Below are positions 1-64,000 of a stretch of 64,000 bases of DNA, piece after piece. Position 1 is the stretch's first letter. Each line of letters begins with the position of its first letter. This stretch comes from Acetobacter vaccinii (lineage in GTDB: Bacteria > Pseudomonadota > Alphaproteobacteria > Acetobacterales > Acetobacteraceae). Made by a program: the position numbers and the translations under genes. The DNA lies in the NCBI RefSeq assembly GCF_008365315.1, contig NZ_CP043506.1:1040001-1104000 (forward strand), written 5' to 3'. Below the pieces are notes generated by a model that ran no database searches, was not told the origin of the DNA, and worked only from the letters and a program-made list of their open reading frames with translations.

Positions 1-1226
1 ACTGTCTTGCGATACTTCAGCGCTGCGGCCTTCTGCGATGCCTTCTTCATCTGCAACTGCCCGACCAGTCGCCCACCCTGGAAAATAGGCAGTGTGATGG
101 AAGGGCCGACATTCCATGCGCGTGAACTCCAGAACCCCAGATCTCGGAAGGACAGGGACTGGAAGCCAAACCCGGCATCGACCGTCACCTTGGGATAGAA
201 GTCTGCCATGGCCTGCCCGACTTCCGCCGTGGCGGCATGCAGCTCGGCCTCGGCCTCCCGAATATCGGGGCGACGGCGGGCCAGTTCGGACGGCAAACCA
301 ATAGGAGGAGCAGGTGGCACCAGCGGAATAGCGGTCGCCCCCTGCAATTCCGTATTCAATGCACCGGGGGGGGCACCCATGAGCAAGGTTATCGCATTCA
401 TCTGCATGGTAATGCGCTGCTCATGCTGGGGGATCAGAGCGTTGGTGCGCTCCAGCTCTGAGCGGGCGCTTTCAACATCCAGTTCACTGACAAGGCCGGT
501 CTTGTAGCGCGACCCGCTCAGTTGCAGCAGGGCGGCGGCAGCATCGCGGTTGGCGGTGGTAATCCGCAACTGCTCCTGCGCGTTGCGCAGAGCAATATAG
601 TCAGACGCAAGCTCTGCCTGCCGGGCGACGAGAATCCCGCGCTGCTCCTCCTGCGTGGCAGCCATATAAGCCTTTGCGGCCTCATACTGGCGGCGCACCC
701 GGCCCCACAGGTCAACCTCCCAACTGGCCTGAAGACCGTCCTGCCACTGGTTGAGCAAGGGAATACTGGCGGAGGATGCCTGCGATGTCAGCATATCCCC
801 CAGCCCGGTGCCTGCGGCACTTTCACCCACGTTCTTGAGGATGTACTGCATTTCCTTGGAGCTATACTGCGCCTGACTGTACGAGCCAGAGGCCGCAAGA
901 TCAGGAAAGCGCTCCGCCCCGGCCAGCAGCAACTGCCCACGGCTGACAGCCAGCCGCTCGGCGGCCTGCAACACATCCAAGTTCTGGCTGGCCAGGCGGT
1001 TTTCCAACGCTGTCAGCTCGGCGTCATGGAAAAGGGACCACCACTGCGGGTCGGGTGCCTGCTGGCTGGGCACACTCAAAACCCGGCTTGCTGCCTGCCT
1101 GTTGGCAGGTTGCCACTGTGTGGGTGCCCAGCTTTCCGGTTTGTGATAATCCGGCCCTACCGCGCACCCGGCCAGCATGAACGCCAGCGATACCGCACCC
1201 GCCCGCTGCTTTTTCCCTTTTGCCAC
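1..1226 (-). CDS. Efflux outer-membrane lipoprotein, NodT/OprM family (partial, runs off left edge)
   Basis: This is the outer-membrane channel of a tripartite efflux pump. About 408 residues are visible; the C-terminus lies beyond the left edge. The GTG start at 1226 has a GAGGG-type ribosome site just upstream and gives a short basic lipoprotein signal ending in the lipobox LAGC. After it come AVGPDY, QWWSLFHD and a central WEVDLWGRVRR segment, all hallmarks of OEP repeats in NodT-type proteins. ARRRPDIREAEAEL opens the second repeat. It is the first gene of its transcript and is divergent from a TetR regulator. Any RND or membrane-fusion partners would have to lie further left or elsewhere, so the pump class is inferred. 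The family assignment is firm and the substrate unknown. Confidence 0.9.
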   Translation of the reverse strand, partial: MAKGKKQRAGAVSLAFMLAGCAVGPDYHKPESWAPTQWQPANRQAASRVLSVPSQQAPDPQWWSLFHDAELTALENRLASQNLDVLQAAERLAVSRGQLLLAGAERFPDLAASGSYSQAQYSSKEMQYILKNVGESAAGTGLGDMLTSQASSASIPLLNQWQDGLQASWEVDLWGRVRRQYEAAKAYMAATQEEQRGILVARQAELASDYIALRNAQEQLRITTANRDAAAALLQLSGSRYKTGLVSELDVESARSELERTNALIPQHEQRITMQMNAITLLMGAPPGALNTELQGATAIPLVPPAPPIGLPSELARRRPDIREAEAELHAATAEVGQAMADFYPKVTVDAGFGFQSLSFRDLGFWSSRAWNVGPSITLPIFQGGRLVGQLQMKKASQKAAALKYRKT

Positions 1227-1288
1227 CCGCTTGCCCTCGTCGAAAATTATGCGCCAGCCTTAAGATGCGCTATACCGTTTTCTCGCTG

Positions 1289-1304
1289 ACCGATCGGTTC
1301 GGTC
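1289..1304. promoter_or_regulatory. Candidate TetR operator between efflux gene and tetR
   Basis: The divergent region holds the perfect 10-bp palindrome ACCGATCGGT at 1289-1298. It sits within an overlapping GACCG/CGGTC inverted repeat spanning 1288-1304. Palindromes of this kind are common operators for AcrR/TetR-type repressors controlling adjacent efflux genes. It lies 62 bp upstream of the efflux start and about 60 bp upstream of the regulator start, so one dimer could control both genes. Binding is an inference. Confidence 0.45.
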
Positions 1305-1366
1305 AAGGCTCAACCTATCGTCTTTCCTTCGTGCGTCAATCGCCTTGCCTGTGAAGTTTCCCGCTC

Positions 1367-2026
1367 ATGCTCCCTGCATCCCCTTCCTGCCAAACGCCTG
1401 ATCACCCCCATGCTGGGGAATCCGAGGCCAAACGCCGACAGATTATGGAAGGTGCAAGCGCGGTTTTTGCCGAACACGGCTACGAGGGGGCCAGCATGTC
1501 CAACATCGCCCGCAAGGCCGGTGTTTCCAAGGGCACGCTGTATAATTACTTTACCAGCAAGGCCGACCTGTTTACCGCCTTTGTGGAAGAATGCAGCCGC
1601 ACCAAGATGCCAAGCCTGCTGGCCTCGCTGCAAAGCGACGCCCCCGTGCAGGACACACTCCTGGCCATAGCAGGCAGCATGATCCGGCTGATGACACTGC
1701 CAGACAGCCTGACGCTGTGCCGGATCATTATTTCCGAAGCGCCGCACTTTCCGCACCTGGCGGAGTGTTTCTGGCAAAACGGGCCGCGCATTGCCATTTC
1801 CGGCATGGCCGAGTGGCTCCGCACCCAAACCGATATGGGCAGGCTGTATGTGGCAGACCCGGTCTTTGCCGCCGAGCAGTTTTTTGCGCTGTGTCAGACA
1901 CGGGTGACCCACCGTAAGCGCTTTAACCTGCCCATGACCGAAGCCGAGGCGGATGAGGGCAAGGTGATTACCGAGGCCGTGCGCGTCTTTATGGCTGCCT
2001 ACGGGCCACACACCGCGCAGGGCTGA
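1367..2026 (+). CDS. TetR/AcrR family transcriptional regulator
   Basis: This is a probable ligand-responsive repressor of the divergent efflux gene. The 219-residue protein has an N-terminal DNA-binding domain at about residues 22-70: AKRRQIMEGASAVFAEHGY, then the helix-turn-helix core SNIARKAGVSKGTLYNYF. The rest is an all-helical ligand and dimerisation domain of the AcrR type, with the typical FVEEC and LCRIIISEA segments. The length is normal. The divergent position and the palindrome between the two genes support local control. The ligand cannot be read from the sequence. Confidence 0.88.
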   Translation: MLPASPSCQTPDHPHAGESEAKRRQIMEGASAVFAEHGYEGASMSNIARKAGVSKGTLYNYFTSKADLFTAFVEECSRTKMPSLLASLQSDAPVQDTLLAIAGSMIRLMTLPDSLTLCRIIISEAPHFPHLAECFWQNGPRIAISGMAEWLRTQTDMGRLYVADPVFAAEQFFALCQTRVTHRKRFNLPMTEAEADEGKVITEAVRVFMAAYGPHTAQG

Positions 2027-2041
2027 GCCCACACACAGCAT

Positions 2042-2081
2042 AAAAAAACCCCGCAGACCGGACCCGGCTGCGGGGTTTTTT
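2042..2081. terminator. Bidirectional rho-independent terminator between tetR and etfA
   Basis: A GC-rich stem (CCCCGCAG pairing with CTGCGGGG) is flanked by an A-run on the left and a T-run on the right. It can therefore end transcription of the plus-strand tetR and the minus-strand etfA, which converge here. Confidence 0.8.
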
Positions 2082-2124
2082 ACACCACAGGAGCACAGCC
2101 CCCGTGGTTATCGCCCTTTGGGGC

Positions 2125-3051
2125 TTATTTCTTCAGCGCGTCAGCAAGCTGGGGCACGATTTCAAACAGATCGCCCACAATGCCATAATCCGCCACCTGG
2201 AAGATCGGAGCCTCGGGGTCCTTGTTGACGGCCACGATCACGCGGCTGTCCTTCATACCTGCCAGATGCTGGATCGCACCTGAAATACCAAACGCCATAT
2301 ACAGTTCCGGCGCGACGATCTTGCCGGTCTGGCCGACCTGACATTCGTTAGCCACAAAGCCGGAGTCCACCGCTGCGCGGGATGCGCCAATGGCGGCCCC
2401 CAGCGCATCGGCCAACGGGTCGAGAGCATGGAACTTTTCCTCGCTCTGCATCCCACGGCCACCCGACACCACAACGCGGGCCGACTCCAGATCGGGGCGT
2501 TCGGAATCGGACAGGTGAATGGCCTCAAACCGCGACACGTCAGCACCATCGACCGGAGCCACAACCTCAACCGGGGCAGAGCCCCCTTCGGCCGGGGCAG
2601 CGTCAAACGCGGCGCTGCGCACTGTCAGCACTTTTTTGGCATCAGCCGAGCGCACGGTGGCCAGCGCATTGCCCGCGTAAATGGGGCGCACGAATGTATC
2701 GGCCCCTTCAATCCCGACCACATCGGGAATGGGCTGCACGTCCAGCAGAGCAGCGGCACGGGGCAGCACGTTTTTGCCCAGCGCACCGGCAGCAGCCACG
2801 ATGTGGTCGTAACCGGGGGCGAGGGAGACAATCAGCGCGGCCAGCGGCTCGGCCAGTTCGTGGGCATAGCGCGCATCGGCGGCATGCAGCACGCGGCTGA
2901 CTCCGGCAATGGCGGCGGCGGCCTGCGCGGCGGCGGCATCACCCGCGACCAGCACATGCACATCACCCAGGCGGGTTGCGGCTGCCACGGCAGACAGTGC
3001 CGCCTTCCTGATCCGGCCGCCTTCATGGTCCAGAAGAACAAGAGCGGTCAT
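2125..3051 (-). CDS. etfA: Electron transfer flavoprotein alpha subunit
   Basis: This is the large ETF subunit (308 residues). It binds FAD and passes electrons from acyl-CoA and other dehydrogenases to ETF-QO. The C-terminal FAD domain is clear: [42 protein letters not shown] and [20 protein letters not shown]. It starts 2 bp after the end of etfB on the same strand and ends at the bidirectional terminator, so it is the last gene of the ETF-QO/etfB/etfA operon. The start is well set by the tight spacing. Confidence 0.96.
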
Positions 3052-3053
3052 GT

Positions 3054-3803
3054 TCAGATCACCTTCGCTTCGTTACGCAGTTTTTCCACCAGTTCCGCGG
3101 CCGAGGCCAGCTTGACGCCAGCCGAACGCTCGGCGGGTTCCGCCACGGACACAATGGTCAGACGGGGGGCCATATCAACACCCAGATCGGCAGCCTGAAG
3201 GGTCTCAAGCGGCTTTTTCTTGGCCTTCATGATATTGGGCAGCGACGCATAGCGCGGCTCGTTCAGGCGCAGATCGGCCGTGATGATCGCGGGCAGCGCC
3301 AGGGAGACATCTTCCGTCCCGCCGTCAATCTCGCGGCTGACAAGGGCGCGGCCATCGGCCAGTTCGACCTTGCTGGCAAACGTGCCCTGGGCCCAGCCCA
3401 GCAGCCCGGCCAGCATCTGGCCGGTGGCGTTCATGTCGTCATCAATGGCCTGCTTGCCCAGAATGACCAGCCCAGGCTGTTCCTTCTCGACCAGCTTGGC
3501 CAGCACCTTGGCGACGGCCAGCGGCTCGGGGCTTTCGTCCGACAGGACCAGAATAGCGCGGTCCGCACCCATGGCCATGGCGGTACGCAATGTATCCTGC
3601 GCCTGCTGCACGCCAATGGACACCACCACAACTTCGGAAGCGGCGCCTTTTTCACGCAGGCGCACGGCTTCTTCCACCGCGATTTCGTCGAACGGGTTCA
3701 TGGACATCTTGAGGCCAGCGGTTTCGACACCACTGCCATCTGCCTTGACGCGCGGTTTGATGTTGTAATCAACAACCCGCTTTACAGGTACGAGTATCTT
3801 CAT
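3054..3803 (-). CDS. etfB: Electron transfer flavoprotein beta subunit
   Basis: This is the small ETF subunit (249 residues), partner of the alpha subunit in the soluble heterodimer. It begins [14 protein letters not shown] and carries [20 protein letters not shown], both typical of EtfB/FixA. The ETF-beta signature segment lies further on ([20 protein letters not shown]). It lies between ETF-QO (63 bp upstream) and etfA (2 bp downstream), so the carrier and its quinone reductase are made together. Confidence 0.96.
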
Positions 3804-3866
3804 GACTTCTTTCGCTTGCAGACGCAGGAGACTTCGGACTGACCCTTACAGTATTCCGGCCCGAAA

Positions 3867-5504
3867 TTACATACCGGCCGGATAGTTCGGCCCGCCACCG
3901 CCCTCGGGCGTTGTCCAGTCGATGTTCTGTGTCGGGTCCTTGATGTCGCAGGTTTTGCAGTGCACGCAGTTCTGCGCGTTGATCCGCAGGCTGGGGTTTG
4001 TCTCCTCATCCGCCACTTCATACACCCCGGCGGGGCAGTAGCGGGCCTCGGGAGCCTGGAAGACATCCCAGTTGACCGTCTTCCACAAGGACGGATTCTT
4101 CAGCCGCAGATGTACGGGCTGATCTTCCTCATGATTGGTGGCGGACAGGAAGACCGAGGACAGGCGGTCAAACGTCAGCTTGCCATCGGGCTTGGGGTAC
4201 AGAGGCTTTTCGCTCATCGCTGCAGGACGCAGGGTTTCGTTGTCCTGATGCTGGAAATGCAGGGTCCAGGGGGCGCGACCACGCAGCAGCATGGCGTCCA
4301 GCGCAGCATAAACCGCGCCACCACGTGCGCCAAAGCGGGCAAAGGCCGGGCGGATGTTGCGTGCGCCGCGCAGCTCCTGCCACAGCCAGGACCGCCGCAC
4401 ACGCTCGGTGTAAGAGCCGGGCTCAACACGGTCTGTCTTCAGCGCCTCGGCCACGGCTTCGGCCGCCAGCATACCCGACTTCATGGCCGTGTGGGTGCCT
4501 TTGATCTTGGGCACGTTGAGGAAACCTGCCGAATCCCCGATCAGCGCGCCACCGGGAAAGGTCAGCCGCGGGATGGATTGCAGCCCACCTTCGGACAGGG
4601 CCCGCGCGCCATAGGCAATGCGCCGCCCCCCTTCCAGATGCTTGCGGAACATGGGGTGCAGCTTCACGCGCTGCATTTCCTCAAAGGGGGACAGCCAGGT
4701 GTTGGCGTAGTCCAGCCCCATGACAAACCCGTAGGACACCAGGTTTTCGCCAAAGTGATACAGCCAGGCACCGCCATAGGTGCTGTCGTCCATCGGCCAG
4801 CCAAAGCTGTGCTGGACAAGGCCGGGGCGATGATTCTCGGCGGGGATTTCCCACACTTCCTTCACACCCAGCCCGTAGGTCTGCGGGTCCACGCCCTGGC
4901 GCAGGTCGTAATGGGCTATGACCTGCTTGGTCAGCGACCCACGGCAGCCTTCGGCAAACAGGGTGTGGCGGGCACGCAGTTCCATGCCCGGCTGATAGTT
5001 GGCGCCGGGCTTGCCATCACGCCCGACCCCCATGTCCCCCGTGGCCACACCCACCACGCGGTTGTTCTCGATCAGCACTTCGGCCCCGGCAAAGCCAGGA
5101 TAGATCTCTACCCCTAGCTCTTCCGCCTGGGTGGCCAGCCAGCGGCAGACTTCGCCCAGGCTGACAATGTAATTGCCGTGGTTGGCCATGTGCGGCATCA
5201 GCTTGTCCAGCATGGGCACACGCACACCGCCCGTTGGGGTCAGGTAGAACATGTCCTCCGCCGTCACGGCAGTGGTCAGCGGGGCGCCGCGCTCGCGCCA
5301 GTCGGGCAGCAGCTCGGCCAAGGCACGCGGTTCGATCACCGCGCCTGAGACGATATGCGCCCCGATCTCGCTTCCCTTTTCGATCAGGCAGACACTGGTA
5401 TCGGGCGAAAGCTGACGCAGGCGAATGGCCGCAGCCAGCCCCGCGGGGCCGCCACCAACGACAACAACGTCAAACTCCATCGACTCACGCACAGGCTCGC
5501 TCAT
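3867..5504 (-). CDS. Electron transfer flavoprotein-ubiquinone oxidoreductase
   Basis: ETF-QO is a monotopic membrane flavoprotein that oxidises reduced ETF and feeds electrons into ubiquinone. The 545-residue protein has an N-terminal FAD-binding motif VVVVGGGPAGLAAA at about residues 13-26. Its middle carries the family signature GDSAGFLNVPKIKGTHTAMKS. The C-terminal 4Fe-4S domain includes CPAGVYE and NCVHCKTCDIKDP. It is the first gene of the operon with etfB and etfA, and the gene content says the operon links dehydrogenase-derived electrons to the respiratory chain. The length matches the family. Confidence 0.96.
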   Translation of the reverse strand: MSEPVRESMEFDVVVVGGGPAGLAAAIRLRQLSPDTSVCLIEKGSEIGAHIVSGAVIEPRALAELLPDWRERGAPLTTAVTAEDMFYLTPTGGVRVPMLDKLMPHMANHGNYIVSLGEVCRWLATQAEELGVEIYPGFAGAEVLIENNRVVGVATGDMGVGRDGKPGANYQPGMELRARHTLFAEGCRGSLTKQVIAHYDLRQGVDPQTYGLGVKEVWEIPAENHRPGLVQHSFGWPMDDSTYGGAWLYHFGENLVSYGFVMGLDYANTWLSPFEEMQRVKLHPMFRKHLEGGRRIAYGARALSEGGLQSIPRLTFPGGALIGDSAGFLNVPKIKGTHTAMKSGMLAAEAVAEALKTDRVEPGSYTERVRRSWLWQELRGARNIRPAFARFGARGGAVYAALDAMLLRGRAPWTLHFQHQDNETLRPAAMSEKPLYPKPDGKLTFDRLSSVFLSATNHEEDQPVHLRLKNPSLWKTVNWDVFQAPEARYCPAGVYEVADEETNPSLRINAQNCVHCKTCDIKDPTQNIDWTTPEGGGGPNYPAGM

Positions 5505-5644
5505 TCCCTGTCTCTTTCCCCTTAACTTGACCGGCGGACACTCCTAAACCCGATCTTGCGCCAAATTGCAAAGCGCACGGACGGATACCGCCCGTGCGCC
5601 CAGCCCCGCCGGATGTTTTTTTTGCAGTCCTGTTGCCGCTGCGT

Positions 5645-6325
5645 TTAGTGCTGAAGCGCTGCCCGTGGGCCAAACGCCAGTTCATGCACTGCACGCCAGC
5701 TTGCATCGACAAAATTGACGATCAATGTCCGGCGCACCCCTGTGATGGGTCGGGGCACAAAGCCGTGCCATGTATCGTCCGACGGAATAAACAGCACCGC
5801 CGAATTAAAACGCCCCGGTGCCCGCACAGCCGACTGGCCATCGGGGGTCATCAGATCCGTGCCCCAGTCCTGCGCGCCTTCCCCATCGGAAAGGGAGACC
5901 AGGAGTGTCAGCTTCTTGGCCCCGATGTCAGTATGGGGCTCCAGCCAGAAACCATCCGTATCCAGACACAGCTCCAACCGCAGGGAGGCCGTGTCCAGCC
6001 CTATGCCGCACACGCTCTCAAACGCCTGCCGGGCCTGGGGGGCATCAAAATGCCGGGCCATGGAATCCAGCCGGGCGTCCCGCGCGCGGGCGTTTTCGTC
6101 CACAAAGACCCGGTAGGCATTATGGGTTTCGCGCCGCCCGCCGACATCACCCGCCAGAGCGCTATGGCCCGGATTCCACGCCACCAGCGCCTCGCACGCG
6201 GGCTGGGGCAGCACGTCGTGCAGGAACCAGTGCGTAAAAGGGTATGCTGCCGCCGGGGTGCGGGCAAGCTGCCCGGGCAGGGTGAAGTCCGTTGGCGCGC
6301 AACGTGTCTGGATATCGGGCCTCAT
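5645..6325 (-). CDS. 2OG-Fe(II) oxygenase superfamily protein
   Basis: A 226-residue predicted non-haem iron, 2-oxoglutarate-dependent oxygenase. The iron facial triad is visible as EPHTDIG (H131, D133) and DTWHGF (H187). The 2OG-binding arginine follows in TGVRRTLIVNF. I chose the ATG at 6325 because AAGGA lies about ten bases upstream; a longer in-frame start at 6379 has no comparable signal. It stands alone between the ETF operon and hemN, so the substrate is unknown. Hydroxylation of a protein or small metabolite is equally possible. Confidence 0.75.
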   Translation of the reverse strand: MRPDIQTRCAPTDFTLPGQLARTPAAAYPFTHWFLHDVLPQPACEALVAWNPGHSALAGDVGGRRETHNAYRVFVDENARARDARLDSMARHFDAPQARQAFESVCGIGLDTASLRLELCLDTDGFWLEPHTDIGAKKLTLLVSLSDGEGAQDWGTDLMTPDGQSAVRAPGRFNSAVLFIPSDDTWHGFVPRPITGVRRTLIVNFVDASWRAVHELAFGPRAALQH

Positions 6326-6515
6326 GGTGTCCGATCCTTGAATATGGAACGAAAAAACGTGCCGTGCGAAAGGCCACAACGGGCGGCACTGTGCGGCGAA
6401 TATCCGCCACAGGTTTTTCTTCCATGCGCCAAAACACCCTCAGGATCAAGCGCTATGGCGTACGACAGCCAGTAGCACCGGGCCTATGCGCCCCACCCCA
6501 AGACCCGCCACGCCG

Positions 6516-7898
6516 TCAGAGTGTGCTGGAAAAACGCCCCGCCGCAGCGCCCCCACCACTTTGCGCGGCAAGACCCACACGGTGTGTGTCAAACACGGCG
6601 GCCACGTTCCGTAAAAAGGGACGGCCCTTTTCCGTAACGCGAATAACCGGCCCTGCAAGGCTGACCAGCCCATCGCGCACAAAGGGGGCCATGGCGGCCA
6701 GTTCCCCGGCAAAATCTGCCGTGGCATCCGCTGTCTGTGCGCCCAGGTCCACACCCAGATCGCACATAATCCGTTCAATAATAGCCCCACGCTGGCGGTC
6801 CTGCGCGGTGCGGGCCACCCCACGGGCCACAGGCAGCCCCGGCCCGGCGGCCAGAGCACGGGCATATCCGGCGGGTGACACCACATTTTGCGCAAAGCCC
6901 TGCGGCAGCATGGACACGGCGGAGGCACCAATACCCAGCAAAGCCGTGCAGGAATCCGTGGTGTAACCCTGAAAATTGCGATGCAGCGTACCTGTGCGGG
7001 CAGCCTGGGCCAGCGGGTCAGCGGGCAGGGCGTAGTGGTCGAGTCCCACCGGCACATACCCTTCCTGCTTCAGCACCACATCCATCTGGGCGCGCTGGGC
7101 CAGACGCTCGGCCGAACCGGGCAGGGACTGGGTGGGAATAAGCTGCTGGCGCTTCTGCTTCCACGGCACATGGGCATAACCGAACACGGCCAGCCGGTCG
7201 GGCCGCAGGCTGGCAATGCTGCGGGCCGTGCGGGCAACGCTCTCCACGCTCTGATAGGGCAGGCCGTAAATCAGATCGATGTTGACACCACTGACCCCAG
7301 CCGCACGCACCTGACTGATGCAGTCGTGCGTCTGCTCGAAGGATTGCAGGCGGCCACAGGCCTCCTGCACACGCGGGTCAAGATCCTGCACGCCCAGGCT
7401 GATGCGGTTAAACCCCAGCTCCCCCAGCAGGGGCGGGCAGGGGGCAGGCACATGCCGGGGGTCCATTTCCATGGACAGTTCGGCCCCTGCTTCCAGCCGG
7501 AACAGGGCATGCACATCGCGCATGAGAGCCCGCAGGGCATCGGGGGGCAGGGTTGTGGGGGTGCCGCCGCCAAACTGCACATGCCGCACGGTGCGTGTGC
7601 TGCCCATCAGCCGGGCCACACGGGCCAGCTCGTCACGCAGCAGGTCGGCATAGGCGCTGCGGCCGCTGTCATGGCGCATGACGGAGGTGTTGCAGCCACA
7701 GAAGCGGCACAGCTCGTCACAAAAAGGCACATGAAAATAAAGGGAGACAGGTTCGCTGTCGGGCAGGGCCGCAAGCCAGCTTTCCACCTGGGGGGAGCCG
7801 ACCGCATCCGTAAAGCTGGCGGCGGTCGGGTAACTTGTGTAGCGCGGCAGGTTCCCGCCGTAGCGGGCTATCAGCTCGGGAAGCGCTGCCGCGTCCAT
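6516..7898 (-). CDS. hemN: Oxygen-independent coproporphyrinogen III oxidase (radical SAM)
   Basis: HemN converts coproporphyrinogen III to protoporphyrinogen IX without oxygen, using a radical-SAM 4Fe-4S cluster. The 460-residue protein has the cluster motif FCDELCRFC (C60, C64, C67) plus the extra C69 typical of HemN. It then shows QFGGGTPTTL, EMDPRHV, RISLGVQD and NIDLIYGLPYQ. The start at 7898 gives the family N-terminus with the conserved NLPRYTSYPTA; longer forms add non-homologous residues read through ompW. It begins 11 bp after the ompW stop, so it is probably co-transcribed from the FNR-controlled ompW promoter. Confidence 0.95.
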   Translation of the reverse strand: MDAAALPELIARYGGNLPRYTSYPTAASFTDAVGSPQVESWLAALPDSEPVSLYFHVPFCDELCRFCGCNTSVMRHDSGRSAYADLLRDELARVARLMGSTRTVRHVQFGGGTPTTLPPDALRALMRDVHALFRLEAGAELSMEMDPRHVPAPCPPLLGELGFNRISLGVQDLDPRVQEACGRLQSFEQTHDCISQVRAAGVSGVNIDLIYGLPYQSVESVARTARSIASLRPDRLAVFGYAHVPWKQKRQQLIPTQSLPGSAERLAQRAQMDVVLKQEGYVPVGLDHYALPADPLAQAARTGTLHRNFQGYTTDSCTALLGIGASAVSMLPQGFAQNVVSPAGYARALAAGPGLPVARGVARTAQDRQRGAIIERIMCDLGVDLGAQTADATADFAGELAAMAPFVRDGLVSLAGPVIRVTEKGRPFLRNVAAVFDTHRVGLAAQSGGGAAAGRFSSTL

Positions 7899-7908
7899 CA
7901 CATCACGC

Positions 7909-8733
7909 TCAGAAGCGGTAGGCGATACCGGCGGACACAACCGTCGGGTCCAGGGACTCGTGGGCACGGATGTGGGCACCATTGCCGTAAGCCGTGTCCA
8001 GAATACCGCCTTTTTCCCAGGCGTGCATCCGCACGAACATCTGCTTGACATCGGCGTTGAAGAACCAGTTGCCAACCACCTGGTAGTCAAAGCCTACGTT
8101 GACAGACGGGCCACCGGTAAAGCCGGAGTTCAGCTTCATGTTATTTGCGCCATGCATGCTGTGGAACCACATGGCTGTCACACCAACGCCCGCATAGGGG
8201 TTAAAGCGCTTGTGCGGCATAAAGTGCCAGGCAAATGTCAGCGTGGGGGGCAGCACCCAGGCGCTCCCGACATCGAACGTGCTGCCAACGGCACCACCGT
8301 GGGCGGCCACTTCGTGGCGGGTGCTGGTGGCGATCAGGTCAACCGAGATATTGTCGGTGATGAAGTATTCAACCGTCAGTTCCGGCATGGCCTGGTTGGT
8401 GGTGGACAGGTGCGTGCCATTCAGCAGAACCTGCGAATTGCCACGGCCATTCGGGCCACCGGGTGTCAACCACACCTTGCTGTCACGGTCCTGCGGCAGG
8501 ACGCCAACAGCCGACAGACGGACCATGATGTCACCACGGCCAAGGCCGATCTTGGTGCTGGCGCACGTTTCAAAAATGCCACAGTGGCCTCTGTGCTGCG
8601 GCGCATCAGGGATATGGCTCATCACCGGGGCGTTGACGTAGGCTGCGTTGCCAGCCGTCTGGGCCTGGGCGGTACCAGCCATGGCAGCCACACCGGCAAC
8701 CATCGCTGTAAAGAGGGAACGGAGCTTGACCAT
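7909..8733 (-). CDS. ompW: OmpW family outer-membrane protein
   Basis: An eight-stranded outer-membrane beta-barrel protein of 274 residues. The ATG at 8733 gives a standard signal peptide (MVKLRSLFTAMVAGVAAM, cleaved near AQAQ), and GGAAGAG lies upstream. Family features include DIMVRLSAVGVLP, ELTVEYFITDNISVDLIA, the LPPTLTFAWHF strand, PYAGVGVTAMWF and a terminal aromatic (AGIAYRF) for BAM recognition. In other bacteria OmpW levels follow oxygen and FNR. Here a perfect FNR box lies 71 bp upstream and hemN follows at 11 bp. The transported substrate is unknown. Confidence 0.92.
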   Translation of the reverse strand: MVKLRSLFTAMVAGVAAMAGTAQAQTAGNAAYVNAPVMSHIPDAPQHRGHCGIFETCASTKIGLGRGDIMVRLSAVGVLPQDRDSKVWLTPGGPNGRGNSQVLLNGTHLSTTNQAMPELTVEYFITDNISVDLIATSTRHEVAAHGGAVGSTFDVGSAWVLPPTLTFAWHFMPHKRFNPYAGVGVTAMWFHSMHGANNMKLNSGFTGGPSVNVGFDYQVVGNWFFNADVKQMFVRMHAWEKGGILDTAYGNGAHIRAHESLDPTVVSAGIAYRF

Positions 8734-8800
8734 ACCTGTTGTCTCTTCCACTGCACGTAAATGTTCTGAGAGCGGAGAAATCACGCTTACGGTTACCATC

Positions 8801-8820
8801 ACCTTGATTTAGATCAAGGT
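8801..8820. promoter_or_regulatory. Perfect FNR box upstream of ompW-hemN
   Basis: TTGATTTAGATCAA at 8804-8817 matches the FNR/Anr consensus TTGAT-N4-ATCAA exactly. The arms extend to a 20-bp palindrome (ACCTTGAT/ATCAAGGT) at 8801-8820. The centre is about 78 bp from the ompW ATG. If placed at -41.5 it would start transcription near 8769, which fits class II activation of ompW-hemN. Confidence 0.85.
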
Positions 8821-8933
8821 ACCTGACAGCAGCGGGTATTCCTCAAAAGGCTGTGGCATTTTAACAACAATCCGTGTGTGACACCGCCAGCCCCGCGCAA
8901 CCCTGCACCGCCCCATGCCGGTCACGGCTGTCA

Positions 8934-8947
8934 TTGATTTATGTCAA
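8934..8947. promoter_or_regulatory. FNR box upstream of the fnr-type gene
   Basis: TTGATTTATGTCAA at 8934-8947 matches the FNR/FixK consensus with one change in the right half-site. It lies about 98 bp before the regulator's ATG, in a position suited to autoregulation. Together with the perfect box 117 bp away it makes this a two-site divergent FNR region. Confidence 0.75.
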
Positions 8948-9038
8948 GGAATTGGCAATAACTACTGCCGGTTTACTTCTTTTTCTGCCGGGGCGTGGGC
9001 GGCCGCCCAGTCACACTCCGGCCCGCGGATTTTACAGC

Positions 9039-9821
9039 ATGGCACAGCCCACCCCGACACCGGCCTTTCCTCTTTCGGGCAAGGCCGTGCGTCCGCAGTC
9101 TGACAGCGATATCCGGCGCTGCCTGCTGTGCGAACGCCGCGCTGGCAGTGTGTGCGCTGGCATGGATGAAGCAAGCCTGGCCGTGCTGGCGCGATCGTCA
9201 CGCAAGATACAGCTCCCCCCCGGCACCACGATTGTGGAGGAGGGAGACCACGCCGGGGCGTTCTTCAACATTACTGCTGGCACGGTCAAACTGTTCAAAT
9301 CCCTGCCCGATGGCCGCAGGCAGATTACTGGCTTTGCCGATGCCGGGCAGTTTCTGGGCCTTGGCAATACCGATGTGTATCCTTTTGGCGCAGAAACCGT
9401 AAACGCGGTGCAGCTCTGCCGCTTCCAGCGCCAGCAGTTGGAAGCACTGCTGATCGACCTGCCCCGTTTTGAGCGGAACCTGCTGGCCTCTGTCACCGAA
9501 CGCCTGACGGAAGCGCAGGAGCAGATGCTGCTGCTCGGCCGCAAGACCGCGCGCGAGAAGGTGGCCTCCTTCCTGCTCGGCCGCCTGGCCATAGGTTGTC
9601 AGGCTGACCTGAGCGCCCTGCCAGAGGCCGAACCTCTGGCCTCGGTCCCCATGACGCGGGTTGATATTGCCGATTATCTGGGCCTGACCATCGAAACCGT
9701 CAGCCGCACCATCAGCGCCCTGCGCCGTGAAAAGATTATTGCCAGCACGGAAAGCCACAGCATTCGCATTCTGGCCCCTGCAACCCTGCGCCACATCGCC
9801 ACCGGCCAGCCGCAGGCATAA
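9039..9821 (+). CDS. fnr: FNR-type oxygen-sensing Crp/Fnr family regulator
   Basis: A 260-residue Crp/Fnr activator probably carrying an oxygen-labile 4Fe-4S cluster. The N-terminus has CLLCERRAGSVC (C28, C31, C39) and a fourth candidate ligand C127 in VQLCRF, matching the four-cysteine pattern of FNR/FnrN proteins. A cyclic-nucleotide-binding-like beta-roll follows (about residues 45-150). The C-terminal winged helix has DIADYLGLTIETVSRTISAL, and its recognition-helix E-xx-SR pattern is the one that reads TTGA half-sites. The start at 9039 gives the family N-terminus. Such half-sites occur at its own promoter and at ompW-hemN, so autoregulation and local control are likely. Confidence 0.93.
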   Translation: MAQPTPTPAFPLSGKAVRPQSDSDIRRCLLCERRAGSVCAGMDEASLAVLARSSRKIQLPPGTTIVEEGDHAGAFFNITAGTVKLFKSLPDGRRQITGFADAGQFLGLGNTDVYPFGAETVNAVQLCRFQRQQLEALLIDLPRFERNLLASVTERLTEAQEQMLLLGRKTAREKVASFLLGRLAIGCQADLSALPEAEPLASVPMTRVDIADYLGLTIETVSRTISALRREKIIASTESHSIRILAPATLRHIATGQPQA

Positions 9822-9850
9822 AAAAAACCGCCCTCCGTGGTGGAGGGCGG
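9821..9850 (-). terminator. Rho-independent terminator for degP
   Basis: On the minus strand the stem CCGCCCTCC/GGAGGGCGG is followed by a run of seven or more T, ending the degP transcript. The same hairpin may also help stop the convergent fnr transcript. Confidence 0.75.
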
Positions 9851-9894
9851 CCTGACCAGTCCTGTCAGTAACGTAAGGCTAGGCTGTACCGGCG

Positions 9895-11475
9895 TCAGTT
9901 CCCGTCGTCATCCCCATCGCCGCTGCCATCAGGAGTTGCCCCGCCAGCCGGAGCATCGGGGGAAATGGCAATAAACAGCGACTGCCCATCGCGCAGGATA
10001 CGCAGCAGCACGGGCCGCTTGGCTGACAGAGCGGCCTTAACCGCCGTGACCGTAGCGCGGGGGTTATCCACCGTCTGGTTGCCCACGGCCTGAATAACAT
10101 CCCCAGACCGGATACCGGCCTGGTCTGCCGGGCCACCGCTTTCAACCCCCTGCACAACAACGCCATGCACATCAGCCCCAAGACCAAGCTGCTGGCGCAC
10201 ATCGGGTGTCAGAGCCGCCAGGGCCACGCCCAGACGTTCCCCCGCATTGGCAGCACCGGCTGCCCCTCCGGCATCCCCCGCTGCGGAGGCTGTGGCGAGG
10301 TTGCCAATATGAACAGTCGCCGTCTGGGGCTTGTCCGCCCGGATATAACCCAGCGTGGCATCCTTGCCCGGTGCGATAGCCGCCACGCGCACCGCAAGAT
10401 CATGCGGGCTGGCAATTTTCTGACCATTGAAGTCGGTAATGACGTCACCAGTCTTCAACCCGGCCTTTTCTGCCGGGCTGCCTGCGGTCACGCTGGCCAC
10501 CAGCGCGCCCGACGGCGGTGCCCCGGCATCCTTTGCCGCAGGCAGGCCCAGCGCCCGCGCCATGACCGGGGAGATAACCTGAGCGTTCACACCGAGATAC
10601 CCACGGACCACATGCCCCGTACGACGCAGTTGATCGACCACCGAACGCACGGTGTCAGACGGAATGGCAAAGCCGATCCCGATCGACCCGCCGCCAGACG
10701 GAGACAGAATGGCGGTATTCACACCCACCACCTTGCCGTCCTGCGTAAACAGCGGCCCACCGGAATTGCCACGGTTGATGGGGGCATCAACCTGGATGAA
10801 GTTGTCGTAAGGGCCTTCGTTAATGTCACGCCCACGGGCCGACACAATCCCCGCCGTAACAGTGCCACCCAGCCCGTAGGGGTTGCCAACCGCAATCACC
10901 CATTCACCGGGCTGTACGTCATCGGATTCGCCCAGTTCGATAAAGGGCAGCTTCTGGGTTGTTGTCACCTTCAGCAGCGCCAGATCGGTCTTGCTGTCGC
11001 GGCCTACAACCTTGGCAGGCAGGGTTGTGCCATCATCCAGTGTCACCGTGACCTTGGTCGCACCTTTGACCACATGGTTGTTGGTCACCACATACCCATC
11101 GGGTGAGATCAGAAAGCCCGACCCCCGTGCCTCAACCGGCTGGCGGGAGGTCTGGGGCATCATCTGGAACGGAAACGGGAAGGGGAAGGGTGACCCACCA
11201 CCGCCCATGCCACCGCCTTCGGCCTCGACCGCCTCGGGGCGGATCATGGCGGTAATGGACACCACCGCCGGTTTGACCCGGTGCACCAGATCAACAAAAT
11301 CGGGAATACGGTGCGGGGGCTCAGCGGGCTTGATCATGCCTGCCGTATCCGCCTGGGCCTGCCCTGCGGGCCAGACCGAAGCGCCAAGGCTGAACGCACA
11401 CCCTGCCAGCAGGGCCAGTGTCCGGATACGGCCTACGCCACGATTTCTGACATTCGTCTCAGATTTTGCAGACAT
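9895..11475 (-). CDS. degP: Periplasmic serine protease of the Do/HtrA (DegP/MucD) family
   Basis: A 526-residue periplasmic protease-chaperone that degrades misfolded envelope proteins. The ATG at 11475 gives a signal peptide (LALLAGCAFSLGASVWPAG) ending near AQA. The trypsin-like triad is H134 in TNNHVV, D164 in DSKTDLALLK and S238 in RGNSGGPLF. Two PDZ domains follow, one near GYLGVNAQV and one near LGLGADVHGVVV. A Gly/Pro/Phe-rich loop sits before the protease core. It is transcribed alone on the minus strand, convergent with fnr. Confidence 0.95.
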   Translation of the reverse strand: MSAKSETNVRNRGVGRIRTLALLAGCAFSLGASVWPAGQAQADTAGMIKPAEPPHRIPDFVDLVHRVKPAVVSITAMIRPEAVEAEGGGMGGGGSPFPFPFPFQMMPQTSRQPVEARGSGFLISPDGYVVTNNHVVKGATKVTVTLDDGTTLPAKVVGRDSKTDLALLKVTTTQKLPFIELGESDDVQPGEWVIAVGNPYGLGGTVTAGIVSARGRDINEGPYDNFIQVDAPINRGNSGGPLFTQDGKVVGVNTAILSPSGGGSIGIGFAIPSDTVRSVVDQLRRTGHVVRGYLGVNAQVISPVMARALGLPAAKDAGAPPSGALVASVTAGSPAEKAGLKTGDVITDFNGQKIASPHDLAVRVAAIAPGKDATLGYIRADKPQTATVHIGNLATASAAGDAGGAAGAANAGERLGVALAALTPDVRQQLGLGADVHGVVVQGVESGGPADQAGIRSGDVIQAVGNQTVDNPRATVTAVKAALSAKRPVLLRILRDGQSLFIAISPDAPAGGATPDGSGDGDDDGN

Positions 11476-11868
11476 CACGATATCGACTGTTCCTTGCTTC
11501 TGTCCCGGCGGGACATCTCTTGCGGCAGACCGCCAGCAGGCCGCGCCCCTTAAGGGGCAGTGGCACAGCCTGCCATGCCTTACGCCCATTTTGTTAACAT
11601 GGTTGCGCGCCGCCCCAAAAAAAGCAGGGGAGAGTATTAAAATCCGCCTTATATTATACCCGCTTGTGCCGCGTGACAGAGGCGCATACAGGCCTACCCG
11701 ACCACAGCCCGTACGCCTTCTCTGCCGGGACACCGCACCCCAACCGGCAGGGTAGGAACACTGTTGTGGGTGGTCTGCACCCTTTCTGCTTCAGTCCCGG
11801 CCCGGGTACGAGCCGTTTTTTACCGGACAGAACCCGACACTGAGGGCAGGGGGCCACACCCCGGATTT
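11476..11868. other. 393-bp gene-free stretch upstream of degP
   Basis: No credible coding sequence is seen. It separates the end of tadA from the start of degP, both on the minus strand, and should contain the degP promoter. A minus-strand TATAAT lies near 11652-11657, but I see no good -35 element with it. No operator is recognised. Confidence 0.4.
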
Positions 11869-12342
11869 TCACCCTGCGCCGGTCTGGCGCAGGGTGCGGA
11901 AAAAATCCTTCAGCAGGGCTGCGGCCTCACGCTCGCACACACCGCCCACAACCTCAGTCCGGTGCAGGGCGCCGGGCCGATGGGGCAGGCGTGCGCCATG
12001 TTCCACCGCGCCCCCCTTGGAGTCGTACGCCCCAAAAACAAGCCGCCCGAGCCGAAAATGCGCCATGGCGGCCGCACACATGGGGCAGGGTTCCAGCGTG
12101 ACCACCAGGGTGCAGTCCGCCAGCCTGCGCCCGCCCCCAAGGCGCACAGCCTCGCGCATGGCCAGCATTTCGGCATGGGCGGAAGGGTCCTGCCATTCCT
12201 CCACCCTGTTGCCCGCGCTTGATATGACCTGCCCCCTGGAGTCCAGCACGACCGCGCCCACCGGCACTTCCCCCCTGGCTGCCGCAGCACGCGCCTGAGC
12301 CAGTGCCAGTGCCATTTCTCCCCGGTCTGTGCATGTTCTCAC
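11869..12342 (-). CDS. tadA: tRNA-specific adenosine deaminase
   Basis: TadA deaminates adenosine 34 to inosine in tRNA-Arg(ACG) so it can decode CGN codons. The 157-residue protein has both zinc-deaminase motifs: AHAEML (H56, catalytic E58) and EPCPMCAAAM (C86, C89). The N-terminal GEVPVGAVVLD is typical of the family. The length is normal. An 11-bp hairpin overlaps its stop codon. The gene is divergent from the small secreted ORF at 12554. Confidence 0.95.
   Translation of the reverse strand: MRTCTDRGEMALALAQARAAAARGEVPVGAVVLDSRGQVISSAGNRVEEWQDPSAHAEMLAMREAVRLGGGRRLADCTLVVTLEPCPMCAAAMAHFRLGRLVFGAYDSKGGAVEHGARLPHRPGALHRTEVVGGVCEREAAALLKDFFRTLRQTGAG
11870..11896 (-). terminator. Hairpin overlapping the tadA stop codon
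   Basis: CACCCTGCGCC pairs perfectly with GGCGCAGGGTG over 11 bp around a 5-nt loop, with the tadA stop codon inside the distal arm. There is no T-run after it, so it may be a transcript-end stabiliser rather than a classical terminator. Confidence 0.4.
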
Positions 12343-12401
12343 GCCTGTTGTCCCTTTTGCCCCTGCCTTACCGGCCCACAGGCTGAGTTTTTTACGCCAC
12401 G

Positions 12402-12420
12402 ATATGCGTCTGGCGCATAT
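12402..12420. promoter_or_regulatory. Inverted repeat ATATGCG-N5-CGCATAT in the tadA/small-ORF intergenic region
   Basis: A 19-bp inverted repeat with perfect 7-bp arms sits in the divergent region between tadA and the 50-residue ORF. It could be an operator or part of a leader hairpin. No regulator is assigned. Confidence 0.3.
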
Positions 12421-12553
12421 TTACATTGCATTTTCATTGGTTCTTTTGCCATCATGCCTAAATGATGCCACGATGTGTTCCACTCAGCGGCATCACGCTG
12501 ACACGCAACGGTGACACCAGAATGTCACCCCTTGTTCCGGGAGGATTGAAACC

Positions 12554-12706
12554 ATGCACAGCCTGTCTTTCATCCTGGTCGCGGCCGCCCTCGGCCTGGG
12601 CCTTGCCACCCTTGAACAGATCCCCGATCAGATGTCAGCCACAAACCCCGGCGCTACGGCTGCGCGGACAATGCCCATCAGCATGCCCTCACTCCTGCCC
12701 CACTAG
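12554..12706 (+). CDS. Small hypothetical protein with signal-like N-terminus (50 aa)
   Basis: A 50-codon ORF preceded by a strong ribosome site (GGGAGGATTGAAACC then ATG). Residues 3-19 are hydrophobic (SLSFILVAAALGLGLA), like a signal peptide or single membrane segment. The remaining roughly 30 residues are polar and Pro/Met-rich. I do not recognise the family. The good initiation region and lack of overlap with neighbours make it a plausible expressed microprotein. It lies between tadA (divergent) and the amidotransferase-like hydrolase. Confidence 0.5.
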   Translation: MHSLSFILVAAALGLGLATLEQIPDQMSATNPGATAARTMPISMPSLLPH

Positions 12707-12821
12707 GTGGCAGACAGCCCGCTGCGGCTGAATGGGCATAGGCAAGGCCATACCTGTTGTGGCACCTGAACGCGGGAGTTTCCACTCCAGAGCATTTTCG
12801 CGTTCGGGAACAGGCAGGGTC

Positions 12822-13553
12822 ATGGTGGCACAGCGTCCGGTTATCGGCATTACTCTTGACCTGGAAGACGGCGGGGCAGGGCAGTATTCGCGCTATTCAT
12901 GGTGCGCCATGCGTGAAAACTACATGTCCGCCGTTGCCACCGCTGGCGGGTTGCCCGTGGCGCTACCGCCGTTTGCCCAGCTTGGCCACGACTACGCCAG
13001 CCATATTGACGGCCTGCTCATAACCGGCGGCGCGTTTGACATCGACCCCGCCCTGTATGGTGACAGCGACCGCCACCCCTCCATAACCCTGCGCCCACGC
13101 CGCACCCGGGCTGAAAGCGCCTTTCTGGCCGCAGCGCTTGCGCGCGACCTGCCTGTGCTGGGGATCTGCGGTGGCATGCAGCTTATGGCGGTGGCTCTGG
13201 GCGGCACGCTGATCCAGCACATCCCTGACACGCTGCCCAACGCCCTGCCGCATGAACAACCCAACCCGCGGGACGAGGCCAGCCACACAGTCGCCCTGAC
13301 CCCAGGCACCCGGCTGGCCCAGGTAGCACAGGGGCGCCTGCAGGCGGCTGTCAATTCGGCCCACCATCAGGCGGTGCGCACACCGGGCCGGGGCGTGGTC
13401 AACGCCGTGGCGGATGATGGTGTGATAGAAGGAATCGAAGATCCGGCGCACCGTTTCTTCCTTGGGGTGCAATGGCACCCGGAATTTGGCATAGACCCGG
13501 TAGACAAGGCTCTGTTCAGAGCCTTTGCCCAGGCAGCAGGAGAACGAGGGTGA
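12822..13553 (+). CDS. Class I glutamine amidotransferase-like gamma-glutamyl hydrolase (PuuD-like)
   Basis: A 243-residue member of the peptidase C26 family, which hydrolyses gamma-glutamyl amides such as gamma-glutamyl-GABA. The nucleophile elbow is LGICGGMQLMAVALGG (C116). The other triad residues are in VQWHPEF (H219, E221). It begins VAQRPVIGITLD and has DGLLITGGAFDIDP, both typical of the PuuD group. I chose the ATG at 12822, with AGGGT just upstream. Its stop overlaps the next gene's GTG by four bases, so the two are translationally coupled. The true substrate is uncertain. Confidence 0.85.
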   Translation: MVAQRPVIGITLDLEDGGAGQYSRYSWCAMRENYMSAVATAGGLPVALPPFAQLGHDYASHIDGLLITGGAFDIDPALYGDSDRHPSITLRPRRTRAESAFLAAALARDLPVLGICGGMQLMAVALGGTLIQHIPDTLPNALPHEQPNPRDEASHTVALTPGTRLAQVAQGRLQAAVNSAHHQAVRTPGRGVVNAVADDGVIEGIEDPAHRFFLGVQWHPEFGIDPVDKALFRAFAQAAGERG

Positions 13554-14317
13554 GCGAGGACACGCGCGGAGAGCGCATTGCCAAATGGCTGGCCAGGTCA
13601 GGTGTGGCCAGCCGCCGCGATGCCGAGCGCATGATAGAGGAAGGGCGCGTGCGCCTGAACGGGCAGACAGTGACCCACCCGGCCACCTTTGTGGCGCAGG
13701 GGGACATTGTGCAGGCCGACGATACGGTGGTGGCTGGGGCCGAGCGCACCCGGCTGTGGCGGTACCACAAGCCCGACGGGCTGGTTACAACCCACCGCGA
13801 CCCCGAAGGCCGCCGCACCGTGTTTGCCGCCATGCCCGAAGACATGCCGCGTGTGATCAGCATCGGCCGACTGGACCTGAACAGCGAGGGCCTGCTGCTA
13901 CTGACCAACGACGGCGCTCTGGCCCGCCAGCTTGAGCTGCCCTCCAACGGCTGGCTGCGCCGCTACCGCGTGCGTGTGTTCGGTGTGGTGGACGAGGCCC
14001 AACTGGCTGCTCTGGCCGGGGGCAGCGTGTTTGACGGCGTGCGTTACGGCCCGATTACGGCCGCTCTGGATTCGCGCAAGGGCGACAACGCCTGGCTGAC
14101 CGTGTCCCTGCGTGAAGGCAAGAACCGCGAGATCCGTAAGGTCATGAGCGGCCTGAACCTGCATGTCAGCCGCCTGATCCGCACCAGCTACGGCCCCTTC
14201 CAGCTTGGGGTGCTGCCCCGTGGCGCGCTTGAGGAAGTGTCCCCCCGTGTGCTGCGCGACCAGTTGCCCAAGGCCGATAGCAAGGACACCGCCCCCCGCA
14301 CCCGTCGCAAGGACTAA
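13550..14317 (+). CDS. rRNA pseudouridine synthase, RsuA/RluB family
   Basis: A 255-residue pseudouridine synthase that isomerises a uridine in rRNA. The N-terminal S4 domain is GERIAKWLARSGVASRRDAERM. The catalytic motif is SIGRLDLNSEGLLLLTNDG, with the aspartate nucleophile in RLD. The later REGKNREIRKVM motif places it in the RsuA/RluB group. It starts with GTG, overlapping the previous stop (GTGA), with GGAG upstream. It ends 3 bp before rsmD, consistent with an RNA-modification transcript. RluB is more likely than RsuA, but the sequence alone does not settle this. Confidence 0.9.
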   Translation: MSEDTRGERIAKWLARSGVASRRDAERMIEEGRVRLNGQTVTHPATFVAQGDIVQADDTVVAGAERTRLWRYHKPDGLVTTHRDPEGRRTVFAAMPEDMPRVISIGRLDLNSEGLLLLTNDGALARQLELPSNGWLRRYRVRVFGVVDEAQLAALAGGSVFDGVRYGPITAALDSRKGDNAWLTVSLREGKNREIRKVMSGLNLHVSRLIRTSYGPFQLGVLPRGALEEVSPRVLRDQLPKADSKDTAPRTRRKD

Positions 14318-14320
14318 GGG

Positions 14321-14887
14321 GTGCGTATTATTGCAGGCAGCCGCCGGGGCCGTGTTCTGGCAGCTCCGGCAGGGCCAGCCACCCGCCCCACGGCGGACAG
14401 GGTGCGTCAGGCCCTGTTTGACATGCTGCTGCACGCCCCCTGGGGCGGGCACGCCCTGCTGGCCGATGCCCACGTGCTGGACGCCTTTGCCGGCACCGGC
14501 GCACTGGGGCTGGAGGCCCTGTCACGCGGGGCGGCCCATGCCACGTTTTTTGAAACCGACCGCATGGCTCTGGCCGCCCTGCGCGCCAACATCCGCACCT
14601 GCCGGTGGGAGCAGGAGTGCACCGTGCTGGCGCGTGATGTCACCCGCCCGCCCCAGGCCCCCCGGCCTGCCAGCCTGCTGTTTCTGGACCCGCCCTATCA
14701 CAAAAACCTTGTTCCACAGACCATGACAGCCCTGCAAGCCGCAGGCTGGGTGGCACCGGGGGCACTGGCTGTCGTGGAAACCGCCCGGGACGAGGCCCAT
14801 CCCTATGACCCCGCCGAAGGGGCACACCCCACCCTTCTGGCCGAGCGCCAGCATGGTGCGGCGCGACTGTCCATCTGGCAGCTTTAG
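14321..14887 (+). CDS. rsmD: 16S rRNA (guanine(966)-N(2))-methyltransferase
   Basis: A 188-residue methyltransferase that makes m2G966 in 16S rRNA from S-adenosylmethionine. It opens with RIIAGSRRGR and has RPTADRVRQALFDML. The SAM-binding motif is DAFAGTGALGLEALSRGA, and the catalytic motif is FLDPPYHKN. It uses a GTG start 3 bp after the pseudouridine synthase stop, so the two rRNA-modification genes are probably co-expressed. Confidence 0.95.
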   Translation: MRIIAGSRRGRVLAAPAGPATRPTADRVRQALFDMLLHAPWGGHALLADAHVLDAFAGTGALGLEALSRGAAHATFFETDRMALAALRANIRTCRWEQECTVLARDVTRPPQAPRPASLLFLDPPYHKNLVPQTMTALQAAGWVAPGALAVVETARDEAHPYDPAEGAHPTLLAERQHGAARLSIWQL

Positions 14888-14980
14888 GCGCACGGCCAAA
14901 AAGGCGCTTTGGTTCGGCCACCGTGCTGCGCTACACAGCACGGAACAGGAACTTACAGAGCACGGAAGGCACGGTCGCAC

Positions 14981-15559
14981 ATGGCTGGCAGCGTCAACAA
15001 AGTCATACTGGTGGGCAACCTGGGCAAAGACCCGGAAGTCCGCAACAGCCAGAACGGCGGTAAAATCGTCTCTTTCTCCGTCGCCACCAGCGATACATGG
15101 AACGACCGCGCCTCGGGCGAGCGCCGCGAACGCACGGAATGGCACCGCGTTGTCATTTTTAACGAACGTCTGGCCGATGTGGCGGAGCGCTTTTTGCGCA
15201 AAGGCCGCAAGGTTTACCTGGAAGGCTCGCTCCAGACCCGCAAATGGACCGGCCAGGACGGGCAGGAGCGTTTTACGACCGAAGTTATCATCGACCGTTT
15301 CCGTGGTGAACTGACCCTGCTGGACAGCCGCAATGGCGGTGATGAAGGCGGCGGCGGTGGTGGCAGCGCCTATGGTGGCGGCTACGGTGGTGGCAATGGC
15401 GGCGGCGACAGCTACGGTGGCAGCAGCTATGGCGGTGGCAACGGCGGCTCTGCCGCACCGTCACGCCTGCCGTCCCCCCAGCGGGGTGGGTCCGCCCCCT
15501 CCGGCGGCGGGTGGGATGCCTCTGGCAACAGCGATCTGGACGACGAAATCCCGTTCTGA
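14981..15559 (+). CDS. ssb: Single-stranded DNA-binding protein
   Basis: SSB coats single-stranded DNA in replication and repair. The 192-residue protein has the OB fold at residues 1-110 (SVNKVILVGNLGKDPEV, FSVATSDTW, TEWHRVVIF, VYLEGSLQTRKW). A Gly/Ser/Tyr-rich linker of about 60 residues follows, then the acidic partner-binding tip DLDDEIPF. The ATG at 14981 gives the canonical N-terminus, with GGAAGG upstream. Confidence 0.97.
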   Translation: MAGSVNKVILVGNLGKDPEVRNSQNGGKIVSFSVATSDTWNDRASGERRERTEWHRVVIFNERLADVAERFLRKGRKVYLEGSLQTRKWTGQDGQERFTTEVIIDRFRGELTLLDSRNGGDEGGGGGGSAYGGGYGGGNGGGDSYGGSSYGGGNGGSAAPSRLPSPQRGGSAPSGGGWDASGNSDLDDEIPF

Positions 15560-15797
15560 TCTGCCATTTACCCCTTCATACTCTGAGCAACGCGCGTGGT
15601 GGCCTGTACCAGCAGAGCCACTGCGCACGATAGCCGCCCCTGCACAGCCCCCGGCGGCCCCGGCGGCGGCGTTGCCCCCCACACCAGCCTGACCACTCCG
15701 CCCAGTTCCTGCATGTGGCATGGCCCCGACTGCGGCACACCCCCACCCCATAGCCTACAGGCGGGCCACGGCGTAACACCCGGCCCAGACACACCCC

Positions 15798-17090
15798 ATG
15801 CCCCAGACCCCCGTGCGCGCCCACCCCTTCCGGCTTGCCACACTGCTGACAGCCACGGGCATAAGCTGCCTGGCGCTCATGCCCCTGCTGCTGTTTTACA
15901 CCCGCGCAGGCAGCGACATTGCCGCCACCCTGACGGGCCTGCTGTTTGTGCTGCACAGCGCCATCAAAAAAGACTGGGACTGGACACGCCAGAACTGGGT
16001 GCGGCTGGCAGCCCTGTTCTGCGGGCTGTGTCTTGTGTCCTCCCTCCTGTCCGGGGTGCGGCAGTCGTGGGAACAGGCGCTGTGCCTGCCCCGCCTGTTC
16101 CTGTTTATTGCGGCACTGCAAAGCTGGCTGCTGCCCACACCGCGCACCGCCACCATGCTGGAGCGGATTTATCTGATCATGACCGTCTGGCTGGTCAGCC
16201 AGAGCTGGATGCAGTTTGCGACCGGCCATAACCTGATGGGCTACCCCCGCTGGGCTGACGGCACGCTGACAGGCCCGTTTGAAAAACCCCGCGCGGCTTT
16301 TCCCTTTGTCATGATGTTTTTCCCCGGTGTCATGCCCTCCATCCTGCGCGCCCTGCGGGACAGCCGCCTACCCCGGCGTCTGCTGGGGTTTGCGGTGCTG
16401 CTGGGCTGTGTGGCCACCATGATCATCATCGGCCAGCGCGTGTGCACCCTGCTGCTGCTGGGCGGGCTGACCCTGACAGCCCTGCTGGTGCGCCGCTTCC
16501 GCCTGCCGTTCTGCCTGATTGCGCTGGCGACAGCGGTTATACTCGCCGCCCTGCCGGTGCTGTCGCCCCAGGCCTATGCCAAGCTGGTGCTGAAGTTCCT
16601 GAACCAGATGGGGCATTTTGCCCAAAGCGACTACGGCCTGCTGTTCCGCTCGGCCACGGCCATGGTGCTTGCCCACCCCTGGCTGGGGCTGGGCATGGAC
16701 GGGTTCCGCCACGCCTGCCACCAGAGCATGCACAGCCCTGCCGTGCCGTTTCTGGGTCTGCCATCGCTCAGCAATGATATTGGCGGGGGCTGCAACATCC
16801 ACCCGCATAACTACTACCTGCAGGTGGCCACATCCGCCGGGATACCGGGGCTGATGGTGTTCTGCCTGCTGATTGTAACCTGGCTGCGGACCGGGTTCCG
16901 CGCGCTTGATGTCAGCCAGCACCCCCGGCAGGCCATGCTGCTGGTCATCTGCTGTGCGGTGCTGTGGCCTGTGACCTCCACCAGTTCGGTCTTTTCCTTC
17001 CCCACCACGGGGTGGCTGTGCCTGTCACTGGGCTGGCTGCTGGCCAGCAGCCCCACCCGCAAGCCCGATACGGCGGCCGACATGTCATGA
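15798..17090 (+). CDS. O-antigen ligase/polymerase-like polytopic membrane protein
   Basis: A 430-residue inner-membrane protein with about ten to twelve hydrophobic segments. The O-antigen ligase/Wzy signature is seen late in the chain as IHPHNYYLQVATSAGIPGL (about residues 333-351), preceded by LAHPWLGLGMDGF. WaaL-type enzymes attach glycan to lipid A-core, while Wzy-type enzymes polymerise repeat units. The two cannot be told apart here. A glycosyltransferase gene lies about 900 bp downstream on the opposite strand. There is no adjacent wzx/wzz locus. Confidence 0.8.
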   Translation: MPQTPVRAHPFRLATLLTATGISCLALMPLLLFYTRAGSDIAATLTGLLFVLHSAIKKDWDWTRQNWVRLAALFCGLCLVSSLLSGVRQSWEQALCLPRLFLFIAALQSWLLPTPRTATMLERIYLIMTVWLVSQSWMQFATGHNLMGYPRWADGTLTGPFEKPRAAFPFVMMFFPGVMPSILRALRDSRLPRRLLGFAVLLGCVATMIIIGQRVCTLLLLGGLTLTALLVRRFRLPFCLIALATAVILAALPVLSPQAYAKLVLKFLNQMGHFAQSDYGLLFRSATAMVLAHPWLGLGMDGFRHACHQSMHSPAVPFLGLPSLSNDIGGGCNIHPHNYYLQVATSAGIPGLMVFCLLIVTWLRTGFRALDVSQHPRQAMLLVICCAVLWPVTSTSSVFSFPTTGWLCLSLGWLLASSPTRKPDTAADMS

Positions 17091-17399
17091 TCATGTCATA
17101 TCCTGCCAGCAGCCCGGTTGTGGGCCGCTGGCAGGTGTGTGCGACCGCGTTTGTAGCCGGGAAGAAAAACTGGTTTAAAAATACTTACTTAGTTAAAATT
17201 TTTTCAAAAAATACTTTCGATGCTGCTTTTTCAACCAGCACCTGCCCCGATATTCCACCACCAATACCTTGTTGCAGACAGTTTCTGACAGTCCAGCCCC
17301 CCAGCCATAAAATTCTTGGCGGACGAAGGTGTTGCGGTTATAAGCCGCCTGATTCTTTCAAGGCAGGTTACCCTGTCATTGCAAAGGCAGAAAAAAGAC
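17091..17399. other. 309-bp AT-rich stretch upstream of dksA
   Basis: No gene is supported. The part at 17170-17230 is markedly AT-rich for this genome and holds a perfect 7-bp inverted repeat, ATTTTTT-C-AAAAAAT (17198-17212). It may carry the dksA promoter and the end of the previous transcript. Confidence 0.4.
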
Positions 17400-17813
17400 A
17401 TGATTACTTTACCGCCTGATTATCGCCCGTCTGAAGATGAAGAATTCATGAATCCTCTTCAGACTGAATATTTCCGGCAAAAGCTGCTCAGGTGGCGGGC
17501 TGACCTTTTGAAAGAGGCAGGCGATACGCTGGCCAGTCTTTCCGAAGGGGGCATTCATGAAGCCGACATTACCGACCGCGCCAGTGTCGAAACCGACCGC
17601 GCGCTTGAACTGCGTACCCGTGACCGCGCCCGCAAGCTGATCGGCAAGATCAATCTGGCATTGCAGCGTGTTGAAAACGGGTCCTACGGCTATTGCGAGG
17701 AAACGGGTGAGCCAATCGGCCTGAAAAGGCTGGAAGCCCGCCCCATTGCCACCCTCTCGATCGAGGCGCAGGAGCAGCACGAACGCATGGAAAAAACACA
17801 CCGGGACGATTAA
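17400..17813 (+). CDS. dksA: RNA polymerase-binding transcription factor DksA (single-cysteine type)
   Basis: DksA enters the RNA polymerase secondary channel and, with ppGpp, tunes rRNA and amino-acid promoters. The 137-residue protein has the coiled-coil, with the two tip aspartates conserved (D56 and D59 in DITDRA). It also has the LELRTRDRARKL segment and a C-terminal globular region. The zinc-finger region keeps only C99: the other three canonical cysteines are T102, S120 and A123. That pattern is known in Alphaproteobacteria and still supports function. The start at 17400 is the best family fit. Confidence 0.93.
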   Translation: MITLPPDYRPSEDEEFMNPLQTEYFRQKLLRWRADLLKEAGDTLASLSEGGIHEADITDRASVETDRALELRTRDRARKLIGKINLALQRVENGSYGYCEETGEPIGLKRLEARPIATLSIEAQEQHERMEKTHRDD

Positions 17814-17884
17814 TTTTCATTTTTTCGTCCTATCAGGCTTGCGGGACACGTTCCAAGCCGCTAGAACGCCCCGCAAGTCAAGCT

Positions 17885-17959
<75 letters not shown>

Positions 17960-18009
17960 GCTTTTCTTTCCCCTTTCCAAAACACCACGCCCCCGCGAGG
18001 GCAGGCTGG

Positions 18010-19077
18010 TTACGCCAGCAAAAACCACAGCCCGAACACGCATTGGTCGGGCAGCGCACTCCGCCGCATGGCGCGCAGCCGCCAGAGAGTTCTGGCCCTG
18101 CGCCAGCGGGCTGGCCCGGCATCATCCAGCACCCCACGCAACCCGTGCAGCCCCGCTCTATTCTGGGCCGACAGGGCAGGGTGCAGCAGCAGCGCGCTGA
18201 TGTTGGCGTTAAAAATATCCATGAACTGCCGCGGCCCACGCCGCAGCGCACCAGCCGCCCGCACCACGAGCCGGGCAGATGCCCCCACCGTGTTGCCTCC
18301 ATGCTGGCGGTAGAACAGCGTGGGTTGATTATCCACCACAATACGCCCTCCAGCCCCGCTGACCACCAGATAGGCCCACCAGTCATGCAGGATGGCCGCA
18401 GGCGGCGGGCACTGGCACACAAGCCGCACGGCCTGGGCAGACAGCACAACGGTGCAGCCGGTCGCGATGTTCTGTGTCAGCGCCATGAGGAAGCAGGGCG
18501 AGGGCGGGAGCCGCGGCGACAGGCCCAGCGGGCGCAGGGCCGAATCCGTCAGCACCTGCCGGGAGCAATACAGCGCAGGTGCGCCCTCCGGCTGGCAGGC
18601 CAGCGCCACCAGAGCCCTGTGCAACTTGTCAGGGAACCAGACATCATCCTGATCACAAAACGCCACGGGCATATTCTGGGGGGCATGGGCCAGCAGCCAG
18701 GCATAAGAGCGCATGACCCCCAGATGGCTGCCTCCCTCCGGGGCAGGCACGGCCACGCAGCGCCCCGCCCCTCCGGCCTGCGCCTGAAAACGATGCATGA
18801 TGGCTGTACTGCCGTCGTGCGATCCATCGTCACGCCAGTACAGCACCCACTCCACCCCGCGCTGCTCCAGCAGGGAGGCCAGCAGGGCTTCCAGAAAAGC
18901 CGCGCCATTGTAAACGGACAGGAGAATACAGACCGTCGGGAGCGGGGCTACTGTCGCGCAGGCCAGGGCGGGCAGGCCACCACTGCCGCCATCCGCCAGC
19001 CGCCATGCGGGCCTTGGCTGCTTGTGTCGCACCTGTCTGCGCCTTTCCCCATGGGTTTGGGTCTTCACACCCACCAC
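18010..19077 (-). CDS. Glycosyltransferase family 2 protein
   Basis: A 355-residue inverting glycosyltransferase with a GT-A fold. The domain opens at residue 49 (VCILLSVYNGAAFLEALL). It has DDGSHDGS at 83-90 for nucleotide-sugar binding, CDQDDVWFPDKL at 141-152 with the DxD-like acidic cluster, and HDWWAYLV as the likely catalytic region. This pattern is close to rhamnosyltransferase-like enzymes of cell-surface glycans. The first 45 residues are not conserved in character, and the start is a GTG within several GTGs, so it is uncertain. Its 3' end converges on tRNA-Thr. Confidence 0.85.
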   Translation of the reverse strand: MVGVKTQTHGERRRQVRHKQPRPAWRLADGGSGGLPALACATVAPLPTVCILLSVYNGAAFLEALLASLLEQRGVEWVLYWRDDGSHDGSTAIMHRFQAQAGGAGRCVAVPAPEGGSHLGVMRSYAWLLAHAPQNMPVAFCDQDDVWFPDKLHRALVALACQPEGAPALYCSRQVLTDSALRPLGLSPRLPPSPCFLMALTQNIATGCTVVLSAQAVRLVCQCPPPAAILHDWWAYLVVSGAGGRIVVDNQPTLFYRQHGGNTVGASARLVVRAAGALRRGPRQFMDIFNANISALLLHPALSAQNRAGLHGLRGVLDDAGPARWRRARTLWRLRAMRRSALPDQCVFGLWFLLA

Positions 19078-19442
19078 ACGGCCGCGCAGGCCCGTTGGGT
19101 TGAAGGCAATGCGACACTCTAGGCAGCAACATCATAAAAATTCTTAAAGGACAGGCGGCCGATTTTATCCCTGCTTTCAAGTATTGGCTGTACACTCGCA
19201 CCCAATGCTTTGACCTCTGCACGCCCGGCGGCCAGCACAGTTCTGGCCCCCTGTCTGACGGCCTTCCCTTGCGCGCCTGAAAGAGAGAACATGCCGCCCA
19301 TGGCCCCGCACCCCACAGACAGACCGGAGATGTCGCACTGACCCTGCCACGCGAGACCGCCCGCAGCCCTGGCCTGCCACCACAGGCCACCATACCGGAC
19401 CACTGGCGCGCCACCCCTTTCTACACCGCTCTGACACGCTCC
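19078..19442. other. 365-bp divergent gene-free stretch between glycosyltransferase and PLP-enzyme genes
   Basis: No coding sequence is supported on either strand. It must hold promoters for both divergent genes, but I could not identify a convincing -35/-10 pair or operator in it. Confidence 0.4.
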
Positions 19443-21320
19443 ATGGCCGGGCTATGCGCGGGGGCTGCCCTGACGGCCGAGAGTGCTATGCGCTTTCTTG
19501 TCATTGCCGCGCGGGCCTGCGCCTGTATCCGCCCCGCCCTGCACCCCCGCCCGGACTGGGCGCAGGACATGGCGGGGCCAACACCCCCACTACCAGACAG
19601 GCTGGCCGCCTGCCTGACAGACCTGTGGCCTCTGGCGCGCACGCAGCACGGCACCCTGCCACCCAGCCCACCCCCGGCCTCGCCCGAGTGGCTGCACACC
19701 GCATGGTCCCTCATCCGCCCCCCCTGCCAGATGATGGAAACCGGAGGGGACGAACGGCTGGACCCCGACCCCACCACCCGGCTGAACCGCTACGGCACCT
19801 GTGGCCACAGCAGGCCCGATGTGCTGGCATTTTCCTCCTCCACAGCGTCGTTTCCCTCCCCACTGGCCTGCACCGCAATGGAGGCTGCATGGTTTGGCCT
19901 CATGCAGGATCTGGCATACCAGCGCCCCTCCACCAGCATGGCCGAACTGCGTGCTTTTGTGGCTGCTCATTTCGGGGCGGACAGTGCCGGGCATGTTGTC
20001 ATGGCCGCATCAGGCACCGACTGCTCTCTAGCGGCACTCGCGCTCTGTGCCATGGGGGGGGCGACCGTCAGCACCATTCTGCCCGGCGCGGAGGAGACAG
20101 GCAGCGGCGTGCCCATGGCCACCCTTGGCCGCCACTTTGCCCACCGCACGGCCCGAGGCATTGCAGTGGAACCGGGCCGGGTCATTGCCGGGTTTGCCGC
20201 GCATAACCTGTGCATCGCCATCCCACTGCGCACGCAGGATGGCACATTGCGGGCCGAAGCCTCTGTGCAGGCCGCCTGCGCGCAGGCCGTGACAGCCGCG
20301 CTGGCACAGGGCCACCGGGTGCTGCTGTATCTGCTCGATGTATCCAAAACCGGGCTGATGGCCCCAGCCCCCGACACCATCCGCGCCCTTCAGGCGCTGG
20401 ACCCCGCACGGGTGGATGTGCTGGTGGATGGCTGTCAGGCACGGCTGACACCCGCCCATGTCCGCGCCTATCTGGCTCAGGGCTGGGCTGTCATGGTCAC
20501 GGGCTCAAAGTTCTTTGCCGGCCCTGCCTTCTGCGGAGCACTGCTGCTGCCCGAACACTGGCGCGCCCGGCTGGAGACCGGCGCGTTACCCTCCGGTCTG
20601 GCCGATTACGCGCACCAGAACGAATGGCCACCGCTGCCTGCCGCACAGGCCACCCTGCCCACGGGGCTAAATAGCGGGCTGGTGCTACGCTGGACCGGTG
20701 CCAGAGCGGAAATGGCAGCCTTTGCCGCTGTCCCCGCCCGTGCGCGGCGCGTACGGCTGGGGCGTTTTCTCTCCGGGGTGGAGCACCTGCTACGCCAGTG
20801 CCCCTGCGTGCTGCCCGTGACTGCTGCCTCCCCCCGCCGCGCCCATCAGGACGACACCTGGGCTGGGCGGCAGAGCATTTTTTCCTTCCTCATCCTCGCA
20901 CCGGGCGGGGCCGGGGTGCTGGACATGCCCCGCAGCCGCCTGCTGCACCGCTGGCTTCAGGCGGATCTGTCTGCCTGTCTGCCCCCCCACAAGGCCACAC
21001 TGGCAGCCATGGCCTGTTATGTCGGCCAGCCTGTGGCCATGACCCACCCTCAGGCTCCAGGTAACATTGCCGGGGCATTGCGGATTGCCGCCAGCGCCCG
21101 CCATGCCGCCACACCCCAGCACGACCCCGCCGGGTTTATTGACAGCGAAATCAGCAAGGTCGGGCTGGTGCTGGACAAGATCGCGCTGATCCTGCGCCAC
21201 TGGGACAGTGTGGCCCGGCACAACCCGGCCCCGACCCTCCCACTCGCCCCCGACACCCCGCCCCAGACCGCCTTTACGGCCTTGCGCTCCGCCCCGACTG
21301 AAAGCAAAAAAGACGCATGA
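19443..21320 (+). CDS. Class-V aminotransferase-fold PLP-dependent enzyme of unknown function (625 aa)
   Basis: A predicted fold-type I pyridoxal-phosphate enzyme. The core matches the class-V (cysteine desulfurase/kynureninase-like) pattern. It has a phosphate-binding-like ASGTD at 189-193, LLDVSKTGLMAP at 297-308, the cofactor-contacting VDGCQ (D329, Q332), and the probable Schiff-base lysine K356 in VTGSKFFAGPAFCGALLLP. It is far longer than the usual roughly 400 residues, with about 120 extra N-terminal and about 200 C-terminal residues that I cannot assign. No desulfurase active-site cysteine loop is evident. Its stop overlaps the start of a histidine phosphatase (ATGA), implying coupled translation. 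The reaction and substrate are unknown. Confidence 0.7.
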   Translation: MAGLCAGAALTAESAMRFLVIAARACACIRPALHPRPDWAQDMAGPTPPLPDRLAACLTDLWPLARTQHGTLPPSPPPASPEWLHTAWSLIRPPCQMMETGGDERLDPDPTTRLNRYGTCGHSRPDVLAFSSSTASFPSPLACTAMEAAWFGLMQDLAYQRPSTSMAELRAFVAAHFGADSAGHVVMAASGTDCSLAALALCAMGGATVSTILPGAEETGSGVPMATLGRHFAHRTARGIAVEPGRVIAGFAAHNLCIAIPLRTQDGTLRAEASVQAACAQAVTAALAQGHRVLLYLLDVSKTGLMAPAPDTIRALQALDPARVDVLVDGCQARLTPAHVRAYLAQGWAVMVTGSKFFAGPAFCGALLLPEHWRARLETGALPSGLADYAHQNEWPPLPAAQATLPTGLNSGLVLRWTGARAEMAAFAAVPARARRVRLGRFLSGVEHLLRQCPCVLPVTAASPRRAHQDDTWAGRQSIFSFLILAPGGAGVLDMPRSRLLHRWLQADLSACLPPHKATLAAMACYVGQPVAMTHPQAPGNIAGALRIAASARHAATPQHDPAGFIDSEISKVGLVLDKIALILRHWDSVARHNPAPTLPLAPDTPPQTAFTALRSAPTESKKDA

Positions 21321-22006
21321 GTGAACAGACAGCCTCCGACACCCCGTCCTCTCAGGATCATTTTCTTGACGGGCCAAAGCTGCCGCCGGGCATTACCCGC
21401 TTCTGGCTGATCCGCCACGCCCTGGTGGAGGAAAACGCCCGCATGTGCATGTACGGCAGCATGGATGTGCCGCTCTGCCCCGACAGCCTGATTGCCCAAA
21501 AGCCCATGTACCGTGCCCTGGCCGCCCGCCTCCCGCGCCCGGCCCACTGGTTTGTCAGCCCGCTGTCGCGCACGCGTGAGACCGCCCGCGCCATTGCCGA
21601 AGCCGGATACGGCACTGTGCCCCTGAAGGAAGAAGCCGAGCTGATTGAGCAGAACCTGGGCACCTGGCAGGGCATGCGCTACGCGGGGCTGCACCAGCAC
21701 CTGACCCTACCCCCCCACCCCTTCTGGCCTGTCGGGGCCACGGAATGCCCCCCCGAGGGGGAAAGCATGATCGGGGTCTGCGCCCGTGTGGGCCGCCTGC
21801 TGGACAGGCTGGCCGTCACAAACGCGGGGCAGGACATGGTAGCTGTGGCGCATGGGGGTGTTATCCGCGCGGCACTGGCCCATGCCCTGCGGATCCATGC
21901 CGAAACGGCGCTGCATTTTTCGGTCCAGAACCTCTCGCTGACCATTCTGGAGCACCTGCCCTCCGGCTGGCGGGTAGTGACAGTCAACGAACTGCCGGGT
22001 ATCTGA
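21317..22006 (+). CDS. Histidine phosphatase family protein
   Basis: A 229-residue member of the phosphoglycerate mutase-like superfamily. The phospho-histidine motif is LIRHALVEEN (R33, H34). SPLSRTRETA and EQNLGTWQG follow, then the second catalytic histidine H179 in VAVAHGGVIRA. This layout resembles alpha-ribazole phosphatase (CobC) and other small-molecule phosphatases, but no cobalamin genes are near. It overlaps the PLP-enzyme gene by four bases, so the two probably act in one pathway. The substrate is unknown. Confidence 0.85.
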   Translation: MSEQTASDTPSSQDHFLDGPKLPPGITRFWLIRHALVEENARMCMYGSMDVPLCPDSLIAQKPMYRALAARLPRPAHWFVSPLSRTRETARAIAEAGYGTVPLKEEAELIEQNLGTWQGMRYAGLHQHLTLPPHPFWPVGATECPPEGESMIGVCARVGRLLDRLAVTNAGQDMVAVAHGGVIRAALAHALRIHAETALHFSVQNLSLTILEHLPSGWRVVTVNELPGI

Positions 22007-22089
22007 CTCAGGCGCGAAAACCGCCGCGCCGGGGCCGGGGCGACTGACCGGCCCACCTGCGCCCATGTCCTTACTGGAGGGTTTTGCCC

Positions 22090-23547
<1,458 letters not shown>

Positions 23548-23667
23548 ACCCTGCCACGGCCCGGCGGTGGGCATAGCGATGTTCTGTTCCCCGCCCCGCC
23601 ATGCTAGAGCATGGGCCAATGGACGGTACGCCCGCCACAGGCGGGCCTGATGAGTGGAAGACAGAGT

Positions 23668-24930
23668 ATGGTCGAAACCGAATTTCGCAGCCCCTTCATG
23701 CAGGAAGCCGCCGCACGCGGCTTTATCTTTCAGTGCACCGACCCCCAGGGGCTGGATGCGCTGATGGTGCAGGGACCTGTCGGGGCGTATATCGGCTTTG
23801 ACCCCACGGCGGACAGCCTGCATGTGGGCAGCCTGATCCAGATCATGCTGCTGCGCCTGCTGCAACGCCACGGCCACCGCCCCTTTGCCCTTATGGGCGG
23901 CGGCACGGCCCGCATCGGGGACCCCTCCTTCCGGGAGGAAGCCCGCCGCCTGATGACGGAAGACATCATCCAGACCAATCTGGCGGGTATTGAATCCTGC
24001 CTGCGCCAGTTTCTGACCTTTGGGAATGCCCCCTCCGACGCACGGCTTGTCAACAATGCCGACTGGCTGGACAAGCTGGCCTATATCGACCTGCTGCGCG
24101 ATGTGGGGGTCCATTTTTCCATCAGCCGCATGCTGGCGTTCGACTCCGTCCGCAGCAGACTGGAGCGCGAACAGGGGCTGACGTTCCTGGAGTTCAATTA
24201 CTCCATCCTGCAATCCTACGACTTCCGCGAGCTCAACCGCAGGCAGGGCGTGCAGCTCCAGCTTGGCGGGTCTGACCAGTGGGGCAACATTGTCTCGGGC
24301 GTGGAACTTGTCCGCCGCACCGACCAGACCGCTGTCATGGGCCTGACAACGCCGCTGCTGACCACCGCATCGGGCGCCAAAATGGGCAAGACCGCCAATG
24401 GCGCTGTCTGGCTTTCCCCCGAGCGGATGAGCGCGTTTGACTACTGGCAGTTCTGGCGCAACACGGAGGATGCCGATGTCGGCCGCTTCCTGCGCCTGTT
24501 TACCGAACTGCCGCTGGAAGAATGTGCCCGGCTGGAAGCCATGACCGGGGCAGATATCAACGACGCCAAGAAGGTTCTGGCCACCGAGGCCACAGCCCTG
24601 TGCCATGGCCGCGTAGCCGCCCTTGCCGCCGCCGAAGCTGCCCGCCAGACCTTTGAGGAAGGTCGCGTTACCGCTGCTGACCTGCCTGTACACACCATGC
24701 CCGCCGCCCAACTGGCCGAGGGTGTTCCCGTCTTCCGCCTGCTGGTGGAGACCGGGCTGGCCAAAACCAATGGCGAGGCCCGCAGGCTGGTGCGCGGGGG
24801 TGGCGCACGGCTGAACACGGTTGTTGTGGAAGATGAAAACCGGGTGATCTCGACACAGGATATGGTCGATGACGGGATCCGGCTTTCTGCTGGACGCAAG
24901 CACCACATTCTGATCAAGCTGGAAGACTGA
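23668..24930 (+). CDS. tyrS: Tyrosine--tRNA ligase
   Basis: Class I aminoacyl-tRNA synthetase charging tRNA-Tyr (420 residues). The nucleotide-binding motifs are LHVGSL (HIGH type, residues 51-56) and AKMGKT (KMSKS type, about residue 236). [19 protein letters not shown] and [12 protein letters not shown] are TyrRS-specific. A C-terminal S4 RNA-binding domain follows ([18 protein letters not shown]). I chose the ATG at 23668, preceded by GGAAG; longer starts at 23611 and 23650 lack this. The gene stands alone. Confidence 0.96.
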
Positions 24931-24969
24931 CACCGCCCCACCACCACGCTGTTAAGGGGAGCAACCATC

Positions 24970-25464
24970 ATGAAGCGCATAGTCCTGAGCCTGTCCGCCC
25001 TGAGCCTGCTTGCCACGCTGTCGGGCTGTGGCGGGCCGCCACCACGCGGTGGCATGTATGGGGGTGGAGGCGGCGGTTATGGATACGGGTACGGCTATGG
25101 CCGCCCAGCCCCACCACCCCCGGCCTACGGCGGCTGGGGCGGCGGTGGCGGATGGCGACCGGGTGGCGGTGGTCCACAGGGAGGCATGGGCCCTGGCCCC
25201 CAAGGCAGGCCCGGTGGTGGACAGCCCGGTGGCTGGCAGCAGGGCGGCCGACCCCAGGGTGGGGGTGGCCCCGGCAACAGACCGGGTGGTGGGCAGAATA
25301 ACGGCCCCAGCATACGCCCCGGTGGCAGACCGGGCGGTGGTTCTGGCTGGGGGGCTGGCAACAGGCCACAGGGCGGGCCTGGTGGCGGTGGCCAGCAGGG
25401 CAGACCCCAAAGAGGCGGCAATCGCCCCGGTGGTGGGCAGGATGGCGGCCCACCCCGCCGCTAG
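24970..25464 (+). CDS. Gly/Pro/Gln-rich putative lipoprotein
   Basis: A 164-residue low-complexity protein with a clear lipoprotein signal (MKRIVLSLSALSLLATLSGC, lipid site C20) and the ribosome site AAGGGGAGC. The rest is dominated by glycine, proline, glutamine and arginine in short GGG, RPGGG and GPGG units, with a GYGYGYGYG stretch near the N-terminus. It has no recognised domain. The tail is basic. It lies 39 bp after tyrS. An envelope-associated structural or adhesive role is a guess. Confidence 0.65.
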   Translation: MKRIVLSLSALSLLATLSGCGGPPPRGGMYGGGGGGYGYGYGYGRPAPPPPAYGGWGGGGGWRPGGGGPQGGMGPGPQGRPGGGQPGGWQQGGRPQGGGGPGNRPGGGQNNGPSIRPGGRPGGGSGWGAGNRPQGGPGGGGQQGRPQRGGNRPGGGQDGGPPRR

Positions 25465-25577
25465 GCTTTGGTGACGGAACCAACACCAGAAGGCTGGGGG
25501 TGACCCCAGCCAGGGAAGCCCCTTACTCGCCACGCAGGTCACGCTGCCATGCTGAAATTATGCCAACCAATGAAAAC

Positions 25578-25675
25578 AAAAGAATAAAAGTTTTTGGGTG
25601 TTCCCTTTTTTCAAAAAGGGGACAGTCTTCGCAGCTTTTTGAAAAAAAACTTCACCAAAAACTTTTATCTTTTTT
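25578..25675. repeat. Palindromic intergenic repeat, copy 1 (inverted relative to copy 2)
   Basis: An AT-rich inverted repeat whose outer arms read AAAAGAATAAAAGTTTTTGG at 25578 and the complement of GATAAAAGTTTTTGGTG ending near 25672. An inner hairpin, CCCTTTTTTCAAAAAGGG, lies at 25603-25620. Positions 25650-25674, read on the minus strand, match 24 of 25 bases of copy 2 at 27021-27045. It may also act as a transcription terminator. Confidence 0.75.
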
Positions 25676-25755
25676 AGAGTATTCTGCTGCAATACTCGCA
25701 GAGAGTTCTTGCTCTCAATCACGTCTGCTTGACAGCACACGCCACACACAGGCCC

Positions 25756-27012
25756 ATGGCAGATATGGACACACTCAGCCTGATTGCCCTGCTGCTAACC
25801 CTGTCGGCTGGTTTCAGCATTCTCAACCACCATACGCTGCGCCTGCCAGTAACCATTGGGGTGCTGGTATTTTCGCTGCTGACCTCCCTTCTGGTCATGG
25901 CGCTGAACCCGCTGATACCCGCCTATGACCTGCTGGCCCTGCCACGCTCAGTACTTGGTGCCATCAACCTGCCGCACACGCTGCTCAATGGTGCCTTGTC
26001 CTTTCTGCTGTTTGCAGGGGCCATGCAGGTCAGTCTGGCGGACATGAAAGCCCGCCTGCTCTCTGTAACAGCGCTGGCTATTCTCGGCACAGTTCTGTCT
26101 GTTCTTCTACTGGCAGGGGCAAGCTGGTCTGTCTTTGCCCTGCTGCACCACCCGGTGCCCTTTATCTGGTGTGTAGTGCTGGGGGCAATCCTTGCACCGA
26201 CCGATCCTGTCTCGGTCGTCGGCATGCTCAAACGCCTTGGCCTGCCCGCCCCCCTGCAAGCTATTTTTGCAGGAGAAAGCCTGTTTAACGATGGTGTGGG
26301 CGTTGTGATTTTTGGCGTGACAATCGGGCTGGCCACAGGGGACAGCCAGACCTTTGCCACACAGGATCTGGCACTGGCCTTCTGCCGCGAAGCTCTGGGA
26401 GGCGGCATACTGGGGGCCATAACCGGCTGGATTGCACTGCATGTTCTTAAAAACCAGCGTGACCCGCATATCGACCTGCTGGTGTCGCTAGCCCTCGCAA
26501 CAGGCACCTTCAGCCTTGCCAATCAGCTTGGCATGTCCGGGGCCATTGCCGTTGTGGTGGCGGGGATGAGCTTTGGCACAAACCGCAGCCACGCCATTCT
26601 GGATGCCCCCTCCCGCAAGGAACTGGATGCCGCCTGGGGGCTGATTGATGAAGTGCTGAATATTCTGCTGTTTTTATTGATCGGCTTTGAAATTCTGGAC
26701 ATCACCCTGCACCCCTTTGTGCTGGCGGTTATGCTGTGTGTCATTCCCCTTTCCATTGGTGCGCGGGGGCTCAGCGTCTTGCTGTCCACCCTGCCTGTGT
26801 ACCTACGCAAGCGTGGCAATGGGCGGATGCTGGCCATTCTGACATGGGGGGGCCTGCGTGGGGGTATTTCTGTTGCGCTGGCACTGGGGCTGCCTGCTGG
26901 TCCCCTGCGCGACCTGCTGCTGCCTGTCTGTTATGGGGTGGTTGTCTTCACCATTCTTGTGCAGGGTCTGACCATGGAACGACTGGCCCGCAAGCTCTAC
27001 CCAACACCATAA
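25756..27012 (+). CDS. Cation:proton antiporter, CPA1 (NhaP-type)
   Basis: A 418-residue inner-membrane exchanger of Na+ or K+ for H+ with about twelve hydrophobic segments. The CPA1 core is visible as APTDPVSVVGMLKRLG and AIFAGESLFNDGVGVVIF, with the ND pair typical of this group. A later amphipathic segment has LTWGGLRGGISVALALGLP, also characteristic of NhaP/NHE proteins. I chose the ATG at 25756. The gene is flanked on both sides by copies of one palindromic repeat in opposite orientation. Ion specificity cannot be read from the sequence. Confidence 0.92.
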   Translation: MADMDTLSLIALLLTLSAGFSILNHHTLRLPVTIGVLVFSLLTSLLVMALNPLIPAYDLLALPRSVLGAINLPHTLLNGALSFLLFAGAMQVSLADMKARLLSVTALAILGTVLSVLLLAGASWSVFALLHHPVPFIWCVVLGAILAPTDPVSVVGMLKRLGLPAPLQAIFAGESLFNDGVGVVIFGVTIGLATGDSQTFATQDLALAFCREALGGGILGAITGWIALHVLKNQRDPHIDLLVSLALATGTFSLANQLGMSGAIAVVVAGMSFGTNRSHAILDAPSRKELDAAWGLIDEVLNILLFLLIGFEILDITLHPFVLAVMLCVIPLSIGARGLSVLLSTLPVYLRKRGNGRMLAILTWGGLRGGISVALALGLPAGPLRDLLLPVCYGVVVFTILVQGLTMERLARKLYPTP

Positions 27013-27020
27013 GCCCTTTT

Positions 27021-27082
27021 AAAAAGACAAAAGTTTTTGGTGAAGCTTTTTCCAAAAAGCTTCAAAGACCTTCATCTTTTTG
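27021..27082. repeat. Palindromic intergenic repeat, copy 2
   Basis: The element begins 9 bp after the antiporter stop. It has imperfect outer arms (27021-27033 and 27069-27081) and a perfect inner hairpin, GAAGCTTTTT-CC-AAAAAGCTTC, at 27042-27063. Its first 25 bases match copy 1 in the opposite orientation with one difference. It could double as the antiporter terminator. Confidence 0.75.
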
Positions 27083-27105
27083 AAAACCCGAATACAACGC
27101 GGCCC

Positions 27106-27534
27106 TCAGTCGTCCAAACGGGCACTGCGACCTCGTTTGATCGTGGCCCGGTGGGCTTTGCCGTCCAGCCTGCGCTGGCGGGAGGCACGACTGGGCCGGG
27201 TCGCGACCCGAAAAGCCGGACGATGGGCAGCCTCACGAATAAGCCCGGCCAGACGCTCCACCGCGTCCTCCCGGTTGCGCTGCTGGGTGCGAAACCGCCG
27301 TGCGGTAATCACAATCACCCCATCCCGCGTCGCCCTGGTGCCTGCGACCTCCAGCAACCGGGCGCGCACCCGCTCAGGCAACGAGGGTGAGCGGGCCGCA
27401 TCAAACCGCAACTGGGCCGCTGTAGCCACCTTGTTGACATTCTGCCCCCCAGGGCCGGATGCCAGAATGTAGCTGACCTCCAGTTCGGACTCGGCCAGAC
27501 ACAGCCCAGGGAGAATGTGGATTACTGTTGCCAT
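27106..27534 (-). CDS. arfB: Alternative ribosome-rescue factor / peptidyl-tRNA hydrolase ArfB
   Basis: ArfB (YaeJ) enters the A site of stalled ribosomes and releases the peptide. The 142-residue protein has the release-factor motif ASGPGGQNVNKVATAAQLRFD (GGQ at 29-31). It ends in a basic tail (RRLDGKAHRATIKRGR) that plugs the mRNA channel in this family. There is no codon-recognition domain, which separates it from RF1/RF2. The start at 27534 is the best fit, though its ribosome site is weak. Confidence 0.92.
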   Translation of the reverse strand: MATVIHILPGLCLAESELEVSYILASGPGGQNVNKVATAAQLRFDAARSPSLPERVRARLLEVAGTRATRDGVIVITARRFRTQQRNREDAVERLAGLIREAAHRPAFRVATRPSRASRQRRLDGKAHRATIKRGRSARLDD

Positions 27535-27660
27535 CTGCGCGGCATAGCATGTTTTGCCATGGGGGGAATTGCTTACCAGCGGGCCGTGCCAAACATTCAG
27601 GCTGGTTCCAGATGCCTCGCGCATCACGACCCTCCGTCACACATGCTGCTGTCCCGGATT

Positions 27661-27673
27661 GATACAATGTATC
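27661..27673. promoter_or_regulatory. Palindrome GATACA-A-TGTATC, candidate operator
   Basis: A perfect 13-bp palindrome (6-bp arms, one central base) lies between arfB and tRNA-Gln. GATACA/TGTATC-type sites are used by several TetR-family regulators, and a TetR-like gene ends 320 bp away. The link is only positional. Confidence 0.3.
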
Positions 27674-27805
27674 GGAAACGCCGCGATGACCCGGAGTATG
27701 TGCCCCGACAGGCACAGGAGTGCGCTGTCAAAAACGCACTGATAGCAATGGTCTCTGGCGTCAGACAGCCACCGGACCATGTATTGCAGACAAATTTTCA
27801 GAAAA

Positions 27806-27880
27806 TGGCTGGGGCGGGAGGATTCGAACCTCCGCATGGCGGAATCAAAATCCGCTGCCTTACCGCTTGGCTACGCCCCA
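27806..27880 (-). tRNA. tRNA-Gln (anticodon TTG)
   Basis: A 75-nt cloverleaf on the minus strand with encoded CCA. The acceptor TGGGGCG pairs with CGCCCCA. The anticodon stem GCGGA/TCCGC has loop TTTTGAT (anticodon TTG, glutamine). The T arm is GGAGG/CCTCC with loop TTCGAAT. It lies 113 bp beyond the TetR-like gene on the same strand. Confidence 0.97.
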
Positions 27881-27993
27881 ACAACACGCCTCAAGACACT
27901 GGCAAAGCCCAGCGCCATACGGCGTGGCTCCCTTTTACGCTGAACTGGCGGGTTTCGTAAAGACCACCTGTCGCATGAAATCGGCCCCGTGTT

Positions 27994-28665
27994 TTAAGAC
28001 CATTCCCCAGTGGTGCTGGTTGTATCGTCAAACGATGTATCGGCCTGCACACTCTCTGTCTGCACCAGGTCGGGCAGCCCGGTTGTGCCGTCCTCCGCAG
28101 CCTCTGCACTTGCAGGAAACAGGCCAAACCGACCGGCCTGATCCAGTGCCTGATCCAGTGCTGCCATGGTGCTGCCCATGTCGGGGTTTTCGTCCTTTTC
28201 CCAGGCCCGCAGCGCATGGGTCCAGACACCAACAAGCGCCCCCACCCGCACAACACCGGCCGGGCCAGTAGCCTCGACACCAGCGGCATCAGCCATCCAG
28301 CGCATGCTCTCCAGCGTAGCCCCCCCCAGCAGCACAGCCTGCGCGGGGTTGAAAGGCAGGGCGCGCAGCACCGCACGCAACCCGTTGCGATACTGCTGGA
28401 AAACATCCAGTCGGCGCATCAGCAGGTCAAACAGGCGTTCGCGCACGCTGCCGCCCGCCATATCGTCCGACAGGGCCACATCGTCCGCCATACGGCCCAG
28501 ACGCAGCAGAATGGAAAGCTGCAACGGAAAACGCTGCCGGGCCAACGACAGGGACAGCCCAGCATGGCGGGCCGCGTCCACGACGGAAACCCGCGCCCAG
28601 CCACGCTCCTCAGCCAGTGTCAGGGCCGAAGCAACAAGGGCTATATCGAAATCGTCAGTATCCAT
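27994..28665 (-). CDS. TetR/AcrR-like helix-turn-helix protein
   Basis: A 223-residue protein. The N-terminal 55 residues resemble a TetR DNA-binding domain: ALVASALTLAEERGWARVSVVDAARHAGL, then a turn-helix SLSLARQRFP. The rest is helical (LRAVLRALPFNPAQAVLLGGATLESMRWM) with an acidic, Thr/Ser-rich tail. It follows proC by 63 bp and belongs to the ubiK-ybjN-proC strand group. Some such proteins are COQ9-like rather than DNA-binding, so the regulator call is tentative. Confidence 0.6.
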   Translation of the reverse strand: MDTDDFDIALVASALTLAEERGWARVSVVDAARHAGLSLSLARQRFPLQLSILLRLGRMADDVALSDDMAGGSVRERLFDLLMRRLDVFQQYRNGLRAVLRALPFNPAQAVLLGGATLESMRWMADAAGVEATGPAGVVRVGALVGVWTHALRAWEKDENPDMGSTMAALDQALDQAGRFGLFPASAEAAEDGTTGLPDLVQTESVQADTSFDDTTSTTGEWS

Positions 28666-28728
28666 GCCAGAAGCCTGTCAGCGTAAACGTGAAAAACAAG
28701 GGGTAAACACCCCCTCCGGGCCGTCGTG

Positions 28729-29544
28729 TCAGCCTGCCAGTTCCCCGGCGCGGTTAACAGCCGCAGCCACCGCATCGGTGGTTATACGCGGCCAGGCCTC
28801 GGGCTGCATCAGCACGGCCAAGGCGGCGGCTGTAGTGCCACCGGGGCTTGTCACGTTGCGGCGCAGTTCCTCCGCATCGGTGGGCAGTTCGTGCAGCATA
28901 CGGCCAGCCCCGTAAATGACCTCCCGCGCCAGGGTGCGCGCCACCGGGGCGGGCAAGCCCTGTGCCTGCCCTGCTTTTTCCAGCAGTTCGGCCAGCAGGA
29001 AGACATAGGCCGGACCACTGCCCGAAACACCCGTGACCGCGTCTATCAGGCTTTCACGCTCGACCCAGACCGTCTCGCCCACGGCGCGCATCAGGCTGTC
29101 GCAATGCTGCTTCTGCTCTGCTGTAGCAGTAAGTGGCGCATACAGCCCGCACATACCCGCCCCCAGCAGGCTTGGGGTGTTGGGCATGGCGCGGATTATG
29201 GTGGGCTGGGTCGCCGTTGCACCGGCAGCAAAGGCGGCCTCCAGGCTGGCAACAGTCCGCCCGGCCATGACCGACAGCACTGTGGCCTGCGGGTAACGCG
29301 CCGCCAGTTCGGCCAGTACGCCATCGGCCTTCTGGGGTTTGACCGCCAGCACGATAACATCGGGCACAAACCCTGCGGGAATATCGGCCACCGCACGCAC
29401 AACCCTGTGCGGGGCGGGCAGGTCGGACAGGTGGCGGTCCAGCACGACGGAGGGGGCAAGCCCCCCTGCCAGCCAGCCCTGCACCATGGCGCTGCCCATC
29501 TTGCCGCACCCGGCCAAAAGAATGGAGGGAAGGGGGGTGGTCAT
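28729..29544 (-). CDS. proC: Pyrroline-5-carboxylate reductase
   Basis: ProC catalyses the last step of proline synthesis, reducing 1-pyrroline-5-carboxylate with NAD(P)H. The 271-residue protein has the Rossmann motif ILLAGCGKMGSAMVQGWL, the conserved IIRAMPNTPSLLGAG, and the C-terminal signature VSGSGPAYVFLLAELLEKAG. It starts immediately after the ybjN stop with no gap, so the two are tightly coupled. Confidence 0.96.
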   Translation of the reverse strand: MTTPLPSILLAGCGKMGSAMVQGWLAGGLAPSVVLDRHLSDLPAPHRVVRAVADIPAGFVPDVIVLAVKPQKADGVLAELAARYPQATVLSVMAGRTVASLEAAFAAGATATQPTIIRAMPNTPSLLGAGMCGLYAPLTATAEQKQHCDSLMRAVGETVWVERESLIDAVTGVSGSGPAYVFLLAELLEKAGQAQGLPAPVARTLAREVIYGAGRMLHELPTDAEELRRNVTSPGGTTAAALAVLMQPEAWPRITTDAVAAAVNRAGELAG

Positions 29545-30045
29545 TCAGGCTTCTCCCTGACAATCGAGCAGGGCCATGGCCAGCGCACCCTGTGCATCCA
29601 GCCCTTCGGCCAGAAAGAAACGGAACGCGGGGTAGAAACGCTCACACTCGTTGATGGCGATGTCGATCATGTCTTCAAAAATATCAGCACCGATATCCGC
29701 CCCGCGCAGCAGCAGGGCGTGGCGGAACAGCAGCACGCCGTCTTCCATATCCACGCTGAAATGTCCGACCCAGATCTGCTCGTTGGCAAGGCCGATCAGC
29801 TCATACAAAGCCGTACGGCGCTGGGGGTCGGCCCGTAGGTCAAACGCGCAGGTAAACAGGATGGTACCCAGTTCGGCCGACCAGGAAAAAAACAGACCGT
29901 AGTCACACCACCGGGCCGGGGCTTCGGCCGCCATTTCGGTGGGGGTGCAACGGTCGAATGTCCAGCCCAGCCCCCCGATAACCTGTTCCATCAGGTCCAG
30001 CGGGTTGGCGGGGATTGTCGCGGTGTCCGTGCTCAAGGCTGGCAT
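29545..30045 (-). CDS. YbjN domain-containing protein
   Basis: A 166-residue protein of the YbjN fold, structurally like type III secretion chaperones. It has the family segments WCDYGLFFSWSAELGTILFTCAFD, ALYELIGLANEQIWVGHFSV and LLFRHALLLRG. The biochemical role is unknown, and a regulatory chaperone function has been proposed for relatives. It lies between ubiK (67 bp upstream) and proC, which abuts it directly. I have seen this order described as common in Alphaproteobacteria, but I cannot verify it here. Confidence 0.8.
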   Translation of the reverse strand: MPALSTDTATIPANPLDLMEQVIGGLGWTFDRCTPTEMAAEAPARWCDYGLFFSWSAELGTILFTCAFDLRADPQRRTALYELIGLANEQIWVGHFSVDMEDGVLLFRHALLLRGADIGADIFEDMIDIAINECERFYPAFRFFLAEGLDAQGALAMALLDCQGEA

Positions 30046-30112
30046 GGCGGGGTTCTCCGTGCCTGCGGCAAAAAAGGGGAGACTGGGGTAAAGGGGGTGG
30101 ACGCCGGAACCT

Positions 30113-30391
30113 TCAGGCTCCGGGTGCTGTCAGCACGCTTTCCAGCACCGCCACGCGCTCTTCCAGCGCGGCAAGGCGCTGTTCGGCTTCTTCCTGCCCG
30201 ATGCGGGCGCGTGCAGCCAGCTCACGCATGACCTCAAATTCCTCACGGCGGACAACCTGCAGGCTGGTCAGCACCTCATCCACACGGCTGCGGACGATGG
30301 CGTTCATTTCCTCACGCACGCCTGTCAGGGCGGAAACGGCCCCACCGGCCACACCGGCAAGATCATCAAAAAAGCGGGGTCTGTCAGCCAT
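30113..30391 (-). CDS. ubiK: Accessory factor UbiK family protein (BMFP domain)
   Basis: A 92-residue coiled-coil protein that in relatives assists the aerobic ubiquinone-biosynthesis complex and can promote membrane fusion. The N-terminus RPRFFDDLAGVAGGAVSAL and the region around VRREEFEVMRELAARAR match the family. The C-terminus is a heptad coiled coil (QRLAALEERVAVLESVL). The start at 30391 is chosen on family fit; an alternative lies at 30406. It heads the minus-strand ybjN-proC group. Confidence 0.8.
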   Translation of the reverse strand: MADRPRFFDDLAGVAGGAVSALTGVREEMNAIVRSRVDEVLTSLQVVRREEFEVMRELAARARIGQEEAEQRLAALEERVAVLESVLTAPGA

Positions 30392-30780
30392 GACCAGGGT
30401 CTCCATTCAATCCGTTGCGGGCGGGCATGGGGGGCTGCCAGCCTTCAATACTGCAACATCATATAGAGAATAACGGGATGGGCTAACAGATGTCATGCCC
30501 TACTTTGCGTGATTTGCCATACCCAGGCACCCGCAGGCTTTTTGCGCCATCCATTGACCACCCACAAGGCAGATCCCATTATCTGAAAAGAATATGGAAA
30601 AATAACGGCATGGGCGGCAGGCTGTGCAACACCTGCTGACACCCCCGATGGAGACAGCGCTCCCATGGACAGATCAGCGGCGGCGGCGTATTTCGGACCC
30701 CGCCTGGCGGCACAGGCCCAGCCGGGACAAAACGGCTCTGTGGCCTGCCCCGCAGCCCGGCCAGGAAAAGGAGAAACAGC
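30392..30780. other. 389-bp divergent gene-free stretch between ubiK and the dnaJ-like gene
   Basis: No protein is supported in either strand. It contains the candidate dnaJ-side promoter listed separately. The remainder shows no strong hairpin or recognised operator. Confidence 0.4.
30554..30582 (+). promoter_or_regulatory. Candidate sigma-70 promoter for the dnaJ-like gene
   Basis: TTGACC (-35) is separated by exactly 17 bp from CATTAT (-10), matching housekeeping consensus at 5/6 and 4/6. It would give a leader of about 190 nt before the ATG at 30781. Confidence 0.4.
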
Positions 30781-31665
30781 ATGAGCGGGCATGACCCCTA
30801 TACAGTGCTGGGCATAACCAAAACCGCAAGCCAGGATGACATTCGCAAGGCCTATCGCAAGCTGGCCAAACAGTACCACCCTGACCTGAACCCGGGCGAC
30901 ACCAAGGCGGAAGAAAACTTCAAGGCCGTCAACCAGGCCAACGACCTGCTGTCCGACCCGGAAAAACGCGCCCGTTTTGACCGTGGGGAAATTGACGCCA
31001 ACGGTCAGGAACGCGCACCCCAAGGCTTTGGCGGTGGTGGTTTTGGCGGCTTCCACCCTGGTGCTGGTGGCGCTGGCATGGGCGGCTTTAACGAGGAAGA
31101 CCTGAGCGACCTGTTCGGCGGCATGTTCGGCGGGCGTGCCCGCCGTGCAGGGCCACGCAAGGGGGCGGATTCCTCCTACTCCCTCAAGGTCAGCTTTCAG
31201 GACGCGGTCAACGGCACAACCTCACGCGTGAACCTGCCTGACGGCAGCACGCTGGATGTACGCATCCCGCCCGGGATCGAGGACGGGCAGGTGCTGCGCC
31301 TGCGCGGCAAAGGGGCCGCAGGCCCCGGCGGTGGCCCGGCGGGAGATGCGCTGATTACCGTCAGCGTAACCCCGGACCCGGTCTTTACCCGTGACGGCGC
31401 GGACCTGCGCGAAACCCTGCCCATTGACCTGAAAACCGCAGTCCTTGGCGGTTCCATTACCGTGCCCACACCGTCGGGCGCAGTACGGATGAACGTACCC
31501 GCAGGCTCTGACAGTGGTTCTATCCTGCGGTTGCGGGGCAAGGGTGTGCAGGCCCACGGCACCAGAGCGGCGGGCAACCTGTACGTGACCCTTCAGGTCA
31601 AGGTCGGCAAGCCGGATGCCGCGCTGGAGGCTTTCCTTAAAAGCTGGACACCCGCACAGGGCTGA
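30781..31665 (+). CDS. DnaJ C-terminal domain co-chaperone (CbpA-type)
   Basis: A 294-residue J-domain protein that stimulates a DnaK ATPase. The J domain is DPYTVLGITKTASQDDIRKAY with the invariant HPD in KQYHPDLNP. A G/F-rich linker follows (GFGGGGFGGF), then the two-barrel substrate-binding C-terminal domain (SYSLKVSFQDAVNG, DVRIPPGIEDGQVLRLRGKG). It lacks the four CxxCxGxG zinc motifs of DnaJ proper, so it is of CbpA type. An AAGGAG ribosome site precedes the ATG. Confidence 0.92.
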   Translation: MSGHDPYTVLGITKTASQDDIRKAYRKLAKQYHPDLNPGDTKAEENFKAVNQANDLLSDPEKRARFDRGEIDANGQERAPQGFGGGGFGGFHPGAGGAGMGGFNEEDLSDLFGGMFGGRARRAGPRKGADSSYSLKVSFQDAVNGTTSRVNLPDGSTLDVRIPPGIEDGQVLRLRGKGAAGPGGGPAGDALITVSVTPDPVFTRDGADLRETLPIDLKTAVLGGSITVPTPSGAVRMNVPAGSDSGSILRLRGKGVQAHGTRAAGNLYVTLQVKVGKPDAALEAFLKSWTPAQG

Positions 31666-31686
31666 CCCAGCCTACAGGCTGTGCCT

Positions 31687-31711
31687 GGGGTGGGTCTGAA
31701 CAGCCCACCCC
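31687..31711. terminator. Hairpin between convergent dnaJ-like gene and 149-aa gene
   Basis: GGGGTGGG pairs perfectly with CCCACCCC around a 9-nt loop, between two convergent stops. There is no T-run, so termination strength is uncertain. Confidence 0.4.
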
Positions 31712-31718
31712 GGAAGCA

Positions 31719-32168
31719 TCAGGGCGTAGCAGCGGGTTCGTCATCATCGCGGTAGAGGGGCAGTTCCAGCGTGTGACCGTCCTTGCGCACCACCACGATC
31801 TGGGCGCTGTTCTGTGACACCAGGCTCATGCTGATCTTGAGCGTATCCTGCGTGCCAGCCCATGTGGTGTCATTGACCTTGGCGAGCGAGAAATGGGCCT
31901 GCCCCACCACCTTGGCGTAGGTGTCGGGCAGAGTGACCAGCAGGCGGGCCGCAGGCCCCATGGCGCGGTTACCCGCCACCATGACGGGGTCGATATTGGC
32001 CATGACAGACCACTTACCCATAAAAGCCGCCATGGTGTAATGGCCTGCCTGTGCGGGTGCAGCAGCCTTGGTGGCGGGAGCCGCTGCCTTGTCCGCCGCG
32101 CCACTGGCGGCCAGAGCGGGAGAGGCCACAAGCCCCGCCGAGAGAAGAAGAAGTGGAAGACGGGTCAT
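31719..32168 (-). CDS. Secreted hypothetical protein (149 aa)
   Basis: A 149-residue protein with a signal peptide (TRLPLLLLSAGLVASPALA) and an Ala/Lys-rich spacer to about residue 40. A compact domain follows, reading HYTMAAFMGKWSVMANIDP, LLVTLPDTYAKVV and TLKISMSLVSQNSAQIVVVRKD. The start at 32168 has GGAGCAG seven bases upstream. It is not recognised. The beta-rich character suggests a small periplasmic domain. It converges with the dnaJ-like gene. Confidence 0.6.
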   Translation of the reverse strand: MTRLPLLLLSAGLVASPALAASGAADKAAAPATKAAAPAQAGHYTMAAFMGKWSVMANIDPVMVAGNRAMGPAARLLVTLPDTYAKVVGQAHFSLAKVNDTTWAGTQDTLKISMSLVSQNSAQIVVVRKDGHTLELPLYRDDDEPAATP

Positions 32169-32343
32169 GCCTGCTCCATGCAAAAACATTAAAAGCCGAA
32201 TGTTATTTGCCCTGTTCCAGCCCGGCCCGTCCAGCCTTGCCCCTGACTGCGGGCTTGACGAAAGCCCATCTGGGGTTGGATAAATCTGACATGAACTTAC
32301 ACAGACGCAGGGCAGCATTGCGAAAAACGGGAAGAGGCAGGCC

Positions 32344-32592
32344 ATGAGCAACACACAGGACACCACAGCCGCCCCCCCCACCCAGGCCGCAGCACAGCCT
32401 GCCACCCTACAGGCCGAAATGCGCAGCGCCCTGTCGCGCCCCCCGGTGCTGACCCCAGCCCCCGCCACACCCGCCGCCCCTGTTGTGGAGGTTATCTCCC
32501 TTCAGGAAGCCGGGCAGATGGCCGGGGCCATGGTGTTTGTGCTGGGTGTCATGGCCCTGACCCTGCATGCCATGGGCTACGCGGGCTACTAA
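32344..32592 (+). CDS. Small hypothetical membrane protein (82 aa)
   Basis: An 82-residue protein with an AGAGGCAGGCC-type ribosome site. Residues 1-48 are Ala/Pro/Thr-rich and soluble. Residues 58-77 form one hydrophobic segment (AGAMVFVLGVMALTLHAMGY). It is probably anchored in the inner membrane by its C-terminal helix. The family is not recognised. It is divergent from the secreted 149-residue protein. Confidence 0.55.
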   Translation: MSNTQDTTAAPPTQAAAQPATLQAEMRSALSRPPVLTPAPATPAAPVVEVISLQEAGQMAGAMVFVLGVMALTLHAMGYAGY

Positions 32593-32650
32593 GCCACCCG
32601 CGCTCAGACAGCCGGATCACAATACGCTCCACAGGGGCCGGCCCCAGCCC

Positions 32651-33403
32651 CTATTCGTGCCGCAGGGTCAGCACCAGCACGTCCCGGTAGGCGGGGCGCG
32701 TGGGGTCCATGGGTTCAACCGCTGTCACACCATGGTAAACGCGGCTGTCATTGACAAAGGCCGTATCCAGCGGGTCTGTCAGGGTAAAGCTGCCTACCAG
32801 CCTGCGGTTGAGGTCGTGGATGGATGTTTCCCCACAGGCAATGTTCTCACGCCGGATCATAGCCACGCAGACCCAGTCCACACCATCGCGGTGCAGCCCT
32901 TCGGGCGTGGGCATGCCCACGTGCTCCGGGCTGGCCTCGATCCGGAACTGGTGCATTTCCGCATGCCAGGACTGGGGCTGGCGTTCGGCCGGGGTCAGGT
33001 CGGTTGCGACCTGATACACAAGCCGCATAATGGCATGCAGGGCCGGGTGTTCCGCCACGGCAGGCAGAACAGGCTCAAACCACCGCTCCACCCCACCATT
33101 GAGGGTATTGTAATCCCGGCTCTGGTAATGGGGCTGGTGCGGCTTGGGCACGATTTCCCCCGCAGCCAGCGAGAACGTGGCGTAACGCCGCCGCCTGTAG
33201 CGGCCCCCATCGGCCATGTAGCGGTCCATGCCCAGGTCGTTCCAGCTTGCGGCAAAGCTGTCCCACTGGCTCAGGCCGTAATGCTCCAGCACGGGCCGCA
33301 GGGCGCTGGCCCGCATCAGGGCAAAACCATCGCGCTCCAGCGGGGTTTCAATAGCGTGCAGGACAGCCCCCGCGGCAGGCGCGGGGGGTGGGGTATCGGT
33401 CAT
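32651..33403 (-). CDS. 2OG-Fe dioxygenase family protein (PF10014-like)
   Basis: A 250-residue 2-oxoglutarate-dependent dioxygenase resembling the family that includes bacterial L-isoleucine-4-hydroxylase. The iron ligands are visible as GLHRDGVDWV (H171, D173) and SRVYHGVTAV (H224). A 2OG-binding arginine follows at about R240 in RPAYRDVLVLTL. The conserved RYRRRRYATFSL and PHQPHYQSRDYN segments are typical of the group. It stands alone on the minus strand. Members act on free amino acids, so the substrate is probably an amino acid, but which one is unknown. Confidence 0.8.
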   Translation of the reverse strand: MTDTPPPAPAAGAVLHAIETPLERDGFALMRASALRPVLEHYGLSQWDSFAASWNDLGMDRYMADGGRYRRRRYATFSLAAGEIVPKPHQPHYQSRDYNTLNGGVERWFEPVLPAVAEHPALHAIMRLVYQVATDLTPAERQPQSWHAEMHQFRIEASPEHVGMPTPEGLHRDGVDWVCVAMIRRENIACGETSIHDLNRRLVGSFTLTDPLDTAFVNDSRVYHGVTAVEPMDPTRPAYRDVLVLTLRHE

Positions 33404-33435
33404 GATCGCGGCTTTCCGAACGTGTGGCCGGTGGA

Positions 33436-35850
33436 TTAATCCCGCGCGGCTGGTGCCGAGGATGGCTCTGTTGGCCTGCCTGTGTCCATCGGGCTAGGGG
33501 GCATGGCGTCCAGCGCCAGGTGCATGGGCAGGTTGGGCGGGGTCGTGCTGTAGCTGGTGTTGACATAGAACTTAACGCCAGCCTGCGTCATGCTCTGGGC
33601 TGTCCGGCGATAGAATTCACGCTGGACCTTCCACTTCATCATCGGAGCAGTTTTGATGATGCCGAGCAGCACCGCGCCATTCTGGTCGGAACTATCCACC
33701 CCAAGGTCCATGTAGTCGGAGAAGATGAGCGAACGGAACGCCTCCTCCTGCCGCATGGTGCGGATGGTGTCCTTGAAGATCTCGGCCACTTTCTCTGTAT
33801 CTTCCCCCAAATCCAGCGTCTGACGGACGATGATCTGGTTAAAGTCCTTGGCCGTGTTGGCAATCGAGGTCACGGAGGAAAAGGGGATGATGTGCAGGTC
33901 ACCGTCAAACGCGCGCACACGCAGGGTGCGGATGGACAGATGCTCCACAGTGCCCGCAATACCCCCGGTCGTCACCCAGTCCCCTACCTGAATGGCGTCT
34001 TCGGCCAGCATGAAGAAGCCGGTGATAACGTCCTTCACAAGGCTCTGTGACCCAAAGGACAGGCCAACGCCCAGAATACCAGCCCCAGTCAGCAGCGGTG
34101 TGACGTTAATGCCGATCTGCGACAGCGTTGTGACCGATACCAGAATGATAATGACCACCAGCAGCACGGTGCGGATAATCGGCAGCACCGTACGCAGGCG
34201 CGAGGCGCGCGACATCTGCGCCGAGGAGGAATAGCGCGAGATCTGCTTGTTCAGGATCCCGTTCACCACCTCCCACGCCAGCACGGCAATGGTCAGCCCT
34301 ACCAGCAGGCACAGCAGCGCACTGGTCAGCCGCAGCCCCAGCGCGGAGGTAAAGAGGAAGGACAGTGCAGGCACGCTCCAGCTCTGTGCCAGCCCCACCG
34401 CCGTACCAAACAGGATAAACCCGGTCGTGATCCGGCGGACAAACGGATAGTAAAAATCCGCCCGCTTCTGCAGGTCCGGATATTGTTCCTGCATGGCCGG
34501 GCTGACCCGGAACAGCCGGTCCTGCAAGCCATACAGCAGCAGCGCCACAACGCGCGACAGCACAAGGCAAAGGAAGCTGAGCACCGACCCATGCAGCAGC
34601 CACTGGTAGCCACCCTTAAGGTGGGCCGCCCACACAAACCACAGTGCCAGATCAAGGAACATGACCGGCACCCACCACAGCCGCGCCAGCGACCCGGCAA
34701 AGGCCCACAGGGCATTCTTCTTACGCTCGGACGAGGGTTGCAGCGCATCCCCCACAATCCGGCGGATACGCCACAGGAAGGCCGCAACAATCAGATGCTG
34801 GATCAGCACCACCGCGCGCAGCATGGCATCCACCCCACGCTGGGCCAGGTCAAATTCCCCCCCCAGTGTGGACAGGCAGATCACAATGGACGGGGCCGCC
34901 ACCAGCACGTTCCACCACCGGGTCAGCACCCGGGCTGTGGAGTCAGAGGCCGGAATAAGCCGGATAGCGGGGGAGTGCTGGACCAGCAGGGTCTCCACCA
35001 CCAGGTAGAGCCCGCGGGCAATCACATAGGCATTGGTCAGGGTCAACGTGACGGTGCGTGACTGCTCGGTGCCGGGCAGGAACTCCGCTCCCATATAGCC
35101 CAGCAGCATACAGACCCCCACCGGCACCAGCTTGAGCAGAAAGTGCATGAGGTTGTAAGGCACACGCGACAGATAGCGCAGGACCTCGTCCCCACGGCGC
35201 TGGTCGGTTTCACGCGTCTGGGTGGTGTCCTCGCCTTTGGCCGACATGCTCTGCGCCACAGCCTGGCGGGCCTGACGGGCCTCGGCCATGCTGGTCACCT
35301 TGCGCAGGGGTTTGCGCAGGGCAATGCTGGTGGCCCGCTCGGCCACAATCGCCACCGCCAGCACCAGGAATGCGCTGCTGAAGGCCTCGATCAGCGTCTT
35401 ACGCAGGGTCTGGTCACGCATGACATCGCGGAACCATTCCCCCACAAACTCCAGGTCCTTGAACAGGCTGGTAAAGTTGCTGACATAGCCCTGCGCTGTG
35501 GAGGTCAGGCCGTGCAGCTCGGTATGCACATCGTCGGTAATGACAGGCTTGCTGCCCCCGCCCGTGGCAGCCTGCGCGGCAGGCAGTCCCTTGGCCATGA
35601 GAGAGAGTGTTTTGGAAAACTCCTCCCGCTTCTGGGGGTCGTTCAGGATGGTCAGAAGCTGCTTGGCATCCTGCTGTGTCATGGTCCCCGCAGCGGGGGC
35701 GGCTGTCTGGGCATGGGCGGCAGGGCTTGCCAGCATAAGCGCAAGACAACACAGCGCCATGGCCAGACAACGGGCCACAAGGCCACGCGCAGCGGCCGTA
35801 GCCCGCGACATCTGGAGGGCAGGAGAACGGTCGAGGCTTCTGGCCGTCAT
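33436..35850 (-). CDS. Large MscS-type mechanosensitive channel family protein
   Basis: An 804-residue inner-membrane protein with a signal peptide (cleavage near AHA-Q at 47-48). It has a periplasmic N-terminal region, roughly ten membrane segments and a C-terminal MscS domain. The pore helix and vestibule are in VTPLLTGAGILGVGLSFGSQ and KDVITGFFMLAEDAIQVGDWV. The length and layout are of the multi-helix MscK/YbdG-extended class, not the small MscS. The ATG at 35850 has AAGGA ten bases upstream. It should open under hypo-osmotic tension. Confidence 0.9.
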   Translation of the reverse strand: MTARSLDRSPALQMSRATAAARGLVARCLAMALCCLALMLASPAAHAQTAAPAAGTMTQQDAKQLLTILNDPQKREEFSKTLSLMAKGLPAAQAATGGGSKPVITDDVHTELHGLTSTAQGYVSNFTSLFKDLEFVGEWFRDVMRDQTLRKTLIEAFSSAFLVLAVAIVAERATSIALRKPLRKVTSMAEARQARQAVAQSMSAKGEDTTQTRETDQRRGDEVLRYLSRVPYNLMHFLLKLVPVGVCMLLGYMGAEFLPGTEQSRTVTLTLTNAYVIARGLYLVVETLLVQHSPAIRLIPASDSTARVLTRWWNVLVAAPSIVICLSTLGGEFDLAQRGVDAMLRAVVLIQHLIVAAFLWRIRRIVGDALQPSSERKKNALWAFAGSLARLWWVPVMFLDLALWFVWAAHLKGGYQWLLHGSVLSFLCLVLSRVVALLLYGLQDRLFRVSPAMQEQYPDLQKRADFYYPFVRRITTGFILFGTAVGLAQSWSVPALSFLFTSALGLRLTSALLCLLVGLTIAVLAWEVVNGILNKQISRYSSSAQMSRASRLRTVLPIIRTVLLVVIIILVSVTTLSQIGINVTPLLTGAGILGVGLSFGSQSLVKDVITGFFMLAEDAIQVGDWVTTGGIAGTVEHLSIRTLRVRAFDGDLHIIPFSSVTSIANTAKDFNQIIVRQTLDLGEDTEKVAEIFKDTIRTMRQEEAFRSLIFSDYMDLGVDSSDQNGAVLLGIIKTAPMMKWKVQREFYRRTAQSMTQAGVKFYVNTSYSTTPPNLPMHLALDAMPPSPMDTGRPTEPSSAPAARD

Positions 35851-36009
35851 GCGCCGTATCCTTTTGCTGATAAAGAGAGAGGAAAAGCGAAGTGCCACCG
35901 CATTCCATACAGGAAAACGCCCCCCAGGGGCAAAGCGGTACGGCACGGGCGGCCTAGTGGCCAGCGGGCAGGGCGGGCGGGCCTGCACGGCCCGCGCACC
36001 CCTGCGCGC

Positions 36010-36645
36010 TCAGTCGTGCGGCTGAAAGGGTACGGCCTGCCCATTGGCGCGGCGCACCACCATGGTGCGGGCAATCAGGTCATGCAGCCCCTGCTTGCGG
36101 CGGGTAAATGCCACCATCAGCACGCCGATGTAGAAGAAGGGGAAGGAAATAAACGCCTTGATGACAAAGCGCAGCGTAGCCCGCCAGAACCCCACGCGCC
36201 CGCCATCATACGTGACCAGCCGCAGGCGGCAGGCCATCTTGCCCGGTGTGGCCCCCAGGTGGGAGGACTGAAAGAGGATGAAATACACCGCAGGCACCAG
36301 CGCCAGGCACAGGCTGGGGCCATGCCACACGCCCGTATGCACATACGGCACCAGAACGGACACGTGCTGCGGCTGGAGGTAGGACGCCACATCCACCACA
36401 TCCATACTGCGGCCCGACCCGTCGGGAATGGGCAGTTCCTTCCATTGCAGGGAAATATCGGGGCCGATGAAAAAGCCCAGCACGGTCTCGATCACACCCA
36501 GGATGACGGCATCAATCAGGAACGCCCATACCCGCCACCAGAACCCGGCATAAACCCACAGGGGTGCCGCGCCATTACCTGGCGGGGGCGCACCATAAGG
36601 GGTGGAAGGCTCGCCCCAGCCAGGGGGCAGCGAAGAGACGGACAT
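36010..36645 (-). CDS. RDD family membrane protein
   Basis: A 211-residue protein with a Pro/Gly-rich cytoplasmic N-terminus, then the RDD domain. The first helix reads FWWRVWAFLIDAVILGVIETVL, and the LGATPGKMACRLRLVTYDG segment precedes the last helices. The final motif GLHDLIARTMVVRR is family-typical. GAGGGAA lies upstream of the ATG at 36645. The function of most RDD proteins is unclear, and transport or membrane anchoring is suggested. Its stop lies 159 bp from the MscS-type start. Confidence 0.8.
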   Translation of the reverse strand: MSVSSLPPGWGEPSTPYGAPPPGNGAAPLWVYAGFWWRVWAFLIDAVILGVIETVLGFFIGPDISLQWKELPIPDGSGRSMDVVDVASYLQPQHVSVLVPYVHTGVWHGPSLCLALVPAVYFILFQSSHLGATPGKMACRLRLVTYDGGRVGFWRATLRFVIKAFISFPFFYIGVLMVAFTRRKQGLHDLIARTMVVRRANGQAVPFQPHD

Positions 36646-36706
36646 AAAATCAGGTTCCCTCATCCGGGGTGGGCCGGGCCAGAAACGGGCAGCGGCCGCC
36701 TTGGTG

Positions 36707-37954
36707 TCAGCTCCGGTACGAGCCGTTGATATCAATGTAGCCGTGGGTCAGGTCGCAGCTCCATGTCCGGGCGGAACCCTGGCCAAGCCCCAGATCGACA
36801 GCAATGTCGATATCCTGCCCCTTCATATGCGCGACCACGGGGGTTTCATCATACCCTTCGCGCACGGTGCCATCGCTGGCAATGCACACGCCACCGATGG
36901 ACACGCTCAGCGTATCCCTGTCGGCTGGTTCACCGCATTTGCCAACGGCCATGACAATCCGGCCCCAGTTGGCGTCTTCCCCCGCGATGGCGGTCTTGAC
37001 CAGCGGGGAATTGCCAATGGCCATGCCCACGCGCCAGGCGGACTCGTCCGACACAGCGCCCGTCACGGTAATGCTCATCATCTTGGTCGCACCCTCGCCA
37101 TCGCGGATGACCATCAGGGCGAGGTCATGCAACACGGCGTTCAGCGCGGTGCGGAAGTCAGCCAGTTCTGGCGCGCTCAGCGCATCAACCGTTTCCGCCA
37201 CGGGCGGGTTGGCCGCAGCCCCGGTGCCAAACAGCAGCACCATGTCGGAGGTGGAGGTGTCGGAATCAACAGTAATGCAGTTAAATGTGGTGCGCACACC
37301 CGCCGACAGCAGCGCCTGCAACACAGGGGCGGGCAGGGCGGCATCGGTCGCAATAAAGGACAGCATGGTGGCCATGTCTGGCGCAATCATGCCGCTACCT
37401 TTGGCAATACCCTGAATAACCACCTCAACACCGCCAATCCGGGCCTTGCGCACAGCCGCTTTGGGGAAGGTGTCGGTGGTCATGATCCCACGGGCGGCGG
37501 CTTCCCACCCGGTGTCGCTCAGCGCGTCATGCAGGGCGGGCAGGGCGGTGGTAATCCGTTCGGCGGGCAGTACTTCCCCGATCACGCCGGTGGAGGCCAG
37601 ACAGACCTGCTCGGGCGTACACCCGGCAAGCTGTGCGGCAGCCTCGGCCGTAAGGCGGCAGGTTTCACGCCCGGCGCGGCCGGTAAAGACGTTGGCATTG
37701 CCCGCATTGACAACAAGCGCACGGGCCTGCCCGCCGGGCAGGATAGCGCGGCACCAGTCCACCGGCGCGCCGGGGCATTTGGTGCGGGTAAACACCCCCG
37801 CCAGCGTAGTGCCGGGGGCAAATTCCGCCAGGACAAGGTCCGTCCGGCCCTTGTAGCGGATACCGGCCGCAACGGCGCCAAGGCGCACGCCACGCACAAC
37901 CCCAAGCGGGGGCAGAGGCAGGGCAAGGGGGGATACGGGCAATGTCTGCGCCAT
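36707..37954 (-). CDS. argJ: Bifunctional ornithine acetyltransferase / N-acetylglutamate synthase
   Basis: ArgJ recycles the acetyl group from N-acetylornithine to glutamate in arginine synthesis. The 415-residue precursor cleaves itself in APDMATMLSF between A195 and T196, exposing the threonine nucleophile. Other motifs are VVNAGNANVFTG, MTTDTFPK and GEDANWGRIVMAVG. The start at 37954 has GAGGA upstream. It follows a PPIase gene on the same strand, separated by a strong hairpin. Confidence 0.96.
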   Translation of the reverse strand: MAQTLPVSPLALPLPPLGVVRGVRLGAVAAGIRYKGRTDLVLAEFAPGTTLAGVFTRTKCPGAPVDWCRAILPGGQARALVVNAGNANVFTGRAGRETCRLTAEAAAQLAGCTPEQVCLASTGVIGEVLPAERITTALPALHDALSDTGWEAAARGIMTTDTFPKAAVRKARIGGVEVVIQGIAKGSGMIAPDMATMLSFIATDAALPAPVLQALLSAGVRTTFNCITVDSDTSTSDMVLLFGTGAAANPPVAETVDALSAPELADFRTALNAVLHDLALMVIRDGEGATKMMSITVTGAVSDESAWRVGMAIGNSPLVKTAIAGEDANWGRIVMAVGKCGEPADRDTLSVSIGGVCIASDGTVREGYDETPVVAHMKGQDIDIAVDLGLGQGSARTWSCDLTHGYIDINGSYRS

Positions 37955-37982
37955 CTGGCGGAATCCTCGGGGGTGGTCAGGT

Positions 37983-38012
37983 CTTTGCGCCCCCGTAACC
38001 GGGGGCGCAAAG
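37983..38012 (-). terminator. Strong hairpin between the PPIase gene and argJ
   Basis: CTTTGCGCCCCC pairs with GGGGGCGCAAAG over 12-13 bp around a TAAC loop. On the minus strand it follows the PPIase stop and precedes argJ. No T-run follows, so it may attenuate rather than terminate. Confidence 0.5.
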
Positions 38013-38024
38013 GGGTGGTTTAAC

Positions 38025-38963
38025 TTACTTCTTGGGGGCTGCCTGGCCGGCCGCCGGAGGGGGCGCGTCGGGCAGGGGCTTGCCGGTGTTGGGGTCAAAA
38101 CGCACGATCTTGGTGCCACCAGCAGCGTGGTCAACAGCCTCACGCACGTATTTCTGGATCAGAGCCTGACGGATCTTGTCCTTGACCTCATCCAGCTTGG
38201 GCACAGCCGCCGTGCGGGTGTCGAGCACCTGAATAACGTGGTAGCCATACTGGCTCTTGACCGGGGTGCTGCTGATTTCACCCTTCTTCATGGAGAAGGC
38301 GGCGTCGGAGAAGGCGGGGATCATGTCGGCCTTCTTGAACCAGCCCAGGTCGCCGCCGTTCTGCTTGGCGCTGCCCTTGTCGGTGGACACTTCGGCCGCC
38401 AGCTTGGCAAAGTCGGCGCCAGCCTTCAGCTTCTTGATCACGTCCTTCGCTTCGGCCTCGGTCGCCAGCAGGATATGGCGGGCGTGCACTTCTTCTTCAG
38501 CAGGCTTGCTGGCGTAGTTCTGCTCGTAATACTGCTTGACGGCATCATCCGTCAGATGCGGCATAACCTGCTGGGACAGCCACGCGTTCTGCAGGGCGCT
38601 GTCGGCGGCAGTGGCCATCAGCTTCTGCGTTTCGGGGTTTTTGTCCAGACCGACCTTGCGGGCCGCAATCAGGATGGCCTTCTGGTCCACCAGCTGGTTG
38701 ACCAGCATGGGGTAGATCATGTTGGGCGGCAGCTGGCGCAGCTGTGCGGGCACGCTGGCCATGGCACCCTGCACATCGGCCAGGGTGATTTTTTCACCAT
38801 CGACCGTTGCCACGACCGTGTCGGGGCCGGGCGCTGCCTTGTCCGCTGCTGCGGGAGCTGCCGCCGGAGCCTTGGCGTCAGCCGCGTGAGAGAAGGACGA
38901 AAAGGACGTGGAGCCCAGCAGGGCGGCAGCCACCAGGGCAAAAGCAGGGGTTTTGAACCGCAT
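38025..38963 (-). CDS. Parvulin-type peptidyl-prolyl isomerase (SurA/PrsA-like)
   Basis: A 312-residue periplasmic folding factor. The signal peptide is at residues 1-27 (ending near SHAAD), followed by an Ala-rich linker. The chaperone region has DGEKITLADVQGAM. The rotamase domain runs from EEEVHARHILLATEAEAKDV through GGDLGWFKKADMIPAF to KSQYGYHVIQVLD. It ends in a Pro/Ala-rich tail. It is transcribed on the minus strand, divergent from secA, which fits a role in secreted-protein folding. Confidence 0.92.
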   Translation of the reverse strand: MRFKTPAFALVAAALLGSTSFSSFSHAADAKAPAAAPAAADKAAPGPDTVVATVDGEKITLADVQGAMASVPAQLRQLPPNMIYPMLVNQLVDQKAILIAARKVGLDKNPETQKLMATAADSALQNAWLSQQVMPHLTDDAVKQYYEQNYASKPAEEEVHARHILLATEAEAKDVIKKLKAGADFAKLAAEVSTDKGSAKQNGGDLGWFKKADMIPAFSDAAFSMKKGEISSTPVKSQYGYHVIQVLDTRTAAVPKLDEVKDKIRQALIQKYVREAVDHAAGGTKIVRFDPNTGKPLPDAPPPAAGQAAPKK

Positions 38964-39295
38964 GAGGTAAACACCTTGAAGCCAATAAAAACAGTCCGTC
39001 ATGTATGGCGGAGCCTCCGTGCCCCGGCAAGCCCTGTATGCTTGCCCACCCCCGGCCCAAGCCATCTGGCACCCACCCGGCCCCCGCAAAAGGCGGCGTG
39101 GCAGGGTGCCCACGCAGGCTGCATGAAAGCCCACAGGCGGCACCAAAGGGCCGCTCTTGGTTGACCGCAACCCGGCGCGGTCCTATTTTGCCTGCCAAGC
39201 CACGCCACGCCACTCCTGCTTTACCTGCCGCGCACGCCTGTTCCAGCGCGGGAAGGGCCTGTGCAGGAGTGATTTACTGCCCCGGAAAGGTGTTC
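38964..39295. other. 332-bp divergent gene-free stretch between PPIase gene and secA
   Basis: No coding sequence is supported. It contains a good candidate promoter for secA (listed separately). The start side of the PPIase gene shows no clear promoter. Confidence 0.45.
39161..39189 (+). promoter_or_regulatory. Candidate sigma-70 promoter for secA
   Basis: TTGACC (39161-39166) is followed after exactly 17 bp by TATTTT (39184-39189). That is a good match to housekeeping consensus, about 107 bp before the secA ATG. Confidence 0.5.
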
Positions 39296-42019
<2,724 letters not shown>

Positions 42020-42058
42020 CACCCCCACCCACCGGCAGGACAGACAAGGTTAAGGAAT

Positions 42059-42808
42059 ATGGCTGGTCATTCCCAGTTCAAGAACATCATGCACCGCAAG
42101 GGCGCGCAGGACGCCAAGCGGGCCAAGCAGTTTGCCAAGGTTATCCGTGAGCTGACGGTGGCCGCACGTTCGGGCCTGCCCGACCCGGCCTCCAACCCCC
42201 GCCTGCGCGCCGCCATTACCGCCGCGCGGGAAGTGAACATGCCCAAGGACACCATCGAGCGCGCCATCAAAAAGGCGTCCGGCGCTGCCGCGGGCGATGA
42301 TTACGTGGAAGTGCGCTACGAAGGCTACGGCCCCGCAGGCGTTGCCGTGATCGTGGAAGGGCTGACCGACAACCGCAACCGCACTGCGTCCGACGTGCGG
42401 GCGGCTTTTTCCAAATACGGTGGCTCCCTGGGGGAAACCAACTCCGTCTCCTTCATGTTCCGCCGCCTGGGTGTGCTGGCCTATCCGGCCAGCGCCGCGT
42501 CGGAAGAAGACATGCTGGATGCCGCGATCGAAGCCGGGGCGGAAAACGCCACCTTCGGCCCCGCCGGGCACGAAGTCACCTGCGAGGTAGAGTCCTTCTT
42601 TACCGTGCGTGACGCGCTGGAAAGCCGCTTTGGTGACCCAGAAAGCGCCAAGCTGGACTGGCGGCCTGAAAACACCGTAACCCTGGACGAAGAAAAAGCC
42701 CGCACGCTGTTCAAGCTGCTGGACGTGCTGGACGACCATGACGACGTGCAGAACGTGTACGCCAACTTCGACCTGCCCGACGACCTGGCCGAAAAGCTGT
42801 CGTCCTGA
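42059..42808 (+). CDS. YebC/PmpR family DNA-binding regulator
   Basis: A 249-residue three-domain protein beginning [22 protein letters not shown], the near-invariant YebC N-terminus. [23 protein letters not shown] follows. Family members have been described as transcription regulators and as translation factors that relieve ribosome pausing at polyproline. It lies directly upstream of ruvC (2-bp gap), the classic yebC-ruvC order. Confidence 0.93.
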
Positions 42809-42810
42809 CA

Positions 42811-43317
42811 GTGGTGCGCCTGCTTGGCATCGACCCCGGCCTGCGTTTTACAGGCTGGGGGGTGATTGATGTCGAGGGTAACCGCCTGCGCCACGTCGCC
42901 AACGGCGTGATCGCCACCAACAGCGCCGACAGCGTGCCAGACAGGCTGAAGGTGCTGCACGAAAACCTGCTGACCCTGATTGACCAGTGGACCCCCGCCG
43001 AAGCTGCGGTGGAGGAAACCTACGTCAACCGCAATGGTGCCGCCACACTCAAGCTGGGCTATGCGCGTGGTGTCGCCCTGCTGGCCCCGGCCCTTGCGGG
43101 TCTGGTGGTGGCGGAATACGGGGCGCTGGCAGTCAAGAAAGCCGTTGTCGGCACAGGCAGTGCTGACAAGACACAAGTGGAAATGATGGTGCGCCGCCTG
43201 CTACCAGGTGTGGAGGTTGTCCGCGCCGACGCGTCGGACGCTCTGGCCGTGGCCATCTGCCACGCGCACCATCGCGCCAGTGCCCGCCACATTGCAACCG
43301 GGGTAAGAATGGCATGA
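42811..43317 (+). CDS. ruvC: Crossover junction endodeoxyribonuclease RuvC
   Basis: RuvC resolves Holliday junctions. The 168-residue protein has the catalytic acids in [22 protein letters not shown] and [15 protein letters not shown]. It uses a GTG start 2 bp after yebC and overlaps ruvA by four bases (ATGA). It acts with RuvAB, encoded next. Confidence 0.96.
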
Positions 43318-43922
43318 TCGCTTTTTTGTGTGGCCTTGTCATCCAGGTCGAGTTGGGCAGTTGCGTGGTGGATGTCAACGGCGTGGGCTACCTGGTTGCG
43401 GCCTCAACCCGCACCCTGTCCGCCCTGCCCAACCCACCCGAAAAAGCCCGCCTGCTGATAGAAACCGTTGTGCGGGAAGACGCGATCCTGCTGTACGGGT
43501 TTACCGAAAGCGCCGAGCGCGAATGGTTCCGTCTGCTGACAAGCGTGCAGGGGGTTGGGGCCAAGGTGGCCCTTGGCATCCTGTCCACCCTGTCACCGGG
43601 GGAACTGGTGGCCGCTCTTATGGTGTCGGACAAGGCCAGCCTGATCCGCGCCCCCGGCGTGGGGGGGCGGCTGGCCGAGCGTATCCTGACAGAGCTGCGT
43701 GACCGGGCAGGCAAAATGCCCGGCGGTGGCGGCGGTGTTGTGGTGCCTGCCATGGCCACCCCTGTTGGCGGGATTGAGGCCGATGCCCTGATGGCGCTGG
43801 CCGGGCTTGGCTTCCGCCGGGCCGAGGCCGCCCCCGTGGTCCGCCGGATTATGGACACGCTTGGCCCCGCCGCAACGCTGGACACCGTCCTGCGTGACAG
43901 CCTGAAAGACCTGGCCAGATGA
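43314..43922 (+). CDS. ruvA: Holliday junction branch-migration protein RuvA
   Basis: RuvA tetramers hold the four-way junction and load RuvB. The 202-residue protein begins [15 protein letters not shown], has [23 protein letters not shown], and carries the helix-hairpin-helix [14 protein letters not shown] glycine-rich linker leads to the C-terminal RuvB-binding domain. It overlaps both ruvC and ruvB by four bases. Confidence 0.96.
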
Positions 43923-44989
43923 GCCGCGCCCCAGAGCGGGAACTCGACCCCACCCGCCAGGGGGACGACACGCCCGACGCCGCCCTGCGCCCGCAAACCC
44001 TGGCCGACTTTACCGGCCAGCAGGCCAGCCGGGAAAACCTGTCCATTTTTGTCGCGGCCGCCCGCCAGCGCGGCGAGGCACTGGACCATGTGCTGCTGCA
44101 TGGCCCACCGGGGCTGGGCAAAACCACTCTGGCGCAAATTGTCTCGCGCGAGTTGGGGGTGGGTTTTCGCGCCACCTCCGGCCCGGTTATCCAGCGTGCG
44201 GGTGATCTGGCGGCGATCCTGACCAACCTGCAACCACGCGACGTCCTGTTCATTGACGAAATCCACCGCCTGCAACCCGCGATTGAGGAAATTCTCTATC
44301 CGGCCATGGAGGATTTCCAGCTCGACCTGATCATCGGAGAAGGCCCGGCTGCGCGCTCGGTACGGATCGACCTGCCCCCCTTTACACTGGTCGCCGCCAC
44401 CACGCGCGCAGGCCTGTTGGCCACCCCCCTGCGCGACCGCTTTGGCATTCCGCTACGGCTTGTCTTTTACACACCCGAGGAACTGTGCCGCATTGTCGCC
44501 CGTGGGGCCGACAAGCTGGGCTTTGCCCTGTCGGCAGAAGGGGCCATGGAAATTGCCCGCCGGTCACGCGGGACCCCGCGTATTGCCGGGCGGCTTTTGC
44601 GCCGGGTGCGCGACTTTGCCTCCCTGTCCATTCCGGCCGACCAGCCGGTGGATGCCACCCTGGCCGACGCCGCGCTGCAACGGCTGGAGGTTGACGCCCT
44701 GGGGCTGGACGGCATGGACCGCCGCTACCTGCGCCGCATTGCGGAATATCACCACGGTGGCCCCGTCGGTGTGGAAACTCTGGCCGCAGCACTGGCCGAA
44801 TCACGCGATACGTTGGAAGATGTGATCGAGCCATATCTCATCCAGGAAGGACTGGTGCTGCGTACAAGCCGCGGGCGTGTGCTAGGGGAAAGGGGATGGC
44901 GCCATCTGGGCCTGCCCCCACCCCCACGGCCTGACGGTGCGGACAATCCCCAGTTCGACCTTCTGACTGATGCCGAAGGGGACCCATGA
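43919..44989 (+). CDS. ruvB: Holliday junction DNA helicase RuvB
   Basis: The AAA+ motor of branch migration (356 residues). Motifs are [11 protein letters not shown], Walker [15 protein letters not shown], Walker [13 protein letters not shown] and the sensor region [12 protein letters not shown]. The C-terminal winged helix has [14 protein letters not shown]. It overlaps ruvA upstream and ybgC downstream by four bases each. Confidence 0.97.
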
Positions 44990-45399
44990 GCACCCATTCC
45001 ATCGATTTCAGAGTGTATTACGAAGATACGGACGCCGGTGGCATTGTCTATCACGCCCGTTATCTGGCCTTTGCCGAGCGCGCCCGCACCGAGGCTATTC
45101 GCAGTCTGGGCCACCCGGTTTCTGAACTGGAGAGAGACCACGGGCTGGTCTTTGTGGTGCGCGATGTCCACCTGTCCTACAAAGCCCCCCTGCGGCTGGA
45201 TGATGTGCTGAGCATCCACACCCGGCTGACAGAACTTGGCGCGGCAAGCTGCAGGCTTGAACAGATTGTGACCAAAGGCGACCAGCACTGCGCGCTGGTT
45301 GATGTCAAATTAGCCTGTATTCGCACAGACAATGGGCGGCCTGCCCGATTTCCGCCGTCATGGCATGCTCTGCTGCGCCAGCTCACAGCCCGGGACTGA
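44986..45399 (+). CDS. ybgC: Tol-Pal system-associated acyl-CoA thioesterase
   Basis: A 137-residue hot-dog-fold thioesterase. The signature [25 protein letters not shown] contains the catalytic aspartate, and [15 protein letters not shown] is also typical. It overlaps ruvB by four bases and precedes tolQ by 122 bp, so it joins the ruv and tol blocks. In other bacteria YbgC acts on phospholipid-linked acyl-CoA or ACP substrates. Confidence 0.94.
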
Positions 45400-45521
45400 C
45401 AAGGCACCTCTTCTGCTTTGTTCTGGAAACAAGTAATAGACAGCACATGTCGGGATGCGTCTGCGCGCGCCCGAGTCGCAAGCTGATGACCCGAAAGCGG
45501 GCATAAAGGCAGGAGGCATTA

Positions 45522-46241
45522 TTGGATCGTGCGGTTGATGCGGCAAATCTCGGCGTAGCCACGGCGGGAGACCTGTCGGTTTGGGCGTTGTTCTTAAACG
45601 CCTCTCTCGTGGTCAAGCTGGTCATGGTGGGGCTCCTGCTGTGCAGTGTGGTGGTCTGGGCCATCATTTTCGACAAGATCGTGACGTTGCGGCGCATCAA
45701 CCGGGCCGCCGCTGGTTTTGAGGACCGCTTCTGGTCCGGCGGCAGCCTGGACAGCCTGTATGAAAGCGATGGCGCAAAGCCCACCAACCCGCTGGCCGCC
45801 GTTTTTGGTGCTGCCATGGGTGAATGGCGCCGGTCGGCCCGCATCCCCGGTGTGGACCTGGTGCGCGGTGGTGTGAAGGAGCGCGTGGACCGCGCCATCG
45901 ACATTACCATCACGCGGGAAATGGACCGCCTGCGCCGGTGGGTCATCTTTCTGGCCACGGTCGGGCCTGTGGCTCCGTTTGTGGGGCTGTTTGGCACGGT
46001 GTGGGGCATCATGCATTCGTTCAGCTCCATCGCGGCCGAACACAACACCAACCTCAGCGTTGTGGCACCCGGCATTTCGGAAGCCCTGTTTGCCACCGCC
46101 ATCGGCCTGCTGACCGCCATACCCGCCTATGTGGCGTATAACGTGATCAGCAACAGCCTGGACCTGTTCCAGGACCGGATGGAAGGCTTCGGGACCGAGT
46201 TTGCCGCCATCCTGTCCCGCCAGTCCGAGGAAAGGGCGTAA
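45522..46241 (+). CDS. tolQ: Tol-Pal system protein TolQ (TTG start)
   Basis: TolQ and TolR form the proton-driven stator of the Tol system (239 residues, three membrane helices). The first helix is at about residues 27-50. The pair around WVIFLATVGPVAPFVGLFGTVWGI and the region ALFATAIGLLTAIPAYVAYN are diagnostic. The start is TTG at 45522, selected because AGGAGG lies at ideal spacing and no in-frame ATG or GTG fits. Confidence 0.95.
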   Translation: MDRAVDAANLGVATAGDLSVWALFLNASLVVKLVMVGLLLCSVVVWAIIFDKIVTLRRINRAAAGFEDRFWSGGSLDSLYESDGAKPTNPLAAVFGAAMGEWRRSARIPGVDLVRGGVKERVDRAIDITITREMDRLRRWVIFLATVGPVAPFVGLFGTVWGIMHSFSSIAAEHNTNLSVVAPGISEALFATAIGLLTAIPAYVAYNVISNSLDLFQDRMEGFGTEFAAILSRQSEERA

Positions 46242-46244
46242 GTC

Positions 46245-46676
<432 letters not shown>

Positions 46677-46705
46677 GCCCCAGAACGGGCGCAGAGGTAC
46701 GAACA

Positions 46706-47710
46706 ATGCCCATGGCACGGCCACGCCGTTCCGACCGGATTTTGCTCCGGCGGTCGCTTTACCTGTCGGGGGGGGCGCATGTTGCGCTCCTTCTGGCTAT
46801 TCTGGTCACGCTTCCGCCGCCTAAACCGCCGGAAGAGCCCCCACCCCCCACGGTTGAAATGGCGTTTGAGCCATCCACCACCGACAATGGCGGCCCCTCG
46901 GCCAAGGCCGACGCCCCCGCCGAAAACCCCAAGCCGCCCGCCCCGGCCGAGCAGGAAGCCCCGCCCACGCCCGAGCCCCCCAAGGCCGTGCCGAACGAGG
47001 AAGCTCCGCCGCCACCACCGCCACCGCAGCCCGTGCCGCCTCCGCCACCGCAGGAGACGCAGGACCTGCCTGACGTGCCGGTGCCGCCCAAGGCGGACGA
47101 GCCCTCGCCCGTGCCTGTCAAAACACCGCCAGCCCCCCCGGCACCGGTGTCGCCCACGCATGCGGTCAGCACGCCATCACCCCTGACACAGCCCACCGAC
47201 ACCCTGCCCGATACGGTTGTGCCCTCGCACATCACCCAGCCCAACAAGGCCAAGAAACCCCAGCCGGAAACCCATTCCCTGCTGGAAACGCTTGATACCT
47301 TCCGGTCGGACCAGAAGCAGACACACGCCCCCAAGGCACGCGCCAACCCCCTGGCTGGCGGGTCGCCCAAGGGGGGTGGCAGCCCGGTGGGCAATATCGT
47401 GGGCAGCCTGAGTGTCGGCCAGCAGAAGGCCATCGGCGCGCAGGTACGCCGCTGCTACACCGAGGACACGGCCGCCAAGGACTACGCCACCTTTGTGGCG
47501 CACCTGATCGTGACCGTGGATGACACCGGGGAGGCGCGTATTGTGCAGTTCGCGCCCGAAACGCAGGCCCGCATGAATGCGGATTCATCCTACCGTGCGC
47601 TGGCCGAACGCGCCCGCGCGGCTGTGCTGAGCCCGACCTGCGCCAAACTGCCCATTCCCAAGGAGCTGCTTGGACAACCCCGGCAACTCAAATTCGTATT
47701 CCGGCCCTGA
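46706..47710 (+). CDS. tolA: TolA-like envelope energy transducer
   Basis: A 334-residue inner-membrane protein with a single helix near residues 19-36 (SGGAHVALLLAILVTLPPP). A long Pro/Glu/Ala-rich periplasmic segment follows at about 40-180. The C-terminal domain begins near IVGSLSVGQQKAIGAQVRRCY. The C-terminus has the TolA/TonB fold seen in RRCYTEDTAAKDYATFVAHLIV. Unlike enteric TolA, the middle is proline-rich, not a long Ala/Lys helix, so it may adopt an extended rod. It lies in tolQ-R-A-B order. Confidence 0.88.
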   Translation: MPMARPRRSDRILLRRSLYLSGGAHVALLLAILVTLPPPKPPEEPPPPTVEMAFEPSTTDNGGPSAKADAPAENPKPPAPAEQEAPPTPEPPKAVPNEEAPPPPPPPQPVPPPPPQETQDLPDVPVPPKADEPSPVPVKTPPAPPAPVSPTHAVSTPSPLTQPTDTLPDTVVPSHITQPNKAKKPQPETHSLLETLDTFRSDQKQTHAPKARANPLAGGSPKGGGSPVGNIVGSLSVGQQKAIGAQVRRCYTEDTAAKDYATFVAHLIVTVDDTGEARIVQFAPETQARMNADSSYRALAERARAAVLSPTCAKLPIPKELLGQPRQLKFVFRP

Positions 47711-47737
47711 GTTCCGGGCCGCAAGGGAGGACATGAC

Positions 47738-49105
47738 ATGTTGCTGAACACCCGCCCGCTTATTTCCGACCATGACGCGGATATCCTTGCCTCTGCCTTT
47801 CGCCGCCGCACGCTGCTGGGGGCCGGTGCCGCTGCTGCCGGTATCCTGGCCACACCGCTGAGCGGGTTTGCGCAGTCGGCCGCAGGGCAGGAAGCCGAAA
47901 TTACGGTTGACCAGGCCCGCACCGCGCCCATTCCCATCATCATCCCCGACTTTGGTGGGGACATGGGCCAGAAGATTTCCGAGGTACTGGCAAACGACCT
48001 GAACAACACAGGTCTGTTCAAGGTTATCCGCGGCAGCAATCCCTCTGGTCAGCCGGACTTTGCCGCTGCCAAAGGCATGGGTGCCCATGCCCAGGTGACA
48101 GGCAGCGTGTCGGGTGGCGGGTCCTCCCTGCGGGTGGAAATGCGCCTGTGGGACGTGCTGGCCCACCAGCAGATCCAGGGCACGGCCTACACCACATCGG
48201 CCGCCAACTGGCGACGGATTGCCCATATTGTGGGCGATGTCATCTATCAGCGCATGCTGGGTGAAAAAGGCTATTTTGACACCCGGATCGCCTTTATCTC
48301 CCGCTCTGGCCCGCGTGGGCACCAGCGCACACGTCTGGCCATCATGGACCAGGACGGTGCCAACGCCCGCATGCTGACCGCAGGCAACTGGCTGACCATT
48401 ACGCCGCGCTTCAGCCCCGTGAAGGACCAGCTTGCCTTCATGTCCTATGCCAACAACCGCCCGCGCGTGTATCTGTTCGACCTCAACAGCGGCCGCCAGC
48501 AGCTGCTGGGTGACTTCCAGGGCATTTCCTTTGCGCCGCACTTCTCGCCCGACGGGCATTCGGTTGTGCTGTCGGTCACGCGTGGGGGTGGGTCCGACCT
48601 GTTTGTCGTCGATCTGGCATCGGGCGCACGGCGGCAGATTACTGCCTCGGGCGCGATTGATACCAGCCCCTGCTACAACCCCGACGGGTCGCAGATTGTC
48701 TTCAACTCCGATCGTGGCGGGTCGCCGCAGCTTTACATCATGCCCGCATCGGGCGGTAACGCGCAGCGCATTTCCTACGGGCAGGGCAACTACGGCTCAC
48801 CCGTATGGTCCCCCAGGGGCGACCTGATCGCCTTTACCCGGATTGCCAACGGCATGTTCTCGCTGGGGGTCATGGCCCCCGATGGTTCGGGCGAGCGGAT
48901 CATGACGCAGGGCTTTACGGTGGAAAGCCCCAGCTTCTGCCCCAATGGCCGTGTGCTGGCCTACTGCAACCAGACGCGCGCCGGGGCCGGTGGGGCAGGC
49001 TTTAGCTCCACCCTGAAGATGGTGGACATTACCGGCTTTAACGACCGCCACGTGCCGACGCCTGAAGAGGCCTCCGACCCGACGTGGTCCCCCCTGAACG
49101 GCTAA
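47738..49105 (+). CDS. tolB: Tol-Pal system beta-propeller protein TolB (Tat-like signal)
   Basis: A 455-residue periplasmic protein with an N-terminal alpha/beta domain (IPDFGGDMGQKISEVLANDL) and a WD-like propeller with repeats such as PRFSPVKDQLAFMSYANNRP and DTSPCYNPDGSQIVFNSDRGG. The leader reads FRRRTLLGAGAAAAGILATP (residues 21-40), which resembles a twin-arginine signal with RRR at 22-24. TolB links TolA to Pal. Confidence 0.95.
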   Translation: MLLNTRPLISDHDADILASAFRRRTLLGAGAAAAGILATPLSGFAQSAAGQEAEITVDQARTAPIPIIIPDFGGDMGQKISEVLANDLNNTGLFKVIRGSNPSGQPDFAAAKGMGAHAQVTGSVSGGGSSLRVEMRLWDVLAHQQIQGTAYTTSAANWRRIAHIVGDVIYQRMLGEKGYFDTRIAFISRSGPRGHQRTRLAIMDQDGANARMLTAGNWLTITPRFSPVKDQLAFMSYANNRPRVYLFDLNSGRQQLLGDFQGISFAPHFSPDGHSVVLSVTRGGGSDLFVVDLASGARRQITASGAIDTSPCYNPDGSQIVFNSDRGGSPQLYIMPASGGNAQRISYGQGNYGSPVWSPRGDLIAFTRIANGMFSLGVMAPDGSGERIMTQGFTVESPSFCPNGRVLAYCNQTRAGAGGAGFSSTLKMVDITGFNDRHVPTPEEASDPTWSPLNG

Positions 49106-49117
49106 GCGACCTCACCC

Positions 49118-49152
49118 CCGCTGCACCACCCCGACGCGGGCCGGTGCAGCGG
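49118..49152 (+). terminator. Hairpin after tolB
   Basis: CCGCTGCACC pairs perfectly with GGTGCAGCGG over 10 bp, 13 nt after the tolB stop. A smaller CCC/GGG stem lies in the loop. There is no T-run. It could attenuate read-through into pal or protect the tol mRNA end. Confidence 0.45.
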
Positions 49153-49346
49153 CATGAGTGTTCTTAATCTGGCCATAGTTCACTGTTAAAGAATGGTGAA
49201 ATGGCTCCAGTATATCTGAAAAAACTGTGTTTTTTCGGTATCAGTCGCAACATGGCTGACACGCGCAAACGATATGCCGCTTGACCCCCACTTCAAGCTA
49301 TGGCTTACGGCGAAATGGTCTCCAAAATTCGGCGGCTCTTCGATGG

Positions 49347-49412
49347 ATTCGGAGAGGAGCTAGAAGAATACGCGGGGATACAAGGTTTTAACTCTTTTCT
49401 CCGAATAGCTCC
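49347..49412 (+). promoter_or_regulatory. Pseudoknot-like interleaved inverted repeats before pal
   Basis: ATTCGGAGA (49347-49355) can pair with TCTCCGAAT (49398-49406). The adjacent GGAGCT (49356-49361) can pair with AGCTCC (49407-49412). The order A-B-A'-B' means the pairings cross, giving either a pseudoknot or two mutually exclusive stems close to the pal ribosome site. Confidence 0.3.
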
Positions 49413-49442
49413 GCTGTGGGGCTGATTCCCAGGATCCGACAC

Positions 49443-49916
49443 ATGAGACTGAAAGTTGTTGCCGCGCTTGGCATGGTTGCTCTTCTCTCAGCTTGCGCGA
49501 ATGAAAAGGCAAACACCGGTGCTTCCACCGCTGCCGTTGTCCAGCCCGCCGGCCCGGTTCCGGGTAGCGAAGCTGACCTGGTGGCCAATGTTGGCGATCG
49601 CGTGTTCTTCCCCTTCAACAAGAGCGGCCTGACCGACGACGCCAAAGCCACCCTGCAGAAGCAGGCTGACTGGATGGCGAAGTACCCGCAGGTCAATGTC
49701 GAAGTCGCTGGCAACTGCGATGACCGTGGCACGGAAGAATACAACATCGCCCTGGGTCAGCGCCGCGCCAACTCCGCTCGTGACCTACTGGTCGCCAAGG
49801 GTGTTGCGTCTTCTCGCATCTCCACCATTTCCTACGGCAAGGACCGCCCGACCGCCCTCGGTGACAACGAGGAAGCATGGGCCCAGAACCGTAACGCCAT
49901 TACCTCTGTCAAATAA
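49443..49916 (+). CDS. pal: Peptidoglycan-associated lipoprotein
   Basis: A 157-residue outer-membrane lipoprotein binding peptidoglycan. The signal MRLKVVAALGMVALLSAC has lipid site C18. The OmpA-like domain runs from VFFPFNKSGLTDDAKATL through VEVAGNCDDRGTEEYNIALGQRRA to GKDRPTALGDNEEAWAQNR. The ATG at 49443 gives the lipoprotein N-terminus. It forms the outer-membrane end of the Tol-Pal bridge. Confidence 0.96.
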   Translation: MRLKVVAALGMVALLSACANEKANTGASTAAVVQPAGPVPGSEADLVANVGDRVFFPFNKSGLTDDAKATLQKQADWMAKYPQVNVEVAGNCDDRGTEEYNIALGQRRANSARDLLVAKGVASSRISTISYGKDRPTALGDNEEAWAQNRNAITSVK

Positions 49917-49953
49917 GACGTCGGATTTTCCGATATCTTGTAACGCAGACAAG

Positions 49954-49984
49954 CAGGCCGGGCCATTTTGGTCCGGCCTGTTTT
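49954..49984 (+). terminator. Rho-independent terminator after pal
   Basis: CAGGCCGG/CCGGCCTG extends with GCCA/TGGT to a 12-bp stem around a TTT loop and is followed by TTTT. It lies 37 nt after the pal stop and separates pal from ybgF. Confidence 0.75.
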
Positions 49985-50057
49985 GCATTTCGGCTCTTGA
50001 TTTTGCGGGGCGGAAGGATGAATCCTTGCCAACCCAAGATGAACGGTGAGGTTTCTG

Positions 50058-50912
50058 ATGAAGGCCCGGGTGACGACAATGCATAAGGCCCGCCACGGCC
50101 TGGCGGTACTGGGGCTGGCAACAGCACTGGTGACAAGCGCCAGCACACTGGCCCAGGCTCAGGACATAACAAGCCGCGAAGGCATTACCCTTCAGAACCA
50201 GATCCTGGCGCTGCGCCAGACGCTGAACCAGATGCAGGAATCCCAGGGGAACGGCAGCCTGCCCGCGCCGTCAGCCAGCCCCGCCACATCCGGCAATGGC
50301 GACCTTGTGGCCCAGTTGCTTGAGCGGGTGAACACGCTGGAACAGCAGCAGCGCGAAATGCGCGGTGAAATCGACCAGCTGACCAACGACCTGCAACAAA
50401 AAACCGCAGCCCTGTCCAAGCAGGTGGCCGACAGCCAGTTTGCCGCCCAGACCGGGGCCGGTGGGGCCGCCAGTGCCGCCGCTGCCACGACAGCCGCCGC
50501 ATCATCAGACACTGACAGCGCCCGCGCCACCACGCCCGATGGCCTGCTGAAAGCCGGTAAGGAAGCCTTGCAGCACAAGGACTACACCACCGCGCATGAC
50601 AATGCGGAAGCTGCGCTGAAAAACGCCAAAGGGGCGTTCCGGGTCGATGCCCAGTTCCTACTGGCGCAGTCCCTTGCCGGGCAGAAGGAATACCGCCCCT
50701 CCGCCGTGGCGTATTATGACGCGTACAAGCTGTCACCCAAAAGTGCACGTGCCCCCGACGCCCTGCTGGGTGTCACGGCAACCCTGCTGGCTCTGGGCGA
50801 CAAAAAAGCCGCCTGCGAGGCTTTGGGCAAGCTGAAGAGCGAATTCCCCAACCCTGCGGAACGTGTCAGCCGGGCCTCCGACATTTATGCCCAGCGGGGC
50901 GGTTGCCGCTAA
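50058..50912 (+). CDS. ybgF: Tol-Pal system protein YbgF/CpoB
   Basis: A 284-residue periplasmic protein with a signal peptide (cleaved near AQAQD). A coiled-coil section follows (ILALRQTLNQMQES through LLERVNTLEQQQREMRGEIDQL), then an Ala-rich linker and C-terminal TPR repeats (AGKEALQHKDYTTAHDNAEAAL, QFLLAQSLAGQKEYRPSAVAYYD). CpoB couples outer-membrane constriction to septal peptidoglycan synthesis. I chose the ATG at 50058 with GAGG upstream; a GTG at 50046 is possible. Confidence 0.88.
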   Translation: MKARVTTMHKARHGLAVLGLATALVTSASTLAQAQDITSREGITLQNQILALRQTLNQMQESQGNGSLPAPSASPATSGNGDLVAQLLERVNTLEQQQREMRGEIDQLTNDLQQKTAALSKQVADSQFAAQTGAGGAASAAAATTAAASSDTDSARATTPDGLLKAGKEALQHKDYTTAHDNAEAALKNAKGAFRVDAQFLLAQSLAGQKEYRPSAVAYYDAYKLSPKSARAPDALLGVTATLLALGDKKAACEALGKLKSEFPNPAERVSRASDIYAQRGGCR

Positions 50913-50918
50913 CCTCGG

Positions 50919-52256
50919 GTGCTGACACCACAAGAGCAGGGCGTCGCCTCTGCCGGTTCCGACCGGGCTGTTTTTTCCCCCAGCCCGGTTACCCCTGCCT
51001 GGTTTGCCAGCAGGATGCACGCCCTTGGCCCTTTTCTGGCTGACGGGTCTGGCCCTCCGCCGGTCGCTGTGGCCGTATCGGGCGGGGGGGACAGCCTGTG
51101 TCTGGCATGGCTGGCACGGCACTGGCGCCCCACGCTGCTGGCTCTTGTCGTTGACCACGGGCTGCGGGCTGAATCCGCGCAGGAAGCGCGCTGGACGGTC
51201 GAGCGCCTGCGCCACATGAGCCTGACAGCCCGCCTGCTGACCCTGACCGACCTCCCCTATGGCCCCGGTATTGCCGCACGGGCACGACAGGCTCGTTACG
51301 CCGCGCTGGCTCAGGCCTGTCAGGATGCAGGCTGTGTGGACCTACTACTAGGCCACCAGGCCGATGATCAGGCCGAAACCGCCTGCATGCGCGAACGCGC
51401 TGGCAGTGGGCCAGACGGGCTGGCAGCCATGGGCTGGGTCAGCATGCGACCGGGCCTGCGCCTGATCCGCCCACTGCTTGATGTCTCACGTCAGGCGTTA
51501 CGCACCACGCTCACTGCTGCGGGCGAACCCTGGGTGGATGATCCCTCAAACGACGACAGACGGGCCGAGCGCGTACGGGTCCGCCAGACCCTGCACCAGC
51601 AACCCCACCTGCGCGACCAGTACTGGCACATGGCCATGCAGGCCGGGGCAGGGCGCATGCGCCAGATGGTGGCCATGGCTGGGGTACTAGCCCGGCAGGT
51701 GTCCCTGTCACCACTGGGCTGGGCACGGCTGGGGGCTACTCTGCCCGAACCGGCTGTTCTGGCCAGCCTGCTCCGTGCCGTAGGCGGCATGGCCTACCCA
51801 CCAGCCCCAGCGGCTGTTGCCCGCCTTCACACAGCAGGGCAGGCGGCAACACTGGGGGGGGCACGGCTGACCCGGTGGCAGGGGCAGTGGTATCTTGTGC
51901 GGGAACAGGCTGCCATTGCCCCCCCGCAACCCGCACGCGTCGGGCTTGTGTGGGACAACCGCTTCCAGCTTGTCGCAATGCCCGCTCTGGCCAGCACACG
52001 TCCTGATGTCAGCATTGGTGCCTGTGGCTCCGGGCTGCCCCGTGCGGCCCGTCAGGGCTGGCCCGCGCTGTTCTGCGCTACCCTGCCTGCTGTATGGCAG
52101 GGCGGCAGGCGTGTGGCTGTGCCCCATCTGGGTCTGGCTGAGGCAGGCTGGGCCGGGGCCGACATCGCCTTCCACCCCCCCGGTGTGGTGACGGGGGGCA
52201 GCCTGCATGGCGGCTCCGGGGGCTGGGCGGAACAATATGTTTGCCCTGCATACTAG
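50919..52256 (+). CDS. tilS: tRNA(Ile)-lysidine synthase
   Basis: TilS attaches lysine to C34 of tRNA-Ile(CAU), an essential decoding step. The 445-residue protein has the PP-loop AVSGGGDSLCLAWLARHW and the following VDHGLRAESAQEA, then LLLGHQADDQAETACMR and WVDDPSNDD. The N-terminus is preceded by about 45 unassigned residues. It starts at GTG 50919 close behind ybgF. Confidence 0.9.
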   Translation: MLTPQEQGVASAGSDRAVFSPSPVTPAWFASRMHALGPFLADGSGPPPVAVAVSGGGDSLCLAWLARHWRPTLLALVVDHGLRAESAQEARWTVERLRHMSLTARLLTLTDLPYGPGIAARARQARYAALAQACQDAGCVDLLLGHQADDQAETACMRERAGSGPDGLAAMGWVSMRPGLRLIRPLLDVSRQALRTTLTAAGEPWVDDPSNDDRRAERVRVRQTLHQQPHLRDQYWHMAMQAGAGRMRQMVAMAGVLARQVSLSPLGWARLGATLPEPAVLASLLRAVGGMAYPPAPAAVARLHTAGQAATLGGARLTRWQGQWYLVREQAAIAPPQPARVGLVWDNRFQLVAMPALASTRPDVSIGACGSGLPRAARQGWPALFCATLPAVWQGGRRVAVPHLGLAEAGWAGADIAFHPPGVVTGGSLHGGSGGWAEQYVCPAY

Positions 52257-52375
52257 GAATATGGCCGCCAGCACCCATTATATAAGGGCAGAGGTTGCTT
52301 TTTCGACGGTCGCACGGGCAAGATACACCCCTTGTACAGGCGCGTGCGCGCCAGAACCATGGATATTCGGGCACA

Positions 52376-54292
52376 ATGAACAATCTAGGCCGCAATCTGG
52401 CACTTTGGGTCAGCATCATCCTGGTGCTGCTGCTGCTTGTAAACATGTTCCAACCAGGGAGCACACAGCACGCAGCCCAGCAGCTGGCCTATTCCGACTT
52501 TGTGACAGATGTTGATTCCGGCCGTGTCCGGTCTGTGGTCATGCAGAACCACAACATCTCTGGCACGCTGACGGACGGCACCGCCTTTGAAACCTATGCC
52601 CCAACCGATCTCTCCCTTGTCTCGCGCATGGTGGGCAAGGGGGTCGAGGTGGTGGCCAAGCCGCTGGATCAGGACGGCAGCCCCCTGCTGCGCTACTTCC
52701 TGAACTCGCTGCCCATTATCCTGCTGGTCGGGGCATGGCTGTTCATGATGCGCCAGATGCAGGGTGCAGGTGGCCGCGCCATGGGCTTTGGCAAGTCCCG
52801 CGCACGCATGCTGACCGAAAAGCAGGGCCGCGTTACCTTTGATGACGTGGCAGGCATTGATGAAGCCAAGGGCGAGTTGCAGGAAATCGTGGACTTCCTC
52901 AAGGACCCACAGAAGTTTACCCGCCTTGGCGGCAAGATCCCCAAAGGGGTGCTGCTGGTCGGCCCGCCCGGCACGGGTAAGACCCTGCTGGCCCGCGCCA
53001 TCGCGGGGGAAGCCAATGTGCCCTTCTTCACCATTTCCGGTTCCGACTTTGTGGAAATGTTTGTGGGTGTTGGTGCCTCCCGCGTGCGTGACATGTTCGA
53101 ACAGGGCAAGAAAGCCGCACCGTGCATTATCTTCATTGACGAAATCGACGCCGTGGGCCGCCATCGTGGCGCAGGCATGGGCGGCGGTAACGATGAACGC
53201 GAACAGACACTCAACCAGATGCTGGTCGAGATGGACGGCTTTGAAAGCAACGAAGGCGTTATCCTGATCGCAGCCACCAACCGCCCCGACGTGCTGGACC
53301 CCGCCCTGCTGCGGCCCGGCCGTTTTGACCGGCAGGTTGTGGTGTCCAACCCGGACGTCAACGGGCGTGAGAAAATCCTGCGTGTGCACATGCGCAAGGT
53401 GCCTCTGGCGTCCGACGTGGACCCGCGCATTATTGCCCGCGGCACACCCGGCTTTTCCGGCGCGGACCTGGCCAATCTGGTGAACGAGGCCGCTCTGGCC
53501 GCTGCGCGCCTTGGCCGCCGCACCGTTTCCATGCGTGAATTTGAAAACGCCAAGGACAAGGTGCTGATGGGCGTTGAGCGCCGGTCCCTGGTGATGAATG
53601 ATGAGGAAAAGAAGCGCACCGCCTACCACGAGGCTGGCCACGCCATTACCGCCGTGCTGGTGCCCGAGAGCGAACCCATCCACAAAGCCACCATTATCCC
53701 GCGTGGGCGTGCACTGGGCATGGTCATGCGCCTGCCCGAGGACGACCGCCTGTCCATGAGCCGCAAGAACGCCTTTGCCCACCTTGTGGTGGCCATGGGT
53801 GGCCGCGTGGCGGAGGAGGTCGTTTACGGCAAGGACAACATCTGCAACGGCGCGATGGGCGATATCAAAATGGCCACCCGCGTTGCCCGCAGCATGGTGA
53901 CCGAATGGGGCATGAGCGAAAAGCTGGGTATGATCGCCTATGTGGATGACGACCAGGGCGGTGGCTTCTTTGCCGGTGCGTCGCGCAACTTCTCGGAACA
54001 GACCGCGCGTGAAATTGATGAGGAAATCAAATCCCTGATCGACACCGCCTATATCGAGGCCCGCGGCTACCTGTACGACAATGTTGATGCCCTGCACCGT
54101 CTGGCCGAAGCTCTGCTGGAGTTTGAAACACTGTCCGGCGAGGAAATCCGCCAGATCATGCGCGGCCAACCCATTGAACGTGCTGAGGAGGAAGACAACG
54201 GCCCGATCAACCGCCGTGGGTCCGTGCCTCAGGTTGTGTCGGACGACACCCCTCCGGCTAGTGGCCCGGCTCCGGTGCCCCAGCCCGGCTAA
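52376..54292 (+). CDS. ftsH: ATP-dependent zinc metalloprotease FtsH
   Basis: A 638-residue membrane AAA+ protease that removes damaged membrane proteins and unstable regulators. Membrane helices are at residues 8-24 and about 103-125. Walker A is [15 protein letters not shown] (near 195), Walker B is [11 protein letters not shown], and the second-region motif is [15 protein letters not shown]. The zinc site is [11 protein letters not shown] near 417. The ATG at 52376 gives the canonical membrane start. Confidence 0.97.
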
Positions 54293-54320
54293 CCCCCGGC
54301 ACCACGTTTTGACCAAAGGG

Positions 54321-54349
54321 AAAGAGGCGGCATTCTGTGCCGCCTCTTT
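54321..54349 (+). terminator. Terminator-like hairpin after ftsH
   Basis: AAAGAGGCGGC pairs perfectly with GCCGCCTCTTT (11 bp) around a 7-nt loop. The right arm ends in TTT. It lies 28 nt beyond the ftsH stop. Confidence 0.65.
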
Positions 54350-54387
54350 CGTATGGTAGCCCGTCACAGCAACATCGGATCAGCACT

Positions 54388-55437
54388 ATGTGGAACAGAC
54401 TGGTTGAACCCATGGGCCTGCTGTACGGGCCAGATGCCCGTGCGGCCATACAGCACGGCACCGGGCTGCCGCTCATGGGTGGCCCCGTGGCCTTTACCAT
54501 GGCCCGGCTGATCGACGGCACCCACACATCCGCTCCCATGCGGGTCGAGGACATCCCCGGCCCATGGCAGGGGGTGCTACTGCGCCTGACCCGGGCAGCC
54601 CCCCCGGCCCATCTGCCTGACGGGCCTCAGGTTATGGGTATTCTCAACGTCACCCCCGACAGTTTCAGCAACGGCGGGCAGCATTTCGGGGTGGCGCAGG
54701 CGCTGGGTGCAGCCCGCGCCATGGCCGATGCCGGGTGCCGGGTGCTGGACATCGGGGGGGAGAGCACCCGTCCGGGGGCTGCAACCGTCACGCCCGAGCA
54801 GGAATGGGACCGCGTAGGCCCGGTGCTGGAGGCCCTGCGCCAAAACCTGCCCACTGTTGCCCTGTCGGTGGACACCCGCAACAGCCTTGTCATGGACCGG
54901 GCACTGGCTGCGGGGGCCGATGTCATCAACGATGTCACAGCCCTCCAGCATGACCCGCAGGCGCTGCCGCTTCTGGCAGAGCGGCACTGTGGTGTGGTGC
55001 TCATGCACATGCGTGGCACCCCGCAGACCATGGACACCCACACAGAATACTCCGATGTTGCCTGCGACGTGGTGCGCGAACTGGGTCAGAGGGTCAACGC
55101 CGCTCTGGCAGCCGGGATCAGCCATGACCGGCTGATGGTGGACCCCGGCTTTGGCTTTGCCAAAACCCATGAGCAGAATGTCACGCTGCTACGCCGCCGC
55201 CTGCTGCTGGCCAATCTGGGCTGCCGGGTGCTGTTTGGCCTGTCCCGCAAGCGCATGATCGGGGCCATGACGGGCGAACCTCGGGCCGAGGCACGAGACC
55301 CGGGCACACAGGCCGCAACACTGGAGGCCATGCCCCTGGGGGCTGCGGTGCTGCGGGTGCATGATGTGCCGGGCATGGTGCAGAGTATGCGGCTCTGGCA
55401 GGCATTACACACGCCTGCTGGCACGGAAGACGCCTGA
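54388..55437 (+). CDS. folP: Dihydropteroate synthase
   Basis: FolP condenses p-aminobenzoate with the pterin pyrophosphate in folate synthesis. The 349-residue protein has the signatures GILNVTPDSFSNGG and VLDIGGESTRPGA, then DPGFGFAKTHEQN and FGLSRKRMIG. About 80 residues precede the barrel, more than in many bacterial enzymes. The start at 54388 is likely but has only a weak ribosome site. Confidence 0.94.
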   Translation: MWNRLVEPMGLLYGPDARAAIQHGTGLPLMGGPVAFTMARLIDGTHTSAPMRVEDIPGPWQGVLLRLTRAAPPAHLPDGPQVMGILNVTPDSFSNGGQHFGVAQALGAARAMADAGCRVLDIGGESTRPGAATVTPEQEWDRVGPVLEALRQNLPTVALSVDTRNSLVMDRALAAGADVINDVTALQHDPQALPLLAERHCGVVLMHMRGTPQTMDTHTEYSDVACDVVRELGQRVNAALAAGISHDRLMVDPGFGFAKTHEQNVTLLRRRLLLANLGCRVLFGLSRKRMIGAMTGEPRAEARDPGTQAATLEAMPLGAAVLRVHDVPGMVQSMRLWQALHTPAGTEDA

Positions 55438-55552
55438 ACACGGTTTCTTCAGACCTCAAACCGTTTTAGGTAGAAACAACAGCCACAGCGGCAACGCACA
55501 CGGCTGACACGCGCCGGGCCATGGGGGCCTGCCGCGGCATGGAACAGGCAGC

Positions 55553-56902
55553 ATGAAGCGTTTTTTCGGAACAGACGGCATCCGCGGCACAGCCAACACC
55601 GCACCCATGACAGTAGAGATCGCCCAGAAGCTGGGGCAGGCGGCTGGCCTGCATTTCCGGCGTGGCGACCACAGGCACAGCGTGCTGCTGGGCAAGGACA
55701 CACGGCTTTCGGGGTATATGATCGAAAGCGCGCTGGTCTCTGGTTTTCTCTCTGCGGGGATGGATGTCACGCTGGTCGGCCCGCTGCCCACACCGGCCAT
55801 TGCCATGCTCACCCGCTCACTCCGGGCTGATCTCGGGGTTATGATCTCGGCATCCCACAACCCGTATGGTGACAACGGGATCAAGCTGTTCGGCCCCGAT
55901 GGCTTCAAGCTGTCCGACCGGGATGAAAGCGAGATCGAAGCCCTGATGGAGGCCGATCTGTCAGCCCATCTGGCCGCACCAGACCAGATCGGCCGTGCCT
56001 CACGCCTGAACGACGCCGCCGGGCGCTACGTGGAAAACGCCAAGGCCTCCCTCCCACGCGGGCTGCGGCTGGATGGCATGCGTATTGTCATCGACTGCGC
56101 CAATGGCTCGGCCTATCGCGTGGCCCCCACCGCCCTGTGGGAACTGGGGGCCGAGGTTATCCGGATCGGATGCGACCCCAATGGGGTGAACATCAACGAC
56201 CGTTGTGGTTCCACCCATGCCCAGACCCTGTGCGCGGCTGTGCTGGAACACAAGGCCGATCTGGGCATTGCCCTTGATGGTGACGCCGACCGCGTACTGA
56301 TTGCCGATGAAACCGGCCATCTGGTCGATGGCGACCAGATTCTGGCGCTGATCGCCCAGTCCTGGATGCGCGAAGGGCGACTGGTCGGCGGGAGCGTGGT
56401 GGCCACGGTCATGTCCAACATGGGGCTGGAGCGTTTTCTGGCCACACTGGGGATCGGGCTTGAACGTACCGCCGTGGGCGACCGCTACGTGGTTGAACGC
56501 ATGCGCGAGCTTGGAGCCAACGTCGGGGGCGAACAGTCGGGCCATATGGTGCTGACCGATTTTGCCACCACGGGCGATGGGCTGGTGGCTGCATTGCAGG
56601 TGCTGGCTGTGCTGATCGGGGCAGGCAGGCCTGCAAGCGAAGTCTGCCGCCTGTTCCGCCCCTTTCCGCAACTGCTCCGCAATGTGCGCTATCAGGGCGC
56701 CTGCCCGCTGGACACGCCAGCAGTACGCCAACGCCAGCAGGACGTGGAACGCCGCCTGGCAGGCAACGGCCGCCTTGTGTTGCGCCGCAGCGGCACCGAA
56801 CCTCTGGTACGCGTGATGGTTGAAGCCGAAGACATGGCTCTGGTGGACGAGGCTGTCAGCATGATGTGCGACGTGCTGGAACAAGCAGCCCTGCCAGCCT
56901 GA
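55553..56902 (+). CDS. glmM: Phosphoglucosamine mutase
   Basis: GlmM converts glucosamine-6-phosphate to glucosamine-1-phosphate for peptidoglycan and lipopolysaccharide. The 449-residue protein begins [13 protein letters not shown]. It has the catalytic serine in [18 protein letters not shown] (about S101), the metal loop [10 protein letters not shown] and the sugar loop [10 protein letters not shown]. The C-terminal [14 protein letters not shown] binds phosphate. It lies 11 bp before thiD. Confidence 0.96.
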
Positions 56903-56913
56903 AGGACACTCCA

Positions 56914-57735
56914 ATGCCCCAGCACCCCACCGCCAAAGCCCGTGTTCTTTCCATTGCCGGCAGTGACTCCGGCGGAGGGGCGGGTATTCAGGCAGATATC
57001 AAAACCATTACCGCCCTGCATGGCTACGCCACGACAGCCATTACCGCGCTGACGGCCCAGAACACCGTGGGCGTGCAGGGTATTCTGCCTGTGCCGCCAG
57101 ATTTTATCCGCAGCCAGATCCGCAGTGTGCTGGACGACATCGGAACCGATGCCATCAAAACCGGCATGCTGGGGGGCAGTGACGAAATTGCCGTTGTGGC
57201 AGAGGAAATCACCCGCGCAAAAATGGCCCGGCCGGACCTGCCGATCGTGATAGACCCAGTCATGGTTGCCAAGGGGGGCGCTGTCCTGCTGAAGGCTGAA
57301 GCGCTGGAAGCCCTGCGCCGCCTGTTATTGCCACAGGCCAGTGTGATTACCCCCAACCTGCCAGAAGCCGAGTATCTGACAGGCATGGTGCTGGCCGATG
57401 TGGCCGACATGCGCGCCGCAGCCCGCTACCTGCACGAAGCCACAGGGGCATCCGTGCTGTTAAAAGGCGGCCATCTGCCTGGGGATGATCTGGTGGATGT
57501 GCTGATGGATGAACACGGGCTGCATGACTTCCCCACCACGCGTCTACCCGGCCGCCACACACATGGCACCGGCTGCACGCTGGCCAGCGCGCTGGCAACC
57601 CGGCTGGCACAGGGCATACCCCTGCATGATGCGGTGGCGCAGGCCCGCCAGTATGTCCGCAACGCCATTATCCACGCCCCCGGTCTGGGCAGGGGGGCTG
57701 GCCCCCTATGGCACGCCGTGGACCCCACGGCCTGA
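56914..57735 (+). CDS. thiD: Hydroxymethylpyrimidine/phosphomethylpyrimidine kinase
   Basis: ThiD phosphorylates HMP and HMP-P in thiamine synthesis. The 273-residue ribokinase-fold protein has SIAGSDSGGGAGIQADIKT, the pocket segment YATTAITALTAQNT, VIDPVMVAKGG and the anion-hole region HGTGCTLASALA. AAGGA precedes the ATG at 56914. It converges with the CtrA-like gene. Confidence 0.95.
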   Translation: MPQHPTAKARVLSIAGSDSGGGAGIQADIKTITALHGYATTAITALTAQNTVGVQGILPVPPDFIRSQIRSVLDDIGTDAIKTGMLGGSDEIAVVAEEITRAKMARPDLPIVIDPVMVAKGGAVLLKAEALEALRRLLLPQASVITPNLPEAEYLTGMVLADVADMRAAARYLHEATGASVLLKGGHLPGDDLVDVLMDEHGLHDFPTTRLPGRHTHGTGCTLASALATRLAQGIPLHDAVAQARQYVRNAIIHAPGLGRGAGPLWHAVDPTA

Positions 57736-57768
57736 AACCGCAGCAACCTCCGGGGGCTGATCAAGCCT

Positions 57769-57800
57769 GCCTGCCCCATATCTCTTGTCATGGGGCAGGC
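57769..57800. terminator. Bidirectional hairpin between thiD and the CtrA-like gene
   Basis: GCCTGCCCCAT pairs perfectly with ATGGGGCAGGC (11 bp) around a 10-nt loop in a convergent intergenic region. It is followed by CTGTTT, a weak T-tract. Confidence 0.55.
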
Positions 57801-57879
57801 CTGTTTGCAGCCATGGGCTAGCCTTTATTCACCCAGCATAGCCTGAGGGATACCATACCGGGCCGTCTGCCTTGCCACC

Positions 57880-58698
57880 TTACTCACCCACAGCCTGACG
57901 CCGCAGGTGCTGCTGGGCCAGAGCGTGTTCCTGCATGGCCATGGCAGGCACCAGTGTCAGATCAGGCACATGGCGCACAGGGGTGGGAGCAACAGCCGGA
58001 GCAGAGGCCGCAACAGGCTTGCGTACCTGCGGATCGTGCAGGATGTAGCCTTTGCCCCACACGGTCGAGATCATGTCACCCGCACCAACGGCCTGCAGCT
58101 TTTTGCGAAGCTTGCAGATAAAGACATCAATAATCTTAATATCGGGCTCATCCCGCCCGCCATAAAGATGATTGAGGAAGGTTTCCTTGGTCTGGGCAAT
58201 GCCCTTGCGCATAATCAGCAGTTCAAGGATGGCAAATTCCTTGCCTGTCAGGTGCACGGGCTGATTACGGATGCTGACACTCTGGCTGTTCAGATCCAGT
58301 GTCAGATCCCCGACCTGAATGACAGGGTGGGAGAACCCGTTGGACCGGCGCAGCACAGCATGGGTCCGGGCCACCAGTTCCGCCACATCAAAGGGGGCGG
58401 CCAGGTAATCATCCGCGCCCATGCCAAAGGCCCGCAAGCGCGCATCCGGCACATCCTGCGCGGCAATGATAATGACCGGGGTTGCAATTTTCAAAGACCG
58501 GAGCGTGGCCAGGACCGCATAACCGTCCATGTCGGCCAGATGGAGGCTGATAATTGCCAGGCCATAATCATAATTACGTAAAAGTTCGATAGCGTTCTGC
58601 CCGGAGCAGGCAAGGTCTGATGTCAGACCTGCTTTTTTCAGAACAGACTGGATGGCGCGGCTGGAGGTGAATTTATCCTCGGCAAACAGAATGCGCAT
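57880..58698 (-). CDS. CtrA-family response regulator with degenerate receiver
   Basis: A 272-residue OmpR/CtrA-type regulator. The output domain is very close to the cell-cycle regulator CtrA (VHLTGKEFAILELLIMRKG, TKETFLNHLYGG, DIKIIDVFICKLRKKL). The receiver has lost its key residues. The phosphoacceptor position is S51 (LAIISLHLADM), the acidic pocket reads EDK in place of EDD, and the lysine position in the AAPF segment is alanine. It ends in a 45-residue Ala/Val/Pro and Gln/His-rich tail. It should bind DNA without phosphorylation, perhaps competing with a canonical CtrA. Confidence 0.85.
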   Translation of the reverse strand: MRILFAEDKFTSSRAIQSVLKKAGLTSDLACSGQNAIELLRNYDYGLAIISLHLADMDGYAVLATLRSLKIATPVIIIAAQDVPDARLRAFGMGADDYLAAPFDVAELVARTHAVLRRSNGFSHPVIQVGDLTLDLNSQSVSIRNQPVHLTGKEFAILELLIMRKGIAQTKETFLNHLYGGRDEPDIKIIDVFICKLRKKLQAVGAGDMISTVWGKGYILHDPQVRKPVAASAPAVAPTPVRHVPDLTLVPAMAMQEHALAQQHLRRQAVGE

Positions 58699-59100
58699 GG
58701 TATGCCCTCACGGCTGAGACGATATGGTTTCATACATCTTAAGGTTGTGCTGGTGATGGTGTCCTACACCTTGGCGCGTCTTTTTGGAAAAATAAACATA
58801 ATTTCATCTTAGACGCCCAGATAAGGTCATCTTTTGATGCCATAATTAGATAAATGTTATTTTTCATTTGATATGGAACTTATTTGGGGTTTTTCATTCC
58901 CCTTAATTTTCAATGTTATATCAAGCTACCTCACGCGCAGCTTTTGCCACAATTGCCACAAAGTAGGCTTTTGGGCCTCTGTTCACTTTTTCTTTTCCAC
59001 GCACAAACGGCGTATTTCGTATTTTGCCATGGCGCGCCGTTATGCCAGAACTGCGCGAACCCACGCACCCTTACGACAGCAGGAAAAGGCAGGCGGAACA
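58699..59100. other. 402-bp AT-rich divergent stretch between CtrA-like gene and tsaE
   Basis: No gene is supported. The segment at 58780-59020 is markedly AT-rich. An in-frame ATG at 59029 could start a longer TsaE but has no ribosome site. No clear CtrA box (TTAA-N7-TTAA) or -35/-10 pair was found. Confidence 0.4.
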
Positions 59101-59559
59101 GTGCTCTTTCTCGACACCGAGGACGCAACAGCCGCTCTGGCGGCGCATCTGGCACGGCTGGCGCGGCCGGGCGACTCCATTCTGCTGTCCGGCCCGCTGG
59201 GGGCTGGCAAAAGTGTGCTGGCCCGCGCTTTTTTGCGCGCTTTCTGCTCAAGCCCTGGCATGGAAGTGCCAAGCCCCACCTATACGCTGGTGCAGCCCTA
59301 CGCAGGGCCGATCTGCACGGCACACCATTTTGACCTGTGGCGGCTGGGTGGCCCTGATGAACTGGACGAACTGGGCTGGGACGATGCGCGTGACGGGCTG
59401 GTGCTGGTGGAATGGCCCGAACGGCTGGAGGACATGACCCCACCCGACGCCCTGCACATTACCCTTGCCGTGCTGCCTGATGGCCGCCGCACCGCCCGCC
59501 TGCACGGCTGGGCCGACCGGCTGCCCCCAACCCTGACCGACACGGGGGCAGCCCCATGA
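59101..59559 (+). CDS. tsaE: tRNA threonylcarbamoyladenosine biosynthesis ATPase TsaE
   Basis: TsaE is the ATPase partner in making t6A37 in tRNAs reading ANN codons. The 152-residue protein has the P-loop LSGPLGAGKSVLARAFLR (G31-S38). VPSPTYTLVQPY and HFDLWRLGGPDELDELGWDD follow, with VEWPERL near the end. The GTG at 59101 is preferred for the AGGCGGA ribosome site and normal length; a 59029 ATG would add 24 residues. It overlaps addB by four bases. Confidence 0.92.
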   Translation: MLFLDTEDATAALAAHLARLARPGDSILLSGPLGAGKSVLARAFLRAFCSSPGMEVPSPTYTLVQPYAGPICTAHHFDLWRLGGPDELDELGWDDARDGLVLVEWPERLEDMTPPDALHITLAVLPDGRRTARLHGWADRLPPTLTDTGAAP

Positions 59560-62500
59560 CAGTGGCCACCATCCCTGCCCATCTGCCCTTTCTGGACCAG
59601 TTGGCCGCCCGCTGGATTGCCCATTCCAACCATGACAGGCTGGCCATGGGGGAGGGCACGATTGTCCTCCCCGGTCGCCGCGCCGCCCGCGCCCTGACCG
59701 AGGCCTTTCTGCGCCAGATGAACGGCCAGGGCATGCTGCTGCCCCGCATCATGCCCATTGGCGCGCTGGACGAGGCCGAACTGGGGCTGGCCCTTACCCC
59801 CGGCGCGGATGGGCAAAGCCCGCTGGACCTGCCCCCCGCCATTGGCGGCATGACACGTCTGGCCGTGCTGACCAAACTGGTGCTGCAGGCCGACGACGCC
59901 TTTGGCACCCGCCCCACACTCGATCAGGCCTGGCCTCTGGCCCGCGCCCTGGCCGAACTGATGGACGAGGCCGAATGGGCAGGCATTGCGCTGGATGAAC
60001 GCCTGCCCGACGCCGTGCAGGAAGACTTTGCCGAACACTGGCAGACCATCCTCAAGTTCCTGTCCATCGTCACAACAAAATGGCCCGAGTGGCTGCGCGA
60101 ACAGGGGGCCATGAACCCCATTGCCCGCCAGACCGCCCTCATGCGTATGCAGGCCGCCCTGTGGCGGCAGCAGGCAGCGCAAGACACAGGGCAGGGGGCG
60201 GGCCAGCGCCTGTGGGCTGCGGGGTTTACCCATGTCATGGCCCCGACGGTGGAGGCCCTGTCCGCCGTGCTGGCAGGACCACAGGGCTGTGTCGTGCTGC
60301 CGGGTCTGGACATGGCCATGCCTGCCGATGTGTTCGACACCCTGCCCGACAGCCACCCACAGGCTGGCATGCAGCACCTGCTGCGTGCTCTGGGGGTCAA
60401 CAGGGCCGATGTGAGCGTATGGAATGCCGAGGGCGGTGTGCCAGACCGTACTGCCGTGCTGTCACGCATCATGCTGCCTGCCCAGGCGCTGGATGACTGG
60501 GCACTGCCCGGCCCCCATGCCCTGCCCGATGTCCTGCGCCTTGACCCGCAGGATGAGCAGGAAGAGGCCGTTGCCATCAGCATGGCCATGCGTGATGCGA
60601 TGGAAACACCACAGACCCGTGTAGCGCTGATCACCCCCGACCGTAAACTGGCCTCACGCGTGGCAACGGAACTGGCACGCTGGGGCATTCTGGCCGACGA
60701 CAGCGCAGGCACCGCCCTGGCCGATACCCCGGCAGCCGTGCTGCTGCGCCTGATCGCCCGGGCGGTGGACAGCGGCTTTGCCCCTGTGGCCCTGCTGGCG
60801 CTGCTCAAACACCCGCTAGTGGCCTGCGGGTTGCCGCCGGGTGTCTGCCGGGCCTCGGCCCGCCTGCTTGAGCGCGTGGTCCTGCGCGGCCCCGCCCCCC
60901 CACCGGGCTTTGCCGCCCTGCGCGAGGCTGTGCAGACAGCACTCAGCGCGCAACAGGCCCGCGACCGCACCCGCATGGATGGCGGGGACGACGCCGACCG
61001 CCCCTTTGGCCCCGAACCACTGCCCGCTTTCATGGACAGGCTGGCCACCTGTCTGGCCCCCGTACTGGGGTGGGAGGACGACGCAACACCCCCCACCCAG
61101 GGCGGGCACACCGCCCCCCTGCCAGACCTGCTGGCCGCCCTTGTGGCCGTGGCCGAAGCTCTGGCCCGCACCGACACGCAGGACCCCGCAGCCCGCCTGT
61201 GGCGTGGTGAGGAAGGCAACCTGCTGGCCGACCGGCTGACCGACCTGATGCTGGCCGCCACCGTCCTGCCCCCCCAGCCCCCCGCCGTGCTGGACGGGCT
61301 GCTGACAGCCGTGCTGACACAGGACCGCGCCGCCGCCCGCAAGGGCGACCCCACAGCCCTGCACCCGCGCGTGCTGATCTGGGGGCTGTTCGAGGCCCGG
61401 TTGCAAACGGCTGAAACCGTTATTCTAGGTGGGTTGTCGGAGGGTACCTGGCCCCCCGCAGCCGATGCCGGACCATGGATGAGTCGCCCCATGCGCCAGA
61501 AGGTGGGTCTGCCCTCGCCCGAGCAGGGCATAGGCCAGGCCGCGCATGATTTTTTTGCCTCGGCCACCGCTGCCCAGCGCGTGATCCTGTCCTGCCCACG
61601 GCGGAGGGAGGGCGCACCCGTTGTGCCTGCCCGCTGGCTGACCCGGCTGGACGCCTTTCTGTCAGGCCGGAACACAACCCTGCCCACACACCCGGCCCAG
61701 CACTGGCTGACCGGGCTGGACCTGCCCGCAGGGGCGGCCCGCCCTGTCAGCCCGCCACGCCCCACGCCCCCCACCGCCCTGCGCCCGCGCAGGCTGAGTG
61801 TGACGGAAATTGAAACATGGATGCGCGACCCCTACGCCATTTACGCCCGCCATGTGCTGAAACTACTGCCCCTGCCAGAGCTTGAGGAAGGGGCCGATGC
61901 CTCGGACTACGGCATGATCGTCCATGCCGCACTTGAACGCTGGGTACGCACCTATGGGGCAGGCTGGCCCGCCAACGCCCATGACCATATAGCCCGGATT
62001 TTCCGCGACAGCCTGGCCGAATACAGCCTGCGCCCGGCCCTGCGGGCCTGGTGGGAGCCCCGGCTGGCACGGATTGCCCATTGGGTCGCCGACACGGAAA
62101 CCCTCCGCCGGGCCGAGCACGGCCCCCCAAAAGCCATTCTGACCGAAGCCAAAGGCCAGGTCAGTATCCCCCACGCCCCTGGGGGAGAGTTCAGGCTGGT
62201 CGGCCGTGCTGACAGGATAGAACTGGGGGCAGAAGGTAGCATAACCGTACAGGACTACAAAACAGGCATGCTCCCCACCACGCGCGACGTACTGACAGGC
62301 TGGAGCCCGCAGTTACCGCTGGAAGCCGCCATGGTGCTGCGCGGCGGTTTTCGTAACGTGCCAGAGGCCCAGGGCATCGACCGTCTGGTTTACTGGCGAC
62401 TGACAGGCGGCCCCGACCCAGGGCAGGAAGTCACCATAAAGTCTGACGAGGACCAAAGCCTGACCGATCTGGCCGAGGCCACATGGCAGAACCTGCTGGA

Positions 62501-62639
62501 CCGTATCAGCGCCTACGACAATCCCGACCAGCCCTACCTGTCCCACCCGCACCCCGGGCAGGAACCCCGCTTTGCCGATTACGCCCGTCTGGCCCGCGTG
62601 CCCGAATGGAGCACTGCCCGTACGGAGGGCGAGACATGA
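59556..62639 (+). CDS. addB: Double-strand break repair protein AddB
   Basis: The 1027-residue partner of AddA. An inactivated helicase-like N-terminal half includes IVLPGRRAARALTEAFL. A C-terminal PD-(D/E)xK nuclease is visible as GRADRIELGAEGSITVQDYKTG (about residues 885-905), the DYK being catalytic. It overlaps tsaE upstream and addA downstream by four bases each, so the three are coupled. Confidence 0.93.
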   Translation: MTVATIPAHLPFLDQLAARWIAHSNHDRLAMGEGTIVLPGRRAARALTEAFLRQMNGQGMLLPRIMPIGALDEAELGLALTPGADGQSPLDLPPAIGGMTRLAVLTKLVLQADDAFGTRPTLDQAWPLARALAELMDEAEWAGIALDERLPDAVQEDFAEHWQTILKFLSIVTTKWPEWLREQGAMNPIARQTALMRMQAALWRQQAAQDTGQGAGQRLWAAGFTHVMAPTVEALSAVLAGPQGCVVLPGLDMAMPADVFDTLPDSHPQAGMQHLLRALGVNRADVSVWNAEGGVPDRTAVLSRIMLPAQALDDWALPGPHALPDVLRLDPQDEQEEAVAISMAMRDAMETPQTRVALITPDRKLASRVATELARWGILADDSAGTALADTPAAVLLRLIARAVDSGFAPVALLALLKHPLVACGLPPGVCRASARLLERVVLRGPAPPPGFAALREAVQTALSAQQARDRTRMDGGDDADRPFGPEPLPAFMDRLATCLAPVLGWEDDATPPTQGGHTAPLPDLLAALVAVAEALARTDTQDPAARLWRGEEGNLLADRLTDLMLAATVLPPQPPAVLDGLLTAVLTQDRAAARKGDPTALHPRVLIWGLFEARLQTAETVILGGLSEGTWPPAADAGPWMSRPMRQKVGLPSPEQGIGQAAHDFFASATAAQRVILSCPRRREGAPVVPARWLTRLDAFLSGRNTTLPTHPAQHWLTGLDLPAGAARPVSPPRPTPPTALRPRRLSVTEIETWMRDPYAIYARHVLKLLPLPELEEGADASDYGMIVHAALERWVRTYGAGWPANAHDHIARIFRDSLAEYSLRPALRAWWEPRLARIAHWVADTETLRRAEHGPPKAILTEAKGQVSIPHAPGGEFRLVGRADRIELGAEGSITVQDYKTGMLPTTRDVLTGWSPQLPLEAAMVLRGGFRNVPEAQGIDRLVYWRLTGGPDPGQEVTIKSDEDQSLTDLAEATWQNLLDRISAYDNPDQPYLSHPHPGQEPRFADYARLARVPEWSTARTEGET

Positions 62640-64000
62640 GCACCCAGCACAGCCCCACCCCGCAGGACGCCATTGCCCAGGCCAACAGCCAGCAGACCGT
62701 GGCGTCGGACCCTGTGGCCTCCGTTTTCGTGTCGGCCTCGGCGGGGAGTGGTAAAACCAAACTCCTGATCGACCGGCTGCTGCGCCTTATGCTGCCCCGG
62801 ATCGATGCCAACGGGACTTTGCAAGCAGGCAGCCCTCCGGCGCGTATCCTGTGCCTGACCTTTACCAAGGCCGCGGCGGCGGAAATGGCCATTCGGCTGC
62901 AAACCCGGCTGGGCCGCTGGGTGACCCTGCCCGATGCCCGGCTGGATACGGAACTCCTCGCGCTGGACGTGCCCTGCACACCCCAGACCCGCCGCAAGGC
63001 CCGCGCCCTGTTTGCCGAGGTGCTGGACCTGCCCGGTGGCATGCGTATTGGTACCATCCACGCCTTCTGCCAGTCCCTTCTCCGCCGCTTCCCGCTGGAA
63101 GCCGCCATGAACCCACATTTCACCCTGCTGGAAGACACCGACGCCGCCCTGGCCCTGCGTAGCTGTGTGGAGGACGTTCTGGGCAGCATGCCCCAGCCAC
63201 GTGCCGCCACCCTGGCAGGCCAGATCGGGCTGGAAGATTTTATTGCCCTGGCCGCCACCCTGCGCCGCACCCCGCGCGCGCAAGCTGTGCTGGACCTGGC
63301 CGATACCAAACCCCATAGCCTGACAGCCCTGCTGTGCCGGGTGCTTGACCTGCCCCAGAGCACAGTCAGCCTGAGCGACGCCGCCCTGCTGGAACAGGCC
63401 TGCACCGCCTTTACGGGAGAGGACACCCTGCGCGACAGCCTGCGCGAACTGTCCGAAAAAGGCACCGACACTGTCAAAAAAACCATTGCCCCCCTGCTGG
63501 ACTGGCTGGCCCTGCCCCCCGACAGCCGGGCCGCGGAATGGCCGACATGGCAAAACGGGTTTCTGACCCGCGATGGCAAACCCCGCAGCCGTGGCCTTGT
63601 CACTGCCAAGCTGGTGCAGTCCTGCCCGGATGCCGTGCTGGCGGTGCAGAAGGAGGCAGAACGTATTCTGGCCGTGACGGAGCAGCGCAATGCCCGCCAG
63701 CTGGTGGTGCTGGGGCAGGCACTGCTGGAGGCCATAGCCCCCGTCGCCCGGCTTTATGACAGCCGCAAGGCCCGTCAGGGGCAGGTGGAATATGATGATC
63801 TGGTGCGCCACACACTGGGTCTGCTGGAAAAGCCGGGGGCGGCATGGGTGCTCTACAAGCTCGACGGCGGGATCGACCACCTACTGCTCGATGAGGTGCA
63901 GGATACCTCGCCCGAGCAATGGCAGATTGCAGGAGACCTGACGGCGGAATTCTTTGCCGGGGCAGGGGCGCGGGATGACGAAGCCCCCCCACGCACCGTT
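62636..64000 (+). CDS. addA: Double-strand break repair helicase AddA (partial, runs off right edge)
   Basis: The UvrD-like helicase-nuclease of the AddAB complex. The first 455 residues are visible: Walker A SASAGSGKTKLL (near 33-44), motif Ia CLTFTKAAAAEM, IGTIHAFCQSLLRRFP, VEYDDLVRHTL, and Walker B LLLDEVQDTSPEQW. The remaining helicase and C-terminal nuclease domains lie beyond the edge. It overlaps addB by ATGA. Confidence 0.95.
   Translation, partial: MSTQHSPTPQDAIAQANSQQTVASDPVASVFVSASAGSGKTKLLIDRLLRLMLPRIDANGTLQAGSPPARILCLTFTKAAAAEMAIRLQTRLGRWVTLPDARLDTELLALDVPCTPQTRRKARALFAEVLDLPGGMRIGTIHAFCQSLLRRFPLEAAMNPHFTLLEDTDAALALRSCVEDVLGSMPQPRAATLAGQIGLEDFIALAATLRRTPRAQAVLDLADTKPHSLTALLCRVLDLPQSTVSLSDAALLEQACTAFTGEDTLRDSLRELSEKGTDTVKKTIAPLLDWLALPPDSRAAEWPTWQNGFLTRDGKPRSRGLVTAKLVQSCPDAVLAVQKEAERILAVTEQRNARQLVVLGQALLEAIAPVARLYDSRKARQGQVEYDDLVRHTLGLLEKPGAAWVLYKLDGGIDHLLLDEVQDTSPEQWQIAGDLTAEFFAGAGARDDEAPPRTV

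Follow-up and report, generated by a model that had tools for sequence, protein, structure and literature searches.

The window analysed here, a 64,000-nucleotide stretch of contig NZ_CP043506.1 from Acetobacter vaccinii, contains a gene encoding a CtrA orthologue, P0001, flanked by thiD and tsaE (Table 1). Both PF00072 (receiver) and PF00486 (the winged-helix, OmpR-type output domain) are matched in P0001, which combines a receiver and an OmpR-type output domain with a CtrA recognition helix, as members of the CtrA family do. Its top curated NCBIfam model is likewise the CtrA model NF045991, at 291 bits against a model cut-off of 350, which is missed; the second-best model scores 160 bits, about 130 bits lower, and the name of NF045991 suggests a Rhodobacterales training set. 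The DNA-binding domain, described as intact in an initial annotation made from the sequence, is indeed conserved and carries KIIDVFICKLRKKL at residues 188-201, while the tail is variable among relatives and of low confidence in the structure model.

Table 1. Features at and around the ctrA locus, in window coordinates
Feature	Position	Strand	Basis
thiD, member of the conserved order glmM-thiD-ctrA	56866..57735	+	ORF and gene order
ctrA orthologue with pseudo-receiver, 272 aa (P0001)	57880..58698	-	ORF, Pfam and gene order
Ala/Pro/Gln-rich tail, residues 223-272, without terminal Ala-Ala	57883..58032	-	alignment and model
DNA-binding domain, residues 126-222	58033..58323	-	Pfam and alignment
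KIIDVFICKLRKKL, recognition-helix region, residues 188-201	58096..58137	-	translation and alignment
Receiver domain (residues 1-118) with a predicted (beta-alpha)5 fold, pLDDT about 90-98	58345..58698	-	Pfam and structure model
Codon 101 GCC (Ala), switch Lys replaced	58396..58398	-	codon read and alignment
Codon 79 GCC (Ala), conserved Ser/Thr replaced	58462..58464	-	codon read and alignment
Codon 51 AGC (Ser), phospho-accepting Asp replaced	58546..58548	-	codon read
CACAACCTTAAGATGTAT, an inverted-repeat-like element preceding ctrA; aligns with one found before ctrA in other Acetobacter	58732..58749	-	alignment
tsaE, other flank of ctrA; start chosen by eye	59029..59559	+	ORF and gene order

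The receiver is the unusual part of the protein. The ORF and codon reading bear out the annotated frame and length, S51 (AGC, 58548-58546), A101 and a lysine at codon 9 (AAA), and together with A79 these replacements remove three of the five catalytic receiver residues; the acidic pair E7-D8 is present. K9 had been read as a lost acidic-pocket residue, a reading that fails, as the pocket pair is E7-D8 and K9 is an adjacent, nondiagnostic residue, found with all five catalytic residues intact in five of the seven rows of a D51 Acetobacter clade in our CtrA alignment. The accompanying judgement that phosphorelay control through this receiver is improbable stands: with S51, A79, and A101, position 51 cannot undergo aspartyl phosphorylation. 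The same three residues make P0001 an aspartate-less receiver (ALR) as defined, by absence of the Asp, in the available part of PMC12632262. A sequencing or frame error behind S51/A79/A101 is rejected by P0002, a protein from another source that is 97% identical to P0001 and has the same three residues; six of the nine positions at which the two differ lie inside the tail.

The order glmM-thiD-ctrA recurs in core Acetobacter and at E51 loci with enough flank, and tsaE lies on the far side of ctrA in core Acetobacter; thiD is absent beside ctrA at the H51 loci. Of the 38 loci numbered L229-L266, which belong to other genera or are of uncertain orthology, 21 have glmM and/or thiD beside ctrA; none of the loci from ChpT-bearing genomes does. 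The shared gene order thus identifies P0001 as the ctrA orthologue, and in a phylogenetic tree P0001 is nested among Acetobacteraceae CtrA proteins. A search of the whole genome (3.08 Mb on three contigs, in an assembly rated 100% complete) returned P0001 as the one match at E <= 1e-45, the next-best match being 34% identical. The protein is therefore the genome's only close CtrA and not, as first annotated, a paralogue. This bears directly on the proposal that a phosphorylation-dead paralogue competes with canonical CtrA at CtrA boxes. The proposal would suit a DNA-binding domain near that of canonical CtrA (63 of 97 residues are identical to those of L013, from a ChpT-bearing genome), but the genome holds no D51 CtrA with which a syntenic orthologue could compete, the nearest other protein carrying Q51, and we reject this reading as barely credible. 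Across the genus, ctrA is matched at E 1e-25 in 47 of 49 genomes and at E 2.8e-74 or better in 46; a scan of the 49 found no close CtrA in G117, G210, and G333, and the gene is cut short in G319.

Comparison with relatives indicates that the loss of the aspartate is a property of the clade. Position 51 is D in all 24 rows from ChpT-bearing genomes, and in 25 rows from other acetic acid genera it is E (19), D (4), or A (2). In the 17 rows of the clade of P0001 it is T (8), H (5), S (3), or N (1), and K101 is kept in none of them. Two further groups, E51 (18 rows) and D51 Acetobacter (7 rows), are defined by residue 51 itself. On a tree of 78 rows at least 12 changes are needed at position 51; the S/T/H/N clade (16 rows in the tree) has one origin, with support of 100/93, as has the D51 Acetobacter clade (6 rows in the tree). 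E51 occurs in proteins named A. fallax and A. nitrogenifigens, and the residues lost differ between clades. Conservation of S51 had been proposed as the mark of a real pseudo-receiver; that proposal stands in that the loss of D51 is real and common to relatives and falls in that the serine is not fixed, position 51 being T, H, N, E, D, or A elsewhere, so that what relatives have in common is a lost switch and not a serine. Nor do the orthologues all keep D51, a finding that would have undone the original observation, since relatives carry T, H, N, E, or A too. What the alignment records is a clade-wide conversion of CtrA to a pseudo-receiver regulator, with P0001 among the more advanced cases. 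As a separate observation, D51E is the commonest state among CtrA rows from genomes with no ChpT match at all (40 of 77; L035, L061-L075, L229-L252).

In the canonical CckA-ChpT-CtrA phosphorelay the receiver is served by the phosphotransferase ChpT, and ChpT (PF10090) was found in none of the 49 genus genomes by a profile search that was positive for the Caulobacter control. In the family as a whole PF10090 matches occur in 185 of 299 genomes, 174 of them over the cut-off; absence of ChpT in Rhodospirillales was noted earlier in the available parts of two studies (PMC2877005; PMC8116508). Chromosomal context gave the same picture. In the ChpT-bearing genome G291 a single 13-kb stretch contains ctrA, chpT, and chemotaxis genes (named by eye), with chpT adjoining cheA, as it does in G292. 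No chpT was found beside cheA in the A. vaccinii genome, where a CheY-like receiver precedes cheA and a STAS-like protein precedes that (both named by eye); a search of this interval for a hidden ChpT found none. Fifteen 20-kb stretches around chpT, taken from ChpT-bearing genera whose CtrA is more divergent, contained no CtrA.

Among the CtrAs examined, the state of the receiver largely matches the presence of ChpT. In a table of 103 CtrA rows, to which 40 were later added, a clear ChpT (E < 1e-5) goes with a complete catalytic set of five in 56 of 56 Acetobacteraceae CtrAs (23 plus 33), these 56 being the part of the 185 ChpT-positive genomes chosen by listed CtrA coordinates, with genera of more divergent CtrA lying outside. 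Without a clear ChpT, 71 of 87 CtrAs examined (68 of 80 plus 3 of 7) have an incomplete catalytic set. The link is strongly confounded by kinship: the rows yield only two to three independent pairs, for which a sign test gives p = 1, and a Fisher test on the first 103 rows disregards kinship and was set aside. The receiver is degraded in two genomes with weak ChpT matches, G009 (7.6e-4) and G001 (3.7e-4), and sixteen complete receivers, seven of them from Acetobacter, come from genomes without a clear ChpT, which suggests that another phosphodonor may exist in those genomes. The CckA model was passed by none of 40 genomes, with or without ChpT; as ChpT-bearing genomes also fall under its cut-off, the model is uninformative in this family. 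Two hybrid kinases of the A. vaccinii genome reach 211 and 271 bits against the CckA cut-off of 1000; the genome has 19 HATPase matches, and 15 of them were inspected as sequences.

A rival reading is that the gene is decaying, its receiver drifting without selection. Clade-specific residue losses, the absence of the gene from G117, G210, and G333, its truncation in G319, and a faster relative divergence of the receiver (the ratio of receiver to DNA-binding divergence is 1.70 in the no-Asp Acetobacter group, against 0.95 in the D51 clade and 1.45 in ChpT-bearing rows) would all accord with decay. However, when only pairs with dS below 1.5 are counted, the no-Asp group (19 rows, including three with E51) has a mean dN/dS of 0.10 in the receiver, from 50 of 171 pairs, and of 0.09 in the DNA-binding domain, from 63 of 171. 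The D51 clade and the E51 group both give 0.055 and 0.042, whereas ChpT-bearing rows reach 0.19 and 0.17. The dN/dS of the no-Asp group thus falls inside the range of working CtrAs, with no sign of selection released beyond it. Given also the strong matches retained in 46 of the 49 genomes (E <= 2.8e-74) and the invariant interface charges described below, decay seems very improbable; both domains are under purifying selection and the protein is probably functional.

What has been retained is as telling as what has been lost. Residues K/R87, D96, D97, E107, R111, and R118, which we take to be the charge set that pairs across the alpha4-beta5-alpha5 face, are kept in 17 of 17 S/T/H/N51 rows; P0001 itself carries K87R, with R87, D96, D97, E107, R111, and R118 all present as in an OmpR/PhoB interface. 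The 25 rows of other genera show one Q87 and one V107. The available part of PMC2586830 confirms conserved charges at the interface as a set, but not the individual residues. The modelled receiver of P0001 superimposes on a solved CtrA receiver (4qpj_C) with 1.1 A over 118 columns, and the best full-length structural match of the model is DNA-bound PmrA. With the catalytic residues gone and the interface charges and DNA-binding domain kept, the catalytic site has been lost while the dimer and DNA surfaces were retained. A precedent for activity in this state comes from Rhodobacter capsulatus, in which overexpression of nonphosphorylatable CtrA D51A doubled gene-transfer-agent activity, and unphosphorylated CtrA has been modelled as an activator by the author of that study (PMC6363796, in the part available). 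In Caulobacter, D51E serves as a phosphomimetic (PMC12186491, in the part available).

A retained fold is also what would be expected if the pseudo-receiver were still a sensor, with a ligand, a partner protein, or Ser/Thr phosphorylation at or near position 51 replacing aspartyl phosphorylation. The receiver is under purifying selection and predicted to fold as a full receiver, and 11 of the 17 rows of the derived clade have S or T at position 51. The other six have H or N, however, so that a hydroxyl residue is not required, and we regard continued sensing as rather unlikely. The reading that we prefer, and that is possible on the sequence evidence, is that P0001 is controlled by protein level.

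In relatives an inverted-repeat-like element (TACAACC...GGTGTA) sits 42-53 bases before the ctrA start codon. Its pattern, which was written after the alignment had been viewed and which the variant CACAACCTTAAGATGTAT of the A. vaccinii gene escapes, is matched in 22 of the 29 core rows and 8 of the 10 E51 rows, but in none of 8 ChpT-bearing rows. A conserved upstream element of this kind may point to transcriptional control. Perfect TTAA-N7-TTAA boxes show no enrichment, the genome having 5 sites against 27 for a reversed control pattern, and none was found within 350 bases upstream of this ctrA. Within the same distance upstream of ctrA, four of the seven D51 Acetobacter rows have a perfect box, against one of the 17 S/T/H/N51 rows. 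The scarcity of perfect boxes suggests that CtrA binding sites or autoregulation may have been lost or changed. One of the five boxes is found between flhA (named by eye) and fliF, close behind flhA, a weak observation with five sites. A terminal Ala-Ala is the ClpXP signal of Caulobacter CtrA. It is present in 16 of 24 ChpT-bearing rows, in 25 of 33 ChpT-bearing rows added later, and in all 15 E51-group rows counted without core members; other genera have it in 5 of 25 rows, and core Acetobacter in none of 28.

A second CtrA-like protein of the genome, CtrA2 (G000:C1:741597-742406; L224:5597-6406), is encoded among flagellar genes (named by eye). With Q51, A79, and A101 its receiver is more degraded than that of P0001, to which it is 34-35% identical; both proteins have a CtrA-type recognition helix, KIIDVFICKLRKKL in P0001 and KVIDVMVCNIRKKM in CtrA2. 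A MucR-type zinc-finger gene (PF05443; L224:6467-7297, minus strand) is convergent to the CtrA2 gene. Flagellar-size FliF is present in 32 of the 49 genus genomes; with CtrA2 called at 45% identity or more and the CtrA2 and FliF tables combined by hand, CtrA2 occurs in 16 of these 32 and in none of the 17 without FliF. Among core Acetobacter with a P0001-type CtrA the correspondence is complete, CtrA2 being found in 16 of 16 genomes with FliF and 0 of 15 without; the E51 group has FliF in 15 of 15 genomes and CtrA2 in none. Of the 17 genus genomes that lack flagellar FliF, 15 keep a P0001-type CtrA, whose function is therefore probably not motility alone. G117 and G333 have none of the three proteins. 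The 1.7-Mb genome G210, which lacks both CtrAs, still has FliF.

It may be asked whether P0001 (CtrA1) and CtrA2 oppose each other at overlapping sites. Both keep the CtrA-type recognition helix, and CtrA2 always accompanies a CtrA1 match (all 16 genus genomes, the match being truncated in G319). At about 35% identity, and with CtrA2 tracking the flagellum and CtrA1 not, such opposition seems improbable. Because CtrA2 tracks FliF and CtrA1 persists without it, motility is the likely task of CtrA2, and CtrA1 probably has another.

Collectively, the alignments, gene order, and models suggest that P0001 is the product of a single ctrA orthologue that the phosphorelay no longer reaches, and that probably dimerises and binds DNA unphosphorylated, with its activity set by its amount. 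Specifically, in this Acetobacter the CckA-ChpT-CtrA phosphorelay would no longer end at CtrA; the protein would dimerise through alpha4-beta5-alpha5 without phosphorylation and then bind DNA, and how much of it is made would determine CtrA activity. Relatives show D51E, the substitution used in the laboratory as a phosphomimetic, and passage through such a stage may have allowed the loss to be tolerated. The function of the protein probably extends beyond motility, flagellar control having probably moved to the second CtrA-like protein. More tentatively, and with somewhat less than even confidence, we propose an evolutionary sequence in which ChpT was lost, Asp51 passed through the phosphomimetic Glu to free variation, and CtrA became constitutively dimer-competent and controlled by amount, its job in flagellate core Acetobacter being split with a flagellar pseudo-receiver CtrA.

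P0001 resembles the CtrA of Caulobacter and other Alphaproteobacteria in domain order, recognition helix, and best model (NF045991), but lacks D51, S79, K101, and the terminal Ala-Ala, in a genome without detectable ChpT or perfect-box enrichment. It shares with described pseudo-receivers and aspartate-less receivers (PMC12632262 and PMC4395418, as far as available) the loss of the Asp and other catalytic residues from a fold predicted to be kept; in contrast to them, it is the orthologue of a cell-cycle master regulator, altered across a clade. The term CtrA is absent from the available main text of both papers, and the literature searched, mostly without subscription papers, showed no report of a pseudo-receiver CtrA in acetic acid bacteria; hits checked for the term gave Caulobacter background, remarks of a general kind, or nothing in the main text. 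The phosphorylation-independent OmpR-type regulators 2hqr, an atypical orphan, and RitR (5u8m) have the OmpR/PhoB fold and are structural neighbours of P0001, although they belong to other families. Relatives carry naturally the D51E of a laboratory allele, and P0001 is comparable to a nonphosphorylatable allele (PMC6363796 and PMC12186491, in the parts available); unlike these alleles, the change in P0001 is natural, shared among species of a clade, and accompanied by loss of K101 in a genome where ChpT is undetectable. In Alphaproteobacteria, CtrA is the textbook case of a cell-cycle regulator controlled by phosphorylation, and a clade that keeps the orthologue without its phosphorylation chemistry offers a natural experiment on the need for phosphorylation. 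The same clade also bears on the rewiring of two-component regulators after loss of a kinase pathway, and with D, E, T, H, S, and N forms within one genus the question is open to comparison or exchange of forms in harmless laboratory strains of vinegar bacteria.

Three minor observations complete the analysis. The CtrA2 match in G326 contains one in-frame stop. Seven of the 17 genomes without flagellar-size FliF (G030, G272, G309, G322, G334, G338, and G339) have a short YscJ-like match only, of about 85-104 bits and 254-290 aa, perhaps part of a type III secretion system. Finally, a long open frame lies antisense to ctrA at window positions 57907-58581 (plus strand), with a counterpart, in some cases containing stops, in 113 of 299 family genomes; it is most likely an effect of codon bias.
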